Part shown: piece after piece, positions 1 to 64,000 of the stretch
How positions within the stretch are numbered: the stretch's first letter is position 1
Layout of the letters: each line of letters starts with the position of its first letter
Assembly (NCBI RefSeq): GCF_002934265.1
Contig: NZ_PTIX01000001.1
Coordinates: forward strand, 124,001 to 188,000
Source: Actinokineospora auranticolor
Lineage (GTDB): Bacteria > Actinomycetota > Actinomycetes > Mycobacteriales > Pseudonocardiaceae
Direction of reading: 5' to 3'
DNA: 64,000 bases
Translations under genes and position numbers: made by a program
Notes under the pieces: model-generated
The model's input: the letters and a program-made list of their open reading frames with translations, nothing else
What the model was told of the DNA's origin: nothing
Database searches by the model: none

Positions 1-1
1 C

Positions 2-1765
2 GAGTCCGAGAAATCCACAGTGGACTCGGTGGCGCCCGCGGCGGGCATCCCGGCGCCGCGGCACGCCGAGTCCGGCGCCATCGCGGACCTGCTGGAGGAA
101 CTCAACGGCCTGGTCGGGCTCGACGGCGTCAAACGCGAGGTCGAGACCCTCGTCCGGCTGCACCAGATGGCCGAACGCCGGGCCGCCGCCGGGCTGCCGT
201 CGCCCCCGCTCGGCCGCCACCTCGTGTTCACCGGCTCCCCGGGCACGGGCAAGACCACCATCGCCCGCCTCTACGGCCGGATCCTCACCGCGCTCGGCGT
301 CCTGCGCACCGGTCAGCTCGTCGAGTGCGCCCGTGCCGACCTGGTCGCGGCCGTTGTCGGTGGCACCGCGCTCAAGACCCAGGAGAAGTTCGACGAGGCG
401 CTTGGCGGAGTCCTGTTCGTCGACGAGGCGTACACGCTCTCCGCGGGCTCCGGCGGCAGCGGTCCCGACTTCGGCAGGGAGGCCATCGACACGCTGGTGA
501 AGCTGATGGAGGACCACCGCGACGACGTCGTGGTCATCGTCGCCGGGTACACCAACGACATGCGCGCCTTCCTCGCCGCCAACCCCGGGCTCTCGTCGCG
601 ATTCACCCGCACCATCGAGTTCGCCGACTACTCCGCGCCCGAGCTGGTGACCATTGTGGAGGGACTGTGCCGGGCGCACGACTACCGGCTGGAGTTCGAG
701 ACCCGCGCCGCCGTGCACGCCTACTTCACCAAGCTCCCGCGCGACGCGTCCTTCGGCAACGGCCGCACCGCGCGGAAGGTGTTCGAGGAGATGGTCGGTC
801 GCCAGGCGTACCGGCTCGCCGAAGACGAGGAAGCCTCACCTGTGGCCCTGACCCGACTGCTGCCCGACGACCTCGGTCCGCTGCCGGGCAGCGGGGTCGG
901 CGCGGGCGCGGGCCGCGTCGACGAGGAACAGGTGGAGCGGTTGCTGTCCGAGCTGCGCGGACTGGTCGGACTCGATGACGTCAAACAGGAAGTGGCCAGC
1001 ATGGTCGACCTGCTGGCGTCGGCCCGCAGGCGGCAGGAGGCCGGTCTCCCGGTACCGTCGCTGAGTCGTCACCTGATCTTCGCCGGGCCGCCGGGTACCG
1101 GTAAGACGACCGTCGCCCGGCTGTACGGGTCGGTGCTCGCGGCGATGGGGGTGCTGGCGCAGGGACAGGTCGTCGAGGTCAGTCGCGCGGACCTGGTGGG
1201 GGAGTACATCGGGCACACGGCCAAGCGCACCACCGAGTCCTTCGACCGCGCCCGCGGCGGCGTGCTGTTCATCGACGAGGCCTACACGCTCTCCAGCCGC
1301 CCCGGCGGCGGTCAGGACTTCGGGCGGGAGGCCATCGACACGCTCGTGAAGCTCATGGAGGACCACCGCGACGAGGTCGTGGTCATCGCGGCGGGGTACG
1401 CCGACGAGATGACCGGGTTCCTCGCCGCGAACCCCGGTCTGTCGTCGCGGTTCTCCCACCACGTGCACTTCGCCAACTACACGGCCGATGAACTGGTCAC
1501 CATCGTCAGCCAGCACGCCACCAAGATCGGTTACGAGTGCGCGGCCGCCACCGTGGTGTCGCTGCGCGAGCACTTCGCCACCATCCCCCGGCACGCGTCC
1601 TTCGGCAACGGCCGCTACGCCCGCCAGGTGCTCGACGAAGCCGTCACCCGGCACGCCCGCCGCACCCGGTCCATCCCCACGCCGACGATCGCAGACCTGT
1701 GCGTTCTGTTGCCTGAGGACATCCCCGCGGCGAGTCCCTCGGGCAAACCACCCGGACAGCGGTGA
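2..1765 (+). CDS. Tandem CbbX/SpoVK-type AAA+ ATPase (5' end may lie outside the window)
   Basis: Two AAA+ modules about 283 residues apart. Counting from the GTG at position 20, module 1 has Walker A GSPGTGKTT at residues 72-80 and Walker B VLFVDEA near 131; module 2 has Walker A GPPGTGKTT near 355 and Walker B VLFIDEA near 415. Both carry the family's LSSRF and FGNGR (arginine sensor) segments. The family remodels protein complexes (CbbX acts on Rubisco; EccA is an ESX relative). The frame stays open from base 2 to the GTG, so an upstream N-terminal part may exist outside the window. The Hsp70-like gene follows after 121 nt on the same strand, suggesting joint work on a protein assembly. 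The AAA+ assignment is firm; the substrate is unknown. Confidence 0.85.
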   Translation, partial: ESEKSTVDSVAPAAGIPAPRHAESGAIADLLEELNGLVGLDGVKREVETLVRLHQMAERRAAAGLPSPPLGRHLVFTGSPGTGKTTIARLYGRILTALGVLRTGQLVECARADLVAAVVGGTALKTQEKFDEALGGVLFVDEAYTLSAGSGGSGPDFGREAIDTLVKLMEDHRDDVVVIVAGYTNDMRAFLAANPGLSSRFTRTIEFADYSAPELVTIVEGLCRAHDYRLEFETRAAVHAYFTKLPRDASFGNGRTARKVFEEMVGRQAYRLAEDEEASPVALTRLLPDDLGPLPGSGVGAGAGRVDEEQVERLLSELRGLVGLDDVKQEVASMVDLLASARRRQEAGLPVPSLSRHLIFAGPPGTGKTTVARLYGSVLAAMGVLAQGQVVEVSRADLVGEYIGHTAKRTTESFDRARGGVLFIDEAYTLSSRPGGGQDFGREAIDTLVKLMEDHRDEVVVIAAGYADEMTGFLAANPGLSSRFSHHVHFANYTADELVTIVSQHATKIGYECAAATVVSLREHFATIPRHASFGNGRYARQVLDEAVTRHARRTRSIPTPTIADLCVLLPEDIPAASPSGKPPGQR

Positions 1766-1886
1766 ACGCTTGATGTGACTATCGGGCAACGGTCCTGCTC
1801 CAGGGGGAGGAGCTGGTCCACACCAGTCGGAGATCCGGATAGAGTGCCGTACCGGAGCGGGCGGCAACTCCTTTCGGGAGAACTTC

Positions 1887-4010
<2,124 letters not shown>

Positions 4011-4032
4011 GGGGTAGGGATATCCCTACCCC
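4011..4032. promoter_or_regulatory. 22-bp perfect palindrome, candidate response-regulator operator
   Basis: A perfect dyad of two 11-bp arms, half-site GGGGTAGGGAT, with no loop. It begins right after the Hsp70-like gene's stop and lies 54 bp before the kinase-like/response-regulator pair. Without a loop or T-run it looks like a protein-binding site rather than a terminator. The nearby NarL-type regulator (4569-5231) is the obvious candidate ligand; that link is inference. Confidence 0.55.
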
Positions 4033-4086
4033 GGTCGGGGGTTGGCCCCGTTGCCCGAGCCGGTCGCGCGCGAGCACGATTAAGCG

Positions 4087-4578
4087 ATGAACGGCATCAG
4101 GCGGGACGTCCGGCTCCGCCCGGTCGACCCGGGCACCTGCGCGCTGCGCCGGGGCCTGGAGCGCGACCTCAACGACGGGCCCGCGCAGCGGGTGGCCGCG
4201 CTGTCGGTGGAACTGGGCCTGTTCGCCGCCGACCTCACCGACCCGGCGCTCGGCGCGCGCGTCGCCGGGTTGCAGGCCGCGCTGGCGGTCGTGCTGGCCG
4301 AACTGCGCGAGATCGGCGGCGCGCTGTACCCGCCGGTGCTGGCCAGCGACGGGTTCGAGCCCGCGCTGCGCGCCGTGGCCGAGCGGCACGGGCTGGCCAT
4401 CGCGGTGCGCGGCGAGCAGGTGGCGCACCTCGACGCCGACACCGCGGACGCGACCTGCCTCGCGGTCGCCGACCACCTCAGGTCCGTGCCACCGGAGACC
4501 AAAGTGGACGTTCAGGTGCGGGCGGCGGCGGGCGGCGTGCGGGTCGACGTGACGGAGGAGCGGGTGCGGTGCGGGTAG
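4087..4578 (+). CDS. Truncated histidine kinase-like protein lacking the phospho-acceptor His
   Basis: 163 residues matching the dimerisation/phospho-acceptor (HisKA_3) part of NarX/UhpB-type kinases. Where the family has ERDLHDG, this protein reads ERDLNDG, so the phosphorylated His is Asn29. The rest of the helical hairpin is recognisable (LREIGGALYPPVL). The ATP-binding domain is only a remnant: N-box and G-boxes are missing and the chain ends where the DxGxG motif would begin. It should not autophosphorylate. Its 3' end overlaps the response regulator start by 10 nt, so the two are translationally coupled. A phosphatase, sequestration or scaffold role toward that regulator is inference. 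Confidence 0.75.
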   Translation: MNGIRRDVRLRPVDPGTCALRRGLERDLNDGPAQRVAALSVELGLFAADLTDPALGARVAGLQAALAVVLAELREIGGALYPPVLASDGFEPALRAVAERHGLAIAVRGEQVAHLDADTADATCLAVADHLRSVPPETKVDVQVRAAAGGVRVDVTEERVRCG

Positions 4579-5231
4579 CCATCGCCGACGACGGGGCGCT
4601 GTTCCGCGAGGGGCTCGTCATGCTGCTGCGCGCCGCCGGGCACGAGGTGGTCGCCTCGGTCGCCGACGGCGACACCCTGGTCGAGCGGGTCAGCGCCGAC
4701 CCGGTCGACGCGGTCGTGCTCGACATCCGGATGCCGCCCGAACCCGACGGCGGCCTCGCCACCGCCGAACGCCTGCGGGCGCTGCGCCCGGAAACCGGGA
4801 TCCTGCTGCTGTCGCACTACGCCGAGACGCACTACCTGATGCGGGTGCTGGAGATCGGCACCGAGGGCATCGGTTACCGGCTCAAGGAACGCGTCGCGGG
4901 CGTCCAGGTGCTCGACGACACGCTCACCCGGATCGCGGGCGGCGAGATCGTCATGGAACCGTCGCTGGCCAAGCGGTTGGTGCAGCGGCCCGCCGGTGGT
5001 GGCGGCCCGGTCGGCACGCTGACCGAGCGCGAGCACGACGTGCTGCGGCTGATGGCCGAGGGGCGCACCAACGCCGCCATCGCCAAGGAACTGTTCGTCT
5101 CGGCCAAGGCCGTGGAGAAGCACGTCGCGGCCATCTTCGGCAAACTCGACCTGCCCGGCGACCAGACCGTGCACCACCGCCGGGTCCTCGCGGTGCTGGC
5201 CTACCTGCGGGCCGGCCGGGTCGACGGGTAG
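4569..5231 (+). CDS. NarL/LuxR-family response regulator
   Basis: 220 residues. The receiver domain is complete: acidic pair D7-D8, phospho-acceptor D52 (VVLDIRM), switch Ser82 and conserved K106. The C-terminal LuxR-type helix-turn-helix (about 153-198) begins LTEREHDVLRLMAEGRTN. The GTG start lies inside the preceding gene. The intact receiver contrasts with the two adjacent kinase-like proteins, neither of which has the phospho-donor His, so phosphate must come from another kinase or small phosphodonors, or the regulator works unphosphorylated. The palindrome at 4011-4032 is a plausible autoregulatory site. Confidence 0.9.
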   Translation: MRVAIADDGALFREGLVMLLRAAGHEVVASVADGDTLVERVSADPVDAVVLDIRMPPEPDGGLATAERLRALRPETGILLLSHYAETHYLMRVLEIGTEGIGYRLKERVAGVQVLDDTLTRIAGGEIVMEPSLAKRLVQRPAGGGGPVGTLTEREHDVLRLMAEGRTNAAIAKELFVSAKAVEKHVAAIFGKLDLPGDQTVHHRRVLAVLAYLRAGRVDG

Positions 5232-5238
5232 CGGCGGG

Positions 5239-6840
5239 GTGGCGCGAGGGCCGGTGGCCGCGCTGGTCCGTGAACTCGCCGAGAGCACGGGACTCGGCGC
5301 CGTCTACTACACCGAGGGGCCGGACGGTCTGTCCGTCGCCGCCGCGTGGCCGGAGCACCCTTCCGGCCCGGTACCCGGTGTCGCGGTACAGGTTCCCGGC
5401 GGTGGGGTGCTCGTGCTCGTCGCGGTCTCCCTGGGGAGCGCGGACATGGACCGCCTGCGTCGGTTCGCGGATCGCATCGCGCTGGCCGCGGCGGGGGAGC
5501 GGCTGCGCGCCGAACAGGACCGGCAGCGGTCGCGGACCCGCGCGCTGGAACGGGAAGTGCTGACGGCCCGGGAACGCCTCGTCCACGTCCGGGACCTCGA
5601 GCGGCGCCGCATCGCGGGCGCGCTCACCGGCGTGATCGGCCGCGACTTCGCCCAGCTGCGCTCGCGGCTGGAGGCGGGAGAACTGGCGGAGTTCCGGACG
5701 ACGCTCGACGACGTGATCGACCGGTTCCGCACCGTCGTGCGGGGCGTGCACCCGGCGATGCTGCCCGAGCGCGGACCGCTGGCGGCACTGGAGGAACTGG
5801 CCGCGACACTACCGCGCCCGGTCCGGTTCGCAGGCGACCTCGGGCGCCGAGCGGGCTGGGAGGTCGAGTCCGGCCTCTACCACGCGGCGGCGGCCGTACT
5901 GGCACTCCTGGCCGAAAACGCTTGCGTCCAGCCGGTCCAGGTCTCCTGTTCACGCGAGGACGGGCTCCTGTCACTGACCTTTGTGGACCCTTCATCCGCG
6001 GTGGTGGACCTGCGATCGGCACTCCGCGACGACGCCGCCCGCCTGTCAGCCTTCGGCGGAACCCTGGAAACCTGGGACGAAGGCGGAACCGCGACCATAC
6101 GAGTCCGCCTGCCGGAACGTTTCGACGTCGCCGCAATAGAGCCCGTGGGCCTACTCGCCCGGGTACGTGAAGTCGTGGCCGCCGGTGTGCGCGCGTCGGT
6201 GGCAGGATGGTCGGAGCTCGCCGAGCTTCTGGACCGACCGCCGGTGGTGGCGTTGGTGGGCCCGGGAAGCACCGCCGCGGTCGAATCACTGACCGGCCAC
6301 GAAGTACTACGGCACCTGACCCTGACCGACACCCCGGCGGAAGCCGACGTCGTGCTCGCCTTGGACTCCACTATGGACTTGGTTCACCCGACCGTGAGCC
6401 ACGTAGACGACCCGTCACCCGCCCTACCGGACTTGCTGTACCGGCGAGTGGTCGACCGAGCCGACCTACTAGCAGCCCGCGGGGTGTTGACGGCGGCACG
6501 CCAAACCCCCCAACCGGAGCCGCTGGCCCGCCTGCTGGACCAGGTACTGGCAGACGCACACGAGCTGGTGGAACTGGACCTGGTCGACGCCCTGGAATCC
6601 GGCACCACCGCACTACACGCCCTGACCACCGAAGCCCTGCGACTCCTGGGCGCCTCCGGCCGCGCCCCCCACACCCGCCTGGGCCTACCCCGCCACGCCC
6701 CACCAGCAGACATCCGCACCGCCGCGGCCACAGCGACCACGGCGTGGCGCACCCACGCGGGCAACCCGGCGCTGAGCACCCGCGCACACGAGGCGTGTTT
6801 GACAGTGGTACGAACCTGCGAAGGCTTGGCGATGGGTTAG
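5239..6840 (+). CDS. Second degenerate histidine kinase-like protein with a GTPase-like C-terminal region
   Basis: 533 residues, GTG start 7 nt after the response regulator. The N-terminal ~115 residues look GAF-like and end in a coiled coil. Next comes a HisKA_3 segment in which LERRRIAGALTGV replaces the family's ERRRIARDLHDG, so the His position is Thr130. A shrunken ATPase-like domain (about 170-285) ends GGTATIRVRLP but lacks a clear N-box and DxGxG. The last ~230 residues contain VVALVGPGSTAAVESL (about 334), which resembles a P-loop with the GK(S/T) lost, followed by a helical region reminiscent of dynamin-like proteins. That resemblance is weak. Codon choice becomes less GC3-biased in the last third. 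Probably a scaffold or sensor partner of the regulator; function unknown. Confidence 0.65.
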   Translation: MARGPVAALVRELAESTGLGAVYYTEGPDGLSVAAAWPEHPSGPVPGVAVQVPGGGVLVLVAVSLGSADMDRLRRFADRIALAAAGERLRAEQDRQRSRTRALEREVLTARERLVHVRDLERRRIAGALTGVIGRDFAQLRSRLEAGELAEFRTTLDDVIDRFRTVVRGVHPAMLPERGPLAALEELAATLPRPVRFAGDLGRRAGWEVESGLYHAAAAVLALLAENACVQPVQVSCSREDGLLSLTFVDPSSAVVDLRSALRDDAARLSAFGGTLETWDEGGTATIRVRLPERFDVAAIEPVGLLARVREVVAAGVRASVAGWSELAELLDRPPVVALVGPGSTAAVESLTGHEVLRHLTLTDTPAEADVVLALDSTMDLVHPTVSHVDDPSPALPDLLYRRVVDRADLLAARGVLTAARQTPQPEPLARLLDQVLADAHELVELDLVDALESGTTALHALTTEALRLLGASGRAPHTRLGLPRHAPPADIRTAAATATTAWRTHAGNPALSTRAHEACLTVVRTCEGLAMG

Positions 6841-7500
6841 CGGTCGCGCGGCCCGGCCCGATGTTCCCGATGATCATCCGCGCGCCTTCCGCGCCTGGCC
6901 GCCGGTCGTTCCTCGGTGGTGGTGGGCCGATCGGTCATCCCGCCCGCTACGGCGTGTCCGACGCGAACAGGCCGGACCGCGCCGCGGACTTTGTGCGGGT
7001 CGCGCACCGGCAACCCCGTGCCACGGCACCGTGTCCGGGCGCCGGGGACCGGTTCGGCGGGAGTGCGGCGGACCTGGGCATAGCTCGTCAGGGAGCGCTC
7101 AGTCTGCCGATGCTGATGGCGCGTCTTCCCCTCGGGGACTCGGAATCTTGCCAGGACACCGCACTAGGCAGGGGACCGATCCCGCTGTCCGGCCCTGTCG
7201 CGGCAGGCGGTCGCGGTCTGGGACGCTCCTCGACCCAGGTCGACCGGCGGCCTATCGCCGTATGGTCCCGACGGCCAGGCGTCGGGTGCTGGAGGTTCCA
7301 TGCTCGGTGTTCCCGATGATGGCAGCCGCGCCCTCTGCCGGGGTGCCGAATCCCCGGGCTGTCCCACTGGGCTGCGAGACGGGCTCGCGGCGGTTCTGGC
7401 AGTGCCTTGACCCGCGGCGATTGGATGGTCTCACCGGGCGGGGTCGCAGTGGCCCCGCCGCGCACCAGGAGGTGGATCGTGTGGTGGAGCGGGCATAAGA
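6841..7500. other. Non-coding region with two imperfect repeats
   Basis: About 660 bp without a gene I can support. The open frames here have shadow-like, Arg/Pro/Gly-rich composition and no family resemblance. The 13-mer TGTTCCCGATGAT occurs at 6862-6874 and 7308-7320, each followed by a related GC-rich tail, giving two imperfect copies of roughly 40 bp. They may be remnants of a small repeat element. Confidence 0.4.
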
Positions 7501-7532
7501 GATCGGCAAGGGGAATGCTCCCCTTGCCGATC
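7501..7532 (-). terminator. Hairpin terminator downstream of argG
   Basis: A 14-bp perfect stem (arm GATCGGCAAGGGGA) with a 4-nt loop, 15 bp beyond the argG stop. No long T-run, as is usual in high-GC actinobacteria. It may also stop transcription from the left. Confidence 0.7.
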
Positions 7533-7547
7533 CGGGTCCTGCCTGGC

Positions 7548-9870
<2,323 letters not shown>

Positions 9871-9911
9871 GGTCGCCTCTGTGTGTCACTCGGTGTCGAC
9901 TTCGGCATCTA

Positions 9912-9925
9912 GTGTCCGAAGACAC
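9912..9925. promoter_or_regulatory. Candidate TetR operator in a divergent promoter region
   Basis: Inverted repeat GTGTC-N4-GACAC between the divergent SDR pseudogene (start 9870) and the TetR gene (start 9936). Such dyads in the shared promoter are typical operators of divergently oriented TetR repressors. If translation starts at the alternative GTG at 9912, the dyad would lie inside the gene, which argues for the downstream start. Confidence 0.45.
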
Positions 9926-9935
9926 ACTGGGTGGC

Positions 9936-10505
9936 GTGGACGGGTTGCGGGACCGGACCAGGCGGGCTGTGCGGGCCGACCTGGCGGAGCGGGCGATGGT
10001 GCTGTTCCGTGAGCGCGGCTTCGACGAGACGACCGTGGACGACATCGCCCGGGCGGCGGGCATGTCCAAGCGCAGCTTCTTCCGCTACTTCGCGACCAAG
10101 GAGGACGCCGTCCTCGGGCTCGTGGACGAGTTGGGGGAGCGGGTCGTCGAGGACATCCGCGCCCGCCCGGCCGACGAGCCGCCCTGGGAGTGCCTGCGAC
10201 AGGTGCTGCGCCAGTCGGAGGAGCGCATCCGAACATCAGCCGACGCCCTCCGGCTGATCGAGTCGACCCCCGCGCTCCGCGCCGCCCACCACGGCAAACG
10301 CGATCAGACCCGGGCCCTGATCGCCACCGCGCTCCGCGACCGGCCGGGCTCGACCCTCGCCCCTTTCGCCGCGGACCTGCTCGCCACCGCGGCGGGCGCT
10401 GCTCTGGACGCCGCCGCCCGCGAATGGCTCCGCACCGGCGGCACCGCCGACCGCGCCCACCTGCTCGACCAGGCTTTCGCCGCGCTGCGCCCCAAGCTCG
10501 CCTGA
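9936..10505 (+). CDS. TetR/AcrR-family transcriptional regulator
   Basis: 189 residues from GTG 9936 (197 from GTG 9912; neither has a clear ribosome site). The N-terminal TetR helix-turn-helix is typical: ERGFDETTVDDIARAAGMSKRSFFRYFATKED. The C-terminal helical domain would bind an unknown ligand. It faces the broken SDR gene, which it presumably once repressed, with an inverted repeat between them. The regulator itself shows no damage, so it may have other targets. Confidence 0.88.
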   Translation: MDGLRDRTRRAVRADLAERAMVLFRERGFDETTVDDIARAAGMSKRSFFRYFATKEDAVLGLVDELGERVVEDIRARPADEPPWECLRQVLRQSEERIRTSADALRLIESTPALRAAHHGKRDQTRALIATALRDRPGSTLAPFAADLLATAAGAALDAAAREWLRTGGTADRAHLLDQAFAALRPKLA

Positions 10506-10700
10506 GTCGCCCCGCCCCGCCGCCGCGCGGAATCGCGTCCACTCGTAGTGTCCGCGATGTGCGTGCGGCCCACCGCGCAGCGCTTCTGTTTTTACCGGCA
10601 TCCAGCGAAGGGCCTGTCTTCGCGGTCATCGACGCGACCATGGACAACCCGTCCGAATCTCCACGTTCTGATCGCCGAACGTCGCCACCAACGGCCGGGC

Positions 10701-10820
10701 AACTACGACCCGTTCTTCCCGTTCGGGGTGTCTGGCGCGTTCACCGGTGCCGCCACGGTGTTCTTCGCGGTTTTCGGCTACGACGCGATGAGCACGGCTG
10801 CGGAGGACTCCAAGGACTCG
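10701..10820 (+). pseudogene. Fragment of an APC-family amino acid permease
   Basis: About 40 codons reading NYDPFFPFGVSGAFTGAATV and continuing FFAVFGYDAMSTAAEDSKDS. This matches the segment before and within a transmembrane helix of cationic amino acid/APC permeases (family pattern FFAYIGFDAVSTAAEE). No flanking permease sequence is recognisable, so it is a short relic. Confidence 0.6.
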
Positions 10821-10834
10821 GTTGGCACGACTGA

Positions 10835-11047
10835 TTCACCGTCACCACCGGCTTCTCCGACGGCGTCGCCGCGACCAACGCGACCGTCAGCGCCACGACC
10901 TTGAACGGCACTACGCAGCTGTTCACCACTGCCCCCGACGGCCGCGTGATCTCGACCTTCTGGTCAACCGACACCGCCGCCAACGGTGGCTGGCACGACT
11001 GGTTCGGCATTCCCGGCGGCACCGGGAACGGCCTGGTCCGCATCTGA
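10835..11047 (+). pseudogene. C-terminal remnant of a secreted beta-propeller/lectin-like protein
   Basis: 71 codons with no start, in a different frame from the permease relic just upstream and ending in TGA. The sequence includes TQLFTTAPDGRVISTFW and WHDWFGIPGG, reminiscent of repeat units of fucose-lectin-like propellers. A good hairpin terminator follows 7 bp later, so this looks like the surviving 3' end of a longer gene. The family guess is weak. Confidence 0.4.
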
Positions 11048-11054
11048 TCACCCC

Positions 11055-11086
11055 AAGCCCGGAGCGGGTCCAGCAGCTCCGGGCTT
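11055..11086 (+). terminator. Intrinsic terminator-like hairpin
   Basis: Arms AAGCCCGGAGC and GCTCCGGGCTT, 11 bp perfect with a 10-nt loop, followed by T. It sits just after the remnant gene's stop and insulates the ArsR gene downstream. Confidence 0.65.
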
Positions 11087-11233
11087 TCCCCATCCCAAGG
11101 CGAGCAGCGCCGACTATCGCGGCAGGCGTTGAGCCGATCCGCGCGGCGCACCCGGTGTCGATTCCGGGTGAACCCGCCGGTTTCATGCCAACTCTGGTTT
11201 GCATGTGCTTGGCCGCGCTATCATGGTGGGGTC

Positions 11234-11563
11234 ATGGAGACCGAAGGCGTTCCCGGGGACGAGTTGGGCCAGGTGCTCGCCACGCTGGCCAACCCGCACC
11301 GCATGCGGGTGATCGCGGCGTTGGCCGGGCGGCGGGAGTACGTCAGCGGGCTGGCCCGCGAGCTGGGCATCAGCCGTGCCCTGCTCCAGGTGCACCTGCG
11401 CAAGCTGGAGGCGGCGGGCCTGGTCGCCTCGACCCTGGAGTTCTCCGCCGACGGCAAGTCGCTGAAGTTCTACGAGGTCGTGCCGTTCCGGTTCGTGCTG
11501 ACGCCGGAGAGCGTCACCGCGGCCGCGCGCACGCTGGGACCCGCTGGGGGAAGGGAAGACTGA
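11234..11563 (+). CDS. ArsR-type winged-helix transcriptional regulator
   Basis: 109 residues. A winged-helix DNA-binding domain fills most of the chain: LANPHRMRVIAALAGRREYV, then recognition helix region ELGISRALLQVHLRKLEAAG. No metal-binding Cys cluster is present, so it is not a classical metal sensor. The ATG is preceded by GGTGGGG. It is followed after 1 nt by a small membrane protein gene, so the two are co-translated and probably functionally linked. Confidence 0.85.
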   Translation: METEGVPGDELGQVLATLANPHRMRVIAALAGRREYVSGLARELGISRALLQVHLRKLEAAGLVASTLEFSADGKSLKFYEVVPFRFVLTPESVTAAARTLGPAGGRED

Positions 11564-11564
11564 C

Positions 11565-11834
11565 GTGGAGGTTCGCGACTGGCAGGAGGTCTTCGGCGTC
11601 ATCGGCGTCTTCGTCCTGCTCACCTGCGTGATCACCGTGACGATCTGGCAGGTCGCCGTGACGGCGCGGGCCAAGGCCGCCATCGCCCGCGAGGCCGCCT
11701 ACCAGGACCTGGCCCAGCGGTCGGTGCGGGCGCAGGAGGACGTGGTCCGCGAGCTGGTGGAGACCCGCGAGCAGCTGGCCGACCTGCGCGCCAGGATGGG
11801 CGGCGTCGAGCACGTGCTCCGCGAGGTCGAGTAG
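11565..11834 (+). CDS. Small single-pass membrane protein with a coiled-coil tail
   Basis: 89 residues, GTG start 1 nt after the ArsR-type gene. One transmembrane helix at about residues 11-33 (VIGVFVLLTCVITVTIWQVA) is followed by a charged heptad-like helix rich in Ala, Arg, Glu and Gln to the end. I do not recognise a family. Tight coupling to the regulator suggests that it is a membrane partner or a target of the same control. Confidence 0.75.
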   Translation: MEVRDWQEVFGVIGVFVLLTCVITVTIWQVAVTARAKAAIAREAAYQDLAQRSVRAQEDVVRELVETREQLADLRARMGGVEHVLREVE

Positions 11835-11874
11835 CCCGGGATGCGGTCCGCCGGAAGTCGAGTAGCTTGACGGC

Positions 11875-12606
11875 ATGGCCGCATCGGACGTTCAGTACGA
11901 CGCGTTGGCGCAGCAGTACGAGCGCGCCAAGCACATCCCGACCGGTCTGGCTGAGCGGGCCACGCTGCTCGCCGCCCTCCCGGACCTGACGGACCGCTCG
12001 GTGCTGGACGTCGCCTGCGGCACCGGCTTCTACGCCCGCCTGTACCGCGACCGCGGCGCCACCCGGGTGGTGGGCGTCGACTCGTCGGCGGAGATGGTGG
12101 CCCACGCCCGCGACGTCGAGGAGCGCGAGCCGCTGGGCATCGAGTACCACCACCTCGACGCGACGAGCCTGCCCGTGCTGGGCTCCTTCGACGTGGTGAC
12201 CGCCGTGTGGCTGCTCGGCTACGCCGCCGACCCGACCGCGATGGCGACCATGGTCGCGAACCTGCGGGCCAACGTCGTCCCCGGCGGCCGGGTCGTGGTC
12301 CTGGTGCCGAACCCCGACGTCGACTGGGACGTCATGGACGGGTACTTCCGCTACGGCTACGTCGTCCACCGATCGGGCGCCGACCGCGTCCCCCAGCCGG
12401 TGACCGTGCACGTCCTCGGCGACCCGCCCTTCGACTTCGACTCCTTCTTCTGGCCCCCGGGCACCTACGAGACCGCCCTGGCCGAAGGCGGCCTGACCGG
12501 CATCTCCAGGCACCCCACCGTCATCCCCGCCGACGACCAGTCCGAGGCGTTCTGGGAGCCGCTGCGCCGCAGCCCCAGCTTCGCCGTGTACAGCGGCACC
12601 ACCTGA
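11875..12606 (+). CDS. Class I SAM-dependent methyltransferase
   Basis: 243 residues. SAM-binding motif I is VLDVACGTGFYARL (about 42-55), motif II is RVVGVDSSAEMV, and the acidic motif IV region is FDVVTAVWLLGYA. The overall pattern resembles toxoflavin synthase-like small-molecule methyltransferases. The substrate is unknown. It is a monocistronic unit 40 nt after the small membrane protein gene. Confidence 0.87.
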   Translation: MAASDVQYDALAQQYERAKHIPTGLAERATLLAALPDLTDRSVLDVACGTGFYARLYRDRGATRVVGVDSSAEMVAHARDVEEREPLGIEYHHLDATSLPVLGSFDVVTAVWLLGYAADPTAMATMVANLRANVVPGGRVVVLVPNPDVDWDVMDGYFRYGYVVHRSGADRVPQPVTVHVLGDPPFDFDSFFWPPGTYETALAEGGLTGISRHPTVIPADDQSEAFWEPLRRSPSFAVYSGTT

Positions 12607-12668
12607 ACGTGGTAACCCGAGTGGGTGAAACTGGCTGCGCAGTGTACAAGCCTTGGGGTGCAAGAGAT

Positions 12669-12684
12669 CGCAACCGCGGTTGCG
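12669..12684. promoter_or_regulatory. 16-bp perfect palindrome, candidate operator
   Basis: CGCAACCGCGGTTGCG, a perfect dyad without a loop, between the methyltransferase stop and the small gene at 12791. It may be a binding site for a repressor of that gene; no regulator can be assigned. Confidence 0.35.
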
Positions 12685-12790
12685 CGACGGGTGCGGCTCG
12701 GGGGCTGTGCCGGTGTGGCTCGAGACAAGGCCCCGCCGGCCGGGCAACCTTGGTGGTGTGACCGCAGCCACCCCGACCCGGGAGCCCAGG

Positions 12791-13060
12791 ATGACCGAGA
12801 CCGTCCTCACCGCCCTCCGCGACATCGCCGACGAGTCCGTCCTCTTCCACAGCGGACTCTGGGGCGGCCCGAGCGGGTACCGCTGGGCGTCCGCCGAGGG
12901 CACCGCGTCCGGGCACGTGCCCCAGTGGGAGGCCGACGCCATCGCCCTGCTGGTGCGCCGCGGGCTCGTGCGGATCGAGAAGGCGGCGGGCGCCCAGGAC
13001 GACCGCGTCCGCCTCACCACCCGCGGCGCCGGGATGCTCGACTACGCCCTCGCCGCCTGA
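12791..13060 (+). CDS. Small hypothetical protein, possibly winged-helix-like
   Basis: 89 residues from the ATG at 12791, which follows GGAG. Upstream in-frame starts give an Arg/Pro-rich extension unlike a protein. The chain is acidic at the N-terminus, contains two Trp, and the C-terminal half (AIALLVRRGLVRIEKAAG, then RVRLTTRGAGML) has the strand-turn-strand look of a winged-helix wing. I do not recognise the family. Confidence 0.65.
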   Translation: MTETVLTALRDIADESVLFHSGLWGGPSGYRWASAEGTASGHVPQWEADAIALLVRRGLVRIEKAAGAQDDRVRLTTRGAGMLDYALAA

Positions 13061-13067
13061 CGGCCCC

Positions 13068-14024
13068 TCAGTGCGGGAAGACCCGCCGCGGGCGGGTGGT
13101 GACCTTGTACCGGTGCTCTTCGATGATCATGGCGACCTCCACCATCGTCCCCGTGTCCCGCAACCGATCCAGGTAGCCGACCGACGCGGCCAGCAGCATG
13201 AGGTCGACCGAGAAGTACACCCCCATCAGCGGGTTGACGAACAGCTCGCTCCCGCCGGTCCGCTCGGTGATCGGCACGTTCCCGAACTCCCCGCGCAGCG
13301 CCGCCGCGATCTGGCCGTTCACGATGCTCGGCCGCGTCGGCGTCGACGCCGCGGCATCCGCCACCGCCGCCACGTAGTCGCGGGCCTCGGTCGAGTTCGA
13401 CGGGATCGACAGCGCCCCCAGGTACCCGCCGACGCGGTCCAGCGCGGCGAGGTTCTCCAACACGTGCGAGTGGCAGACGCCGTGGTAGAAGTCGATGCCG
13501 AAGCCGAGGGACGCCACCAGCTTCTCGACGCCCGCCAACTCGAACACCGCCGCCAGGCTGGTCATGTCCTCCTCCGGCGTGCCGACCCCCGCCTCGTCGC
13601 CGCGCATCAGGATGTCTGTGCCGCCGTCGACCAGCACGACCGCGTCCACCTCAAGGTGCTCCACGAGACGCCGGTATGCCTCCGCCAGCGGGCGGACCCC
13701 GACGCGGGAGAACGCGTAGACCGTCGACGGCAGCCCGCGCCCGGCCAACCAGCGCGCCAGCGTGCGCTCCGGGAAGTACGTGTCGCTGCCCGCGCTCTCC
13801 GGTCCGACCGCGGCCACCTCGGGCGCCAGCCAGTCGTCGAGGTCGAGGCGGCTCAGGTCGCTGAACGCCAGGTTGGCCAGGTGTACGCGCTTGCCCAACC
13901 CGCGCAGCGCCGAGGCCAGCGGCAACCCCGCGTAGACGTCGAACCCGCCACCGGCGCCCGCCACCAGGACGTTCGACGCGTTCGCGAGCCGGCTGAACAG
14001 GGGCGGTTGGGCCAGGGAGAACAT
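13068..14024 (-). CDS. DUF1152 domain protein
   Basis: 318 residues from the ATG at 14024. The glycine motif VLVAGAGGGFDVYAGLP near the N-terminus, the DGGTDILMRGDEAGVGTPEED segment (shown in two parts: DGGTDILMRGD and GVGTPEEDM) and GFGIDFYHGVCHSHVLENLA are hallmarks of the uncharacterised DUF1152 family. It is presumably a soluble enzyme with a nucleotide-type fold; no reaction is established. It is convergent with the small hypothetical gene and divergent from the lipoprotein gene. Confidence 0.82.
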   Translation of the reverse strand: MFSLAQPPLFSRLANASNVLVAGAGGGFDVYAGLPLASALRGLGKRVHLANLAFSDLSRLDLDDWLAPEVAAVGPESAGSDTYFPERTLARWLAGRGLPSTVYAFSRVGVRPLAEAYRRLVEHLEVDAVVLVDGGTDILMRGDEAGVGTPEEDMTSLAAVFELAGVEKLVASLGFGIDFYHGVCHSHVLENLAALDRVGGYLGALSIPSNSTEARDYVAAVADAAASTPTRPSIVNGQIAAALRGEFGNVPITERTGGSELFVNPLMGVYFSVDLMLLAASVGYLDRLRDTGTMVEVAMIIEEHRYKVTTRPRRVFPH

Positions 14025-14092
14025 GCGGAGATCATATGGTGATCCGCCCCGCACCCAAGCGCTTCCGCCCCCAGGCCGGGCAGACTCGGGGC

Positions 14093-14698
14093 ATGCGACT
14101 GGGGGGAAAGTGCGGTGTGGTGGGCGCGAGCCTGCTCGTCATGGTGTCCGCGTGCGGACAGGCGTCGGCGGCGTCGGACGGGGGAGTGACCTCCCGCGTG
14201 CCACAGCCGAGCGCGGTGGCGTCCGGGTGCCCGGCGGAGGGCGTGCGGATCACGCGGACCTCCTACGACGGCGCGATGGGGCTGCGGCTCGCGGGCTTCG
14301 AGATGGCCAACTGCGGCACCGAGCCCTACGAGGTGCGCGGCTACCCCGACGTCCGCCTCTACGACGCCGACGGCGAACCGGTCACCGTCGAGGCGGGCGG
14401 CGGTTCCCTGGGCATCGCGGTGCTGCCCGACTTCGACGCGCCGCCCACGACCGTACTGCTGCAGCCGGGCGAGATCGCGTCCACGGCGCTGTTGTGGCGC
14501 AACCTGGTCACCGACAGCACGGTTGACGCCACCCTCGCCGAATCCCTCGACATGGCGCCGCTGGCGGGAAGGTCCTCCCAGCACCTCACCGCGCACATCG
14601 ACCTCGGCAACACGACGAAGCTCGGCGTCAAACCGTGGGTCGAGGAGGCCAGGTCGAACCGGTCCGCCCCGGACGAGTCCACTTCCAACAAGGCCTAG
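14093..14698 (+). CDS. DUF4232-type secreted lipoprotein
   Basis: 201 residues from ATG 14093. A type II signal peptide (MRLGGKC, hydrophobic core GASLLVMVS, lipobox ending at Cys about 20) predicts lipid anchoring outside the membrane. The mature part has the DUF4232 pattern: CPAEGVRITRT, MANCGTEPYEVRGYPDVRLYD and a central beta-rich domain. Function of the family is unknown. The start upstream at 14036 is rejected because the signal peptide begins here. Confidence 0.82.
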   Translation: MRLGGKCGVVGASLLVMVSACGQASAASDGGVTSRVPQPSAVASGCPAEGVRITRTSYDGAMGLRLAGFEMANCGTEPYEVRGYPDVRLYDADGEPVTVEAGGGSLGIAVLPDFDAPPTTVLLQPGEIASTALLWRNLVTDSTVDATLAESLDMAPLAGRSSQHLTAHIDLGNTTKLGVKPWVEEARSNRSAPDESTSNKA

Positions 14699-14725
14699 GC
14701 GCGGGCCGGGTCTGCCGGACAGCGG

Positions 14726-15652
14726 CTAGCCCGGGACGAAGCCCTCGACCGTGGTGCCCGTGCCGAGGGCGGAGTCCACGCGGAGGGTGCCGCCGAGCGG
14801 GGTGAGGCGCGTGGTCAGGTTCGCCAGGCCCGTGCCGGTCGCGGTCGGTTCGAAGCCGGGACCGTTGTCGGACACGGAAAAGCTCAACCCGGCCGCCGAG
14901 CCCCGCAACCGGACGTCGATCGACGCGCCCACCGCGTGCTTGTGCGCGTTGCCCACGGCCTCCAGGCACACGAAGTACACCGCCGTCTCCACCGGCGCCG
15001 GGTAGCGCGGCAGGTCCGCCGCCAAGTCCAGCCGGACATCGGTGTGCGTGCCGAGTTCGGCGCCCAGCGCCGCGGCCAGGCCGTCCGCCAGCGGCTCCGG
15101 CAGCACGCCCGCCGCCGTCCGCACCAGGGTCGCCTCGGCCGCGTCGAGCCGGGGCCCCAGGTCGGCCGACGCGGGGTCGTGCTCGGCCAGCGCGACCGCC
15201 AAGCGCAGTGCGACGAGGTGGTGCTGGGTGCCGTCGTGCAGGTCCCGCTCGACGCGGCGCCGCTCGGTGTCCATCTCCGCCGCGGCGCGCCAGCGGGTGT
15301 CGGCGAGTTCGGCCGCCGCCTCGGTACCCGCGCGCCGCAGTTCGTCGACCGACAGGGCCAGCCGCACGAGGTCCGGCACCGGTCCCAGCGCGTCCGCCAC
15401 CGCGCCCAGCCGCCGCGCCGGTCGCACCCGCAGTTCCGCGTGCTCGTCGAGGCGGGCCCGGCTCCACGCGCCGGTGCTCTCCGCGCCCCAGCGGTGGGTC
15501 ACGCCGTCGACGACCAGCTCGCACTCGGCCGCGCCCAGCGCCGCGCCGATCGCCTCGGCGACCAACGCGGGCCGGGGGGCCCGGTCGGCGACCAGTCGCG
15601 CCACGGCGGCGAGCACCGCGTCCGCCCGCTCCTCGCGATCTCGTTGCCGCAC
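14726..15652 (-). CDS. Orphan soluble NarX/DesK-type sensor histidine kinase
   Basis: 308 residues with no transmembrane segment. An N-terminal ~110-residue sensor region is followed by a HisKA_3 helix with the phospho-acceptor His139 in ERDLHDGTQHH. The ATP-binding domain is intact: N-box EAVGNAHKHA, G1 SDNGPGF and C-terminal GTGTTVEG. No response regulator gene is adjacent. It starts 16 nt after the Ser/Thr kinase stop, so the two kinases form one operon. It is the nearest complete kinase of this class to the orphaned regulator at 4569; a functional link is speculation. Confidence 0.88.
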   Translation of the reverse strand: MRQRDREERADAVLAAVARLVADRAPRPALVAEAIGAALGAAECELVVDGVTHRWGAESTGAWSRARLDEHAELRVRPARRLGAVADALGPVPDLVRLALSVDELRRAGTEAAAELADTRWRAAAEMDTERRRVERDLHDGTQHHLVALRLAVALAEHDPASADLGPRLDAAEATLVRTAAGVLPEPLADGLAAALGAELGTHTDVRLDLAADLPRYPAPVETAVYFVCLEAVGNAHKHAVGASIDVRLRGSAAGLSFSVSDNGPGFEPTATGTGLANLTTRLTPLGGTLRVDSALGTGTTVEGFVPG

Positions 15653-15668
15653 GGTCCGAACGGTACCG

Positions 15669-17177
15669 CTAGACGCCCCGGCTGCTCACGACCGTGACCT
15701 GGTCGATCTTCCATTGACCGTCCAGGTTCACCACGACGTAACGGTGCTGCTCCTGGATCGCGCGGCCGTCGGTGAAGACGTAGTTGACCGTCGCGTTCAC
15801 CACCGTGCCCGCGTCCGCGACCACGTTCGACGTCTTGACCGAGGTCACCGACGCCCAGAACCTCCGGTAGCTGTCCATGCCCTTGGCCGGGTAGCCCTGG
15901 AACCTCGGGGAAAGCCTGCTCCACGCCTGCTCCACGCCGCCGGGCATCATGGCGTAGTAGTCCGCGACCGCGGCCTGCTTGGCCTGCGGGCTGTCGTCCG
16001 CGGGCCGGTTGACCGGCGGCGCGGCGGGCGGTGCCGTGGTGACCGGCGGGTTCGCCGTGGGCACGGGCTGCTCGGTCGTCGCCTGCGGTTGGGTCGACTG
16101 CGCCGTCGTCGGCGCGACCGTCTCCACGGTCGTCTCCACCACCGTGGAGGGCGCCGCGCTCGGCGTGACCGTCCCGGCGTCCTGCTCGCCGCTGCCGCGC
16201 AGCGCGACCGTGAACAGCACGCCCGCCACGGCGATCAGCAGGGCGAGGGTCGCGACGAGGTAGGCGGTGCGCGGACGCTGCCGCTCCGGCTCGACGGACG
16301 GCAGGTCCGCCGTCGCGGCGTCGACCGGCGCCCCGGTCGGGCCCGCTGCGAGTTCGTCGCGGACCTCCGCCATCGTCGGCCGCGCCTTCGGGTCCGAGGC
16401 GAGCATCCGCTCCAGCAGCGGGGTCAGCACACCGGCGCGGGTCGGCGGGTTGTGCTCACCGGTGGACACCCGGTACAGCAACGCGATCGGGTTGTCGTCG
16501 CGCCCGAACGGCGGCACGCCCTCGGTCGCGGAGTAGAGGGTGGCACCGAGGGAGTACACGTCCGACGCGAACGTCACGGGTTCGCCGCGGGCGATCTCCG
16601 GCGCCAGGTACGCGGGGGTGCCGCGCACGGTGTTGGTGACGGTCCCGGTGAGCGTGCCCGAGACGTCGATGGCGAGCCGGGAGATCCCGAAGTCGGTGAT
16701 CTTGACCTGTTTGCCGCCGACTCCCAGGAGCACGTTGCCCGGCTTGACGTCGCGGTGCACCACACCCGCCTCGTGCGCGGCGGCCAAGCCCTCCGCCACC
16801 GCGGCGCCGATGCGGACGACCTCTGCCGGGTCGAGCGGCCCCTGCTCGGCCAGCACCTCCGCCAGCGTGGTGGAGGGCAGGTACTCCATGACGAGGTACG
16901 GCGCGTCGTCGGAATCGCCGTCCTCGGCGACGTCGAAGACGGTGATCGCGTGCGGGTGCTGCAACTTGGCGGCGATGCGTCCTTCCCGGACCGCCAGCTC
17001 GCGCACCCGATCGGCCTCGGGGCCGGGTGGGGTGCGCAGCCGCTTGAGCGCGACGGTCCGGTGCAGGCGCTCGTCGTAGGCCTCCCAGACCTCGCCCGCC
17101 CCACCGCTGCCGAGCCGGGCGACCAAGCGGTAGCGGCCGGACACCAGGTCCCGCTCGGAAGCCCGTTGCTCTGTCAC
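15669..17177 (-). CDS. PASTA-less membrane Ser/Thr protein kinase with extracytoplasmic NTF2-like domain
   Basis: 502 residues from GTG 17177. The kinase domain is complete: Gly loop LGSGGAGEVW (22-31), Lys45, HRDVKPGN with D143, DFG at 162-164 and LAPE at 191-194. One transmembrane helix (about 304-326) is followed by a Thr/Pro-rich stalk and a ~105-residue C-terminal domain (WSRLSPRFQGYPAKG onward, ending with a WKIDQVTV strand) resembling NTF2/SnoaL-like sensor domains of actinobacterial kinases. The sensor would face outside. A 46-residue secreted peptide gene lies 41 nt upstream and a histidine kinase gene 16 nt downstream. Confidence 0.9.
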   Translation of the reverse strand: MTEQRASERDLVSGRYRLVARLGSGGAGEVWEAYDERLHRTVALKRLRTPPGPEADRVRELAVREGRIAAKLQHPHAITVFDVAEDGDSDDAPYLVMEYLPSTTLAEVLAEQGPLDPAEVVRIGAAVAEGLAAAHEAGVVHRDVKPGNVLLGVGGKQVKITDFGISRLAIDVSGTLTGTVTNTVRGTPAYLAPEIARGEPVTFASDVYSLGATLYSATEGVPPFGRDDNPIALLYRVSTGEHNPPTRAGVLTPLLERMLASDPKARPTMAEVRDELAAGPTGAPVDAATADLPSVEPERQRPRTAYLVATLALLIAVAGVLFTVALRGSGEQDAGTVTPSAAPSTVVETTVETVAPTTAQSTQPQATTEQPVPTANPPVTTAPPAAPPVNRPADDSPQAKQAAVADYYAMMPGGVEQAWSRLSPRFQGYPAKGMDSYRRFWASVTSVKTSNVVADAGTVVNATVNYVFTDGRAIQEQHRYVVVNLDGQWKIDQVTVVSSRGV

Positions 17178-17218
17178 ATCGAGGTAACTTACCCGAACGG
17201 GCGATGTCTGAAACGCAA

Positions 17219-17359
17219 TCAGTTGTGGGTCATGCCCGGCGTGTTGTTGTGCGTCATGCCGGGGTCGGTCCCGGCGGAGGCCGGGGAGGCCAGTACCGCG
17301 CCGGTGACCAGAGCGGCGGCTGCGAGCAGGGCGGCGATGATCGAACGCTTGGTGCGCAT
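17219..17359 (-). CDS. 46-residue secreted peptide precursor with duplicated PGMTHN
   Basis: An ATG with a strong ribosome site (GGAGAA, 4-5 nt spacing) begins MRTKRSIIAALLAAAALVTG, a textbook Sec signal peptide with positive n-region, Ala/Leu core and cleavage site ASPASA. Cleavage would leave 17 residues, GTDPGMTHNNTPGMTHN, with PGMTHN twice. The two Met-Thr-His units could bind metal, or the peptide could be a signal. The gene ends 41 nt before the Ser/Thr kinase, whose C-terminal domain is predicted outside, so co-transcription is likely. No family is recognised. It could be the stub of a decayed longer gene, but the clean SD-signal-stop arrangement argues against that. Confidence 0.65.
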   Translation of the reverse strand: MRTKRSIIAALLAAAALVTGAVLASPASAGTDPGMTHNNTPGMTHN

Positions 17360-17568
17360 GGGTTCTCCGTCGATCGGCCGCGCGGGCCGGTGCGGCCCGG
17401 GCGGGCTCGTGCACGATGGTCGGGCGGTGCCGATCGTGGCGGGGGCCGACGACGGGGCGGGGAACGTACAGTGAACGCCTGGCCAAACCCAGTGGAGGAA
17501 TCGCTCACCCACAGTGGTGAACCGGTCAACTCCGCTGCGCCATTGGGCTCATTCTTGCTGTACACCCA

Positions 17569-17597
17569 TTGTTTACCTGCGATTCACGTCCATATCC
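17569..17597 (+). promoter_or_regulatory. Possible promoter of the LuxR/LAL gene (leaderless)
   Basis: TTGTTT (17569-17574) and an AT-rich hexamer CATATC (17591-17596) with a 16-nt spacer. The predicted start would fall at or beside the ATG at 17605, giving a leaderless mRNA, and no Shine-Dalgarno is visible there. This is pattern matching only. Confidence 0.3.
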
Positions 17598-17604
17598 TGC
17601 TTCG

Positions 17605-20600
17605 ATGCCCGTTCCGCTCATCGGTCGCACCGCCGAGCGGCGCCGCCTCGACGCCGCGGTCGACGGCCTGCTCGCGGGCCGCGGCCGGGCGCTGCTGGTG
17701 GAGGGCGAACCGGGCATCGGCAAGACCGCGCTGACCCGGGCCGCCGCCGACCGGGCCGCCGGGCTGGGCGCACCGGTCCGCTGGGGCAGCGGCGACGAAC
17801 TCGGCAAGGCCCTGCCGCTGCTGCCGGTCCTCGACGCGCTGCGCGACGACCGGGACCCGCGCCTGGACGCCGTGGACCGGTTGCTGCGCGGGGAGACCGG
17901 CGCGGCGGATCCGGTCGCCGCCGCGTCCCGCCAGCTGCTGGCGCTGGTCACCGACCTGTGCCGGACCGGGCCGCAGGTGCTCGTGGTCGACGACCTGCAG
18001 TGGGCCGACCGCGCGACCGCCGCGCTGTGGTGCGGGCTGGCCCGGCTCGCCGGGACGCGGCCCCTGCTGCTGGTCGGCATCGCCCGCCAGGTGCCGCGCA
18101 GGGACGAGCTGGTCGCGCTGCGGCGCAGCGTCGAACGGTCCGGTGTGCTGACCGTGGACCGGTTGTCCGACCGGGCCGTGGCCACCCTCGTCGGCCAGCT
18201 CGCGGGCGGCCGACCCGGCGACCGGCTCCTCGCGCTGGCCGACGGCGCCGCCGGGAACCCGCTCTACCTCACCGAACTCGTCGACGCCCTGCGCCGCTCC
18301 GCCGCACTCGTGTCCGCGGCGGGGCGCGCCGAGCTGACCGGCGACCCCGCCCCCGGCTCACTCGGCGCGGCCATCGCCCACCGGCTCGACTTCCTGGCCG
18401 AACCCGTGCGGGCCGTGCTGCGCGCCGCCGCCCTGCTCGGCGTCGAGTTCGACCCCGCCGACGCCGCCGCCGTCCTCGGCACCCGGGCGGGCGACCTGGT
18501 CGGCGCGCTCGAGGAGGCCCGGGCCGCGGGCGTGCTGCGGGAGAGCGGTGACCGCCTGGCGTTCCGGCACCCCCTGATCCGCTCCGCCATCCACGACGAC
18601 GTGCCCGCCGCCGTCCGCGCCGTCCTGCACCGCGACGCCGCCGTCGCCCTGGCGGGCTCGGGCGCCCCGATCCGCCGCGTCGCCCGCCAGTTCCTGCGCG
18701 CCGTGGAACTCTCCGACACCGCCCACCTCGACGCGTGGTCGACCGCCTGGCTGGCCGACGCCGCCCCCGCCCTCATCGCCCAAGCCCCCGCGCTGGCTGT
18801 GCGGCTCTTGGACCGAGCGCTCCGCGACACCGGCCTCTTGACCGCCCAAACCGAGTACTGCCCGAGCGAGCAGCCGGTCGCCGAACCGGTCCGCGCGGCC
18901 CATCGGGGCCGCCCCACCGCCGAGCACCCAGGAGCCGCCGTTGACGGCGGTACCGCTCGGGCGGCCATTGGGTACCAGGCGTCTGCGGAACGGCTTCCGT
19001 TCCCTGCCGACGCGGCAGATCCGGCGACTGCCGGTTCCCGACCGAGCGAGCAGCCCGCCGCCGAACCGGTCCGCGCGGCTGATTTAGATCGCTCCGTAGC
19101 CGAGCTCCCGGGCGCCGCCGCTGACGGCGAGGGCGGTACCGCTCGGGCGGCCACCGGGTTTCAGGCGTCCGCGGAACGGCTTCCGTTCCCTGCCGACGCG
19201 GCAGATCCGGCGACTGCCGGTTCTCGACCGGGTGAGCTCGCGGCTGCCATCGGCCGTGACGGCGGCCAAGCGCAGACCGAGTGGGTCGCTGCGGGTGATC
19301 CGCTCGACCGGGGGCCGAACGACTCCACGGCTGCTGCCGCTGTCCGCGCGACCCCCACCCACCGGGCGGGCGCCGCGCAGACCGCCGCGAGCGCCCTGGC
19401 CGCGCGGCTGGCCGACGCCCGGTACCGCACCGGTGACCACGCGGGCGCCGAGCAGGTCGCCGCGAGTGCCCTGGCCGTCACCACTGACCCCGAGCTGGTC
19501 GTCGACCTGCACTGGACCCTGGCCCAATCCCGCGCCATGACCGGCCGCGCCGCGCTGACGCTCACCACCCTCGCCGCCGCCGCCCCCGGTCTGCCGCCCC
19601 GGCACCGGGCCCGGCTGCTGGTCCTCACCGCCCGCGCGCACCGCGACGTCGGCGACGTCGACCGGGCGGGCGCGGTGGCCGCCGAGGCACTGGCGTGCGC
19701 GGGCGACGACCGGTGGACCGTGGGGTGGGCGTTGCACGTGCTGACCGTCGTCGCGGTCATGCGCGGCGACTGCGCCACCGCCCTCCCGCTGTTCGACCGG
19801 GCGCTCGCTGTCACCGCCGCCGACCCCGCGCTGCTGGACCTGCGGCTGCTGCTGCAGATCAACCAGGCCGTCGCGCTCGGCGACCTCGACCGCTACCCGG
19901 AGGCCGTCGCGGCCGCCACCGCCGTCCGCGCGCTCGCCCAGGAGTCCGGCGGCCTGGTCCGGCTGGCCCAGGCGCACAGCGCCCTCGGTGAACTGCTCTT
20001 CGACGTCGGCCGCTGGGACGACGCCACCGCCGAGGTCACCGCCCTGCCCGACGAGGTCAAGGACCCGGCCGTGGCCTGCTGCGACCACGGCGTGGCCGCC
20101 CTCATCGCCTTCCACCGCGGCGACCCGGACGCCGCGGTCGGGCACCTGGCCGCGGCCAAGCCCCTGGCCCGCCACCTCGGCAACCGGGTGGTCGGCTCGC
20201 TCGCCCTGGCCCGCGCCCTGGACCTCGAACGTCGCGGCGCCGCCCGGCGGGCGCTCGCCGCACTGCTGACCCGCCTGTCGGGGCCCGAGGAACTGGAGGA
20301 GATGGAGGACCTGCTCCCGGAGACCGTCCGGCTGGCGCTGGACCTGGGTGACCCGGGGGCCGCCGAGTACGCGGCGGGTCTGGCGGAGAAGATCGGGCCA
20401 CCGGTCGCCCACCGGCGGGGCGCGGCACTGCTGTGCCGGGGCCTGATCAACGAAGACGTCACCTTGGTGGCTGCCGCCGTGGAGCACTTCGCGACGGCGG
20501 GCCGCCCGCTGGCCCGGGCCCGCGCACTGCACGCGGCAGCGGTGCTGTTCGCGAAAGCCGGGGACGCGGTCTCGGCCCGAACCGCGTTCACCGCGGCCGA

Positions 20601-20916
20601 CGACGTGTACGACACGCTCGGCGCCACCTGGGACGCGGCTGGTCTGCGCGCGGCGCTGCGCCCCCACGGGATCCGGCGCGGCCCCCGCGCCCGACATCGC
20701 GCGGAGCGCTCCGGGTGGGGCAGCCTGACGCCGACCGAAGTGCGGATCGCCGCACTGGTCGCCGAGGGCCTGTCGAACCCCGCCATCGCCGCGCGGCTCG
20801 TGCTGTCGCCGCGGACGGTCGCCACGCACGTGTCGCACATCCTGGCGAAGCTGGACATGGCCTCCCGCACCGAGATCGCCCGCGAAGCCGCCACCCGCTT
20901 CCGCGAGTCCGGCTGA
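17605..20916 (+). CDS. Large ATP-binding LuxR-family (LAL/MalT-like) regulator
   Basis: 1103 residues from ATG 17605. An N-terminal AAA_16/STAND ATPase has Walker A GEPGIGKT (34-41) and Walker B VLVVDDLQWAD (about 126). The middle is helical and TPR-like, and the last 65 residues are a LuxR helix-turn-helix beginning LTPTEVRIAALVAEGLSNPA. Such regulators often control secondary metabolism or carbohydrate genes. Between the ATPase part and the TPR region lies an unusual tandem duplication (two ~60-residue copies). Codon 494, inside the second copy, is the rare TTA (19084-19086), which in actinomycetes can make translation depend on the bldA tRNA. Confidence 0.9.
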   Translation: MPVPLIGRTAERRRLDAAVDGLLAGRGRALLVEGEPGIGKTALTRAAADRAAGLGAPVRWGSGDELGKALPLLPVLDALRDDRDPRLDAVDRLLRGETGAADPVAAASRQLLALVTDLCRTGPQVLVVDDLQWADRATAALWCGLARLAGTRPLLLVGIARQVPRRDELVALRRSVERSGVLTVDRLSDRAVATLVGQLAGGRPGDRLLALADGAAGNPLYLTELVDALRRSAALVSAAGRAELTGDPAPGSLGAAIAHRLDFLAEPVRAVLRAAALLGVEFDPADAAAVLGTRAGDLVGALEEARAAGVLRESGDRLAFRHPLIRSAIHDDVPAAVRAVLHRDAAVALAGSGAPIRRVARQFLRAVELSDTAHLDAWSTAWLADAAPALIAQAPALAVRLLDRALRDTGLLTAQTEYCPSEQPVAEPVRAAHRGRPTAEHPGAAVDGGTARAAIGYQASAERLPFPADAADPATAGSRPSEQPAAEPVRAADLDRSVAELPGAAADGEGGTARAATGFQASAERLPFPADAADPATAGSRPGELAAAIGRDGGQAQTEWVAAGDPLDRGPNDSTAAAAVRATPTHRAGAAQTAASALAARLADARYRTGDHAGAEQVAASALAVTTDPELVVDLHWTLAQSRAMTGRAALTLTTLAAAAPGLPPRHRARLLVLTARAHRDVGDVDRAGAVAAEALACAGDDRWTVGWALHVLTVVAVMRGDCATALPLFDRALAVTAADPALLDLRLLLQINQAVALGDLDRYPEAVAAATAVRALAQESGGLVRLAQAHSALGELLFDVGRWDDATAEVTALPDEVKDPAVACCDHGVAALIAFHRGDPDAAVGHLAAAKPLARHLGNRVVGSLALARALDLERRGAARRALAALLTRLSGPEELEEMEDLLPETVRLALDLGDPGAAEYAAGLAEKIGPPVAHRRGAALLCRGLINEDVTLVAAAVEHFATAGRPLARARALHAAAVLFAKAGDAVSARTAFTAADDVYDTLGATWDAAGLRAALRPHGIRRGPRARHRAERSGWGSLTPTEVRIAALVAEGLSNPAIAARLVLSPRTVATHVSHILAKLDMASRTEIAREAATRFRESG
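18862..19228 (+). repeat. Two-copy tandem duplication inside the LuxR/LAL gene
   Basis: Copy 1 begins at 18862 and copy 2 at 19042 (period 180 bp). Each encodes PSEQP-AEPVRAA, then PGAA, GGTARAA and ASAERLPFPADAADPATAG. A 53-bp stretch is identical (18985-19037 and 19171-19223). Copy 2 carries two extra codons and a TTA codon. The encoded segment is Ala/Pro-rich and probably disordered. Confidence 0.85.
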
Positions 20917-20949
20917 CGGGGCCCGCCGCGCACGGCGGACCCCGCGTCC

Positions 20950-21453
20950 TCACCGGTCCTCTTCGCTCCGCGTCCCGTGCCGCCTGCTCCACAGCGGCGC
21001 CGCGAACCAGAGCCCGGCGAACCAGGTGATCGTCCCGCCGGAGAGCCACAGCGCCTGCCTGGTGCCCAGCACCACGTCGAGGATCAACAGCAGCGACGCG
21101 CCGAGGGACAGCATCAGGAAACCCAGGCCGCACAGGGTGAACCACCCCGTCGCCGCCACCAGGTGCCGCTTGAGCCTGCGCCGGAACACCAACCGGTGGA
21201 ACGGCGCGGGCGCGATCAGCAGAGCGGTGGCCGCGGCCCCCAACAACAACGCGATGACGTAGATGTCCCGCTGGAACACCGATATCTCGGCGAAGCGCGG
21301 CGTGAAGGCCAAGGCGAGCAGGAAGGCCAGGAGGAACTGCACCCCGGTCTGCGCGACCCGGACCTCTTGCAGCATCTCGCCGTAGTTGCGGTCGAGGCGC
21401 TGCCTGGGGGTTTCGGTGCGGGGTTCGGGGGTGGGGGTGATGTCGGTGATCAT
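20950..21453 (-). CDS. DUF6328-type four-helix membrane protein
   Basis: 167 residues from ATG 21453. A charged N-terminal tail (RQRLDRNYGEMLQEVRVAQT) precedes four hydrophobic segments (about 44-61, 69-86, 110-130, 137-155). The motif LLQEVRVAQTGVQ-type start followed by FLLAFLLALAF-like helix is typical of the actinobacterial DUF6328 family. The position is plausibly the inner membrane; function is unknown. It is convergent with the LuxR gene, 33 bp between stops. Confidence 0.75.
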   Translation of the reverse strand: MITDITPTPEPRTETPRQRLDRNYGEMLQEVRVAQTGVQFLLAFLLALAFTPRFAEISVFQRDIYVIALLLGAAATALLIAPAPFHRLVFRRRLKRHLVAATGWFTLCGLGFLMLSLGASLLLILDVVLGTRQALWLSGGTITWFAGLWFAAPLWSRRHGTRSEEDR

Positions 21454-21544
21454 GTGTGTGCTCCAGTCGGTCGAACTGGAACCAACTCTGCTCGCCACGC
21501 CGCGCGGAGACATCGGTCCACTGACGGATGTCCGAAGCCCCGGC

Positions 21545-21893
21545 TCACCCCGTCCGCGGCACGAAGATCAGGAAACCCGGGAAACTCGGACCCGCGAGTT
21601 CGCGGAACTCCGCCGGGAACCGTTCGTGCGCGGTGGGCGCCGGATCCGGCTCGCTGATCACCTCGATCCGGAACCCCGCTGTGGCGAAGGTAATCGGTCA
21701 TCGCGCGCAACGGCCGGTCCCAGAAGCGCATCGAGACGGTGTGGCCGCCCGGGGTCCACTCCTCCGTTCGCTCCCCGATCGCGGAGTAGTCGGGGCGGTC
21801 CCCGGCCAGCCGCCGCATGAGGTGGATCGCGAAGGGGTGTTCGACCGAGACGAGGAGCCTGCCGCCGGGCACCAGGATGGCCGGACGGAAAGC
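21545..21893 (-). pseudogene. C-terminal remnant of a SAM-dependent methyltransferase, frameshifted
   Basis: Reading on the minus strand: AFRPAILVPGGRLLVSVEHP, then FAIHL, EEWTPGGHTVSMRFWDRPLRAM and DYLRHSG. A one-base excess in a GGGG run then moves the frame to FRIEVISEPDPAPTA, ERFPAEFREL and FLIFVPRTG-stop. This is the C-terminal half of a class I methyltransferase (VPGGRLL post-motif). The N-terminal SAM-binding half is missing; the CBS-BON gene abuts the remnant. Confidence 0.72.
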
Positions 21894-21900
21894 CCCGCGG

Positions 21901-22605
21901 TCAGCGGCGGGGTTCGTGGGTGATGTCGACGACCATGGCCTCCGGGATGGTGATCGCGGCGTCGTCCCAGTCGTAGTCGAGGAGGGTGTGGACGTCGACC
22001 ACGCCGTCGATCTGGCGGGTCAGCGCGTCGGCCACGGTGGCCCAGCTGCGGCGTTCCACCCGACCCTCCAGCGTGACGATGCCCCCGGCCAGGGTGATCC
22101 GCACGCCCTCCGTGCCGATGCCCAGCCCGCGCATGAACACCTCGTCCGCGATCTCCGTGAGGATCTCGGAGTCGGGGCGGCTGAACATCTTCAGCAGGTC
22201 CGACCGGCTGACCACGCCGAGCAGGCGGGCATCGGGGTCGATCACGGGCAGTAGCTTCACCCGGCGGTCGACCATCATCCGGGCGCCATGCGGAATGGTG
22301 GCCTCCGGGGCGATGGTGACCGCCGGTGACGACATCAGCTCGCCCGCCGTCGTGCCGCGGGCTCGGACCCGCTCGGCGTGGCGGCGCAGCAGCGCGGAGA
22401 TGGCGTGCGGCCGCTCCTGCACGCTCTCCTTGGCCAGCAGGTCGGCCTCCGACACCACGCCCAGCACCCGGCCGTCCTCGTCGAGCACCGGCAGCGCGCT
22501 GACCGACCGCGCGGCCATGAGCCGCACCAACTCGGCGAACCCCGTGTCCACCCGCGCCGTCGCGGGGTCGCGGGACATCACTTCGGCGATCGTGTGGTGC
22601 CGCAT
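21901..22605 (-). CDS. CBS-pair protein with C-terminal BON domain
   Basis: 234 residues, ATG with strong GAGGAGG site. Two CBS motifs (about 7-62, VMSRDPATARVDTGFAELVR; about 90-145, ELMSSPAVTIAPEA) form an adenylate-sensing module. The C-terminal ~70 residues are a BON domain (VRITLAGGIVTLEGRVERRS) that may bind membrane or phospholipid. Similar proteins occur in actinobacterial dormancy/hypoxia regulons. It is followed on the same strand by nothing intact and preceded by a DoxX gene, with a USP gene divergent, a common stress grouping. Confidence 0.85.
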   Translation of the reverse strand: MRHHTIAEVMSRDPATARVDTGFAELVRLMAARSVSALPVLDEDGRVLGVVSEADLLAKESVQERPHAISALLRRHAERVRARGTTAGELMSSPAVTIAPEATIPHGARMMVDRRVKLLPVIDPDARLLGVVSRSDLLKMFSRPDSEILTEIADEVFMRGLGIGTEGVRITLAGGIVTLEGRVERRSWATVADALTRQIDGVVDVHTLLDYDWDDAAITIPEAMVVDITHEPRR

Positions 22606-22703
22606 GGTTCCTCCTCAGGTGACCGGGCCGCACTCCAGGATTACCGCCCCGCGCCGGGAACACACCGGCTGGGGCGGGAATCCATCCGACCGTGGCACGG
22701 TTT

Positions 22704-23270
22704 TCAGCGGAGCCAGCGATTCCGGCCGACCAACCGGGCCCACCGGCGGCCCAGGCCCCACGTGTCGCCCGCGGCCAGCACGGCGAGGACGACCAGCGCG
22801 GCGGCGTAGACGACGTGGTAGTCGACGAGCGGGTTCGACGACCGGGTCAGCTCGCCGACGTCGGTGTGCCGCGCGAGCGGCCACTCGGCCACCCACATCA
22901 GCGCCATCATCAGCGTCCCGCTCACCGCCGCGATCCGCAGGCCGATGCCCAGGACCAGGGCGAGGCCGACGCCGAGCAGACCGAGCATGAACAACGCGTC
23001 CGCGACCGGGTTGCCCGCGATGCCCCGCAGCGCGTCGGCGAACGGGCCGTGGTCGAGTCCACTGAGGAATCCCCTGGTCGGCGCACCCCCGTCGAACCAG
23101 CCCTTCCCGCCCGGGGTGGCGTAGCCGAGCCCGAACGCCTTGTCCAGGAAGGCCCACAGGAAGACGAATCCCAAGAGGACTCTCGTGACGGCGAGCACCC
23201 GGCCGCCCACCGGGCCGTTCGTGGTCGTCGGGGTGTGTTCGCGGATCGTGGGGCGGGTCTTGGTGACCAT
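22704..23270 (-). CDS. DoxX/DoxD-like membrane protein
   Basis: 188 residues from ATG 23270 (ribosome site GGAGG). Four membrane helices: LAVTRVLLGFVFLWAFLDKA, ALFMLGLLGVGLALVLGIGL, SGTLMMALMWVAEW, VVYAAALVVLAVLAAGD. FGLGYATPGGKGWFDGG between helices 1 and 2 is typical of the thiosulfate:quinone oxidoreductase small-subunit-like group. Probably a redox-related integral membrane protein. It is divergent from the USP gene over a 156-bp spacer. Confidence 0.82.
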   Translation of the reverse strand: MVTKTRPTIREHTPTTTNGPVGGRVLAVTRVLLGFVFLWAFLDKAFGLGYATPGGKGWFDGGAPTRGFLSGLDHGPFADALRGIAGNPVADALFMLGLLGVGLALVLGIGLRIAAVSGTLMMALMWVAEWPLARHTDVGELTRSSNPLVDYHVVYAAALVVLAVLAAGDTWGLGRRWARLVGRNRWLR

Positions 23271-23426
23271 CGGAGCCTCCTCGGGCTGTCGCGTTCCCAT
23301 GGTGGTCCCGACGCGGGGGCGTTGTCCGGTGCCCAAGGTCCCGTCCGGGCGGGCCCAAAGCGATCGGTGGGGTCCGCGCCGCGCGGGTAGCGTGAATCGT
23401 GTCGAACCGTCGAGAGGAGACACCCG

Positions 23427-24296
23427 ATGAGTGAGCAACTGCCCGTGCTGGTCGCCGTCGACGGGTCCGAGGAGTCCGACGCGGCGGTGCGCTGGGCAGC
23501 CGAGGAAGCCCTCCGGGCGGGGGTGGGGTTGCGGATCGTCACCGCGTACCCGTGGCCGATCGGTGGCTACCCGCAGACCGTCGTCACCGTCGACCAGATG
23601 CGCGACAGCCTGCGCGCGCAAGCCGTCGAGCGGCTGGCGCACGGGCGGGAGGTGGCCGAGCGGGACGGGCTGGAGGTGCACACGTCCGCCGTCGAGGGAC
23701 CGGTGGTGCCGAGCCTGGTGGAGGTAAGCCGTGACGCTCGGCTGACGGTGGTCGGCTCACGCGGCCTCGGCGCGTTCGAGGGCATGGTCCTGGGGTCCAC
23801 GGGCGTCGCGCTGGCCGCGCACGCGCACAGCCCGGTCGTAGTGGTGCGCGGCGAGGTCGACACCGACGCGCGCAAGGTCGTGGTCGGCGTGGACGCGGAA
23901 GAGGACGCCGCCCTGGAGTTCGCCTTCAAACACGCAGCGGCCATCGACAGCACGGTCGTCGCCGTCCACGCGTGGAGCGAGTCCCTGGTGGAAATCGCCT
24001 ACCTGGGCGAGTTCAGCGCGGTGGACTGGACCCCGCTGGGCGACCGCGCGGGTGAAGACCTGGCCAAGCGCCTGGCAACCTTCCGCGAGCGCTACCCGAA
24101 CGTGCCGGTGGAACAGGTGGTGGACCGCGCCCGAGCCACCCGCCTCTTGTTGGACAACGCCAAGGACGCCACCCTCCTCGTCGTAGGCACCCGAGGCCAC
24201 GGCGAGTTCACGGGCCTGATCCTCGGCTCCGTAGGCCAAGCCCTCATCCGCCACGCCCCCTGCCCGGTAGCCATCATCCGCCCCACCACAAGTTGA
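23427..24296 (+). CDS. Tandem universal stress protein
   Basis: 289 residues, two USP domains. Domain 1 begins LPVLVAVDGSEESDAAVRWA and carries the ATP-binding loop GSRGLGAFEGMVLGSTG; domain 2 begins VVVGVDAEEDAALEFA and carries GTRGHGEFTGLILGSVG. Both loops match G-x2-G-x9-G-[ST], so ATP binding is expected. The ATG follows GAGAGGAGA. Cytoplasmic stress-adaptation protein next to the CBS-BON and DoxX genes. Confidence 0.9.
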   Translation: MSEQLPVLVAVDGSEESDAAVRWAAEEALRAGVGLRIVTAYPWPIGGYPQTVVTVDQMRDSLRAQAVERLAHGREVAERDGLEVHTSAVEGPVVPSLVEVSRDARLTVVGSRGLGAFEGMVLGSTGVALAAHAHSPVVVVRGEVDTDARKVVVGVDAEEDAALEFAFKHAAAIDSTVVAVHAWSESLVEIAYLGEFSAVDWTPLGDRAGEDLAKRLATFRERYPNVPVEQVVDRARATRLLLDNAKDATLLVVGTRGHGEFTGLILGSVGQALIRHAPCPVAIIRPTTS

Positions 24297-24539
24297 TCAC
24301 CACCGAGTTGATCACCGCAGTCCGTCCTCCGTCCCCCATACCCCGAAGTTGTCCACAGGCGACTCCTGACCACTCCGATTCGCCCGCCGCCGCGACTACT
24401 GTTGTAGACAAGGGGTTCCCCTTCGCGGGGGACCTCTTGGGGCCGTTGGAACGTGCTCTGGTGGAGGTCGTATCGGCGGCACTCGCGGATAGCGACGGCG
24501 GGAGGCTCGCATCCCGCTGGCCTCGGGTGGGGGTGTGAG

Positions 24540-26963
24540 CTACCAGGTTTCGTCGAGGGTGTGGTCGCGGTGGAGGAGGATCTCGGCCCAGACGACCTTG
24601 CCGTCCGCCGTGGGCCGGGTTCCCCAGCGGGTCGCGAACGACTCGACGATGTGCAGGCCGCGGTGGTGTTCGTCGGTGGGGGCCGCCGGGATGGGGTGCG
24701 GGACGGTCGGGTCGCGGTCGCCGACGCCCATGGCGAGGCGGCTGCGGTCGGCGTGCAGGCGCAGCGTCGTGGGGCGGCCGGTGTGGCGGACCGCGTTCGT
24801 GACGAGTTCGCTGGCGATGGTCACCGCCCGGTCGACCAGCGGACCCAGCCCCCACGCCGCCAGGTGCTCCGCGGTGAACCGGCGCGCCGTGGCCGCCGCG
24901 GCGCTGTCGGTGGTCAGCGGTAGTGTCGCGACGCGGCGGTGGGTGCCGGTGTGGTGGACGTGCAGCACCGCCACGTCGTCCTCGTGCCTGCCGCCGGTCA
25001 GGTCGGCGATGAGGGCATCCAGGGCAGAACCGTCGGGCGGCATCTCGGCCAGCCCGCGGACGAGCGCGTCCACACCGTCCGGCAGGTGCCCGCCGCGGGT
25101 CTCGACCAGCCCGTCGGTGTAGAGCACGAGCCGCGAGCCGGGCGGGAAGGCGACCTGCCGCTGCGTGAACACCGTGCCCACCCCCAGGGGCATGCCCATC
25201 GTCTCGGCGATCAGGCGGGCCGCGCCGTCCGGGGTCAGGTGCACGGCGGGCAGGTGGCCCGCGCCCGCGAACGCCAGGGTGTCGTCGGCCGGGTCGTGCA
25301 CCGCGTACAGGCAGGTGATGAAGTCCGCGTCCGGGGTCGCCATCGCCAGCTCGGACGCGTGCCGCAGCACCTCCGACGGCGGCAGGTCCAGCAGCGCGTA
25401 CGACCGCACCGCCGTCCGGATCTGCCCCATGACCGCCGCCGCGGCCACCCCGCGCCCGGCCACGTCGCCGATGACGAACGCGGTCCGGCCGACGGGCAGC
25501 GCGATCACGTCGAACCAGTCGCCGCCGACCTCGGCGCCGGTCGCCGCGGGCAGGTACCGGGACAGCACCCGCAGGCCGGGCGTCTCCGGGATGGTGGGCA
25601 GCATGCTGCGCGCCAGCTCGGTGGCCATGGTGCGCTGCCGGGCGAACAGCCGCGCGTTGTCCAGGGCGATCGCGCTGTACCCGGCGATGCCCTCGGCCAG
25701 CGCCTCGTGCCGCCCGGTGAACCGGCCCGGCTCGGGGTGGCCGAAGAAGAAGCCGCCCAGCACCTCGCCGGACGACGGCGAGACCACCGGCACCGCCAGG
25801 TAGCTGCGCACCGGCAGGTGCCCCTCCGGCATGCCCCGGTACGGCGGGTTGTGCCCGTAGCGCTCGTCCGCGGTGATGTCGGCCGACCGCACGGTGCCCA
25901 CGCCCTTGAACGTCGGCGCGAACACCCCGGTGTTGCGCGGCATGGGGAACCGCTCGAACGCCGACCGCGGCACGCCGGACAGGGTGAACAGCGTGTACGA
26001 CTCGCCGTAGTCGTTCACCAGGTTGTAGAAGAACGCCCCGAACGCCGCCCCGGTCGCCTTGGTCGCGGCGTCGGTCGCGTCCTGCACCAGGGTGTCGATG
26101 TCGAGCTGCGCGGTCAGCCGCCGCCCGACGACCTGCAACGAGTCCACCAGGTCCGCCTCGGCCCGCAACCGCGCCACGGCCTGCTCGAGCGCGGTCGCCT
26201 GGCGGCGCGACGCCTCCTCCAGGACCGCCAGGTGCGCCCGCACCGCGTCCCGCTCGGCGGGCAGCGACGCGTCGCCGCGGAAGTGCGCCAGCAGCCCGAC
26301 CCGCACCCCGATCGACACCGCCTGGAACTGCTCCGCCGTCTCCGCGGGCACCGCGACCCGGGAGAACAGCAGCACGCAGAACGCCGTCCCACCCGGCAGC
26401 ACCCCACCGAACCCGACCACCGACGCGATCCCGTGCTCGACGACGAACCGCTGGTCGGGCACGAACGCGCTGCCCAGCGCGTCGGGCACGTGCACCACCC
26501 CGAACCCGCCCGAACCCGGGAGGGGCCCGGAGATGACGTCGTCGATGGCGAGGCCGAGCCTGCTCGCCATGGCCGCCACCATGGGCAGGGTGCTGGGGGA
26601 GGGCACCGGGATGATCCGGCTCCACCGGGCCGTGCCCGGGTCGTTCCACGCGGGCAGCTCACCCGCGCTCGCGGCCAGGACCAGGCAGCGCGCGTCCGTC
26701 TCGCCGTGGTGGCGGGCGACGTGGGCGCGCTGCCGCGGGGTCAGCTCGGCGTGGTCGCGGGTGGTGTAGAGGCGCACGAGCGGCAGCACCGGGGCGCCTG
26801 CCGCGTCGGTGAAGCTGTCCCGCAGGCCCCGCACCAGCGACTCGACCGCGGCGGCGAAGTCGGGCGCCTCCTCGGCGCGGCGCCGCAGGTCGGCGGTGGT
26901 GCGGACCATGTCGGAGAGCCCGAAGCGGGCGATGTCGTAGGTCCGCGCGTCCGGTCGGCTCAC
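24540..26963 (-). CDS. GAF-PP2C(SpoIIE)-HATPase multidomain phosphatase/kinase
   Basis: 807 residues. After a ~260-residue N-terminal region and a coiled coil comes a GAF domain (about 300-450), then a SpoIIE-type PP2C phosphatase with metal-binding [21 protein letters not shown] and [10 protein letters not shown], then an anti-sigma-type HATPase_c_2 domain ([11 protein letters not shown]). Such proteins both dephosphorylate a STAS antagonist and act as a kinase in partner switching. The GTG start overlaps the stop of the STAS gene (GTGA), so the two are translationally coupled and probably act on each other. Confidence 0.9.
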
Positions 26964-27319
26964 CGCGAACCGGCGCCGTCGTCGCCGGGCAGCGTGGCGC
27001 GGATGGTGAAGAGGCGGTCGAGGGCGGTGGCGGCGATGGTGGCGGCCACCTGGGGGCGCGGCCGGGCCAGGGTCAGCGAGCCGCCCGCCGCCGCGGCGGA
27101 CTTGTGCAGCCGGACCAGGGCGCTCAGGCCGCTGGAGTCGCAGAAGGACACGGCGGCCAGGTCCAGCACCACCGGGCGGGCCGACTCCGTCAGCGGGGTG
27201 GCGACCCTCAGCAGGTGCGGGGTCGTGCCGAAGTCGAGCTGGCCGTCGACGACCACCACCGCGGCGCGGTCGGGTCCCCGCTCGTCCACCGTGATCGTCA
27301 ACAGCTCCGGGTCACCCAA
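26960..27319 (-). CDS. STAS-domain anti-sigma factor antagonist
   Basis: 119 residues. The STAS fold is clear: [31 protein letters not shown] with the phosphorylatable DSSG Ser. The start is TTG at 27319, chosen because GAAGGAG lies 6 nt before it and no ATG or GTG fits. Its stop overlaps the start of the PP2C/HATPase protein, the likely phosphatase/kinase for this Ser. Divergent from the ABC-F gene. Confidence 0.85.
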
Positions 27320-27393
27320 GGCAGGCTCCTTCCGCGAGCGTGGCCCGGAGATCGTAACCGCGCGCGGCCCGGGTGTCCCGCGGCACAGCGGGG

Positions 27394-27422
27394 TTGACGG
27401 CGGGGGCGGGGGTCCGGATACT
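27394..27422 (+). promoter_or_regulatory. Promoter of the ABC-F gene
   Basis: -35 TTGACG at 27394-27399, a 17-nt spacer and -10 GATACT at 27417-27422. Transcription would start near 27430, giving a leader of about 120 nt before the ABC-F ATG at 27549. Confidence 0.55.
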
Positions 27423-27432
27423 CGGTGTCACT

Positions 27433-27500
27433 ATGGTGATCTGACCTCGCGTCCTGCCCGCGTCCGCGGCGTGTTCCCCGTGCTCGTCAGTCGGGGGAAC
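27433..27500 (+). promoter_or_regulatory. ABC-F leader: mini-ORF and hairpin (attenuation candidate)
   Basis: ATG-GTG-ATC-TGA at 27433-27444 is a three-codon reading frame at the predicted 5' end of the transcript. Downstream, GTTCCCC (27473-27479) and GGGGAAC (27494-27500) form a 7-bp stem. Antibiotic-resistance ABC-F genes are often controlled by ribosome stalling on a short leader ORF, so the arrangement fits, but no function is shown. Confidence 0.4.
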
Positions 27501-27548
27501 CGGTATGCCCGGCGGGCCTTCCGCACGATTTCAGCGGACAGGTGTCGT

Positions 27549-29153
27549 ATGTCAACCCTCCTCGCGCATGACCTCGTCAAGATCTACACCGACCGGCGAG
27601 TCCTCAATGGAGTGTCACTGTCGGTCGCCCCGGGGCGGCGCGTCGGCTTGGTCGGCGACAACGGCGTCGGCAAGTCGACGCTGCTGCGGCTGCTCGCGGG
27701 CGTCGAGGCGGCCGACTCCGGCAGTGTCGCCAGGCCACCGGACTGCGGGTTCCTGTCGCAGGAACTCCCGTATAGCGGCAAAACCACTGTCGCGGGGGTG
27801 GTCGCGGATGCGCTGGCCGACGTGCACGCGGCACGTGCGCGACTTGACGACCTCGCCGCGCGCATGGCGACCGATCCGGAAGCGCCTGCGGCGTACGGGG
27901 ATCTGCTGGAGTGGGCGTGTGACCACGACCTGTGGGACGCGGATCGCCGTGCGGACAGGGTATTGGATGGTATCGGACTGGCCTCTGTGGACAGAGAGCG
28001 GCCGATTTCGGCTTTGTCCGGCGGTCAGCGCTCCCGACTGGGCCTGGCGGCGCTGCTGATCCGCAGGCCGAGCGCGCTGCTGCTCGACGAACCCACCAAC
28101 CACCTCGACGACGAGGCCGTCGCGTTCCTGGAAGAGCAACTCGCCGCCCTGCCCGGCGTGGTCGTCCTGGCCTCCCACGACCGCGTCTTCCTCGACGCGG
28201 TGTGCACCGACATCATCGACCTCGACCCGTCCCGCGACGGCGTCACCCGGTTCGGCGGGGCCTACACGGACTACCTGTCGGCCAAGCGCGCGGAGCGGGC
28301 GCGGTGGGAGTGGCAGTGGGCCGAGGAGCAGCGGGAACTGGTCGAGCTGCGGGAATCGGTCGACGTGACGGCCCGGGCCATCAACCACAACCGGGGCATC
28401 CGGGACGGCAACAAGATGGCCTTCGGCCTGCGCGGCAACCGCGTCGAACAGCAGATCTCCCGCCGGATCCGCAACGCCCGGCACCGACTGGACGAACTGA
28501 CCCGAACCCAGATCGCCGAACCCCCGGCCCCCTTGCGATTCGCGGCGGACCTGACCGGCCAAACCACTTCCGACCACCCCGCGATCTCCCTGCGCGACGT
28601 CCACCTGCCAGGCCGATTGCGCGTCCCGGAATTGGAAATCACCACCTCCGCTCGCCTGCTGGTACGCGGCGGCAACGGCGCGGGCAAGTCGACGCTGCTG
28701 GCCGTACTGGCGGGCAGACTGAAACCCGACCACGGCGCGGTGACCCGAGCCGACGACGTACGGGTGGGCCTGCTCGAACAGGACGCGGTATTCCCAACCC
28801 CGACCCGCACCCCGCGAGAGCTGTACCAGCGGACGGCAGCCGAAGAAGCGATCCCCTTGGTGCAACTGGGTTTGCTGGCCGAACGCGACCTGGACCGCCC
28901 AGTGGGCCACCTCTCGGTCGGCCAACGCCGCCGACTGGCCCTGGCGTTGTTGATCGCGAGCCCACCGGAAGTCCTCCTACTGGACGAACCGACCAACCAC
29001 CTCTCCCTCGCCCTGGCCGAGGAACTGGAGGAAGCCCTCCACACAGCCCCCGGAGCCGTCGTGATAGCCACCCACGACCGCTGGCTCCAACGCGGCTGGA
29101 CCGGCCCGGAACTACACCTCGCCGACGGCGAGGTCGTAACCGCCACCGCTTGA
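27549..29153 (+). CDS. ABC-F family ATPase, probable ribosome-protection antibiotic resistance protein
   Basis: 534 residues from ATG 27549. Two ATPase domains without membrane segments: Walker A GDNGVGKST (36-44) and GGNGAGKST, signatures LSGGQRSRL and LSVGQRRRL, Walker B/Glu LLLDEPTNHL in both. A charged linker (about 235-320) is the antibiotic-resistance domain position. ABC-F proteins of this kind displace macrolides, lincosamides or related drugs from the ribosome. The last 42 nt overlap the 3' end of the TioE-type gene tail to tail. An esterase-like resistance gene lies beyond that. Confidence 0.87.
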   Translation: MSTLLAHDLVKIYTDRRVLNGVSLSVAPGRRVGLVGDNGVGKSTLLRLLAGVEAADSGSVARPPDCGFLSQELPYSGKTTVAGVVADALADVHAARARLDDLAARMATDPEAPAAYGDLLEWACDHDLWDADRRADRVLDGIGLASVDRERPISALSGGQRSRLGLAALLIRRPSALLLDEPTNHLDDEAVAFLEEQLAALPGVVVLASHDRVFLDAVCTDIIDLDPSRDGVTRFGGAYTDYLSAKRAERARWEWQWAEEQRELVELRESVDVTARAINHNRGIRDGNKMAFGLRGNRVEQQISRRIRNARHRLDELTRTQIAEPPAPLRFAADLTGQTTSDHPAISLRDVHLPGRLRVPELEITTSARLLVRGGNGAGKSTLLAVLAGRLKPDHGAVTRADDVRVGLLEQDAVFPTPTRTPRELYQRTAAEEAIPLVQLGLLAERDLDRPVGHLSVGQRRRLALALLIASPPEVLLLDEPTNHLSLALAEELEEALHTAPGAVVIATHDRWLQRGWTGPELHLADGEVVTATA

Positions 29154-29837
29154 GGGGTGCGCGAGGTAGAGGTCGAGTTGGCCTGCCGCGCGCAGCATGG
29201 CCAGGGAGCGGGTGGTCAGGGATTGTTGCCAGTCCGCCAATGCGGAGGACAGGGCGTCGGTGCCGCCTGCCGTGCGGATTTGGTGGATGACGGTGGCGAC
29301 GCGGTCCAGTGGGTAGCCGCCGCGGCGGAGGAGGTGGGTCAGGTCGGCGTCGCGGGTGTCGGTGGGGTGGTAGAGGCGATGGCCGGTCGGGGTGCGGGTC
29401 GGGGTGAGGATGCCCGCGCTCTCCCAGTTGCGCAGGGTCGCCGGGGTGACGCCCAGGCGGTGCGCCAGTTCGCCGATCGTGCGCGGGCTGCCCGCGGCGA
29501 GCGGGGTGTGGGGGAGGTGCGCGATGGCCTCGCGGACCGACGCGAGGGTTTCGCGGTCGTTGAGGAGTTGGGTGTGGCCGCGGTCGATGAGCGTCAGCGC
29601 GCGGTCCAGGTCGTTGTCGTGGACGGCGGTCATGACCTGTCCCGCCGCGCGGTGGCCGTGGGCGGGGATCAGGGCGAGGTAGGCGCGTAGGGCTGCCGCG
29701 TGTCGGGGGGTGTAGACGCGGTAGCCGGTGGGGGTGCGGTCGGCGGGCGGGAGGAAGCCGTCGCGTTCGTAGTTGCGGACGGCCTGGGTCGAGAGGCCGT
29801 GTTCGCGGGCCAGGTCGGCCGGTCGGAGGGTGCTCAC
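29112..29837 (-). CDS. TioE-type regulator with two MerR helix-turn-helix domains
   Basis: 241 residues, GTG start. Two MerR-type DNA-binding domains: STLRPADLAREHGLSTQAVR (N-terminus) and RTIGELAHRLGVTPATLRNW (about 117), each followed by the wing YRVYTP or HRLYHP. This doubled layout is the TioE family, first named from the thiocoraline cluster. It overlaps the ABC-F gene tail to tail and is divergent from the erythromycin esterase-like gene, which it probably controls through the dyad at 29878-29900. Confidence 0.88.
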   Translation of the reverse strand: MSTLRPADLAREHGLSTQAVRNYERDGFLPPADRTPTGYRVYTPRHAAALRAYLALIPAHGHRAAGQVMTAVHDNDLDRALTLIDRGHTQLLNDRETLASVREAIAHLPHTPLAAGSPRTIGELAHRLGVTPATLRNWESAGILTPTRTPTGHRLYHPTDTRDADLTHLLRRGGYPLDRVATVIHQIRTAGGTDALSSALADWQQSLTTRSLAMLRAAGQLDLYLAHPSSGGGYDLAVGEV

Positions 29838-29877
29838 TGGTTTGAGACTTTTCCGGGTGTTTGCGAGGTCGAGAGCG

Positions 29878-29900
29878 TGAAACTGTCAACTGCTGTTTCA
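29878..29900. promoter_or_regulatory. Candidate operator between tioE-like and esterase genes
   Basis: Inverted repeat TGAAAC-N11-GTTTCA in the 81-bp spacer between the divergent genes. A TTGACA hexamer lies on the minus strand inside it. MerR-type activators bind dyads in the promoter spacer, so the location fits. Confidence 0.45.
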
Positions 29901-29918
29901 AGGATACGGTTGAGACCC

Positions 29919-31031
29919 ATGACCCAGCGCATCCAAGACGTCCTGACCCCCACCTGCGAGCTGCTGGCCCTGGGCGAACCGACCCACCAGGAGGCGGCCT
30001 TCCCCATGGTCCGCAACGAGCTGTTCGCCCAGCTCGTCGACCTCGGCTTCCGGTCGATCGCACTCGAAACCGACCGGGTCTCCGCCGTCGCCGTGGACAA
30101 CTACGTCCGCCACGGCGTCGGCAGGCTCGACGACCTCACGCGGTCCGGCTTCACCCACGGCTTCGGCGCGATCGACGCCAACCGCGGCCTGGTCGCGTGG
30201 ATGCGCGACCACAACAAGGACCTGCCACCGGCCGACCGCCTGTCCTTCCACGGTTGGGACATCCCGACGGAGAACTTCACCGCGCCCAGCCCGCGGCCCT
30301 ACCTCGCGCACGTCCGCGACTACCTGGGCCTCGACATCGACATCCCCGGTGACGACGACCCGTGGACCCGCACCGAGGCAGTTATGAACCACGCCGAGTC
30401 ACCCGGTGCCACCCCCGAGGCCGACCGGCTGCGCGAAATCGGCGGTGCACTGCTCACCGCTCTCGACGCCGGAACCCCCGACCAGACCGCCACCGCCCGC
30501 TGGGTCGAGGCCAGGACCCACCTCACTGCGGGCCTGGGCCTGCTGCGCTACCACCGCCAGTGCGCGCAACCCATCGACGACCAGGACACCCGCGTCGCCC
30601 GGCTCATGGCCACCCGCGACGCCCTCATGGCGCGGAACCTCCTGGACATCCACACCCTGGAAGCCCGCCGCGGCCCGACCCTGGTCCACGCGCACAACCT
30701 CCACCTGCGGCGGAACCCGGGCACCTACGGGAACCACCCCTTCGTCGGCGCGGGCGCCATCGTCGCCGCCCTCCTCGGCGACCGCTACGCCTTCATCCCG
30801 GGCAGCCTCGGCCGCGGCGCCACCCTCGGCCTGGCCGAGCCCGCCCCGAACACCTACGAGTCACACCTCCAGCCCCGCGTCGACACCTGGGGCCTCACCA
30901 CCCCCGACCTGCCCGCGTCCGCGCAGACCCGAACCGACACGACCCCGCGCATGGGCTACTTCCCGCTCGAGCCCGCCACCTTCGACCCCGCCGACGCCAT
31001 TCTGCACATCAGCGACACCGGCGCCGTGTAG
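29919..31031 (+). CDS. Erythromycin esterase-like protein
   Basis: 370 residues from ATG 29919. The family active-site elements are present: LALGEPTHQEAAF (usual GExxHG; Gly is Gln here), SIALETD with the conserved Glu, and HAHNLHLRR near residue 250. Ere enzymes hydrolyse the lactone of macrolides; other members act on unknown esters. Divergent from the TioE-type regulator and close to an ABC-F gene, so a resistance or detoxification role is likely. The His-Gln change and divergence from EreA/EreB make the real substrate uncertain. Confidence 0.83.
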   Translation: MTQRIQDVLTPTCELLALGEPTHQEAAFPMVRNELFAQLVDLGFRSIALETDRVSAVAVDNYVRHGVGRLDDLTRSGFTHGFGAIDANRGLVAWMRDHNKDLPPADRLSFHGWDIPTENFTAPSPRPYLAHVRDYLGLDIDIPGDDDPWTRTEAVMNHAESPGATPEADRLREIGGALLTALDAGTPDQTATARWVEARTHLTAGLGLLRYHRQCAQPIDDQDTRVARLMATRDALMARNLLDIHTLEARRGPTLVHAHNLHLRRNPGTYGNHPFVGAGAIVAALLGDRYAFIPGSLGRGATLGLAEPAPNTYESHLQPRVDTWGLTTPDLPASAQTRTDTTPRMGYFPLEPATFDPADAILHISDTGAV

Positions 31032-31341
31032 GCCACGGCCCGTTCCGCTCAGAGCAGCGTGCTTGGCGGCAACACACGCTTCTGTGATTACCTGGCTACG
31101 CGTTGAACTCTCACAGCGACTGGCGTGCCTGCCTGCCGCCGTATCCGGGCGCCCCGACGGAAGTCGGCATGGCCCACCGGGACTCACCTTCGTCGCTCCA
31201 GCGGTGCATCCCGCGCGGGGCTCGGTGAGCGGCGTGTTCGGCCAAGTCCCGATCCGGCATGGCCCATCCAGTCGACCGCCGCGTGCCAGTCTCCCGCGAC
31301 CCCGCCATCGCGCGACGGCGACAGCGGGGTCGGCGGGCGGC
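31032..31341. other. Non-coding spacer between esterase and cobalamin genes
   Basis: About 310 bp with no supportable gene on either strand. The only structure I see is the hairpin at 31298-31331, next to the cobIJ stop. Confidence 0.5.
31298..31331 (-). terminator. Hairpin downstream of cobIJ
   Basis: Outer arms GACCCCGC and GCGGGGTC pair perfectly; inside, GCC-TCG and CGA-GGC can extend the stem. It lies 11 bp beyond the cobIJ stop on the minus strand. Confidence 0.5.
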
Positions 31342-32955
31342 TCAGGGGTAGTGGCGGGGCGTGTAGACCACCTGGCCGCCGTCCGGCTTCGTGACCACCC
31401 GCGTGCGGGAGGAGCCGACCAGGACGAGGCAGCGCATGTCGACGGTGGTGGGGTCCAGGTCGGCCAGGCGCACGACGCGGATCGACTCCTCCGGCCCCCC
31501 GACGTCTCGGCCGATCACCACCGGGGTGTCCGGGGCGCGGTGGCCCAGGAGGATGCCGCGCGCCTCGCCCAGTTGCCAGGTGCGGGACTTCGACGCCGGG
31601 TTGTACAGCGCGATCACCAGGTCCGCCGCCGCCACGGCGGCCAGGCGGGCCGTGATGACGTCCCACGGCTTGAGCCGGTCCGACAGGGACAGCACGCAGA
31701 AGTCGTGCCCCAGCGGGGCGCCGACCCGGCTGGCCACGGCCTGGGCCGCGGTCAGGCCCGGCAGCACCCGCACCGGCACATCCGTCCACTGTGGATCTTC
31801 CGCGACCTCCAACACGGCCGCCGCCATGGCGAAGACGCCCGGGTCGCCGGAGGACACGACCGCTACTCGGCGGCCGCGGCGGGCCAGGTCGAGGGCGAAC
31901 TCCGCGCGTTCGGCCTCCACCTGGTTGTCCGAGGCGTGCCTGCGCTGGCGCGGGTTCACCGGTACCCGGTCGAGGTACGTCTTGTACCCCACCAGGTCGT
32001 CCGCCTCCGCCAGCGCGGCCACCGCCTCCGGCGTCATCCACGGCCGACCCGCCGGACCCGTGCCGACGACCACGACCTCGCCCGAGCCAGAGCCCAAAGC
32101 CGGGCCCGAGCCGGAGCCGGATTCCGAGGCCGAAGCCGGGGCGGAGTCCGAAACGGCGTCGGCAACGGCGTCCGAAACCGAGCCCGGAGCCCCAGCGGCG
32201 GCGGGCGCTGTGGTGGAGGACAGCGTGGTGAGGCCGTCGTTGCTCGGGCTGGTGAGCATGGCCAGCGAGAAGTACGGCACCGATTCCGGATCCACTTCGG
32301 ACAGCGGCAGACTGCGCCCCTCGCCCCACGTGGCGCGTTCCACGTAGAGGGCGCGCTCCAGCTTCCCGGCGGCCTCGAAGGCCGCCCGGACCTTGGTGAA
32401 CGTTCGGCCCAGCTTCAGCACCGCGGCGGAATCCGCGCGGGTGAGGTGCTCGGTCAACACCTCTTCCGGCAGGGTACCGGGCAGCACCGACAACACCTCC
32501 TCGCCTTCCACAAGCGGCTTGCCCAGCACCGCCGCCGCCGCGCTCACCGACGTCACACCCGGCACGACCTCCGTCGGGTACCGGTCGCACAGCCGCTTGT
32601 GCATGTGCATGTACGAGCCGTAGAACAGCGGGTCGCCCTCGGCGAGCACCACCACGTCCCGGCCCGCGTCGAGGTGCGCGGCCAGGCGGGCGGCCGCGTG
32701 CTCGTAGAACTCGGCCATCGCGCCCGCGTACCCGCCCGGGTGGTCGGTGGTCTCGACCGTCAGCGGGTAGACCAGGGGTTCCTCGATCTGCCCTGCGCGC
32801 AGGTACGGCGCGGCCACACCGCGCGCGATCGAGCGCCCGTGGCGGGCCGAGTGGTACGCGATGACGTCCGCCGCGGCGATCAGCCGGGCTGCCTTGACGG
32901 TCACCAGGTCGGGGTCGCCGGGGCCCAGCCCGACGCCGTAGAGGGTGCCGGTCAC
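31342..32955 (-). CDS. cobIJ: Fused precorrin-2 C20-methyltransferase / precorrin-3B C17-methyltransferase
   Basis: 537 residues. The CobI half (1 to ~240) has [16 protein letters not shown] and [20 protein letters not shown]; the CobJ half (about 292-537) has [30 protein letters not shown] and [14 protein letters not shown]. Both use SAM to methylate the corrin ring in aerobic cobalamin synthesis. The fusion is known in actinobacteria. A Ser/Gly/Ala-rich linker of about 45 residues (245-291) joins the halves. The GTG start overlaps the cobH stop (GTGA), so the minus-strand cob genes are coupled. Confidence 0.93.
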
Positions 32956-33578
32956 TCGTCCTCGCTCGCGATCGCGTTCACCGCGGCCACGGCCATGGCG
33001 CTGCCGCCCCGCCGCCCGCGCACCACCAGGTACGGGATGCCGCCGCCGTGCGCGGCCAGCAGGTCCTTCGACTCCGCCGCGCCGATGAACCCCACCGGCA
33101 GGCCCAGGATCGCGGCCGGTCGCGGGCCGCCCGCGTCGATCAGGTCGAGCAGCGCGAACAGCACCGTCGGCGCGTTGCCGACCGCCACCACGGCGCCCTC
33201 GAGCCGGTCGCGCCACAGCTCGACCGCCGCCGCGCTGCGGGTGTTGCCGAGTTCCTCGGCCAGACCGGGGACGCGCGGGTCGCCCAGCGTGCAGACGATG
33301 TCGTTGTCCGCGGGCAGCCTGCGCCGGGTGATGCCGGAGGCCACCATCTGCGCGTCGCACAGCACCGGCGCGCCCGCCAGCAGCGCGGACCGGGCCGCGC
33401 GCACCACATCGGGGGCGTAGGCCACGTCCTCGACCAGGTCGACCATCCCGCAGGCGTGGATCATGCGCACCACCACCCGCGCCACGTCCGCGGGCAGCCC
33501 GGCCAGGTCGGCCTCCGCCCGGATGGTGGCGAACGACCGGCGGTAGATCTCCGCGCCGTCCCGGATGTAGTCGGTCAC
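32952..33578 (-). CDS. cobH: Precorrin-8X methylmutase
   Basis: 208 residues. Moves a methyl group to form hydrogenobyrinate in the aerobic B12 pathway. The catalytic His is His41 in [11 protein letters not shown]; other family segments are [28 protein letters not shown] and [17 protein letters not shown] start overlapping the cobG stop by 4 nt and stop overlapping the cobIJ start, giving one translational unit cobG-cobH-cobIJ. Confidence 0.94.
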
Positions 33579-35416
33579 CGCTGCTCCTGCCTGCCCAGGG
33601 CGACCGCCGTGGTCACCCGCTCGCCGGACACCGCCCGGCCGTCGACGAGGTAGCCGTCCTCGGTGGCCACCACGTCCAACACCTCTCCCACCGGCCGCCC
33701 GCACCGCCGCCCGCAGCCCGACCAGTGCACCGGGCCGCCCGGGGCCGTAGTGGCCAGCGCCATCGCGCGCACGTCGGCCAGCGCCTTGCGGCACTGCGGC
33801 TGCCCCGCGCACGCGGTCACGCCGACACCGGGCGCCGACGGGTCGGTGAGCAGTCCCAGTTCCGCCAGGCCCGCGCCGTCGCCGCTGACCACCAGGCCGC
33901 GCCACGGCGTCAGCACCACGTCGCGCCCGGTGGCGGCGAGCGCGCGCGCCTGCGCGGCGGTGAGCCTGCCCAGCGGGATAGCGACACCGAAACCGGGTTC
34001 GCCACCGGCGAACACCACGGGACCGATCGGACCGGTGGTCGACGGACGTCCCGCCCGCACCCGGTCGGGGCGGAGTTCGCGGTGCGTGGTCGCCGCGACG
34101 CGCCGCGCGATCTCCCGAGCTCGATCGCCCAGTTCCGCGACCCGCCACTGCCCGTCGCGCACCGCCAGGAACTCCCGGGCGCAGGCGAGCGCGACGGCGA
34201 CCACCTCGTCGCGATCCGCGCGCAGCCCGTGGTCCACGCCGCCGAGCAGCACCGCGTAGCGGAAATCCGGCCCGCGCCGTCCACACAGTCCGGAACTGTC
34301 CACAGGAAGCCGCTGTCCCGCCCGGTTGTCGGTGGGCCCCGATAGAATTGCCGTGCGCTGTACCGCTGTTTTCTGGTTTGCTGGATGTGGCACCACGGTC
34401 CCGGTCGTCCGGGAATCGGACGTCGGCGAACCGCCGAACGGGACAGCGTGGTCGCCTTGGTCGCGTACGGGAACGGCTCGGTCACCGAGGGCAGCCTCGG
34501 GTGCTCGTGCTTCCTCGACGACGACCGGGGAACCCGCGGTCGGGGGTCCGGGGAGTGGACCCACCGCGCGGGGTGAGGGGGATGACAGGTGCGCGGCCGC
34601 GAGGCGGGCGCCCGGCTCAGCTGCCGGGGCGTCGCCGTCGGGGACCGCGCCTCGTGTGGGGGTGACAGTGATGGTGTTCGTGATGAGTGGATCAGGTCGG
34701 GGGGACGCGTCCGCCTCGGACGACTCCGCCGGTAAACAGGTGGCGCCCGCCGCCCCGGTCGCGTTGGCGGGCAAGGGGAACGCGTCCCCGCGAGGCTGGA
34801 CGGATCGCGTGGTGGGGGGTGTTTCCCTGCTCGTCGCGCGGGCTTCGGGGGTGTCGCGCGGGCCCGGGTTCTCCTGGTAGCGCGTCGGGTGTGGTCGAGC
34901 AGTCACTGCGACCTCGGCCACACCCGGCGGCTCCGCCCCGGTCGGCACTGAGAGGACGGTCACGTCCGCGCCGAGCCAGGCCACGTCCCCGCCGCCGTCG
35001 TCCACGCAGAACAGGAACCGACCGGGCAGGTCGGCCAGCTCGGGCGCCGCGCACAGCGCCGCGTCCAGCTCCCGCGCCAGGTCCGGCGGGCCCAGCGGCG
35101 AGGCGACGATATTGCGCACCTTCTCGTGCGCCGGGGAGGGGAAAAGTCCGGCCGCCGCCAGCGCGGCGGCCAGCTCCAGCTCGGCTCCTTCTGGCAGCCC
35201 GCGGATCTGGAGGTTCGCGCGGGAGGTCGCCTCCAGCGCGCCGTCGCCGAGCGAATCGGCCAGCTTCGCGAGGACGGCCAGGTGAGCGGTGGTTAACCGG
35301 CCGCCGGGCACCCGGATCCTGGCCAAACCGCCGTCGGCCGCCCGGTGCACGTCGAGTGCGCCCGGGCAGGCGTCGGCACCTGAACGGCGCAGCGGTGAAG
35401 GCTGGGAAGCGGCCAC
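33575..35416 (-). CDS. cobG: Precorrin-3B synthase with a ~200-residue low-complexity insertion
   Basis: 613 residues from GTG 35416. Sulfite/nitrite reductase-like monooxygenase that makes the ring-contraction precursor precorrin-3B. N-terminal half: [15 protein letters not shown] and [12 protein letters not shown]-terminal half: [18 protein letters not shown] and [11 protein letters not shown], giving the C-x5-C...C-x3-C iron-sulfur/siroheme ligand pattern. Between them, about residues 178-380, sits a Pro/Thr/Ala/Ser-rich segment with no domain character; typical CobG is about 350-450 residues. The frame stays open through it, so it may be translated as a disordered loop, but the segment is odd and deserves checking. 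First gene of the minus-strand cob operon. Confidence 0.85.
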
Positions 35417-35429
35417 CCCTGGAATATAG

Positions 35430-35640
35430 GGTGAGCCGGAACGAGCGATGGCACGCGGAGGAAGCCGGTGTGAGTCCGGCGCGGTCCCGGCAGTTGGCGG
35501 GAGGGCGGGTCGGCAAAGATCAGCCACCGGGGAGCGGACCCGGCCACGGCGCGAGCCGGAAGGCCGAGGGAGCGGTGATCCGGGAGTCAGGACACTCCGG
35601 CCACCGCACCCACGACCCGGGGCGAGGACCCCAGGAAGGG
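35430..35640 (+). promoter_or_regulatory. Cobalamin riboswitch upstream of cobN
   Basis: The core signature is at about 35457-35500: GGAAGCCGGTGTGAGTCCGG followed by CGCGGTCCCGGCAG, matching the cobalamin element's GGAA-GGTG-AA-TCC...CGGTCCCGC pattern. The B12-box-like GAGTCAGGACACTCCGGCC is near 35585. It ends just before the cobN ATG (35645), so it probably blocks translation or transcription of cobN when adenosylcobalamin is plentiful. Outer limits are approximate. Confidence 0.85.
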
Positions 35641-35644
35641 CCTC

Positions 35645-38600
35645 ATGATCCTGCTCTTGTCGACCTCGGACACCGACCTGCTCTCCGCTCGCGCGAGCGG
35701 GGCCGACTACCGCCTGGCCAACCCGGCCCGGCTGCCGTTGGACGACCTGCCCGGCCTGCTGGACGGCGCAGACGTCGTCGTGGTGCGGCTGCTCGGCGGC
35801 CGTCGCGCGTGGGAGGAGGGGCTCGACGCGCTGCTCGCCGGGCCGCGCCCCGTCGTGGTGCTCGGCGGTGAGCAGGCCCCCGACGCCGAGTTGATGGAGT
35901 GCTCCACCGCCCCGGCGGGCGTGGTGGCCGAGGCGCACCGGTACCTGGCGTTCGGTGGTCCGGACAACCTGCGTGAGCTTGCCCACTTCCTGTCCGACAC
36001 GCTGCTGCTGACCGGCACCGGCTTCGCCCCGCCGGTCGAACTGGCGCCGTGGGGCCACTTCGAGCGCGCTCCCCGCAACACCGAGGGGCCGCGCGTCGGC
36101 GTGCTCTACTACCGCGCCCACCACCTCGCCGGGAACACCGCGTTCGTCGCCGCCCTGGCCGACGCGGTCGAGGACGCGGGCGGCGTCGCCGTGCCCGTGT
36201 ACTGCGCGTCGCTGCGCACCGCGCCCCAGGAACTCCTCGCCGTTCTGGGCACTCTCGACGCCCTCGTCGTCACGGTCCTCGCCGCGGGCGGCACGCTGCC
36301 CGCCGCCGCGAGCGCGGGCGGCGACGACGGCGCGTGGGACGTCGGCGCGCTCGCCGACCTCGACATCCCGATCCTCCAGGGCCTGTGCCTCACCTCCGAC
36401 CGGTCGGCCTGGGAGGAGAGCGACGACGGTCTGTCGCCTTTGGACACCGCGACCCAGGTGGCGGTGCCCGAGTTCGACGGTCGGATCATCACTGTCCCGT
36501 TCTCCTTCAAGGAACAGGACCGCGACGGCCTGTCCGTCTACGTGCCCGACCCCGAGCGCGCCGCCCGGGTCGCGGGCATCGCCGTCGCGCACGCCCGCCT
36601 CCGGCACACCCCGCCCGCCGAGCGCCGCGTCGCCCTCATGCTCTCGGCCTACCCCACCAAGCACTCCCGCATCGGCAACGCCGTCGGCCTCGACTCCCCG
36701 GTCAGCGCTATCCGCCTGCTCAACGCACTACGCGACGCGGGCTACGACCTCGGCGCGGAAGACGCCCTTCCCGGTCTCGCCGCGGACGACGGCGACGCGC
36801 TCATCCACGCCCTCATCGAGGCGGGCGGCCAAGACCCCAACTGGCTCACCGAGGCCCAGCTGACCGGCAACCCCGTGCGCATCGGGGCCGCCGAGTACCG
36901 CGCCTTCTACGACACCCTCCCCGCCGACCTGCGCGAGTCCATGGAGGAGCACTGGGGACCGGCCCCCGGCGAGCTGTTCGTCGACCGCTCCCGCGACCCC
37001 GAGGGCGAGATCGTGCTCGCCGCGCTCCAGGCGGGCAACGTCGTGCTGATGGTCCAACCGCCGCGCGGGTTCGGCGAGAACCCCGTCGCCATCTACCACG
37101 ACCCGGACCTGCCGCCCAGCCACCACTACCTGGCCGCGTACCGGTGGATCGCGGGCACCTTCGGCGCGCACGCCATGGTCCACCTGGGCAAGCACGGCAA
37201 CCTCGAGTGGCTGCCCGGCAAGAACCTCGGCCTCTCCGCGTCCTGCGGCCCCGACGCCGCGCTCGGCAACCTGCCGCTGATCTACCCGTTCCTGGTCAAC
37301 GACCCCGGCGAGGGCACGCAGGCCAAGCGCCGCGCGCACGCCACCCTCGTCGACCACCTCGTCCCGCCCATGGCCCGCGCCGAGAGCTACGGCGACATCG
37401 CGCGCCTGGAGCAGCTGCTCGACGAGCACTCCAACATCGCCGCCATGGACCCGGCCAAGCTGCCCGCGATCCGCGCGCAGATCTGGACCCTCATCCAGGC
37501 CGCCAAGCTCGACCACGACCTCGGCCTCGACGACCGACCGCACGACGCCGAGTTCGACGACTTCCTGCTGCACGTCGACGGCTGGCTCTGCGAGATCAAG
37601 GACGTGCAGATCCGCGACGGCCTGCACACCCTCGGGGACGCCCCCACCGGCCCGGCCCGGGTCAACCTGGTCAACTCGATGCTGCGCGCCCGCCAGATGT
37701 GGGGCGGGCAGGCCGCCGCGCTGCCCGGCCTGCGCGAGGCCCTGGGGCTCAACGAGGACGGCTCCGAGCGCCGGACCCGGGTCGACGAGGTCGACGCGAC
37801 GGCGTTGGCGCTGGTCCAGGCCATGGAGGACGCGGGTTGGGGCGACGCGCGTCCGGTCGTCGAGTCCGTGCTGGGTCGCGCGGACGAGGCCGTTACGGAG
37901 GTGCTGACCTTCGCCGCCACCGAGATCGTGCCGCGCCTGGCCCGCACCACCGACGAGATCGGCCACGTGCTGCACGCCCTCGACGGCGGCTACGTCCCGG
38001 CCGGTCCCAGCGGTTCCCCGCTGCGCGGCCTGGTCAACGTGCTGCCCACGGGCCGCAACTTCTACTCCGTCGACCCGAAGGCCGTGCCGAGCAGGCTCGC
38101 CTGGGAGACCGGCTCGGCGATGGCCGAGTCGCTGGTCGCCCGCTACCGCGCCGACACCGGCGAGTGGCCGCGCTCGGTCGGCCTGTCGGTGTGGGGCACC
38201 TCCGCCATGCGCACCTCGGGCGACGACATCGCCGAAGTGCTGGCGCTGCTGGGTGTCCGCCCGGTGTGGGACGAGGCGTCCCGGCGGGTCAGCTCGCTGG
38301 AGGTCGTGCCGCTGGCCGAGCTGGGACGGCCGCGCATCGACGTCACGGTCCGCATCTCCGGGTTCTTCCGCGACGCCTTCCCGCACGTGGTCTACCTGAT
38401 CGACGACGCCGTGCGCCTGGTCGCCGGGCTGGACGAGTCCGAAGAGGACAACTACGTCCGCGCGCACGCCACCGCCGACGCCGAGCGCGGCGAGCGCAGC
38501 GCCACCACGCGCATCTTCGGGTCCAAGCCCGGCGCGTACGGGGCGGGTCTGCTGCCGCTGATCGACAGCCACAACTGGCGCGACGACGCCGACCTCGCGG

Positions 38601-39238
38601 AGGTCTACGCGGTCTGGGGCGGTTTCGCCTACGGCCGCGACCTCGACGGCGTCGCGGCCCGCGCGGACATGGAATCGGCGTACCGGCGGATCAACGTTGC
38701 CGCGAAGAACGTCGACACGCGCGAGCACGACATCGCCGACTCCGACGACTACTTCCAGTACCACGGCGGCATGATCGCCACGGTCCGCGCGCTCACCGGC
38801 CGCGCGCCCGCCGCGTACATCGGCGACAGCACCCGCCCCGAGTCGGTCCGCACCCGCTCGCTGGCCGAGGAGACCAACCGCGTCTTCCGCTCCCGCGTGG
38901 TCAACCCGCGCTGGATCGAGGCCATGCGCAGGCACGGCTACAAGGGCGCGTTCGAACTGGCCGCGACCGTCGACTACCTGTTCGGCTACGACGCCACCAC
39001 CGGAGTCGTCGCGGACTGGATGTACGACAAGCTCGCCCAGACCTACGCGCTGGACGAGGAGAACCGCAAGTTCCTCACCGAGTCCAACCCGTGGGCCCTG
39101 CACGGCATCGCCGAGCGGCTGCTGGAGGCGGCCGAGCGCAAGATGTGGGCCGAGCCGGACCCCGCGACGCTGCAGGCGTTGAAGGAGCTGTACCTGCAGG
39201 TCGAGGGCGACATCGAGGCCGGGAGCGAAGAACGCTAA
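35645..39238 (+). CDS. cobN: Cobaltochelatase subunit CobN
   Basis: 1197 residues, close to the family's usual ~1200-1270. Largest subunit of the ATP-dependent aerobic cobaltochelatase that inserts cobalt into hydrogenobyrinate diamide; partners CobS and CobT (or ChlI/D-type) are not in the window. Family segments seen: LMLSAYPTKHSRIGNAVGLD, HLGKHGNLEWLPGK, PTGRNFYSVDPKAVPS, SVWGTSAMRTSGDD and FGSKPGAYGAGLLPL. Regulated by the riboswitch directly upstream and divergent from cobG. Confidence 0.95.
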   Translation: MILLLSTSDTDLLSARASGADYRLANPARLPLDDLPGLLDGADVVVVRLLGGRRAWEEGLDALLAGPRPVVVLGGEQAPDAELMECSTAPAGVVAEAHRYLAFGGPDNLRELAHFLSDTLLLTGTGFAPPVELAPWGHFERAPRNTEGPRVGVLYYRAHHLAGNTAFVAALADAVEDAGGVAVPVYCASLRTAPQELLAVLGTLDALVVTVLAAGGTLPAAASAGGDDGAWDVGALADLDIPILQGLCLTSDRSAWEESDDGLSPLDTATQVAVPEFDGRIITVPFSFKEQDRDGLSVYVPDPERAARVAGIAVAHARLRHTPPAERRVALMLSAYPTKHSRIGNAVGLDSPVSAIRLLNALRDAGYDLGAEDALPGLAADDGDALIHALIEAGGQDPNWLTEAQLTGNPVRIGAAEYRAFYDTLPADLRESMEEHWGPAPGELFVDRSRDPEGEIVLAALQAGNVVLMVQPPRGFGENPVAIYHDPDLPPSHHYLAAYRWIAGTFGAHAMVHLGKHGNLEWLPGKNLGLSASCGPDAALGNLPLIYPFLVNDPGEGTQAKRRAHATLVDHLVPPMARAESYGDIARLEQLLDEHSNIAAMDPAKLPAIRAQIWTLIQAAKLDHDLGLDDRPHDAEFDDFLLHVDGWLCEIKDVQIRDGLHTLGDAPTGPARVNLVNSMLRARQMWGGQAAALPGLREALGLNEDGSERRTRVDEVDATALALVQAMEDAGWGDARPVVESVLGRADEAVTEVLTFAATEIVPRLARTTDEIGHVLHALDGGYVPAGPSGSPLRGLVNVLPTGRNFYSVDPKAVPSRLAWETGSAMAESLVARYRADTGEWPRSVGLSVWGTSAMRTSGDDIAEVLALLGVRPVWDEASRRVSSLEVVPLAELGRPRIDVTVRISGFFRDAFPHVVYLIDDAVRLVAGLDESEEDNYVRAHATADAERGERSATTRIFGSKPGAYGAGLLPLIDSHNWRDDADLAEVYAVWGGFAYGRDLDGVAARADMESAYRRINVAAKNVDTREHDIADSDDYFQYHGGMIATVRALTGRAPAAYIGDSTRPESVRTRSLAEETNRVFRSRVVNPRWIEAMRRHGYKGAFELAATVDYLFGYDATTGVVADWMYDKLAQTYALDEENRKFLTESNPWALHGIAERLLEAAERKMWAEPDPATLQALKELYLQVEGDIEAGSEER

Positions 39239-39298
39239 CCAGCCAGTGAAGGCATCCGAACTGGTCCCGCCCACCCGCGGCGGGCCAGGCTCGGGGGC

Positions 39299-40174
39299 AT
39301 GTCACTGCTGGTACCGCTGATCACCCCGTTCACCGCCGACGACCGCGTCGACACCGCCGCGCTGGCCCGGCTGGCCCGCGAGGTCCTCGACGACGGCGCG
39401 GACGGCCTCGTCGCGCTCGGCACCACCGCCGAGGCCGCCACGCTGACCCCGGACGAGCGCGCCGCCGTCCTGGAGGTCTGCGCGGCGGCGGGTGCGCCGC
39501 TGGTCGTCGGCGTCGGGTCCAGCGACACCGCCGCGACCGCCCGCGCGCTGGAGGCCCTGCCCGCGGGCGTCACGGGGGCGCTGGTGCCGGTGCCGCCGTT
39601 CACCCGACCGTCCCCCGACGGCGTCGTCGCCCACTTCGCCGCGATCGCGGGCCTGGTTCCCCTGATCGTGTACAACGTGCCGCAGCGCACCGGCACCGTC
39701 CTGTCCGTCGAGACGCTGGCCCGGCTCGCCGCCATCCCGGGTGTCGTGGGCCTCAAGCACGCCGTGCCCGTCCTCGACGCCGACGCCGTCGCGTTCCTCG
39801 CCGACCGGGAGGACTTCGCCGTCTACGCCGGTGACGACGTCCTGGCGCCCGCGCTGCTGGCTCTCGGCGCCGACGGCGGCATCCTGGCCTCGGCGCACGT
39901 CCACACGCGCCGGTGGGCCGACCTGGTCGGCGCGTGGCGGTCCGGCCACCAGGCTCGCGCGCTCGGTCACCGGCTGTCCCGGCTCGCCGCCGCCCTCTTC
40001 GCCGAACCCAACCCGGCCGTCATCAAGGCCGTCCTGCACGCCGAGGGCCGTATCGCTACACCTGCCGTACGGCTGCCGTTGCTGCCCTCCTCCTCCGAGG
40101 CGCTGGCGCGCGTGACCGCCGAGACGGCCCTACCGTGGCCGCGGGAGGGGTTGACCGCGCTCCGCGCCGGGTAA
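39299..40174 (+). CDS. DapA-like class I aldolase (dihydrodipicolinate synthase family)
   Basis: 291 residues. The TIM-barrel family motifs are present: VPLITPFTADDRVD, Schiff-base Lys in VVGLKHA, Tyr in YNVPQRTG. The substrate loop reads LGTTAEAATL where DapA usually has GTTGES, so Gly and Ser are both changed. The pyruvate-binding Thr pair remains. It could be true DapA (lysine/diaminopimelate) or another pyruvate aldolase of the NAL group. No lysine genes are near; it starts 60 nt after cobN. Confidence 0.82.
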   Translation: MSLLVPLITPFTADDRVDTAALARLAREVLDDGADGLVALGTTAEAATLTPDERAAVLEVCAAAGAPLVVGVGSSDTAATARALEALPAGVTGALVPVPPFTRPSPDGVVAHFAAIAGLVPLIVYNVPQRTGTVLSVETLARLAAIPGVVGLKHAVPVLDADAVAFLADREDFAVYAGDDVLAPALLALGADGGILASAHVHTRRWADLVGAWRSGHQARALGHRLSRLAAALFAEPNPAVIKAVLHAEGRIATPAVRLPLLPSSSEALARVTAETALPWPREGLTALRAG

Positions 40175-40209
40175 GACCCAGGCGACTGAACGCACCGAGG
40201 AGGGTTGGG

Positions 40210-40713
40210 TTGTCCAACGACGTCATCGAGCTGATCCTGGCTGACCACCGCCGCTTCGAAGACCTGTTCCGGAAGCTGCGGGACAACTCCCAGGACCGCC
40301 CGGCCGCACTGCGCGAGCTGGCCCGGCTGCTGGTCGCGCACGCCGAGGCTGAGGAGTCCGAGGTCTACCCGGCGCTTCGCCGATTCCACGACGTCGACGA
40401 CCACGAGGTCGAGCACGGCGCGGAGGAGCACGCCGAGGGCCACCAGGCGCTGCTCGCCCTCATGGAACTCGACGGTCCCGAGTCCGACGACTGGGACGAC
40501 AAGCTCGAAGAGCTGGTGAAGGCGATCAACCACCACCTCGACGAGGAGGAGCGGACGATCCTCAACGCGGCCCGCGACACCGTGCCCGAGCAGCGGCGCG
40601 CGGAGCTGGGCGCGAGGTTCGTCGAGGTGCGCGACGAGCGCGTCGCCGCCGGGTGCGGGGACCTCGCGCACGTGCGTGAGCTGGTGGAAGCGACCAAGGA
40701 CCGCGTGGACTGA
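40210..40713 (+). CDS. Hemerythrin-like (HHE) protein
   Basis: 167 residues from TTG 40210, chosen because GAGGAGG lies 6 nt before it. A four-helix bundle with di-iron ligand candidates: DHRRFEDLF, HAEAEESEVYP, HGAEEHAEGH and NHHLDEEERTIL. Such proteins bind O2 or NO or buffer iron under oxidative stress. A DoxX-family gene follows after 22 nt and may be co-transcribed. Confidence 0.87.
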   Translation: MSNDVIELILADHRRFEDLFRKLRDNSQDRPAALRELARLLVAHAEAEESEVYPALRRFHDVDDHEVEHGAEEHAEGHQALLALMELDGPESDDWDDKLEELVKAINHHLDEEERTILNAARDTVPEQRRAELGARFVEVRDERVAAGCGDLAHVRELVEATKDRVD

Positions 40714-40735
40714 TCTTGAGGAAGGACGTGGAGCG

Positions 40736-41287
40736 ATGATCCTGCGCAGGCTCGCCCGGCCCATGCTCGCCGCCATCTTCATCAGCGGCGGCATCAACGC
40801 GCTGCGGTCCGCGGAGGCCCACGCGGAAGCCGCGAAACCGCTGCTCGACCCGCTCGCCGAGCGCTACGGCGACAAGCTGCCCGGCCAGGTGCCGACTGAC
40901 CCGGTGACGCTCGTGCGCATCGACGGCGCGGTCAAGGTCGGCGCGGGCATCGCGCTGGCCCTGGGCAAGTTCCCCCGGCTGGCGGCGCTCGCGCTGTCCG
41001 GCAGCCTGGTGCCGACCACGCTGGCCGCGCACCGGTTCTGGGAGGAGAAGGACCCGGCGGTGCGCCAGCAGCAGCAGATCCACTTCGTGAAGAACGTCAG
41101 CCTGCTCGGCGGGCTGCTGATCGCGGCCGTCGACACGCACGGCAAGCCGTCGGTGGCCTGGCGGGCGCGGCGGGCCGGCCACGACCTCGGGGACTGGATC
41201 TCCGACACCGGTGGCCACGTCGGCCACGCGGTCGCCGTCGCGCCGCGCAAGGCGCGCAAGGCCGTGGTCGGGGTGCTGCCGGGCTGA
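40736..41287 (+). CDS. DoxX family membrane protein
   Basis: 183 residues from ATG 40736. It begins MILRRLARPMLAAIFISGGI, the DoxX pattern, with further helices LVRIDGAVKVGAGIALALGK, ALALSGSLVPTTLAAH and FVKNVSLLGGLLIAAVDT. EKDPAVRQQQQIHFVKN is typical. Charged C-terminal tail. Membrane protein of redox/stress context, 22 nt after the hemerythrin gene. Confidence 0.87.
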   Translation: MILRRLARPMLAAIFISGGINALRSAEAHAEAAKPLLDPLAERYGDKLPGQVPTDPVTLVRIDGAVKVGAGIALALGKFPRLAALALSGSLVPTTLAAHRFWEEKDPAVRQQQQIHFVKNVSLLGGLLIAAVDTHGKPSVAWRARRAGHDLGDWISDTGGHVGHAVAVAPRKARKAVVGVLPG

Positions 41288-41300
41288 GGCGGGAATCACC

Positions 41301-41351
41301 GGGAGCGGCTGGTTGTCCACCTTGGTGGATAGGTTTGTGCCAGTCGCTCCC
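41301..41351 (+). promoter_or_regulatory. Long-range hairpin in the fbiC leader
   Basis: GGGAGCGGCTGG (41301-41312) pairs with CCAGTCGCTCCC (41340-41351), 12 bp with one G-U, enclosing an inner hairpin TCCACC-TT-GGTGGA (41316-41329). The fbiC ribosome site GGAGG starts 2 nt after the stem. It could be the terminator of the DoxX gene or a control structure for fbiC. Confidence 0.45.
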
Positions 41352-41362
41352 TGGAGGTGTTC

Positions 41363-43927
41363 GTGACCGTGCCCGCCGAGTCGGCGATCCGCCGTGCCCT
41401 GCGCCGCGCCCGCGACGGTGTCGCGCTGGACCGGACCGAGGCCGAGGTCCTGCTGCACGCGCGCGGTCCGCACCTGGCGGACCTGTTCGACACCGCGTCG
41501 CGGGTGCGGGACGCGGGCCTGGTCGACGCGGGACGACCGGGTGTGATCACGTACTCCCGCAAGGTGTTCATCCCGCTGACCCGGCTCTGCCGCGACCGGT
41601 GCCACTACTGCACGTTCGCGACCGTGCCGGGCAGGCTGCCCGCGTCGTTCCTGAGCCCGGACGAGGTGCTGGAGATCGCCCGCCAAGGCGCGGCGCTGGG
41701 CTGCAAGGAGGCGCTGTTCACCCTCGGTGACCGGCCGGAGGACCGCTGGTCCGCGGCCCGCGAGTGGCTGGAGGCGGCGGGCTACCCGGACACGCTGTCG
41801 TACGTGCGCGCGATGGCGATCCGGGTGCTGGAGGAGACGGGACTGCTGCCGCACCTGAACCCGGGTGTGCTGGGGTGGCAGGACTTCCAGCGGCTCAAGC
41901 CGGTGGCGCCGTCCATGGGGATGATGCTGGAGACGACGTCGACGCGGCTGTGGTCGGAGCCCGGCGGGCCGCACTACGGGTCGCCGGACAAGGAACCGGC
42001 GGTGCGGCTGAGGGTCTTGGAAGACGCCGGGCGCTCGTCCGTGCCGTTCACCACCGGGGTGCTGATCGGCATCGGGGAGACCCTGGCGGACCGCGTCGAG
42101 TCGCTGTTCGAGATCCGCCGGGTTTCCCGCCAGTACGGCGGGATCCAGGAGGTCATCATCCAGAACTTCCGCGCCAAACCGGACACCGCGATGCGCGGCA
42201 TGCCGGACGCGGAAGCGGAGGAACTCGCCGCGACCGTCGCTGTGGCCCGGGTCGTGCTGGGTCCGCGCGCCCGCGTCCAGGCACCCCCCAACCTGATCGG
42301 CGGCGAGTTCGACCTGCTGGTGCGCGCCGGGATCGACGACTGGGGCGGCGTGTCGCCGCTGACCCCGGACCACGTGAACCCCGAGCGCCCGTGGCCGCAG
42401 ATCGAGACCCTGGCGGAGCGCACGGCGGCGGCCGGGTTCCGGTTGGCGGAGCGGCTGACGATCTACCCGGAGTACCTGCGCGAGCCGTGGCTGGACCCCC
42501 GGTTGGCGGCCCACGTGTCGGCGTTGGCCGATCCGTCGACGGGGTTGGCCGTCGAGGACGCCCCGGTGGTCGGGCGGCCGTGGCAGGAGCCCGAGGTCGC
42601 CCTGGTGGACTCGGGTCGGACCGACCTGCACGCGTCGATCGACACCGTCGGCCGCACCGCGGACCGCCGGGACGACTTCGACTCCGTCTATGGTGACTGG
42701 GAAGAACTACGCGGCCAGGTCGCCGCCCCCGCTTCCGCGGTCGGCTCCGGCGGCGCCATCCGCCCCGAATTCCTCACCGCGCTGCGCCACGCCGAGAGTT
42801 CTCCCGCCGGACTGTCCGATTCGGACGCGTTGACCCTGCTGTCGGCGGGCCCCGGCCCCGAGATCGAGGCCCTCGCCTCCTTCGCCGACGCCCTGCGCCG
42901 AGACGCGGTCGGGGACGAGGTGACCTACGTCGTCACCCGGAACATCAACTTCACCAACGTCTGCTACACCGGCTGCCGCTTCTGCGCCTTCGCCCAACGC
43001 CGCACCGACGCCGACGCGTACACGTTGTCGTTGGCGCAGGTCGGCGCCCGAGCCGAACAGGCCTGGGGCGTCGGTGCCACCGAGGTCTGCATGCAGGGCG
43101 GGATCCACCCGGACCTCCCGGGAACCGCGTACTTCGACATCGCCGCCGAGGTCCGCAAACGAGCCCCGGGCCTGCACGTCCACGCGTTCTCCCCGATGGA
43201 GGTCGTCAACGGCGCCTCCCGGACCAATCTGTCCATTGAGGACTGGCTTACCGCCGCCCGAGAAGCAGGCGTGGACTCGCTCCCCGGCACGGCCGCCGAA
43301 ATCCTCGACGACGACGTGCGGTGGATCCTGACCAAGGGCAAACTCCCCACGGCCACGTGGATCGAGGTCGTCACCACGGCCCACCGTCTGAGCATCCCGA
43401 CCACATCCACAATGATGTACGGCCATGTCGACACCCCGGCTCACTGGGTGGCACACCTCAAACTGATCGCCTCCCTCCAGTCGGAAACCGGCGGCTTCAC
43501 CGAGTTCGTCCTGCTGCCCTTCGTCCACACGAACGCGCCCCTGTACCTGGCAGGAATCGCCCGCCCCGGCCCCACCCACCTGGAAAACCGCGCCGTCCAC
43601 GCCCTGGCCCGGATCCTCCTGCACGGCAAGATCTCCAACATCCAAACCAGCTGGGTCAAACTGGGCGACCAGGGAGTGGTCGACGTCCTCCGCGGCGGCG
43701 TCAACGACCTGGGCGGCACCCTCATGGAGGAAACCATCAGCCGCATGGCGGGCAGCGACAACGGCAGCTACAAAACCATCGCCGACCTCGAAGTCCTGGC
43801 CACCGCCGCGGGCCGCCCCTCCCGCCAACGAACCACCACCTACGGTGAAGTCCCACCCGAACGCCGCACCACTGCCCTAAACCACGACGGTGTCTGGCGC
43901 CCGACCCTGCTGCCGTTGACAACGTAA
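41363..43927 (+). CDS. fbiC: FO synthase (bifunctional FbiC, coenzyme F420 biosynthesis)
   Basis: 854 residues from GTG 41363 (5 nt after GGAGG; GTG 41357 is less well placed). Two radical-SAM halves: CofG-like with CRDRCHYC (C76, C80, C83) and CofH-like with CYTGCRFC (C534, C538, C541). Together they join a ribityl-uracil and tyrosine to make the deazaflavin FO, the chromophore of F420. FbiC is typical of actinobacteria. The other F420 genes are not in the window. Confidence 0.96.
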
Positions 43928-43952
43928 CGCCGTACGGGACCGCCGCGATAAG

Positions 43953-46647
43953 TTGATCACGCCCGGCGGTCCCGACCTCCTCACCCGGTTGTTCCCCTAC
44001 GGCGTGGTGGTCGCGGTCACCGCCGTACTCCTCTTCGCCACCCGGCGCTTCCTGGGTGAATACCTCAAGAAGTCCGGGGCCAGTGCCTTCGAGCGCTCGT
44101 CCCGCTGGTACTCGCGCCGGGCCAAGTTCGGCAGGCGCCTGGCCAGCCGCTACGCGGAGGTGGTCGAACAAGACTTCTCCCGCCACGCCATGGGCTTCGT
44201 GATGGACGCGGTGGTCGACATCGACCAGGGCAAGTCGATGCTGCTGAAGAACTCGATGCTGGTCTGGGCGCGCCAGGTCCGCGCGGGCCGCGCCGCCAAG
44301 GTGCCGGTCTTCCTCGAACTCCACCGCTGCACCGGGTCCACCGACACCCTCGTTGACCTCATCGTCGCCGAGCGCGCCCGGTCCCGGGTCGACCGGGAGG
44401 GTCGCCCGGACCGCATCCGGGACCTGACCCTGCGCGGCCTCCGCGACGGCGCCTTCGCGCTGTTGCTCGACGGCCTCGACGAAGTGGGCCGCGACGACCG
44501 GCAACGAGTCTTCGCGGCCCTGCTCGACATCGCCCGCGAGTACCCGGGGTGCCAGTTCATCGTCACCTGCCGGGACGTGGTCTACCAGGGCCAACCGATG
44601 GGCGCGGGCTTCGCCCACGTGGTCCGGGTGGCCGAGTTCGACGACGCCGCGGTCATCCGGTTCCTGGGCAATTGGCGCGGCCTGGCGGACCGCGCGGAGG
44701 TCGCCGAACTGTTCACCAGCCTGCGCAACAACCCGGCGCTGATGCGCGTGGCGCGCAGCCCCCTGCTGCTGACGATGATCGCCTACCTGCACACCGAGGT
44801 CTTCACGAAATCGGGCAGGCGCCTGCCCACCTCCCGCTCGGCCTTCTACCAGGAGGCGATCACCCACCTGCTCGGCCGCGACACCGACCTCGGCCGCGCC
44901 GGTTCCCTGGCGGTCTACGAGGTGGGGGAGAAGCTGGCTGTGCTGCAACAGGTCGCGCTGCGGTCGATGGTGTCCGCCGACCGCCTCACCATCACCCGCC
45001 GCGACCTGGAGGCCACCACCAGGGAACTGCTGCCCGACCTCGACCTCGACGCGGGCCTCGCCAAGAACGTCCTCGACGAGATAGTCACCCGCAGCCAGAT
45101 CATCACCGCCACGGACAAGAGCCGCACCGCCTACACCTTCCGCCACCTCACGCTGCAGGAGTACCTGGTCGCCGCCGAACTCGCCGGTGCCCCGGACGAC
45201 CTGTTGGCCCACTACGCCGCCGATCCCCCGGCTTGGCGGGAGACGGTGAAGCTCTGGTGCGGCACCACCACCCGCGACTGCACCAGGGTCGTCGCCGAGA
45301 TCTTCGGCGCCGCGGACCCGGCTCGGCGGGTTCTGGCCCTTGAGTGCCTCGCGGAGGCCCAGCGCGTCGACCACGACTTCGCCGACCGGGTGATCGAACA
45401 CTTCGCGGGCAGCCTCGGGCAGGGGGATCCCCATCGAGAGGCCATCATCGCGGCCCTCGGTTCGGTCGCGGCGGACAGCCGACCTCGGGGTCGGCGGGTG
45501 ATGGCCCTGCTCTCCGACTTGGCCGCGGCCGGTGGCCGGGCCAGGGTGGACGCCATGCTCGCCCTCTCCGCCTCCGGGCGCGTGGAGGCCGCGCACACCC
45601 TGGGCGGGAGCGGGCGCGGACGACGACGCGCGAGCCGCGTTGCGCGGAATGGGGGAGTTGGCGTTGCCCGCCCTGACCGCCCAGGTCACCCGGGGACAGC
45701 TCTGGGCGGTCGACGACCTCGCGGTGGTGGGCACCCCCGCGGCGGCGGACGCGCTGGTGCGGGTGATCTGGACCAACGACTGGACCGCGCACCGCGCGGC
45801 CTGGCGACTCGCCGAGTTGATCAAGGCCCCGCTCATCGAGCGGCAACTCGGCCTCTGCACACCGCCCGCGGCAGCCGAGCCGCGGATGACCTGGGTGTGG
45901 CAGCCGTTCGCCGCTGGGCGCCACGACCCCCTGCTGGTGATCTGCGGTCGGATCGCGGACCTGGTGCGCGCGGCCCCGCCCGGTCCGGAGGAGATCAGCG
46001 CGGACCAGCGCCTGGCCATCCCGATCGCGGTCGATTCGTTGCGCCGCAACCAGGGTGACAACGGGCAGCGGCCGACCGGAGACGACCACCGGCGCTGTGT
46101 CGCGCTGCTGGACGATCGGGTGAGAGCGGCCTTCGACCGGGAAACTCGCGGCCCGATCCCCACCTCGGAGATCAGGATCGCGGACTGGTCGAAGACGCGG
46201 GACACCAGGCCGCCAGGCGGGGGCGCGCGGGTCGCCGCGTTCCTGGTCCTGGCGCTGTTGGGCGCAGCGGCCGGATTCCGCTTCCTGGCGAACGTCAGCG
46301 TCGACCCGGCACTGGGTCCACTGTGGTTGAACTACCTGTTGCTCGGCGTTGGTGTGGCCGCCGTCCTGGGCGCGACCAAGATGAGCGGGATGCACATGTT
46401 CTCCCGACTCCTCCTCCTGACAGGCATGGGCGCCCTCCCGGGGCTGTGGCTCGTGGCCATCGTCGAGGGGGAGTACAGCCACGCGCTCGCTGGGGTCTCG
46501 CTCGCGACGGTGGCGATGCTGGTCACCGCCGTCGTTCTCCTCCTGGAGGCGGAAGAGCGGGAGCTGCCCCGGTTCAACGTGTTCCGCAGGTGCTTCGACG
46601 CGGCCGAGATCCAGGTAGGGGACCGGACCTCGGTCATCGGCGACTGA
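43953..46647 (+). pseudogene. Membrane-anchored NACHT/STAND NTPase gene with one frameshift
   Basis: Frame 1 begins at TTG 43953, 25 nt after fbiC. An N-terminal membrane helix (about 14-33) precedes a NACHT domain: degenerate P-loop VVDIDQGKSMLLKN (about 87-100), Walker B ALLLDGLDEVG (about 169), sensor FIVTCRDVVYQ (about 203) and YTFRHLTLQEYLVAAEL (about 394). Near 45606 an extra G in a GGG run changes frame; the other frame continues directly as GADDDARAALRGMGELALPA, HEAT-like helices and four membrane helices to 46647. Restored, the protein is about 897 residues. NACHT proteins of this kind include antiphage NLR-like factors. A sequencing error or programmed frameshift would make it intact. 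Confidence 0.75.
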
Positions 46648-46648
46648 G

Positions 46649-47107
46649 TCAGGCGGGTTTGGCTTCCGGGCTCTCGGTGGAGAAGGTGATCACCACGCAC
46701 AGGGCCAGGGCCGTGACGTGGGCCACCAGGAGCGGCCAGCTGACGCCGAGGGGTTCTTCCTCCGCCGCCGGGAAGATCAGCGCCACCAGGTCGTAGACCG
46801 TGAAGCCGAAGAAGGCCAGGCCGAGGATTTCGGCGAAGATCCGGCGCAGCGGCGGGTGGAGGGCGGCCACCAGTGCGAACGCGCCGAAGGCCAGGTGAAG
46901 GACGGCGGCCAGTGGGTTGCCGAAGGCGCCTACCGTTCCGTCGTCCGAGGCGCCGGGCATGATCGTGGCGCCGGTGGCGTAGGTGATGATCGCGATGGTG
47001 ATCAAGCCCGCCGCGAGGAAGAGGCACTCCGCGGCACCCGCGACCGGGTGGGCTTGGTGGTGGCGCTGGGTGGGGACTAGTCGGAAGTGGTGGGCGTGGG
47101 TCGACAT
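46649..47107 (-). CDS. Small four-helix membrane protein (DUF4383-like)
   Basis: 152 residues from ATG 47107. A His-rich N-terminal tail (STHAHHFRLVPTQRHHQAHP) precedes four hydrophobic segments: AECLFLAAGLITIAIITYAT, LAAVLHLAFGAFALVAAL, ILGLAFFGFTVYDLVAL and PLLVAHVTALALCVVITF. NPLAAVLHLAFG resembles DUF4383 proteins, but the match is by eye only. It converges with the NACHT gene, one base between stops. Confidence 0.68.
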   Translation of the reverse strand: MSTHAHHFRLVPTQRHHQAHPVAGAAECLFLAAGLITIAIITYATGATIMPGASDDGTVGAFGNPLAAVLHLAFGAFALVAALHPPLRRIFAEILGLAFFGFTVYDLVALIFPAAEEEPLGVSWPLLVAHVTALALCVVITFSTESPEAKPA

Positions 47108-47211
47108 GGCTCCTCCCGAGGTGTGCTCTGGCTCACCCCGGCGTACCCGGCCCCGACCCGCGCAAACTGCGACCGCGCCGGCGGCGCTGGCGGCGCGGTG
47201 CACGGATCGAT

Positions 47212-48111
47212 CTACTCTCCCGCCGCCTGCCAGCCCAGCAGAGCCGCGCCGACCCGGCCCGCGTCCTGGCCAAGGGCGGCTCGGACGACCTCCGGTCGCC
47301 GCTGGAACTTGAGGCGGCTGAGGAGTTCGTCGCGGACGGGCCCGACGAGAGCTTCACCCGCTTCAGCGACACCGCCGCCGATGACGATCACCGCGGGGCC
47401 GAACAGGGTGACCGCCATCAGCAGGGCGGTCGCCAGGGCGTCCACGGCGTCCCGCCAGACGGCGCGGGCGTCGGGGTCGGTCGCCAGGAGCGCGGCGACT
47501 TCGGCGGCGTCGGCGATGGTGCGGCCGGTGCGCTCGGCGTAGCGGCGGGCGAAGGCGGGCGCGGCGGCCAGCGTCTCCAGGCAGCCGCGGGTGCCGCAGC
47601 CGCAGACCGCGCCACCCGGGTCCACCACCACGTGGCCGATCTCACCCGCGTAACCGGACGCGCCCAGCATGCGGCCGTCCACCTGGACCGCCGCGGCGAT
47701 GCCCGTGCCCAGCGGCAGGAACAGCGCGTCCGCGGCGCCCTTGCCCGCGCCGACGGTGAACTCCGCGAGACCGCCCGTCCGCACGTCGTGGCGCACCAGC
47801 AGGGGCACGCCGGTCGCCTCGACCAGCCGGTCGCGCAGCGGGACGTCCACCCAGCCCAGGTTCACCGCCGCCCGCACCAGGCCCAGGTCGTCGTCGACGA
47901 TGCCGGGCACCGCGATGCCCGCGCCCACCACGTCGTGGCCCTCACCGAGGCGGTTGACGAGCTCGGCGATCTGCGCGACGTCGACGGTCTCCCCGGTCCG
48001 TCTGGTCGGCTCGCGCAGCACCTCGACGGCGCGCAGGTCCCGGTCGACCAGTGCCGCCTTGATCGAGGTGCCTCCGACGTCCACGGCGACCACGTGCCGC
48101 TCCGCTGTCAT
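47212..48111 (-). CDS. ROK family sugar kinase
   Basis: 299 residues from ATG 48111. ATP-binding VAVDVGGTSIKAALVD at the N-terminus, catalytic region LLVRHDVRTGGLAEF (Asn to His/Asp-type loop), EIGHVVVDPGG and the ROK zinc motif CGCGTRGCLE. Phosphorylates a hexose, perhaps glucose, fructose or an amino sugar. Divergent from a DeoR repressor that probably responds to its sugar phosphate. Confidence 0.87.
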   Translation of the reverse strand: MTAERHVVAVDVGGTSIKAALVDRDLRAVEVLREPTRRTGETVDVAQIAELVNRLGEGHDVVGAGIAVPGIVDDDLGLVRAAVNLGWVDVPLRDRLVEATGVPLLVRHDVRTGGLAEFTVGAGKGAADALFLPLGTGIAAAVQVDGRMLGASGYAGEIGHVVVDPGGAVCGCGTRGCLETLAAAPAFARRYAERTGRTIADAAEVAALLATDPDARAVWRDAVDALATALLMAVTLFGPAVIVIGGGVAEAGEALVGPVRDELLSRLKFQRRPEVVRAALGQDAGRVGAALLGWQAAGE

Positions 48112-48209
48112 GCGTTTCCTTCCCCTGAGGCCGGTCAGTGCGCTCGAATCTGCTCGCACGCGCCACGAATACTGCGTGATCGGTCAGCCGATGCCAAGCC
48201 TGTCGGTCG

Positions 48210-48257
48210 TTGAATGTGCCTCGACGGGGCGATACTTTGCAACGCCGCGCATGCGCG
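48210..48257 (+). promoter_or_regulatory. Promoter and palindrome of the DeoR gene
   Basis: -35 TTGAAT (48210-48215), 17-nt spacer, -10 TACTTT (48233-48238). A 12-bp palindrome CGCGCATGCGCG (48246-48257) covers the predicted start, where an autorepressor could bind. It lies between the divergent kinase and DeoR genes. Confidence 0.42.
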
Positions 48258-48281
48258 CGGGGAACGCGGAGGTGGCGACGG

Positions 48282-49064
48282 GTGGACCGGTACGAGCGGC
48301 TGAGCGCGCTGCTGGACATGCTCGGTCAGCGCGGCAAGGTCGACGTCGACGACTTGGCTGGCGAGCTCGACGTGAGCTCGGCGACGATCCGCCGTGACCT
48401 CGACCACCTCGCCGAGCAGCAGTTGCTCACCCGCACCCGCGGCGGCGCGGTCGCCAACAACGTCGCGTACGACCTGCCGCTGCGCTACAAGACCGCCCGG
48501 CACGCCTCCGAGAAGGAGCGCATCGGCAAGGCCGCCGCGGCGATGGTGGCGCGCGGCGGCGTCGTCGGCCTCAACGGCGGCACGACCACCACGGAGATCG
48601 CCCGCGCCCTGGCCATCCGCCCGGATTTCAGCCAGACGGATGAACCGGCACTCACGGTGGTCACCAACGCGCTGAACATCGCCAACGAACTCGCCGTTCG
48701 CCCGCACGTGAAGATCGTGGTCACCGGCGGTGTCGCGCGGCCCCAGTCGTTCGAGCTGAGCGGCCCGCTGGCCACCCGGATCCTGGACGAGATCACCCTG
48801 GACGTCGTGTTCCTGGGTGTCGACGCGATCGACCCGCTGCACGGCGCCTACGCGCACCACGAGGGCGAGGCCAGCATCAACCGCCTCATGGCCGAGCGCG
48901 CGCGGCGGGTGGTGGTCATCGCGGACAGCTCGAAGCTGGGTAGGTACGCGTTCGCCCAGATCTGCCCGGTGTCGGCGGTGCAGCTGCTGATCACCGACTC
49001 CGCCGCGCCCGCCGACGCCATCAAGGCGTTCCGCGACGAGGGTGTCGAGGTCCGCACGGTCTAG
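48282..49064 (+). CDS. DeoR-family transcriptional repressor
   Basis: 260 residues from GTG 48282. N-terminal helix-turn-helix with the DeoR signature: RYERLSALLDMLGQRGKVDV and LDVSSATIRRDLDHLAEQQL. The C-terminal phosphosugar-binding domain has VGLNGGTTTTEIARAL, VVTNALNIANEL and FLGVDAIDPLHGAY. Likely senses a phosphorylated sugar made by the divergent ROK kinase. The 260 bp downstream hold no gene I can support. Confidence 0.92.
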   Translation: MDRYERLSALLDMLGQRGKVDVDDLAGELDVSSATIRRDLDHLAEQQLLTRTRGGAVANNVAYDLPLRYKTARHASEKERIGKAAAAMVARGGVVGLNGGTTTTEIARALAIRPDFSQTDEPALTVVTNALNIANELAVRPHVKIVVTGGVARPQSFELSGPLATRILDEITLDVVFLGVDAIDPLHGAYAHHEGEASINRLMAERARRVVVIADSSKLGRYAFAQICPVSAVQLLITDSAAPADAIKAFRDEGVEVRTV

Positions 49065-49324
49065 TCGGCACGGACACCTGTGCCCGGTGAGGATGCCTCC
49101 GGCCCCCGGAATCAATTTTGCCGGCGCACCGACAGAACCGGAGGATCGACGGCGGGGCTGTGCACAACTCGCGGTCTTGGGGCGAGAGGGGCGGGGTGTG
49201 GTCCGATCAGGGCCTGGGGGCGGGGTTGCCGCTGGTGGGTGAGGTCGGCGAGGCGCGGGGCGGCTCGATCGGGTGAGCGGCCACGGGTGCCGCGCCGAGG
49301 TCGCGTCGGTGGTGGGGTGGTCGT

Positions 49325-49774
49325 TCAGCCCGGGTCGACGGCGGCGGTGCGGATCTTGGACATCGCCGCGCCCACCGAGGTGAGTTCGTCCGGGGACAGC
49401 ACGTCGACGACCAGGCGGCGGACTTCGAGGACGTGGTCGCGGGCCGCGGCCTCCAGGACGGCGCGGCCCTTGTCGGTCAGCGAGGCGTGCACGCCCCGCC
49501 GGTCCTCCGGGCAGGCCGAGCGGACCACCAGGTCGGCGCGCACCATCCGGTCGACCGTCTGGGTGACGCGGGCCCGGGAGTGGCTGACCTGCGCCGCGAG
49601 CTCCGACATGTGCAGGTGTCCCTCGGACAGGTGCACCAGGATCTCGTACTCCGCCAGCGTCAACCCGTGGGTGTCGCGCAGGTGGCGGTCCACCCGTGCG
49701 AGTAGTCGACCTGCGCCCTCGACCAAGGCGCGCCAGGCTCGTTGTTGCGCGGGATCCAGCCACGGTGTCACCAC
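49325..49774 (-). CDS. MarR-family transcriptional regulator
   Basis: 149 residues (GTG at 49774; a second GTG codon follows directly). Winged-helix pattern: LTLAEYEILVHLSEG, HMSELAAQVSHSRARVTQTV and the wing SACPEDRRGVHASLTDKG. It faces the wrbA-like operon, with the dyad at 49836-49853 in the spacer. Likely a repressor released by quinones or other electrophiles; no conserved sensory Cys is obvious apart from the Cys in the wing (SACPEDRR). Confidence 0.9.
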   Translation of the reverse strand: MVTPWLDPAQQRAWRALVEGAGRLLARVDRHLRDTHGLTLAEYEILVHLSEGHLHMSELAAQVSHSRARVTQTVDRMVRADLVVRSACPEDRRGVHASLTDKGRAVLEAAARDHVLEVRRLVVDVLSPDELTSVGAAMSKIRTAAVDPG

Positions 49775-49801
49775 CGCAGTCTAGGCACCCCGGGCCACTT
49801 G

Positions 49802-49853
49802 TTGACACGACAACTACGGCGGGCTAGGGTTCGACTAGTTAAGCCATTAACTA
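49802..49853 (+). promoter_or_regulatory. Promoter and MarR operator of the wrbA-like operon
   Basis: -35 TTGACA (49802-49807), exact 17-nt spacer, -10 TAGGGT (49825-49830). The dyad TAGTTAA-GCCA-TTAACTA (49836-49853), perfect 7-bp arms, covers the predicted start. A second dyad GTTG-N6-CAAC (49801-49814) overlaps the -35. This is a repressor-controlled promoter layout. The divergent MarR is the natural ligand. Confidence 0.68.
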
Positions 49854-49866
49854 CTTGGAGGACACG

Positions 49867-50484
49867 GTGAGCGATCAGGTCAAGGTCGCGGTCATCTACT
49901 ACTCGGCCACCGGCAGCGTGCACGCGCTGGCCTTGGCCGCCGCCGACGCGGCGACCGGGGAGGGCGCCGAGGTCCGCCTGCACAAGGTCCGGGAACTGGC
50001 CCCGGACGCGGCGATCCAGTCCAACGAGGTCTGGGCGGCGCACGCGGAGCAGACCGAGTCCGTGCCGGAGGCGTCGATCGACGACCTCGAGTGGGCCGAC
50101 GTCATCCTGCTCGGCAGCCCGACCCGCTTCGGCCTGCCCGCCGCGCAGGTCAAGCAGTTCATCGACCTCGCGGGCCCGCTGTGGGCGCAGGGCAAGCTGG
50201 TGGACAAGATCGCGTCGTCGTTCACCTCCACCGGCACCGCGCACGGCGGCCAGGAGACGACGATCACCGCGATCAACAACACCTTCTACCACTGGGGCGC
50301 CATCATCGTCGCGCCCGGCTACGCCGACCCGATCCAGTTCAAGTCCGGCAACCCCTACGGCACCAGCCACATCTCCAACAACGGCGCCAACCCGCCGGGG
50401 GAGACCGAGCTGGCCGCGATCGCCTTCCAGGCCCGCCGCGCCGTCCAGGTCGCCGCCCGGCTCAAGCGCGGAACCCAGGCGTGA
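49867..50484 (+). CDS. NAD(P)H:quinone oxidoreductase, WrbA-like flavoprotein
   Basis: 205 residues from GTG 49867, 5 nt after GGAGG. Flavodoxin-like fold: VAVIYYSATGSVHALALAAA (FMN phosphate loop), ILLGSPTRFGLPAAQVKQFI, SFTSTGTAHGGQETTI and HWGAIIVAPGYADP. Two-electron reduction of quinones avoids semiquinone radicals. First gene of the coupled operon with VOC and pirin genes, under MarR control. Confidence 0.92.
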   Translation: MSDQVKVAVIYYSATGSVHALALAAADAATGEGAEVRLHKVRELAPDAAIQSNEVWAAHAEQTESVPEASIDDLEWADVILLGSPTRFGLPAAQVKQFIDLAGPLWAQGKLVDKIASSFTSTGTAHGGQETTITAINNTFYHWGAIIVAPGYADPIQFKSGNPYGTSHISNNGANPPGETELAAIAFQARRAVQVAARLKRGTQA

Positions 50485-50984
50485 CGCTCTCCGGCACCCA
50501 GGTCGGCGAACTCGCCGCCGCCCGCGACCGCCTGCGGACCGAGCTGATGGTGGCGCGGGCGGACCGCCCCGCCAGCACCGCGCGCGGCATCCACCACACG
50601 GCGCTGCTCTCGGGTGACGTCCGTCGGACGGTCGAGTTCTACCAGGGCGTCCTCGGGTTCCCGCTGACCGAGGTGCTGGAGAACCGCGACTACCCGGGGT
50701 CCACGCACTTCTTCTTCGACGTGGGCAACGGCAACGCCATCGCCTTCTTCGACCTGCCCGGCCTCGACCTCGGCCCGTACGCCGAGGTGCTGGGCGGGCT
50801 GCACCACCTCGCGGTCTCCCTGGAGCCGGAGCAGTGGCACGCCGCCCGCGCCCGCCTGGACGCGGGGGGCGTGCCCTACCTCGAGGAGAGCGGCACGTCG
50901 CTCTACCTCACCGACCCCGACGGCGCCCGCATCGAACTCATCGCCGACCCCCTCGGCGAGATGTACGGGGAGAAAGTGACATGA
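50481..50984 (+). CDS. VOC superfamily (glyoxalase/dioxygenase-like) protein
   Basis: 167 residues, GTG overlapping the wrbA-like stop. The fold is clear: IHHTALLSGDVRRTVEFYQG, THFFFDVGNGNAIAFFDLP, LHHLAVSL and LYLTDPDGARIELI with metal-ligand candidates His and Glu. It may be a ring-cleaving dioxygenase, glyoxalase or drug-binding protein. Coupling to quinone reductase and pirin suggests detoxification of aromatic or electrophilic compounds. Confidence 0.87.
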   Translation: MTLSGTQVGELAAARDRLRTELMVARADRPASTARGIHHTALLSGDVRRTVEFYQGVLGFPLTEVLENRDYPGSTHFFFDVGNGNAIAFFDLPGLDLGPYAEVLGGLHHLAVSLEPEQWHAARARLDAGGVPYLEESGTSLYLTDPDGARIELIADPLGEMYGEKVT

Positions 50985-51751
50985 CGGCTGTGATCCCGGG
51001 CGTCGACCTGCGCCGCGCCACCGACCGCTTCGCCACCGACATCGGCTGGCTGGACTCCAAGCACTCCTTCTCCTTCGGCCGCCACCACCACCCCGACAAC
51101 ACCCACTTCGGCCTGCTGCTGGTCAACAACGACGACGTCGTCACCCCCGGCTCGGGGTTCGAGACGCACCCGCACCGGGACATGGAGATCGTCACCTGGG
51201 TGCTGCGCGGCGCGCTGGTGCACCAGGACTCCGAGGGGCACAACGGCATCATCTACCCGGGCCTGGCCCAGCGGATGAGCGCCGGGACGGGCATCCTGCA
51301 CTCGGAGAAGAACGACTCCTGGCGGCTCTCCGGCGGCCCGCGGCACGACGACCCGGTCCACTTCGTCCAGATGTGGGTGGTGCCGGACGAGGCGGGCAAG
51401 GCGCCCGGCTACGAGCAGTTGGAGATCGACGCGGAACTGCTCGGCGGCGGCCTCGTGCCGGTCGCGTCGGGGATGGCCGAGCACGCGGGGGAGTCGGCCA
51501 TCACCATCGGCCAGCGGCACGCCGCCCTGTACGCGGCCCGGCTGGCCCCCGGCGGTTCGGTGGCGTTGCCGGACGCGCCGTTCGTGCACCTGTTCGTCCC
51601 CCAGGGCGCGGTGACGCTCGAGGGCAGCGGCCTTCTGTCCACAGGGGACGCCGCCCGGATCACCGCCACCGGCGGCCAACGCGTGACCGCCGGACCCGAA
51701 GGCGCCGAGATCCTCGTGTGGGAGATGCACGCCACACTCCGGATCGGCTGA
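50981..51751 (+). CDS. Pirin family protein
   Basis: 256 residues, ATG overlapping the VOC stop (ATGA). Bicupin pattern with metal ligands: HSFSFGRHHHPDNTHFG, GFETHPHRDMEIVTWVLRGA, HQDSEGHNGIIYPG and GTGILHSEKN. Pirins include quercetinase-like oxygenases. Third gene in the MarR-controlled operon. Confidence 0.92.
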   Translation: MTAVIPGVDLRRATDRFATDIGWLDSKHSFSFGRHHHPDNTHFGLLLVNNDDVVTPGSGFETHPHRDMEIVTWVLRGALVHQDSEGHNGIIYPGLAQRMSAGTGILHSEKNDSWRLSGGPRHDDPVHFVQMWVVPDEAGKAPGYEQLEIDAELLGGGLVPVASGMAEHAGESAITIGQRHAALYAARLAPGGSVALPDAPFVHLFVPQGAVTLEGSGLLSTGDAARITATGGQRVTAGPEGAEILVWEMHATLRIG

Positions 51752-51838
51752 GCCCGCGCGTGGGCGGCACCCCCTCCGCCCACGCGCTTCCCCTTATGCG
51801 GTGGACGTTCTCCACACCCGCCCCCTAGCGTTCGCCCC

Positions 51839-52228
51839 ATGACAGAACGACGCGCCATCCTCAGCGGCTCGACCTTCGAGGAACGGATCGGCTACGCCCG
51901 CGCCGTGGTGGACGGCGACCGGGTGCACGTGTCCGGCACGACCGGCTTCGACTACACCACGATGACCATCGCCGACGACGTGGTGGCCCAGGCCGAGCAG
52001 TGCCTGCGCAACATCGCCGCCACGCTCACCGAAGCGGGCTGCGGCTTCGCCGACGTGGTGCGGGTCCGGTACCTGCTGCCGGACGGCGCCGACTTCGAGC
52101 CGTGCTGGCCGGTCCTGCGGGAGTGCTTCGGGGAGGTCCGCCCCGCCGCCACCATGTTCGTGTGCGGCCTGATCGACCCCCGCGTGAAGATCGAGATCGA
52201 GGTGGACGCCCACCGCCCCACCGAGTAG
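51839..52228 (+). CDS. RidA/YjgF-family protein
   Basis: 129 residues. Family pattern: IGYARAVVDGDRVHVSGTTG, QAEQCLRNIAATLTEAG, DVVRVRYLLPD and the C-terminal strand VKIEIEVDAHRP. The catalytic Arg region (usually CTRVDVYLADL then ARSAVQVARLP) here reads VRPAATMFVCGLIDPR, so true imine deaminase activity is uncertain. Starts 87 nt after the pirin gene. Confidence 0.87.
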   Translation: MTERRAILSGSTFEERIGYARAVVDGDRVHVSGTTGFDYTTMTIADDVVAQAEQCLRNIAATLTEAGCGFADVVRVRYLLPDGADFEPCWPVLRECFGEVRPAATMFVCGLIDPRVKIEIEVDAHRPTE

Positions 52229-52313
52229 CCCGCGCCGATCGCTGTCCGCTCCGGGCCATGTGGATAACTCGCGAGTAGCGGAGTGTGGGCGCGCTGACGG
52301 GGGCGGGTTCGGG

Positions 52314-53312
52314 TTAGCCGAGGAGGTCGATCAGCGGGGCCAGGGTGGCGCGGTGCATGCCCGGCGTGCCCAGGGCGATCTCGTTCGCCTTGGCGCGTTT
52401 GAGGTAGCGGTGGGCTGGGTGTTCCCAGGTCATCCCGATGCCGCCATGCAGTTGCACGCATTCCTCGGCGGCGCGGACCGCGACAGTGGCGCAGAGGGAT
52501 TGGGCCAGGGAGACGGCCACGGCGGTGTCGACGCCGGTGGTCAGGGCGTCGGCGGCGTTGCGGGCGGCGGCTCGGGCCAGCACCAGCTCCTGCCACAGGT
52601 CCGCCAAACGGTGCTTCACCGCCTGGAACGAACCCACCGGACGCCCGAACTGGACCCGTTGGCGCACGTACGCGACCGTCGTGTCGAGGCACCACTGCGC
52701 CACCCCCACCTGCTCCGAAGCCAGGATCCCCGCACCGACCAGCAGGGCCCGCCGGACGGCGTCCAGGCCCGCGAGTCGGGTACCGGGGGCGGCGGAGAAC
52801 TCCAGGTCGGCAACCGGGCGGGTCTCGTCGAGCGACGGCACGGGGGACACCCGCACATCGGCCGCCTCGACCAGGTACAGCCCGTTGTCGGCGGGCACCA
52901 GGAACCGGTCGGCCGCCGCCGCGTCGGCCACGCTCCGGATGGACCCGGTCAGGCCCCGCACCCCGACGACCGCGCCCCACGACGACAGCGGCACCGCCAG
53001 CACCGGCGTCCCCGACAGCGCCAGCCGAACCTCCGGTGTGTCCCCCGCGTGCAGCAGCGCCGCCGTGGCCAGCACCGCGCTGCCCAGGAACGGCACCGGC
53101 GCCACCGACGCCCCCAGCTCCTCCGCCACCACGGCCACCTCCCGGTAGCCCGCCCCCTGCCCGCCCAGCCCCTCCGGCACCGGCAGCGACGTCACCCCCA
53201 GGCCGACCAGCTCCCGCCACAGCCCCGCGCCCGCGCGGGCGGTGAGCAGGGCGCGGACGCTCGAGCGCAGGTCTTCCTCGACCTCGCTGTACCGCAGGTC
53301 CGGCTCGGTCAT
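52314..53312 (-). CDS. Acyl-CoA dehydrogenase-like subunit without catalytic Glu
   Basis: 332 residues. ACAD fold with C-terminal motifs VQFGRPVGSFQAVKHRLADL and LHGGIGMTWEHPAHRYLKRA. In the position of the usual EGT (catalytic base Glu) this protein has ALGTPG, so Ala replaces Glu. Its start overlaps the stop of the canonical ACAD gene (ATGA). Paired ACADs of this sort form alpha2beta2 enzymes acting on steroid side chains or other bulky acyl-CoAs in actinobacteria; this is probably the non-catalytic partner. The downstream spacer to the RidA gene is 85 bp. Confidence 0.87.
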   Translation of the reverse strand: MTEPDLRYSEVEEDLRSSVRALLTARAGAGLWRELVGLGVTSLPVPEGLGGQGAGYREVAVVAEELGASVAPVPFLGSAVLATAALLHAGDTPEVRLALSGTPVLAVPLSSWGAVVGVRGLTGSIRSVADAAAADRFLVPADNGLYLVEAADVRVSPVPSLDETRPVADLEFSAAPGTRLAGLDAVRRALLVGAGILASEQVGVAQWCLDTTVAYVRQRVQFGRPVGSFQAVKHRLADLWQELVLARAAARNAADALTTGVDTAVAVSLAQSLCATVAVRAAEECVQLHGGIGMTWEHPAHRYLKRAKANEIALGTPGMHRATLAPLIDLLG

Positions 53313-54469
53313 CGCGGGAGGTCCTTCCACGGCAGGTCCTTGTCGGCCCGGGGTTCGGCGGGCAGCCCGAGGACGCGTTCGGCGATGATGGTGCGCAGGA
53401 TCTCGGAGGTGCCGCCCTCGATGGAGTTGCCCTTGGCGCGCAGGTACCGGTAACCGGCACCCCGCCCCAGGTAGTCGACGTGCGCGGGGCGGCGCTCGGT
53501 CCAGTCGTCGTAGCGGAGGCCGTCTTCGGCGAGCAGTTCGACCTCCAGGCCCGACAGGGCTTGGGCGATGCCCGCGAACGCCAGCTTCATCGCCGACCCC
53601 TCCGGGCCCGGCGACCCGGTCCGCAGCCGGATCCCCGCCAGCCGCAACGCCTCCGCGCGCACCCACAGGGCCACCAGCCGGTCGTGCAGGTCCGGGGTGC
53701 GGCGGTCGGGGTTGTCCCGCCACGTCCGCGCGACGACACCGACCATCCCGCCCTCGCGCGGCACCGGCCTGCCGCCGATCGCGACGCGCTCGTTCATCAG
53801 GGTGGTACGCGCTACCCGCCAGCCATCGCCCACGTCGCCCAGGCGGTCCGTGTCGGGGACGCGGACCTCGCTGAGGAACACCTCGTTGAACTCGGCCTCG
53901 CCGGTGATCTGGCGCAGGGGGCGCACGTCGACACCGGGGGCGGTCATGTCGCAGACGAAGTACGTCAGGCCCGCGTGCTTGGGCACGTCGGGGTCGGTGC
54001 GGCCCAGCAGGATCGCCCACCGCGCGTTGTGCGCGGACGACGTCCACACCTTCTGGCCCGTCACCACCCAGTCGTCACCGTCGCGGCGCGCCCGGGTGGC
54101 CAGCGCGGCCAGGTCGGAGCCCGCGCCGGGTTCGCTGAAGAGCTGGCACCACACCTCCTCACCGGTCCACAGTGGACGGAGGAACCGCCGCCGCTGGTCC
54201 GCCGTGCCGTGCGCGAGGATCGTGGGGGCCGCCATGCCCAGCCCGATGCCGATGCGCCGCGGGTCGTTGTCCGGTGCCCCGGCGGCCGAAAGCGCCGCGT
54301 CCACCTCCCGCTGCGCCTCGCGCGGCGCGGCCAGACCGCCCAGGCCCTCGGGGAAGTGCACCCACGCCAACCCGGCGTCGAACCGCGCGCGCAGGAACGC
54401 CGCGCGGTCGGTGGTGGCCGGGTCGTGCGCGGCCACCAGCGCCGCCACCCGGTCGGTCCACTCGCTCAT
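53309..54469 (-). CDS. Acyl-CoA dehydrogenase, catalytic subunit
   Basis: 386 residues from ATG 54469 (GGAGG 4 nt before). FAD/substrate motifs CQLFSEPGAGSDLAALATRA and VVTGQKVWTSSAHNARW, and the catalytic base in SIEGGTSEILRT. Introduces the 2,3-double bond in an acyl-CoA. With the partner ACAD, a MaoC hydratase and an SDR in one operon, the set would carry out successive beta-oxidation steps on an unidentified acyl chain. Confidence 0.92.
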   Translation of the reverse strand: MSEWTDRVAALVAAHDPATTDRAAFLRARFDAGLAWVHFPEGLGGLAAPREAQREVDAALSAAGAPDNDPRRIGIGLGMAAPTILAHGTADQRRRFLRPLWTGEEVWCQLFSEPGAGSDLAALATRARRDGDDWVVTGQKVWTSSAHNARWAILLGRTDPDVPKHAGLTYFVCDMTAPGVDVRPLRQITGEAEFNEVFLSEVRVPDTDRLGDVGDGWRVARTTLMNERVAIGGRPVPREGGMVGVVARTWRDNPDRRTPDLHDRLVALWVRAEALRLAGIRLRTGSPGPEGSAMKLAFAGIAQALSGLEVELLAEDGLRYDDWTERRPAHVDYLGRGAGYRYLRAKGNSIEGGTSEILRTIIAERVLGLPAEPRADKDLPWKDLPR

Positions 54470-54481
54470 CACGCCTCCAGT

Positions 54482-54934
54482 TCAGGGGACCAGCAGGACA
54501 ACGGCCTCCGCGACGCACCCCGGTCGCGTCGACCCCTCGACCTCGACGGTGTAGGCGAACACGGCGATCACCCCGCGCCGGTCCGCCGCTGCCGACCGCA
54601 GTTCCACGCCGACCCGCACCCGCGACCCGACCCGCACGACCCCGGGGAACCGCACCTTGTTCAGCCCGTAGTTGACGCCCATCGAGAAACCCGCGAACCG
54701 GTAGACGCCCCGCCCGAGCGCGGGCAGCAGCGAGAGCGTCAGGTACCCGTGCGCGACCGTGCCGCCGAACGGGCCGTCGGCCGCCCGCTCGGCGTCGAGG
54801 TGGATCCACTGGTGGTCCCCGGTCGCGTCGGCGAACGCCCGGACCCGCTCCTGGGTGACCTCGACCCACTCACCGAACCCCAGGTGCGTCCCGACCGCCG
54901 CGGTGAGCGCGGGCAGCCCGTCGAACACGATCAC
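54482..54934 (-). CDS. MaoC-like (R)-specific enoyl-CoA hydratase
   Basis: 150 residues, single hot-dog fold. Active-site Asp and His in FADATGDHQWIHLDAERA, then GTVAHGYLTLSLLPAL and YGLNKVRFPGVV. Hydrates the enoyl-CoA made by the dehydrogenases. GTG start 4 nt after the SDR stop, so it is coupled with it. Confidence 0.9.
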   Translation of the reverse strand: MIVFDGLPALTAAVGTHLGFGEWVEVTQERVRAFADATGDHQWIHLDAERAADGPFGGTVAHGYLTLSLLPALGRGVYRFAGFSMGVNYGLNKVRFPGVVRVGSRVRVGVELRSAAADRRGVIAVFAYTVEVEGSTRPGCVAEAVVLLVP

Positions 54935-54938
54935 GGCG

Positions 54939-55691
54939 TCAGTCCCTCGGCCCGCCCGCGACGTAGATTACCTGCCCCGACACGAACCCGGCCTCCTCGC
55001 TGACCAGGAACGCCGCGACCGCCGCCACGTCCTCCGGCTGCCCGATCCGCCCGACCGGGATCGCCGCCGCCGCACCCGCCTTGAAGTCCTCGAACGGTAT
55101 CCCAACCCGTTCCGCCGTGGCCGCGGTCATCTCCGTCTCGATGAACCCCGGCGCGATGGCGTTGGCCGTGACCCCGAACTTGCCCAGCTCGATCGCCAGG
55201 GTCTTGGTGAAGCCCTGCAGCCCCGCCTTCGCGGTCGCGTAGTTCGACTGGCCCCGGTTGCCGAGCGCGGACGTGCTGGACAGGTTGACGATCCGCCCGT
55301 ACCGCTGTTCGGTCTGGTACCGCTGCACCGCCCGGGTCATCAGGAAGGCGCCCCGCAGGTGCACTCCGATCACCGAGTCCCAGTCGTCGTCGGTCATCTT
55401 GAACAGCAGGTTGTCGCGCAGGATGCCCGCGTTGTTCACCAGCACCGTCGGCGGGCCGAGCCGCTCGGCGACCTCCGCGACCGCCGCCTCGACCTGCTCG
55501 GCGTCGCGCACGTCGGCGCCCACCGAGATCGCCGTGCCGCCCGCGGCCTCGATCGCGGCGACTGTCGCCGCGCCCGCGTCGACCGTGAGGTCGACCACCG
55601 CGACGGCGAACCCGTCGCGCCCCAACCGCACGGCCACGGCCGCGCCGATCCCGCGTCCCCCACCAGTCACCACCGCGATCCGCCGCGCCAC
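54939..55691 (-). CDS. FabG-like short-chain dehydrogenase (3-hydroxyacyl-CoA/ACP)
   Basis: 250 residues. TGGGRGIG (9-16), NNAG (86-89), Ser near 138, YATAK with Tyr151 and Lys155, and the C-terminal GGPRD. Oxidises or reduces the 3-hydroxyacyl group. First gene of the operon SDR-MaoC-ACAD-ACAD. Confidence 0.92.
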   Translation of the reverse strand: MARRIAVVTGGGRGIGAAVAVRLGRDGFAVAVVDLTVDAGAATVAAIEAAGGTAISVGADVRDAEQVEAAVAEVAERLGPPTVLVNNAGILRDNLLFKMTDDDWDSVIGVHLRGAFLMTRAVQRYQTEQRYGRIVNLSSTSALGNRGQSNYATAKAGLQGFTKTLAIELGKFGVTANAIAPGFIETEMTAATAERVGIPFEDFKAGAAAAIPVGRIGQPEDVAAVAAFLVSEEAGFVSGQVIYVAGGPRD

Positions 55692-55811
55692 CGCTCACCT
55701 TCCGCCTGGTCCGGACCTCATCGAGCAAGCACCCGGAACCTACCGCCGGAGCGGGGTGGTGGGGTAGCGGTTCGCGGGAGGAAACTCACCAACCGGGTGG
55801 CCCCGGTTGTT

Positions 55812-55842
55812 CCCCTAGGGGGTCGCTGGCTCGCCTAGGGGA
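55812..55842. promoter_or_regulatory. Two CCTAGGGG sites 20 bp apart, candidate operator
   Basis: CCTAGG at 55814-55819 and 55834-55839, both followed by GG, exactly 20 bp apart (two helical turns), the first inside CCCCTAGGGG. They lie in the 263-bp spacer between the SDR operon and the MMPL gene. No regulator is identified. Confidence 0.4.
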
Positions 55843-55954
55843 CCGACCCAGGTCGAAGATCCGGGTTGAGACCTGATTCGCCGGGGCCGCCGCGCTGACA
55901 ACCTTCTCCCCAACACACGTTGAGTCCATTTCGTCCAGTGGGGGGAAATCCACT

Positions 55955-58150
55955 ATGGCTAGGCAGATGTTCACCGTGCGGGTCGCGAGGTGGAGTGCTG
56001 AGCACCCCTGGCGATCCATCGCCGCGTGGGTGGTGTTCGTCGCGTTATGCATCGGCGTTGGGGGCGCCGCGGGGACCAAGACGGCCGACTTCGACGACAA
56101 CGTCAAGGGCGAGTTGGCGGTCTACCAGCAGATCGTCGACGACGCCGGGTTCGACCGGCCGTCGACCGAGAACGTGCTCATCACCGCCCGCGAGGGCACC
56201 CTCGACCCGGCCGAGGGCGCCGCGGTCGCCGCCGAGGTCCAGCAGCGCATGGGCGCGCTGCGCGAGGTCGCGAAGGTCAGCGACCCGGTCCCGTCGCCCA
56301 CGGGCACTGCGACGCTGGTCAGCGTCGACATCGCCGGTGACCGCGACACCGCGGACGAGCGCGTGCAACCGCTGCTCGACGCGACCGCCGCGGTCCAGGC
56401 CGCGCACCCGGACCTGCGGGTCGAGCAGGTCGGCGGCCAGTCGCTGAAGAAGGCGCTGTCGGACACCGTCGGCAAGGACTTCCAGCGGGCCGAGCTGATC
56501 AGCCTCCCGGTCACCCTGCTGATCATGCTGGTCGCCTTCGGCGCGATCATCGCCGCGGGCGTGCCGGTGCTGCTGGCCATGTCCGCGGTCGGCGCCGCGA
56601 TCGGACTGTCCTCGCTGGCCTCGTACCTGGTCCCGGCCTCGGACAACACCTCCAGCATGATCCTGCTGATCGGCATGGCCGTCGGCGTGGACTACTCGCT
56701 GTTCTACGTGCGCCGCGAACGCGAGGAACGGGCCAAGGGCCGCACCCACCTCAGCGCCGTCGAGGTCGCCGCCGCCACCTCCGGTCACGCGATCGTGGTC
56801 TCCGGCATCGCCGTCGTGGTCGCCATGTCCGGCATGTTCGTGGCCAACGACGCCATCTTCTCCTCGATGGCCATCGGCTCCATCCTGGTCGTGCTGGTCG
56901 CCGTGCTCGGCTCCATCACCGTGCTGCCCGCGCTGCTGGCCAAGCTGGGCCGCTGGATCGACAAGCCGCGCGTCCCGCTGATCTGGCGGCTCGCCGCCCG
57001 CTCCAACGGCGAACCCCGGGTGTGGAAGGCGATCCTGCGCCCGACGCTGCGCCGCCCGGCCGCCGCGCTGCTGATCGCCGTGCTGGGCCTGCTGGCGCTG
57101 GCCTACCCGGCGCTGTCGATGAAGCTCAACTCGCCGTCCGAGGCGGACCTGCCGCGCAGCATCCCGATCATGCAGTCCTACGACCGGATGACCGAGGCGT
57201 TCCCCAGCACCGGCGCCGTGCACGCCATCGCGGTGCGCCTCCCGGCGGACAAGGTGGCCCAGGGCGAGGCCGCGGTCACCGCACTGACCGACCGGATCAA
57301 GGCCGACCCGGCGTTCGCCCACGACCGCGAGCCGGAGGTGACCCGGGCCAAGGAGGGGCGGATCGTGCTGATCAGCGCGCCGATCCCGGTCACCGCCAAC
57401 GACCCGGCCGCCGACTCGTCGCTGACCTGGCTGCGCACCACCGCGCTGCCGCAGACCATCGGGACCGTCGCGGGCGCCGAGTTCGCCGTCAGCGGCCAGA
57501 CCGCGGGGGAGAACGACTTCGTCGACTCGATGAACGAGTCGCTGCCGTGGGTGATCCTGGTCGTGCTGGTGCTGACGTTCATCATGATGACCTGGACGTT
57601 CCGCGCCCCGATCATCGCGCTGTCGTCGATCGCGCTGAACATGCTCTCCGCCGGTGCCGCCTACGGCGTGCTGGTCCTGGTGTTCCAGAACACCTGGGCC
57701 GAGGGGCTGCTCGGCTTCACCTCGACCGGCGGCATCACCGCGTGGCTGCCGCTGATGCTCTTCGTCGTCCTGTTCGGACTGTCGATGGACTACCACGTGT
57801 TCGTCGTCAGCCGGATCCGCGAGGCGCGGCTGGCCGGGCTGGACAACCGCGCCGCGGTCGCCAAGGGCATCACCTCGTCGGCCGGTGTGGTCACCAGCGC
57901 CGCGGTGGTCATGGTGGGCGTGTTCTCCGTGTTCGCCACGCTGAGCACCATCGACATGAAGCAGATGGGCGTCGGCCTGGCCACCGCCATCCTGCTCGAC
58001 GCCACCCTGATCCGCGCGGTCGTGCTGCCGTCGCTGATGGCGGTGCTCGGTGAGCGCAACTGGTGGACGCCGCGCTTCCTGCGCCGCGAGGACGGGCTCG
58101 TCCCGGTGTCTGCGGAGGAGGAGACCCGCCAGCTCGACCCGGTTGGCTGA
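55955..58150 (+). CDS. MMPL-family RND transporter
   Basis: 731 residues, about 12 membrane helices in two halves. The paired MMPL motifs are GVDYSLFYVRREREERA and GLSMDYHVFVVSRIREARL. Two extracytoplasmic loops (about 40-190 and 385-525) follow helices 1 and 7. Actinobacterial members export lipids or antibiotics (ActII-3-like). Codon 31 is the rare TTA (56045-56047). A strong hairpin terminator follows the gene, so it is monocistronic. Confidence 0.92.
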   Translation: MARQMFTVRVARWSAEHPWRSIAAWVVFVALCIGVGGAAGTKTADFDDNVKGELAVYQQIVDDAGFDRPSTENVLITAREGTLDPAEGAAVAAEVQQRMGALREVAKVSDPVPSPTGTATLVSVDIAGDRDTADERVQPLLDATAAVQAAHPDLRVEQVGGQSLKKALSDTVGKDFQRAELISLPVTLLIMLVAFGAIIAAGVPVLLAMSAVGAAIGLSSLASYLVPASDNTSSMILLIGMAVGVDYSLFYVRREREERAKGRTHLSAVEVAAATSGHAIVVSGIAVVVAMSGMFVANDAIFSSMAIGSILVVLVAVLGSITVLPALLAKLGRWIDKPRVPLIWRLAARSNGEPRVWKAILRPTLRRPAAALLIAVLGLLALAYPALSMKLNSPSEADLPRSIPIMQSYDRMTEAFPSTGAVHAIAVRLPADKVAQGEAAVTALTDRIKADPAFAHDREPEVTRAKEGRIVLISAPIPVTANDPAADSSLTWLRTTALPQTIGTVAGAEFAVSGQTAGENDFVDSMNESLPWVILVVLVLTFIMMTWTFRAPIIALSSIALNMLSAGAAYGVLVLVFQNTWAEGLLGFTSTGGITAWLPLMLFVVLFGLSMDYHVFVVSRIREARLAGLDNRAAVAKGITSSAGVVTSAAVVMVGVFSVFATLSTIDMKQMGVGLATAILLDATLIRAVVLPSLMAVLGERNWWTPRFLRREDGLVPVSAEEETRQLDPVG

Positions 58151-58181
58151 GTCCACTTCGGATGTCCGATCCGGACAGAGG

Positions 58182-58212
58182 AACGCCCCGCTCCGATGAG
58201 GAGCGGGGCGTT
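58182..58212. terminator. Bidirectional hairpin terminator
   Basis: AACGCCCCGCTCC and GGAGCGGGGCGTT, 13 bp perfect with 5-nt loop, between the convergent MMPL and GlsB-type genes. Confidence 0.85.
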
Positions 58213-58247
58213 CGGCCCGTGGTGGGAGGAATCGGGCTCCCTCGTGG

Positions 58248-58523
58248 TTACCGGTGCACGTGGCGACGGCCCTTGACACCGGAAACCAGTGCCACGCCGA
58301 TCGCCGCCAGGCCGACCTGGAACGCGATCTCGATCCAGTCGATGCCGTCCGTGGTGGCCACCCCGACGGCCCGCGCCAGCGCGGTGCCCAGCAGAGCCGC
58401 CACGATACCGACCACGATGGTCAGCCAGATCGGGATCGACTGCTTGCCGGGAACCACCAGGCGTCCCAGGGCGCCGACGATCAATCCGATGATCAGCGCG
58501 GTGAAGATGCCGGTGACGGTCAT
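58248..58523 (-). CDS. GlsB/YeaQ/YmgE-type small membrane stress protein
   Basis: 91 residues from ATG 58523 (AGGAGAGG site). Three hydrophobic segments with the family pattern: IFTALIIGLIVGALGRLVVP, WLTIVVGIVAALLGTALARA and EIAFQVGLAAIGVALVSG, and the GRLVVPGKQ junction. Stress-related cell-envelope protein of unknown action. Confidence 0.9.
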   Translation of the reverse strand: MTVTGIFTALIIGLIVGALGRLVVPGKQSIPIWLTIVVGIVAALLGTALARAVGVATTDGIDWIEIAFQVGLAAIGVALVSGVKGRRHVHR

Positions 58524-58657
58524 GACCTCTCCTAGCCTGTCGGTGGGGCCCCTATGGGTCTCGCTCACCCGGTAGATACCCCGTTTCGCGGGCACTCACG
58601 CATGGGCCAGGTCACGGTTCGGCGGCACGGTCCCGACCGGACACGCCCCCACACGTG

Positions 58658-59449
58658 TCACCAGCTCCGGAGCGCCTCCGCCGTGGCGGTGTCGGCGGGG
58701 AAGAACGACTCGATCGCCAGTTCCGCGACGGTGATGTCGACCGGCGTGCCGAACGTGGTGACCGTGCTGATGAACGCCAGGTCCCCGGTCGGGCCGCGCA
58801 TCCGCAGCGGGATCACGACGTCGGCGGTGTGCGGGTCCAGGTCCGACACGGGGTCGTCGCACGGGTACGCGACGAGTTCGTCGTGCAGGTCGGTCAGCGC
58901 CGCGTCGGCGGTCAGCGCGATCTGCGCCCGCAACCGGGCCAGCAGGTGCGCCCGCCACGCGCCCAGGTTGGCGATGCGCGGCGCCAGGCCGTCCGGGTGC
59001 AGGCTCAGCCGCAGCACGTTCACCGGCGGCACCAGCAGCCCGGGCGCCACCCCCGCCAGCAGCGGCGCCAGCCCCGAGTTGGCGTCCAGCAGGTGCCAGC
59101 CGCGGTCCACCGCCACCGCCGGGTACGGCTCGTGCCCGGTCAGCACCTGCCGCACGGCCGCGCGCACGGCCACCATCCGCGGCGAGTCCAGCGGCTCCGC
59201 GCCGAACACGGGCGCGTACCCGGCGGCCAGCAGCAGGTGGTCGCGCTCCCGCAGCGGCAGGTCGAGGGTGTCGGCGAGCAGCAGCACCAACTCCCGGCTG
59301 GGCGCGGACCGACCGGTCTCCACGAAGCTCAGGTGCCGTGCCGAGATGTCCGCGCGCAGCGCCAGCGCCAGCTGGCTCAGCCGCCGCCGCTCGCGCCACC
59401 CCCGCAGCAGGGTGCCTACCGAGCTCTCGCGGGAAACCGACCGGGTCAT
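58658..59449 (-). CDS. XRE-family regulator with MmyB-like ligand-binding domain
   Basis: 263 residues from ATG 59449. N-terminal helix-turn-helix RRRLSQLALALRADISARHL followed by FVETGRSAPSRELVLLLADT. The C-terminal ~170 residues fit the MmyB-like domain: YAPVFGAEPLDSPRM, DRGWHLLDANSGLAPLLAGV and FISTVTTFGTPVDITVAELA. Divergent from the phosphoribosyltransferase gene, with a perfect dyad in the spacer. Confidence 0.9.
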   Translation of the reverse strand: MTRSVSRESSVGTLLRGWRERRRLSQLALALRADISARHLSFVETGRSAPSRELVLLLADTLDLPLRERDHLLLAAGYAPVFGAEPLDSPRMVAVRAAVRQVLTGHEPYPAVAVDRGWHLLDANSGLAPLLAGVAPGLLVPPVNVLRLSLHPDGLAPRIANLGAWRAHLLARLRAQIALTADAALTDLHDELVAYPCDDPVSDLDPHTADVVIPLRMRGPTGDLAFISTVTTFGTPVDITVAELAIESFFPADTATAEALRSW

Positions 59450-59484
59450 GCCTCCACACGCTACGGGCGGCCCGATCGCCGGGC

Positions 59485-59503
59485 GATTACCCGGGAGGTA
59501 ATC
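59485..59503. promoter_or_regulatory. Candidate operator of the XRE regulator
   Basis: GATTACC-N5-GGTAATC, perfect 7-bp arms, in the 67-bp spacer between the XRE gene and the phosphoribosyltransferase gene. Its location implies control of both. Confidence 0.55.
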
Positions 59504-59516
59504 CAGACTGGTGGGC

Positions 59517-60143
59517 ATGCGCTACGCCGACCGCGCGGAGGCCGGTCGGGTGCTCGCCGGGCACCTGGCCCACCTGCGCCGCGCCGACCCGGTGGTGCTG
59601 GGCCTGCCGCGCGGCGGGGTCCCGGTGGCCGCGGTCGTGGCCAGGGCGCTCGCCGCCGAGCTGGACGTGGTGCTGGTCGCCAAGGTCGGCGCCCCCGAGT
59701 CCCCGGAGCTGGCCGTCGGCGCGGTGGGGGAGGGCGGGGTCGAGGTGCGCGCCGACCGGGTGCTGCGCCTGCTGGCACTGTCCTGGTCGGACGTGACCGG
59801 TGTGGCCGAGCGGGCCCGGGCGGCGGTGGCCGACAAGGCCGCGCGGCTGCGCGGTGGCGCGCCGCCACGCGGGTTGGTGGGCCGGGTGGCGGTCGTCGTC
59901 GACGACGGGGTGGCGACCGGGTCCACCGTCGAGGCCGCCATTCGGGTGGTGCGCGGCCTGGGCGCCGCGTGGGTCGTGCTGGCGGCGCCGGTGGCGCCCG
60001 CGTCGACGCTGGCGCGCCTGCGCGAGATCGCCGACGAGGTGGTGTGCCCGCTGGCGCCGCGCGAGTTCACCGCCGTCGGTGCCTTCTACGACGACTTCAC
60101 CCAGGTCACCGACGCTGAGGTCCGCGCGCTGCTCGATCGCTAG
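59517..60143 (+). CDS. Phosphoribosyltransferase-domain protein
   Basis: 208 residues from ATG 59517 (GTG 59511 is also possible). PRPP-binding motif VVVVDDGVATGSTVEAAI, preceded by VVLGLPRGGVPVAAVVARAL. It belongs to the group of stand-alone type I PRTases often found near stress or dienelactone-hydrolase genes; base specificity is unknown. Confidence 0.87.
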   Translation: MRYADRAEAGRVLAGHLAHLRRADPVVLGLPRGGVPVAAVVARALAAELDVVLVAKVGAPESPELAVGAVGEGGVEVRADRVLRLLALSWSDVTGVAERARAAVADKAARLRGGAPPRGLVGRVAVVVDDGVATGSTVEAAIRVVRGLGAAWVVLAAPVAPASTLARLREIADEVVCPLAPREFTAVGAFYDDFTQVTDAEVRALLDR

Positions 60144-60181
60144 CGCCGCAGGGCGAAAACCGTCTCGGTTATCGCTTTCGT

Positions 60182-60529
60182 TCACCGGCTTGACGATTGC
60201 TCGATGGTGACCCCGGAGTCGGCCACGGCGGGCCCCAGCAGCTCCACGATGCGGTGCAGCGACGCGGGCGGGTTGCGCAGCACCAGCCTGCTGTCGCCGG
60301 GCAGCGTGCCCGCCGCGCGCAGCAGGGTGATCACACCGGACACGTCGATGAAGTCGAGTTCGGCGAGATCCAAGTGGACGTCACCCGAGGCCTGGCGGCA
60401 CAGCGCCAGCAGCAGCTGCTCGAAGTCCGGGCGGGTCCGCAGGTCGGCGGGACCGGTGAACCGGGGTGCGGGGGACGGGTCCACGCTCGGCGCGGACACC
60501 GGTGGCTGCTCAGCGATCGCGGCCACCAC
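60182..60529 (-). CDS. STAS-domain protein
   Basis: 115 residues from GTG 60529 (a second GTG follows). STAS pattern: GDVHLDLAELDFIDVSGVIT and the final helix SLHRIVELLG. The expected phosphorylation site reads DVSG (Ser present). The open frame extends far upstream but is Arg/Pro-rich and not protein-like; the start is uncertain. Perhaps an anti-sigma antagonist or MlaB-like protein. Confidence 0.72.
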   Translation of the reverse strand: MVAAIAEQPPVSAPSVDPSPAPRFTGPADLRTRPDFEQLLLALCRQASGDVHLDLAELDFIDVSGVITLLRAAGTLPGDSRLVLRNPPASLHRIVELLGPAVADSGVTIEQSSSR

Positions 60530-60678
60530 CCCGGGTGCCGCGGTACGGCTCGGCGGTCGGGTTCGCGCGACGGGGCGACCTCGTGTTCTGGAGCACGGCC
60601 AGCCCTCCCAGCGCCGTCGGAACCGAGTGGACGGGAGCCTACGCGGCCCCGACGGCGCTGTCCTGAGGTCCAAAGACC

Positions 60679-62529
60679 TCACCCGAGCGGCGCGCCCAGG
60701 TCGTACACCGTCTGACCGCCGATCGTGACCTGAGCGAAGTTCTCCCGTACCCAGCTCGCGATCTCGCCACCCCCACCGCGGCCACCGAAACCGCCGCCAC
60801 CGCCGCCACCACCGATGTAGTAACGAACCTGTCCGGACGCGACATACGCCTGGAACCGCGCCAGCGTCGGGGCCGGGTCGCCGCCGTTGAAGCCGCCGAT
60901 CGCGATGACCGGACGACCCGAGGCCAACTGCAGTTGCGCGGCGCCCTGCGACCCGGTGCTCGCGGCGGCCCACGTGCCGGTCGTCTCCCGCAGCGCGGCA
61001 ACCAACTCGTCACTCACGGTACCCATACCGGGACCCCCTATGCCGCCGCGACCTTGGCCGGAGGGACCCGAAACCGGGATCGATCCCGCGTGCGGGGTCG
61101 ACGCGGTGGCCACGGTGAACATCGCCGTCGCGCCGAAAGACGCCACCAGCGCGGCCACCGCCACGCCCGCCGCCGCCCGCCGGAACCGGTGCGCGCCCAC
61201 CGCGACGGCGGTCGCCGCGAGCACGCCCGAGACCGCCACGACCCAGCGCAGCCACGGCAACCAGTCACCCGTCCGGTCGAGCAGCGCGAAGCCCCAGATG
61301 GCGCTCACCGCCACCATCGCGGCCAGCACGACCCGCGCGGGCCGGTGCTCGCGCCCCTGCCACAGCCCCGCCGCGGCGACCCCGACCAGGGCGGCGGTTC
61401 CCGGGGCCAGCGCGATGGCGTAGTACGGGTGCACCGTGCCCTGCATGAAGCTGAACACCAGACCGGTCACCACGGTCCAGCCGCCCCACAGCAGCAGCGC
61501 GGCCCGGGTGCGGTCCGTGCGCGCCGCCCGGCGGGTGAACCACAGCCCGGCGACCAACCCGATCAGCGCGGCGGGCAGCAGCCAGGACACCTCCTGGCCG
61601 AACGCGGCGCCGAGCATCCGGAACAGCCCGGTCTCCCCGCCGAACGACGTGTTCCCGCCGCCCATCGGACCGCCACCACCGCCGCCGTTGCCCGCGCCGC
61701 CCAGGATGCGGCCGAGGCCGTTGTACCCGAGCGCGAGGTCCAGCTCCGTGTTGTCGGTGGAGCCGCCGATGTAGGGGCGCGAGTCGGCGGGCCACAGGTC
61801 GACCACGAGCACGTACCAGCCTGCCGACACCGCTACGGCGACCGTGGCGCCCAACAGGTGCAGCGCGCGCCGCAGCGGCGAGGTGGGCGCGGCGACCGCG
61901 TAGACGAGCGCGAACGCGGGCAGCACCAGGAACGCCTGGAGCATCTTGGTCAGGAACCCGAACCCGATCGCCGCGCCCGCCAGCGCCAACCACCACGGAT
62001 TGGCCCGCTCGGTGGCCCGCACGACGCAGTACGCGCCCGCGACGAGCAGCAGGACCAGCAGCGCGTCGGGGTTGTCGAAGCGGAACATCAGCGCCGCCAC
62101 CGGGGTCAGCGCCAGCCCGGCCCCGGCCAGCAGACCCGCGACCGGACCGGACCAGCGGCGCACGGTCCGGTACAGCAGCCACACCGACGCGACGCCCGCC
62201 AGCGCCTGCGGCAGCAGCAGACTCCACGCCGAGAAACCGAAAACCCTTCCGGACAGCGCCATCAGCCACAGCGCGGCGGGCGGCTTGTCGACGGTGATGA
62301 CGTTGCCCGCGTCCAGCGACCCGAAGAACAACGCCTTCCAGCTCTGCGTGCCCGCCTGCGCCGCGGCGGCGTAGAACTGGTTCGCGGTGCCGGACGCGCT
62401 CAGGTCCCACAGGTACAGACAGGCGGTGGCGGCGAGCAGCACCAGCGCCGACGGCAGCTCCCAGCCGGGTCTCCGCGCGGCGGCGGACGCGCGCGCGGCG
62501 GGCCGCTCCGGGGCGGCGACCGCGGTCAT
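60679..62529 (-). CDS. GT39/ArnT-like membrane glycosyltransferase (YkcB type)
   Basis: 616 residues from ATG 62529. About 11 or more membrane helices. The N-terminal catalytic loop has LYLWDLSASGTANQFYAAAA and GNVITVDKPPAALWLMALSG, with acidic residues in the positions of the PMT/ArnT family. FRFDNPDALLVLLLVAGAYC is typical. A Gly-rich loop and a C-terminal extracytoplasmic domain ending GGQTVYDLGAPLG. Likely transfers a sugar from a polyprenyl phosphate. Coupled by ATGA overlap to the GT2-GtrA gene upstream, which would make that donor. Confidence 0.9.
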   Translation of the reverse strand: MTAVAAPERPAARASAAARRPGWELPSALVLLAATACLYLWDLSASGTANQFYAAAAQAGTQSWKALFFGSLDAGNVITVDKPPAALWLMALSGRVFGFSAWSLLLPQALAGVASVWLLYRTVRRWSGPVAGLLAGAGLALTPVAALMFRFDNPDALLVLLLVAGAYCVVRATERANPWWLALAGAAIGFGFLTKMLQAFLVLPAFALVYAVAAPTSPLRRALHLLGATVAVAVSAGWYVLVVDLWPADSRPYIGGSTDNTELDLALGYNGLGRILGGAGNGGGGGGPMGGGNTSFGGETGLFRMLGAAFGQEVSWLLPAALIGLVAGLWFTRRAARTDRTRAALLLWGGWTVVTGLVFSFMQGTVHPYYAIALAPGTAALVGVAAAGLWQGREHRPARVVLAAMVAVSAIWGFALLDRTGDWLPWLRWVVAVSGVLAATAVAVGAHRFRRAAAGVAVAALVASFGATAMFTVATASTPHAGSIPVSGPSGQGRGGIGGPGMGTVSDELVAALRETTGTWAAASTGSQGAAQLQLASGRPVIAIGGFNGGDPAPTLARFQAYVASGQVRYYIGGGGGGGGFGGRGGGGEIASWVRENFAQVTIGGQTVYDLGAPLG

Positions 62530-63842
62530 CGCGCGCCCTCCAGCACCGGCTCGTCGGCGCGGCGGAACACCCAGCCGCGCAGCAGCAGGAACCGCAACAC
62601 GGTCGCCAGCAGGTTCGCCGCGACGAGCACCACGACCTCGGTCGTGCCGCTGGGCGCGGTCAGGCCGTGCAGCAGGGCCAGCGCGCCGCTGGTGAGACCG
62701 AGGCCGAGGGCGAACACGAGCAGGCCCTGGAACTGGTGGCGGGCGGCGCCGCCCGCGCCCCGCACACCGAAGGTGAGCCGCCGATTGGCCGCGGTGTTGG
62801 CGACCGCGGTCACCAGCAGCGCCACCAGGTTCGCCGCCTGCGGGCCGGTCTGGCCGCGCAGCAGCACGTACAGCAGCAGGTAGGCCAGCGTGCTGACCAC
62901 GCCGACGGCGGCGAAGCGGACCAGCTGCCGCAGCAGTCCACTGGGGACGCCGGGCGGGTCGGGGGTGATGGTGCCCCGGGCCAGTTGCGCGCGCAGCTCG
63001 GTGATCGGCAGCCGTCCGGTGGCCAGGCCGCGGCCGAGCCGGGCGATGCCGCGCAGGTCGGCGACGGCGGTCGAGACGATGTCGACCCGGCTGTCCGGGT
63101 CGTCGACCCAGTCCACCGGTACCTCGTGGATGCGCGAGCCCGCGCGCTGGGCCAGGACCAGCAGCTCGGTGTCGAAGAACCAGCCGGTGTCGGCGACGTG
63201 CGGCAGCAGCGCGCGGGCCACGTCGGCGCGGATCGCCTTGAACCCGCACTGCGCGTCGGAGAACCGGACGGCGAGGGTGCCGCGCAGGATGAGGTTGTAG
63301 CAGCGGGAGATGAACTCGCGCTTGGGACCGCGCACCACCCGGGCGCCACGCGCGAGCCTGCTGCCGATCGCCACGTCCGAGTGCCCGGAGATGAGCGGGG
63401 CCACCAGCGGGGACAGGGCGTTGAGGTCGGTGGACAGGTCGACGTCCAGGTACGCCAGCACCTCGGCGTCGGAGGCCAGCCAGGTGGCGTGCAGCGCCCG
63501 GCCGCGACCCTTCTGCGCGAGCTTGACGGCCCGCACCCCCGGCAGTTCCCCGGCCAGGCCCTCGGCGACCGCCCAGGTGCCGTCGGTGCTGGCGTTGTCG
63601 GCGACGGTGATCCGGAAGCGGTAGGGGAAGTGCTCGCGCAGGTGCGCGTGCAGCCGCCGCACGCACGGCTCCAGGTCGCGCTCCTCGTTGTGCACCGGCA
63701 CGACCACGTCCAGGACGGGGGCGGGACCGGTGGTGCGCACGGGACCGCGCGGGTCGGTCTGGGTCGCTGTCATGGTGCCGACGATCGGGGTCCGCGCTGG
63801 GTGGGTCGTGTGATCCGCCTGTGCGGGAGCTGTGCGGGTCAT
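62526..63842 (-). CDS. Fused GT2 glycosyltransferase and GtrA-like flippase domain
   Basis: 438 residues from ATG 63842. This start forms an ATGA overlap with the upstream gene; the later ATG at 63773 (MTATQTDP) matches the usual N-terminus of homologues and is an alternative. GT2 domain: VLDVVVPVHNEERDLEPCVR, VADNASTDGTW, VLAYLDVDLSTDLNAL (DxD-type). C-terminal GtrA domain with four helices (about 315-425). Makes and perhaps flips polyprenyl-phosphate sugar for the neighbouring GT39 enzymes. Confidence 0.9.
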   Translation of the reverse strand: MTRTAPAQADHTTHPARTPIVGTMTATQTDPRGPVRTTGPAPVLDVVVPVHNEERDLEPCVRRLHAHLREHFPYRFRITVADNASTDGTWAVAEGLAGELPGVRAVKLAQKGRGRALHATWLASDAEVLAYLDVDLSTDLNALSPLVAPLISGHSDVAIGSRLARGARVVRGPKREFISRCYNLILRGTLAVRFSDAQCGFKAIRADVARALLPHVADTGWFFDTELLVLAQRAGSRIHEVPVDWVDDPDSRVDIVSTAVADLRGIARLGRGLATGRLPITELRAQLARGTITPDPPGVPSGLLRQLVRFAAVGVVSTLAYLLLYVLLRGQTGPQAANLVALLVTAVANTAANRRLTFGVRGAGGAARHQFQGLLVFALGLGLTSGALALLHGLTAPSGTTEVVVLVAANLLATVLRFLLLRGWVFRRADEPVLEGAR

Positions 63843-64000
63843 CGGCTCAGGTCGTACAGGGTGACCCCGCCGACGGTGGTGGACTCGTAGTTGGCGGCGA
63901 CCCACTTGGCGATCTCCCGGGACGCGTCGCTGCCGGAGTCGCTGTTCATGAGGGTGCCGCCGATGAACCAATGCACCTTGTGGTCGGCGACGAGCTGCTG
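63839..64000 (-). CDS. C-terminal end of a second GT39/YkcB-like glycosyltransferase (cut by the window edge)
   Basis: The last 53 codons and stop are visible: HWFIGGTLMNSDSG, EIAKWVAANYESTTVGG, VTLYDLSR. They match in layout the C-terminus of the GT39 gene at 60679 (YYIGGGG, EIASWVRENFAQVTIGGQ, TVYDLG), so this is a paralogue. Its stop overlaps the start of the GT2-GtrA gene (ATGA). First visible gene of a coupled three-gene operon. Confidence 0.82.
   Translation of the reverse strand, partial: QQLVADHKVHWFIGGTLMNSDSGSDASREIAKWVAANYESTTVGGVTLYDLSR

Follow-up and report, generated by a model that had tools for sequence, protein, structure and literature searches.

Several described systems resemble parts of the locus analysed here. 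In two-component systems of the DesK-DesR and DosS type, HisKA_3 kinases work with NarL-type regulators. A form of ChrS provides the example of a catalytically dead kinase relative, damaged in its catalytic domain, that acts on an intact kinase and heterodimerises. Actinobacterial dynamin-like proteins are represented by IniA of the iniBAC system (PMC6715688), and GTPase-centred conflict systems with Hsp70 have been described by Kaur et al. (2020; PMC7159879); in one of their themes Hsp70 goes together with GrpE and with DnaJ-fused proteins, and no histidine kinase turned up among the vWA-associated effectors.

Our locus has likenesses to all of these. As with the ChrS form, it contains kinase relatives with damaged catalytic domains alongside an intact kinase, but the module, which we know from its sequence, fixes two different pseudokinases (HK1 and HK2) and an Hsp70 protein with one kinase and one regulator. 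Unlike the DesK-DesR and DosS-type kinases, HK2 has neither the phospho-acceptor histidine nor an N-box, and it carries an extra dynamin-derived tail. This tail, dynC, recalls the IniA-type proteins, as does the fusion of HK2 to a GTPase domain with an intact P-loop in two related loci (L062 and L063). Compared with iniBAC, however, the GTPase motif is lost in our DNA, the output of the module is a regulator, and inspection by eye showed no dynamin pair in the module. Like the conflict systems, the module joins Hsp70 to GTPase-like parts in actinobacteria, whereas it is based on a two-component pair.

The window, the 64,000-nucleotide stretch of DNA that was analysed, begins with five co-directional ORFs on the forward strand (2-6840), encoding an AAA+ protein, an Hsp70-propeller protein, HK1, a response regulator (RR) and HK2 (Table 1). 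All five had been recognised in a preliminary description of this DNA, which took them for a five-gene cluster; the extent of the first gene, the supposed absence of a kinase and the composition of the unit needed correction. The RR gene start overlaps the HK1 gene end by 10 nt. We conclude that the core module consists of the Hsp70-TM-sensor, HK1, RR, HK2 and a further kinase, HK0, and that the AAA+ gene lies outside it. The arrangement is loosened in the window because hsp70 is inverted away from the palindrome and HK0, which adjoins HK2 in relatives, stands about 7.9 kb off.

Table 1. Features of the locus, in window positions
Feature	Position	Strand	Remarks
AAA+ gene tail	1..1765	(+)	C-terminal 2 AAA+ domains of 1007-aa beta-helix/AAA/AAA protein
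Hsp70 ATPase domain, one TM-like segment, YVTN beta-propeller	1887..4010	(+)	
Perfect palindrome GGTAGGGATATCCCTACC	4013..4030	none	Candidate RR operator
HK1 (P0003), HisKA_3 (DHp) with His->Asn and about half a catalytic domain	4087..4578	(+)	
RR, NarL/FixJ-type response regulator	4569..5231	(+)	Receiver residues intact
HK2 (P0005), 533 aa, kinase-like and dynamin-like parts	5239..6840	(+)	
HK0, intact HisKA_3 sensor kinase	14726..15652	(-)	LHDGTQHH, EAVGNAHKHA, SDNGPGF

Judged by its motifs, HK0 is the sole module protein that appears intact for ATP binding and RR phosphorylation. Its HisKA_3 and HATPase_c domains both match Pfam above the cut-offs, and the H-box histidine, N-box and DxGxG of an active kinase are all present; the His, N-box and G1 residues are intact in 76/76 aligned relatives. 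An orthologue lies beside the module genes in 76 of the 80 named loci (best 80 of 106), and among the matches listed, 36 genomes of the family have HK2, 35 of them together with HK0; a genome was counted as having HK2 if the kinase-like part gave a listed match scoring 74 bits or more. The HK0 threshold of 110 bits was chosen post hoc, with the scores already known, and it marks no clean gap at the low end, where G119, a genome without HK2, scores 109.3 bits and the weakest counted match 110.7. The original claim of a cluster with no active kinase is thus true only within 2-6840, and fails among the relatives as well. Replacement of one of the two kinase-like proteins by an intact kinase in most related loci had been named as an outcome that would speak against the original interpretation; there is literally no replacement, because HK0 stands beside both HK1 and HK2, but an intact kinase does exist.

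Dozens of genomes of soil actinobacteria have the module genes together, more than chance would explain. The proposed comparison of gene order among related genomes confirmed a recurring module, though not the exact five-gene order. Among the 80 loci (best 80 of 106), which are not independent because they include near-duplicates (for example L091/L092 and L152/L156) and several come from the same genomes as L040-L070, HK0 is missing from 4, HK1 from 12, Hsp70 from 11 and RR from 5; some of these absences are due to contig ends, and L058 is an example of an incomplete module. The loci were picked by HK2 peptides. The HK2 threshold was again set post hoc on scores already known, and L071, which has a canonical kinase and not HK2, was removed from the HK2 counts. 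A phylum-wide search with an HK2 profile was discarded as a guide to distribution, being unspecific and gathering ordinary HisKA_3-type kinases.

HK1 matches HisKA_3 with 27.4 bits (cut-off 24), but its H-box reads LNDG where LHDG is expected. It has no ATP lid, and its model stops about halfway through the CA fold, leaving the window protein without the histidine and the complete ATP-binding domain of an active kinase. Among 68 aligned relatives the position is His in 57 and Asn in 11, the following Asp is kept in 66, and an N-box-like motif is found in none. The His-less forms are confined to two clades, one of them the window's, and parsimony places 2 changes on the tree of 69 tips. That both kinase-like proteins lack the histidine is accordingly correct for the window but not as a rule for HK1. 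The plasmid collection contained no match to HK1.

HK2, by contrast with HK1, never has a histidine at the aligned position (0/79 relatives). The window H-box reads LTGV; 22 of 80 HK2 proteins have a His one residue further on, and none of the 80 has an N-box-like motif, so that two hallmarks of an active kinase are lacking. A scaffold role had been suggested for both proteins; as a conserved non-kinase, HK2 could reasonably be a scaffold or a regulator, whereas HK1 mostly keeps its His. From the N-terminus, HK2 comprises a small alpha/beta part, a His-less DHp, a degenerate CA domain, a degenerate dynamin-like region and the dynC helical tail. By eye, the N-terminus is GAF-like. Pfam gave nothing above cut-off for P0005 (two chance-level matches, E 0.065 and 0.16). 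A PDB sequence search with P0005 alone yielded nothing useful, and one with profiles only weak matches to DesK; a PDB structure search covered residues 89-297, where kinase domains fill the matches and no dynamin entry is listed, and barely touched 305-533.

The label pseudokinase-GTPase-like stands in its first half; the GTPase half is reduced to a degenerate dynamin-like region that shows up only by comparison with relatives, and the P-loop is gone in the window, which reads GPGSTAAV in place of GxxxxGK[ST]. The pattern occurs in 2/23 dynC-fused ORFs, those of L062 and L063, the L063 protein also matching Dynamin_N and MMR_HSR1, both weakly. In the 80-locus set (best 80 of 106) 2/30 fused ORFs fit it, as GALAIGKS, similar to a stretch ahead of the kinase part in L063 and so probably no P-loop. 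This genome has only one other dynC match, on a different contig. The dynC-bearing gene of L066 and L069 was rejected as a dynamin: with Pfam HisKA_3 and HATPase_c matches, it is HK0 with a dynC tail. Of the loci (best 80 of 106), 30 carry the dynamin-derived domain on HK2, 36 carry it on HK0 and none on both, a pattern which suggests that HK0 and HK2 may be part of one complex.

In the Hsp70 protein, the ATPase domain (PF00012) matches positions 3-373 of 599, and the phosphate-loop residues are kept in nearly all of 66 relatives. Pfam found no Hsp70 substrate-binding domain; the match ends at 373, and the TM-like segment and propeller follow. A hydrophobic, TM-like segment lies at most 150 residues past the ATPase domain in 52 of the 64 Hsp70 proteins tested, the window's included, and the outer part varies by lineage: it is a propeller or, in the two proteins scanned that lack one, Exop_C. 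These features support the earlier view of a membrane-linked sensing system. The five-gene order as first described is not the conserved unit: the Hsp70 gene is upstream and divergent in 65/69 loci (of the best 80 of 106), and the co-directional hsp70 of the window is the exception, inverted relative to nearly all relatives.

Only the 3' part of the AAA+ gene falls in the window; its start lies some 1.26 kb before the window edge (G000:C1:122742). The gene is part of a neighbouring type VII secretion locus and not of the cluster in which it had been counted. EccB, EccD and a subtilase (mycosin-like) gene were identified upstream by Pfam, and EccC by eye; the names GAF, argG, EccC and mycosin come from reading of sequence or context where no scan supports them. 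As in a type VII EccA, the AAA+ domains exceed the EccA cut-off (487 bits against 467), although SpoVK scores higher (525, cut-off 423); CbbX, the name first given, was rejected at 442 bits, under the family cut-off of 459. The N-terminal region of EccA is TPR-like, whereas here the residues ahead of the AAA domains match Beta_helix (PF13229) and the EccA N-terminal domain is not found. A defence-system reading was also set aside, PADLOC giving only generic AAA (IetA and similar) and LuxR-type matches. Type VII genes flank just 17 of the 80 loci (best 80 of 106). A beta-helix-AAA gene, defined by a threshold of 900 bits chosen post hoc on known scores, nevertheless lies within 90 kb of HK2 in 13/14 cases, far above random placement, and the Schumannella locus L135 shows the same synteny.

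RR has Response_reg and GerE matches above the cut-offs, as expected of a NarL/FixJ regulator, and the acidic pair, D, S and K of its receiver are kept in 74/74 aligned proteins. The 18-bp palindrome ends 56 bp ahead of the HK1 start codon. The motif is found again between the Hsp70 and HK1 genes of different genera; it tracks the position of the module in 6/6 genomes, and a site of this type also precedes an ECF sigma-factor gene (14/15 loci), which in this genome neighbours mycosin and eccC genes. The evidence is positional, the 16-mer pattern not being enriched by count alone (1, 1, 1, 2, 1, 1 in six genomes against 1, 0, 2, 3, 0, 0 for the reversed control); the 18-mer with at most 3 mismatches gives 4, 3, 2, 2, 2 against 0, 0, 2, 2, 0. 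Many loci of Pseudonocardia, Actinomycetospora and Frankia have only a weak palindrome or none, 8/22 outside sites precede other genes or no gene, and in G098 the next-best site stands elsewhere than before the sigma gene. The identity contrast over 30 sites (0.83 against 0.29/0.45) is biased upward by selection, and the sites were scored with a consensus derived from the very loci scored. The motif control was a single-letter shuffle with 40 starts, the real set having 60; weak SIG matches in L126, L146 and L161 (39-102 bits) were left out.

Overall, we favour, with a probability of about 0.6, a two-component system in which an intact kinase is accompanied by two pseudokinase subunits and by a membrane-spanning Hsp70 as receptor, with autoregulation, an ECF sigma factor under its control and a link to type VII secretion. 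HK0 would bind ATP and phosphorylate RR; HK1 and HK2, as pseudokinase subunits, would form dimers with HK0 or between themselves and set the kinase/phosphatase balance of HK0. Hsp70 would span the membrane: its exchangeable outer domain (here the propeller) would sense something in the envelope, and the kinase complex inside would read the state of its ATPase, the direction in which we infer the signal to run. RR-P, the presumed binder of the 18-bp palindrome, would control its own operon and, in relatives, the divergent hsp70; through the same kind of site it would control the ECF sigma-factor gene, with envelope or type VII secretion functions as the putative output. A stronger version, in which this is an unrecognised architecture whose Hsp70 ATPase controls the one-active/two-dead kinase complex and whose palindrome leads to ECF sigma and type VII, with the outer domain swapped between lineages and the dynamin-derived tail on either kinase partner, is offered tentatively, the odds being somewhat against it as a whole. 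No description of such a module was found in the literature titles and abstract openings searched, a set that takes in a minority of subscription journals.

How far might the kinase-like proteins be explained otherwise? A kinase-free assembly, both being scaffolds and the regulator unphosphorylated or served by a foreign kinase, would fit the missing His of the window HK1 and HK2 and of HK2 generally (0/79 aligned), but is very improbable given HK0 in the window, in 76/80 loci (best 80 of 106) and in 35/36 listed HK2 genomes, and given RR phosphorylation residues intact in 74/74. We give hardly any credence to HK1 and HK2 being functionless, decaying paralogues next to an ordinary HK0-RR pair: catalytic motifs are lost, HK1 is truncated and some loci such as L058 are incomplete, yet the frames are open, the alignments show non-catalytic residues conserved across genera, gene order is fixed and a domain is exchanged between HK2 and HK0.

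HK1 might instead be a phospho-carrier, trans-phosphorylated by HK0, or a phosphatase draining RR-P, the Asn form of the window being phosphatase-only. The His in 57/68, the following Asp in 66/68 and the Q retained in the window (DGPAQ, which we take to fit the DxxxQ motif) speak for this; Q is found in just 7/68, however, with L in 43 and A in 14, and the His was lost twice on the tree, implying that a carrier role is dispensable. We consider it unlikely. Equally doubtful is a reading in which a different regulator uses the palindrome and the secretion genes lie nearby without any link to the module. Weak sites in many loci, per-genome counts no higher than the reversed control and secretion genes in the flanks of only 17/80 loci (best 80 of 106) point that way, against a site that follows the module in 6/6 genomes and the sigma gene in 14/15 loci, and beta-helix-AAA/HK2 synteny in 13/14 within 90 kb, Schumannella L135 included.

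On the favoured two-component reading, the module offers a testable case in which an Hsp70 would receive signals instead of folding proteins, and another in which two pseudokinases are genetically tied to a single intact kinase. Because dynC is exchanged between HK2 and HK0, a physical complex of the two can be tested for directly. Finally, the path from RR through the palindrome to the ECF sigma factor is a candidate route for the control of type VII secretion in non-mycobacterial actinobacteria.

The preliminary description had read the start of the window as five co-directional genes. That cluster is real, but it had been cut at both ends: gene 1, encoding the AAA+ protein, belongs to a secretion locus, and a working kinase lies further down. 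Family matches above cut-off were obtained for four of the five ORFs; P0005 (HK2), one of two pseudokinases, gave none. A search of 150 family genomes with P0005 led to 32 neighbourhoods that were mapped; the order that recurs in them is Hsp70 (divergent), HK1 (the other pseudokinase), response regulator (RR) and HK2, with the AAA+ gene outside the unit. A separate scan with an HK2 alignment found 106 relatives, the best 80 of which were retained (Actinokineospora, Saccharopolyspora, Saccharothrix, Actinophytocola, Prauserella, Thermocrispum, Pseudonocardia, Gandjariella, Actinomycetospora, Frankia, Actinoplanes/Paractinoplanes, Geodermatophilus, Schumannella and MAGs). In these best 80 of 106 loci, HK2 is accompanied by RR in 75, Hsp70 in 69, HK1 in 68 and the intact kinase HK0 in 76. 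Co-directional hsp70 is the exception: among 69 loci it lies upstream and divergent in 65, downstream on the opposite strand in three and upstream on the same strand in one (L114, which the window resembles). Because a short stretch before the window hsp70 resembles its counterpart in L089 (27 nt at 89%), the gene seems to have been inverted together with its proximal upstream sequence, the palindrome treated below having stayed with HK1.

The absence of an active kinase, claimed for the cluster, was not borne out. In relatives, HK0 is a third kinase gene adjoining HK2; it has both the HisKA_3 and the HATPase_c domain, and no motif is missing. The L053 HK0, used as query against this genome, picked out a single clear orthologue, at 227 bits and 51% identity where the runner-up scored 67 bits. 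This orthologue lies in the window, convergent with HK2 as in 33 opposite-strand loci, across a gap of about 7.9 kb holding argG-like and other genes. A Ser/Thr protein kinase gene directly adjoins it. Four of the 80 named loci lack HK0: three (L085, L089, L125) stop at a contig end, and the A. pegani locus (L100) has its orthologue on another contig of the genome (G116). HK2 was present at 74 bits or more in 36 of the 150 family genomes, among the matches listed. In 35 of these 36 an HK0-type match scores 110 bits or more; it shares a contig with HK2, within 10 kb of it, in 32 genomes and sits on a different contig in three (G149, G076, G116). G117 has HK2 without such a match, and its locus is also without HK1 and RR. 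No further family genome exceeded 110 bits for HK0, but the cut is not clean, G119 reaching 109.3 bits. By crude hydropathy, HK0 has at least four TM segments in 36 of 43 same-strand loci versus 3 of 33 opposite-strand loci, and none in the window.

The C-terminal 137 residues of P0005 are a putatively dynamin-derived helical tail, dynC, that recurs widely in the family. HK2 of L062 and L063 carries a fused GTPase domain whose P-loop is intact; no P-loop was found in the other 21 of the 23 dynC-fused ORFs of that set, the window's included. Among the 80 loci, HK2 bears dynC in 30 and HK0 in 36; the tail is elsewhere in one, was not detected in 13, and the two proteins never bear it together. 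Because dynC moves between the two proteins, and such domain exchange is the usual sign of a complex, we infer that HK0 and HK2 would form one complex. In 22 of the 80 HK2 proteins (L085-L164), and also in L065, L066, L068 and L069, the residue that immediately follows the canonical phospho-acceptor site is a His.

The Hsp70 ATPase motifs are conserved among relatives, and a hydrophobic segment follows fewer than 150 residues after the ATPase domain in 52 of 64 proteins tested, including the window's. As outer part, some lineages have a YVTN propeller; the two proteins scanned that lack one, L042 and L045, carry an Exop_C galactose-binding-like domain, and in some Frankia and Paractinoplanes proteins there is a short tail only. 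This constancy of ATPase and TM segment beside a variable outer domain suggests that the transmembrane Hsp70 may be a receptor.

Features of the module and its surroundings
Feature	Position	Strand	Remarks
Palindrome GGTAGGGATATCCCTACC	window 4013-4030		56 bp before HK1
HK0 orthologue	window 14726-15652	-	match to L053 HK0
Ser/Thr protein kinase (Pkinase)	window 15669-17486	-	
3527-aa intact ORF	L007:2138-12721		upstream of module; WXG100-like N-terminus, two Gln_amidase (PF15644) papain-fold matches
830-aa protein	L007:13076-15568		upstream of gene 1, same contig; no Pfam match
YbaB-like protein, EccB, EccD			upstream of gene 1, same contig
EccC-like ATPase			upstream of gene 1, same contig; recognised by eye
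Subtilase, read as mycosin			upstream of gene 1, same contig
ECF sigma gene, this genome	L039:6469-7032		Sigma70_r2 and r4
Sigma-linked palindrome site	L039:7110		2 mismatches; between mycosin-like and sigma genes, ~122 bp before probable ATG

The pattern GTAGGGNNNNCCCTAC has a single occurrence in this genome. All five other genomes searched carry it at the equivalent intergenic position, and in G098 it matches a second time elsewhere. Since its reversed control gave 1, 0, 2, 3, 0 and 0 matches in the six genomes, the evidence lies in position, not count. At one mismatch or fewer the palindrome is expected 0.05 times in the window. A de novo search for palindromic motifs in 63 regions recovered it (LL 482 versus 31-39 in five shuffled sets), and 29 of 62 intergenic regions hold it at 14 or more of 18 matches (none in shuffles). 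Outside these regions the 80 loci contain 22 such sites, versus 0.6 in shuffled loci, and 13 of the 22 stand upstream of an ECF sigma-factor gene. All but one (L097) of the 15 strong-match sigma loci have a site (at least 13/18 matches) 118-190 bp upstream of where the profile match begins. In five Actinokineospora genomes searched at up to three mismatches, a further site precedes the orthologous sigma gene in G000 (this genome), G076, G149 and G043, and none does in G098; G000 and G149 also hold other 3-mismatch sites. NarL-type regulators have 7-2-7 binding sites, which the spacing GTAGGGA-TA-TCCCTAC fits, and RR probably binds the palindrome. In two Paractinoplanes loci (L123:13944-14414, L146:14103-14432) a palindrome-like site lies at or before a gene for a small Gly/His-rich protein, a possible further target. 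In L121 (a Pseudonocardiales MAG) such a site (L121:4569) precedes by 183 bp a gene other than the ECF sigma gene (L121:4769-5368), its product sigma-factor-like by eye.

What the window holds of gene 1 is the end of a gene for a 1007-aa beta-helix + AAA + AAA protein, and its EccB, EccD, EccC-like, mycosin-like and WXG100-like neighbours in this 8.4-Mb draft genome place it in a type VII secretion locus. The 3527-aa product appears to be a giant protein secreted by the type VII route in a soil actinomycete. Many loci with the beta-helix-AAA gene also encode the 830-aa protein, the C-terminus of which is ADP-ribosyltransferase-like by eye only. Of 25 genomes with the module, 14 have an orthologue of the beta-helix-AAA gene at 900 bits or more and 11 have none at that cut-off. 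The orthologue is no more than 6 kb from HK2 in eight of the 14, no more than 40 kb in 11 and no more than 90 kb in 13, where random placement would, by our own estimate, give a few per cent; in G011 the distance is 2.4 Mb. An AAA or EccC gene is found in the flanks of 17 of the 80 loci, among them one from Schumannella (L135) and one from a Frankia (L153).

Literature searches listed no paper that, by its title or the opening of its abstract, describes this kinase-Hsp70 module; for comparison there are papers on GTPase-centred Hsp70 conflict systems (PMC7159879) and the mycobacterial IniA dynamin-like protein (PMC6715688), and a further one (PMC9491836). The system most likely works by two-component signalling, with the two pseudokinases as subunits and the Hsp70 as receptor, and the proximity of the beta-helix-AAA gene to HK2, together with the AAA or EccC genes in the flanks, makes secretion its likely output.
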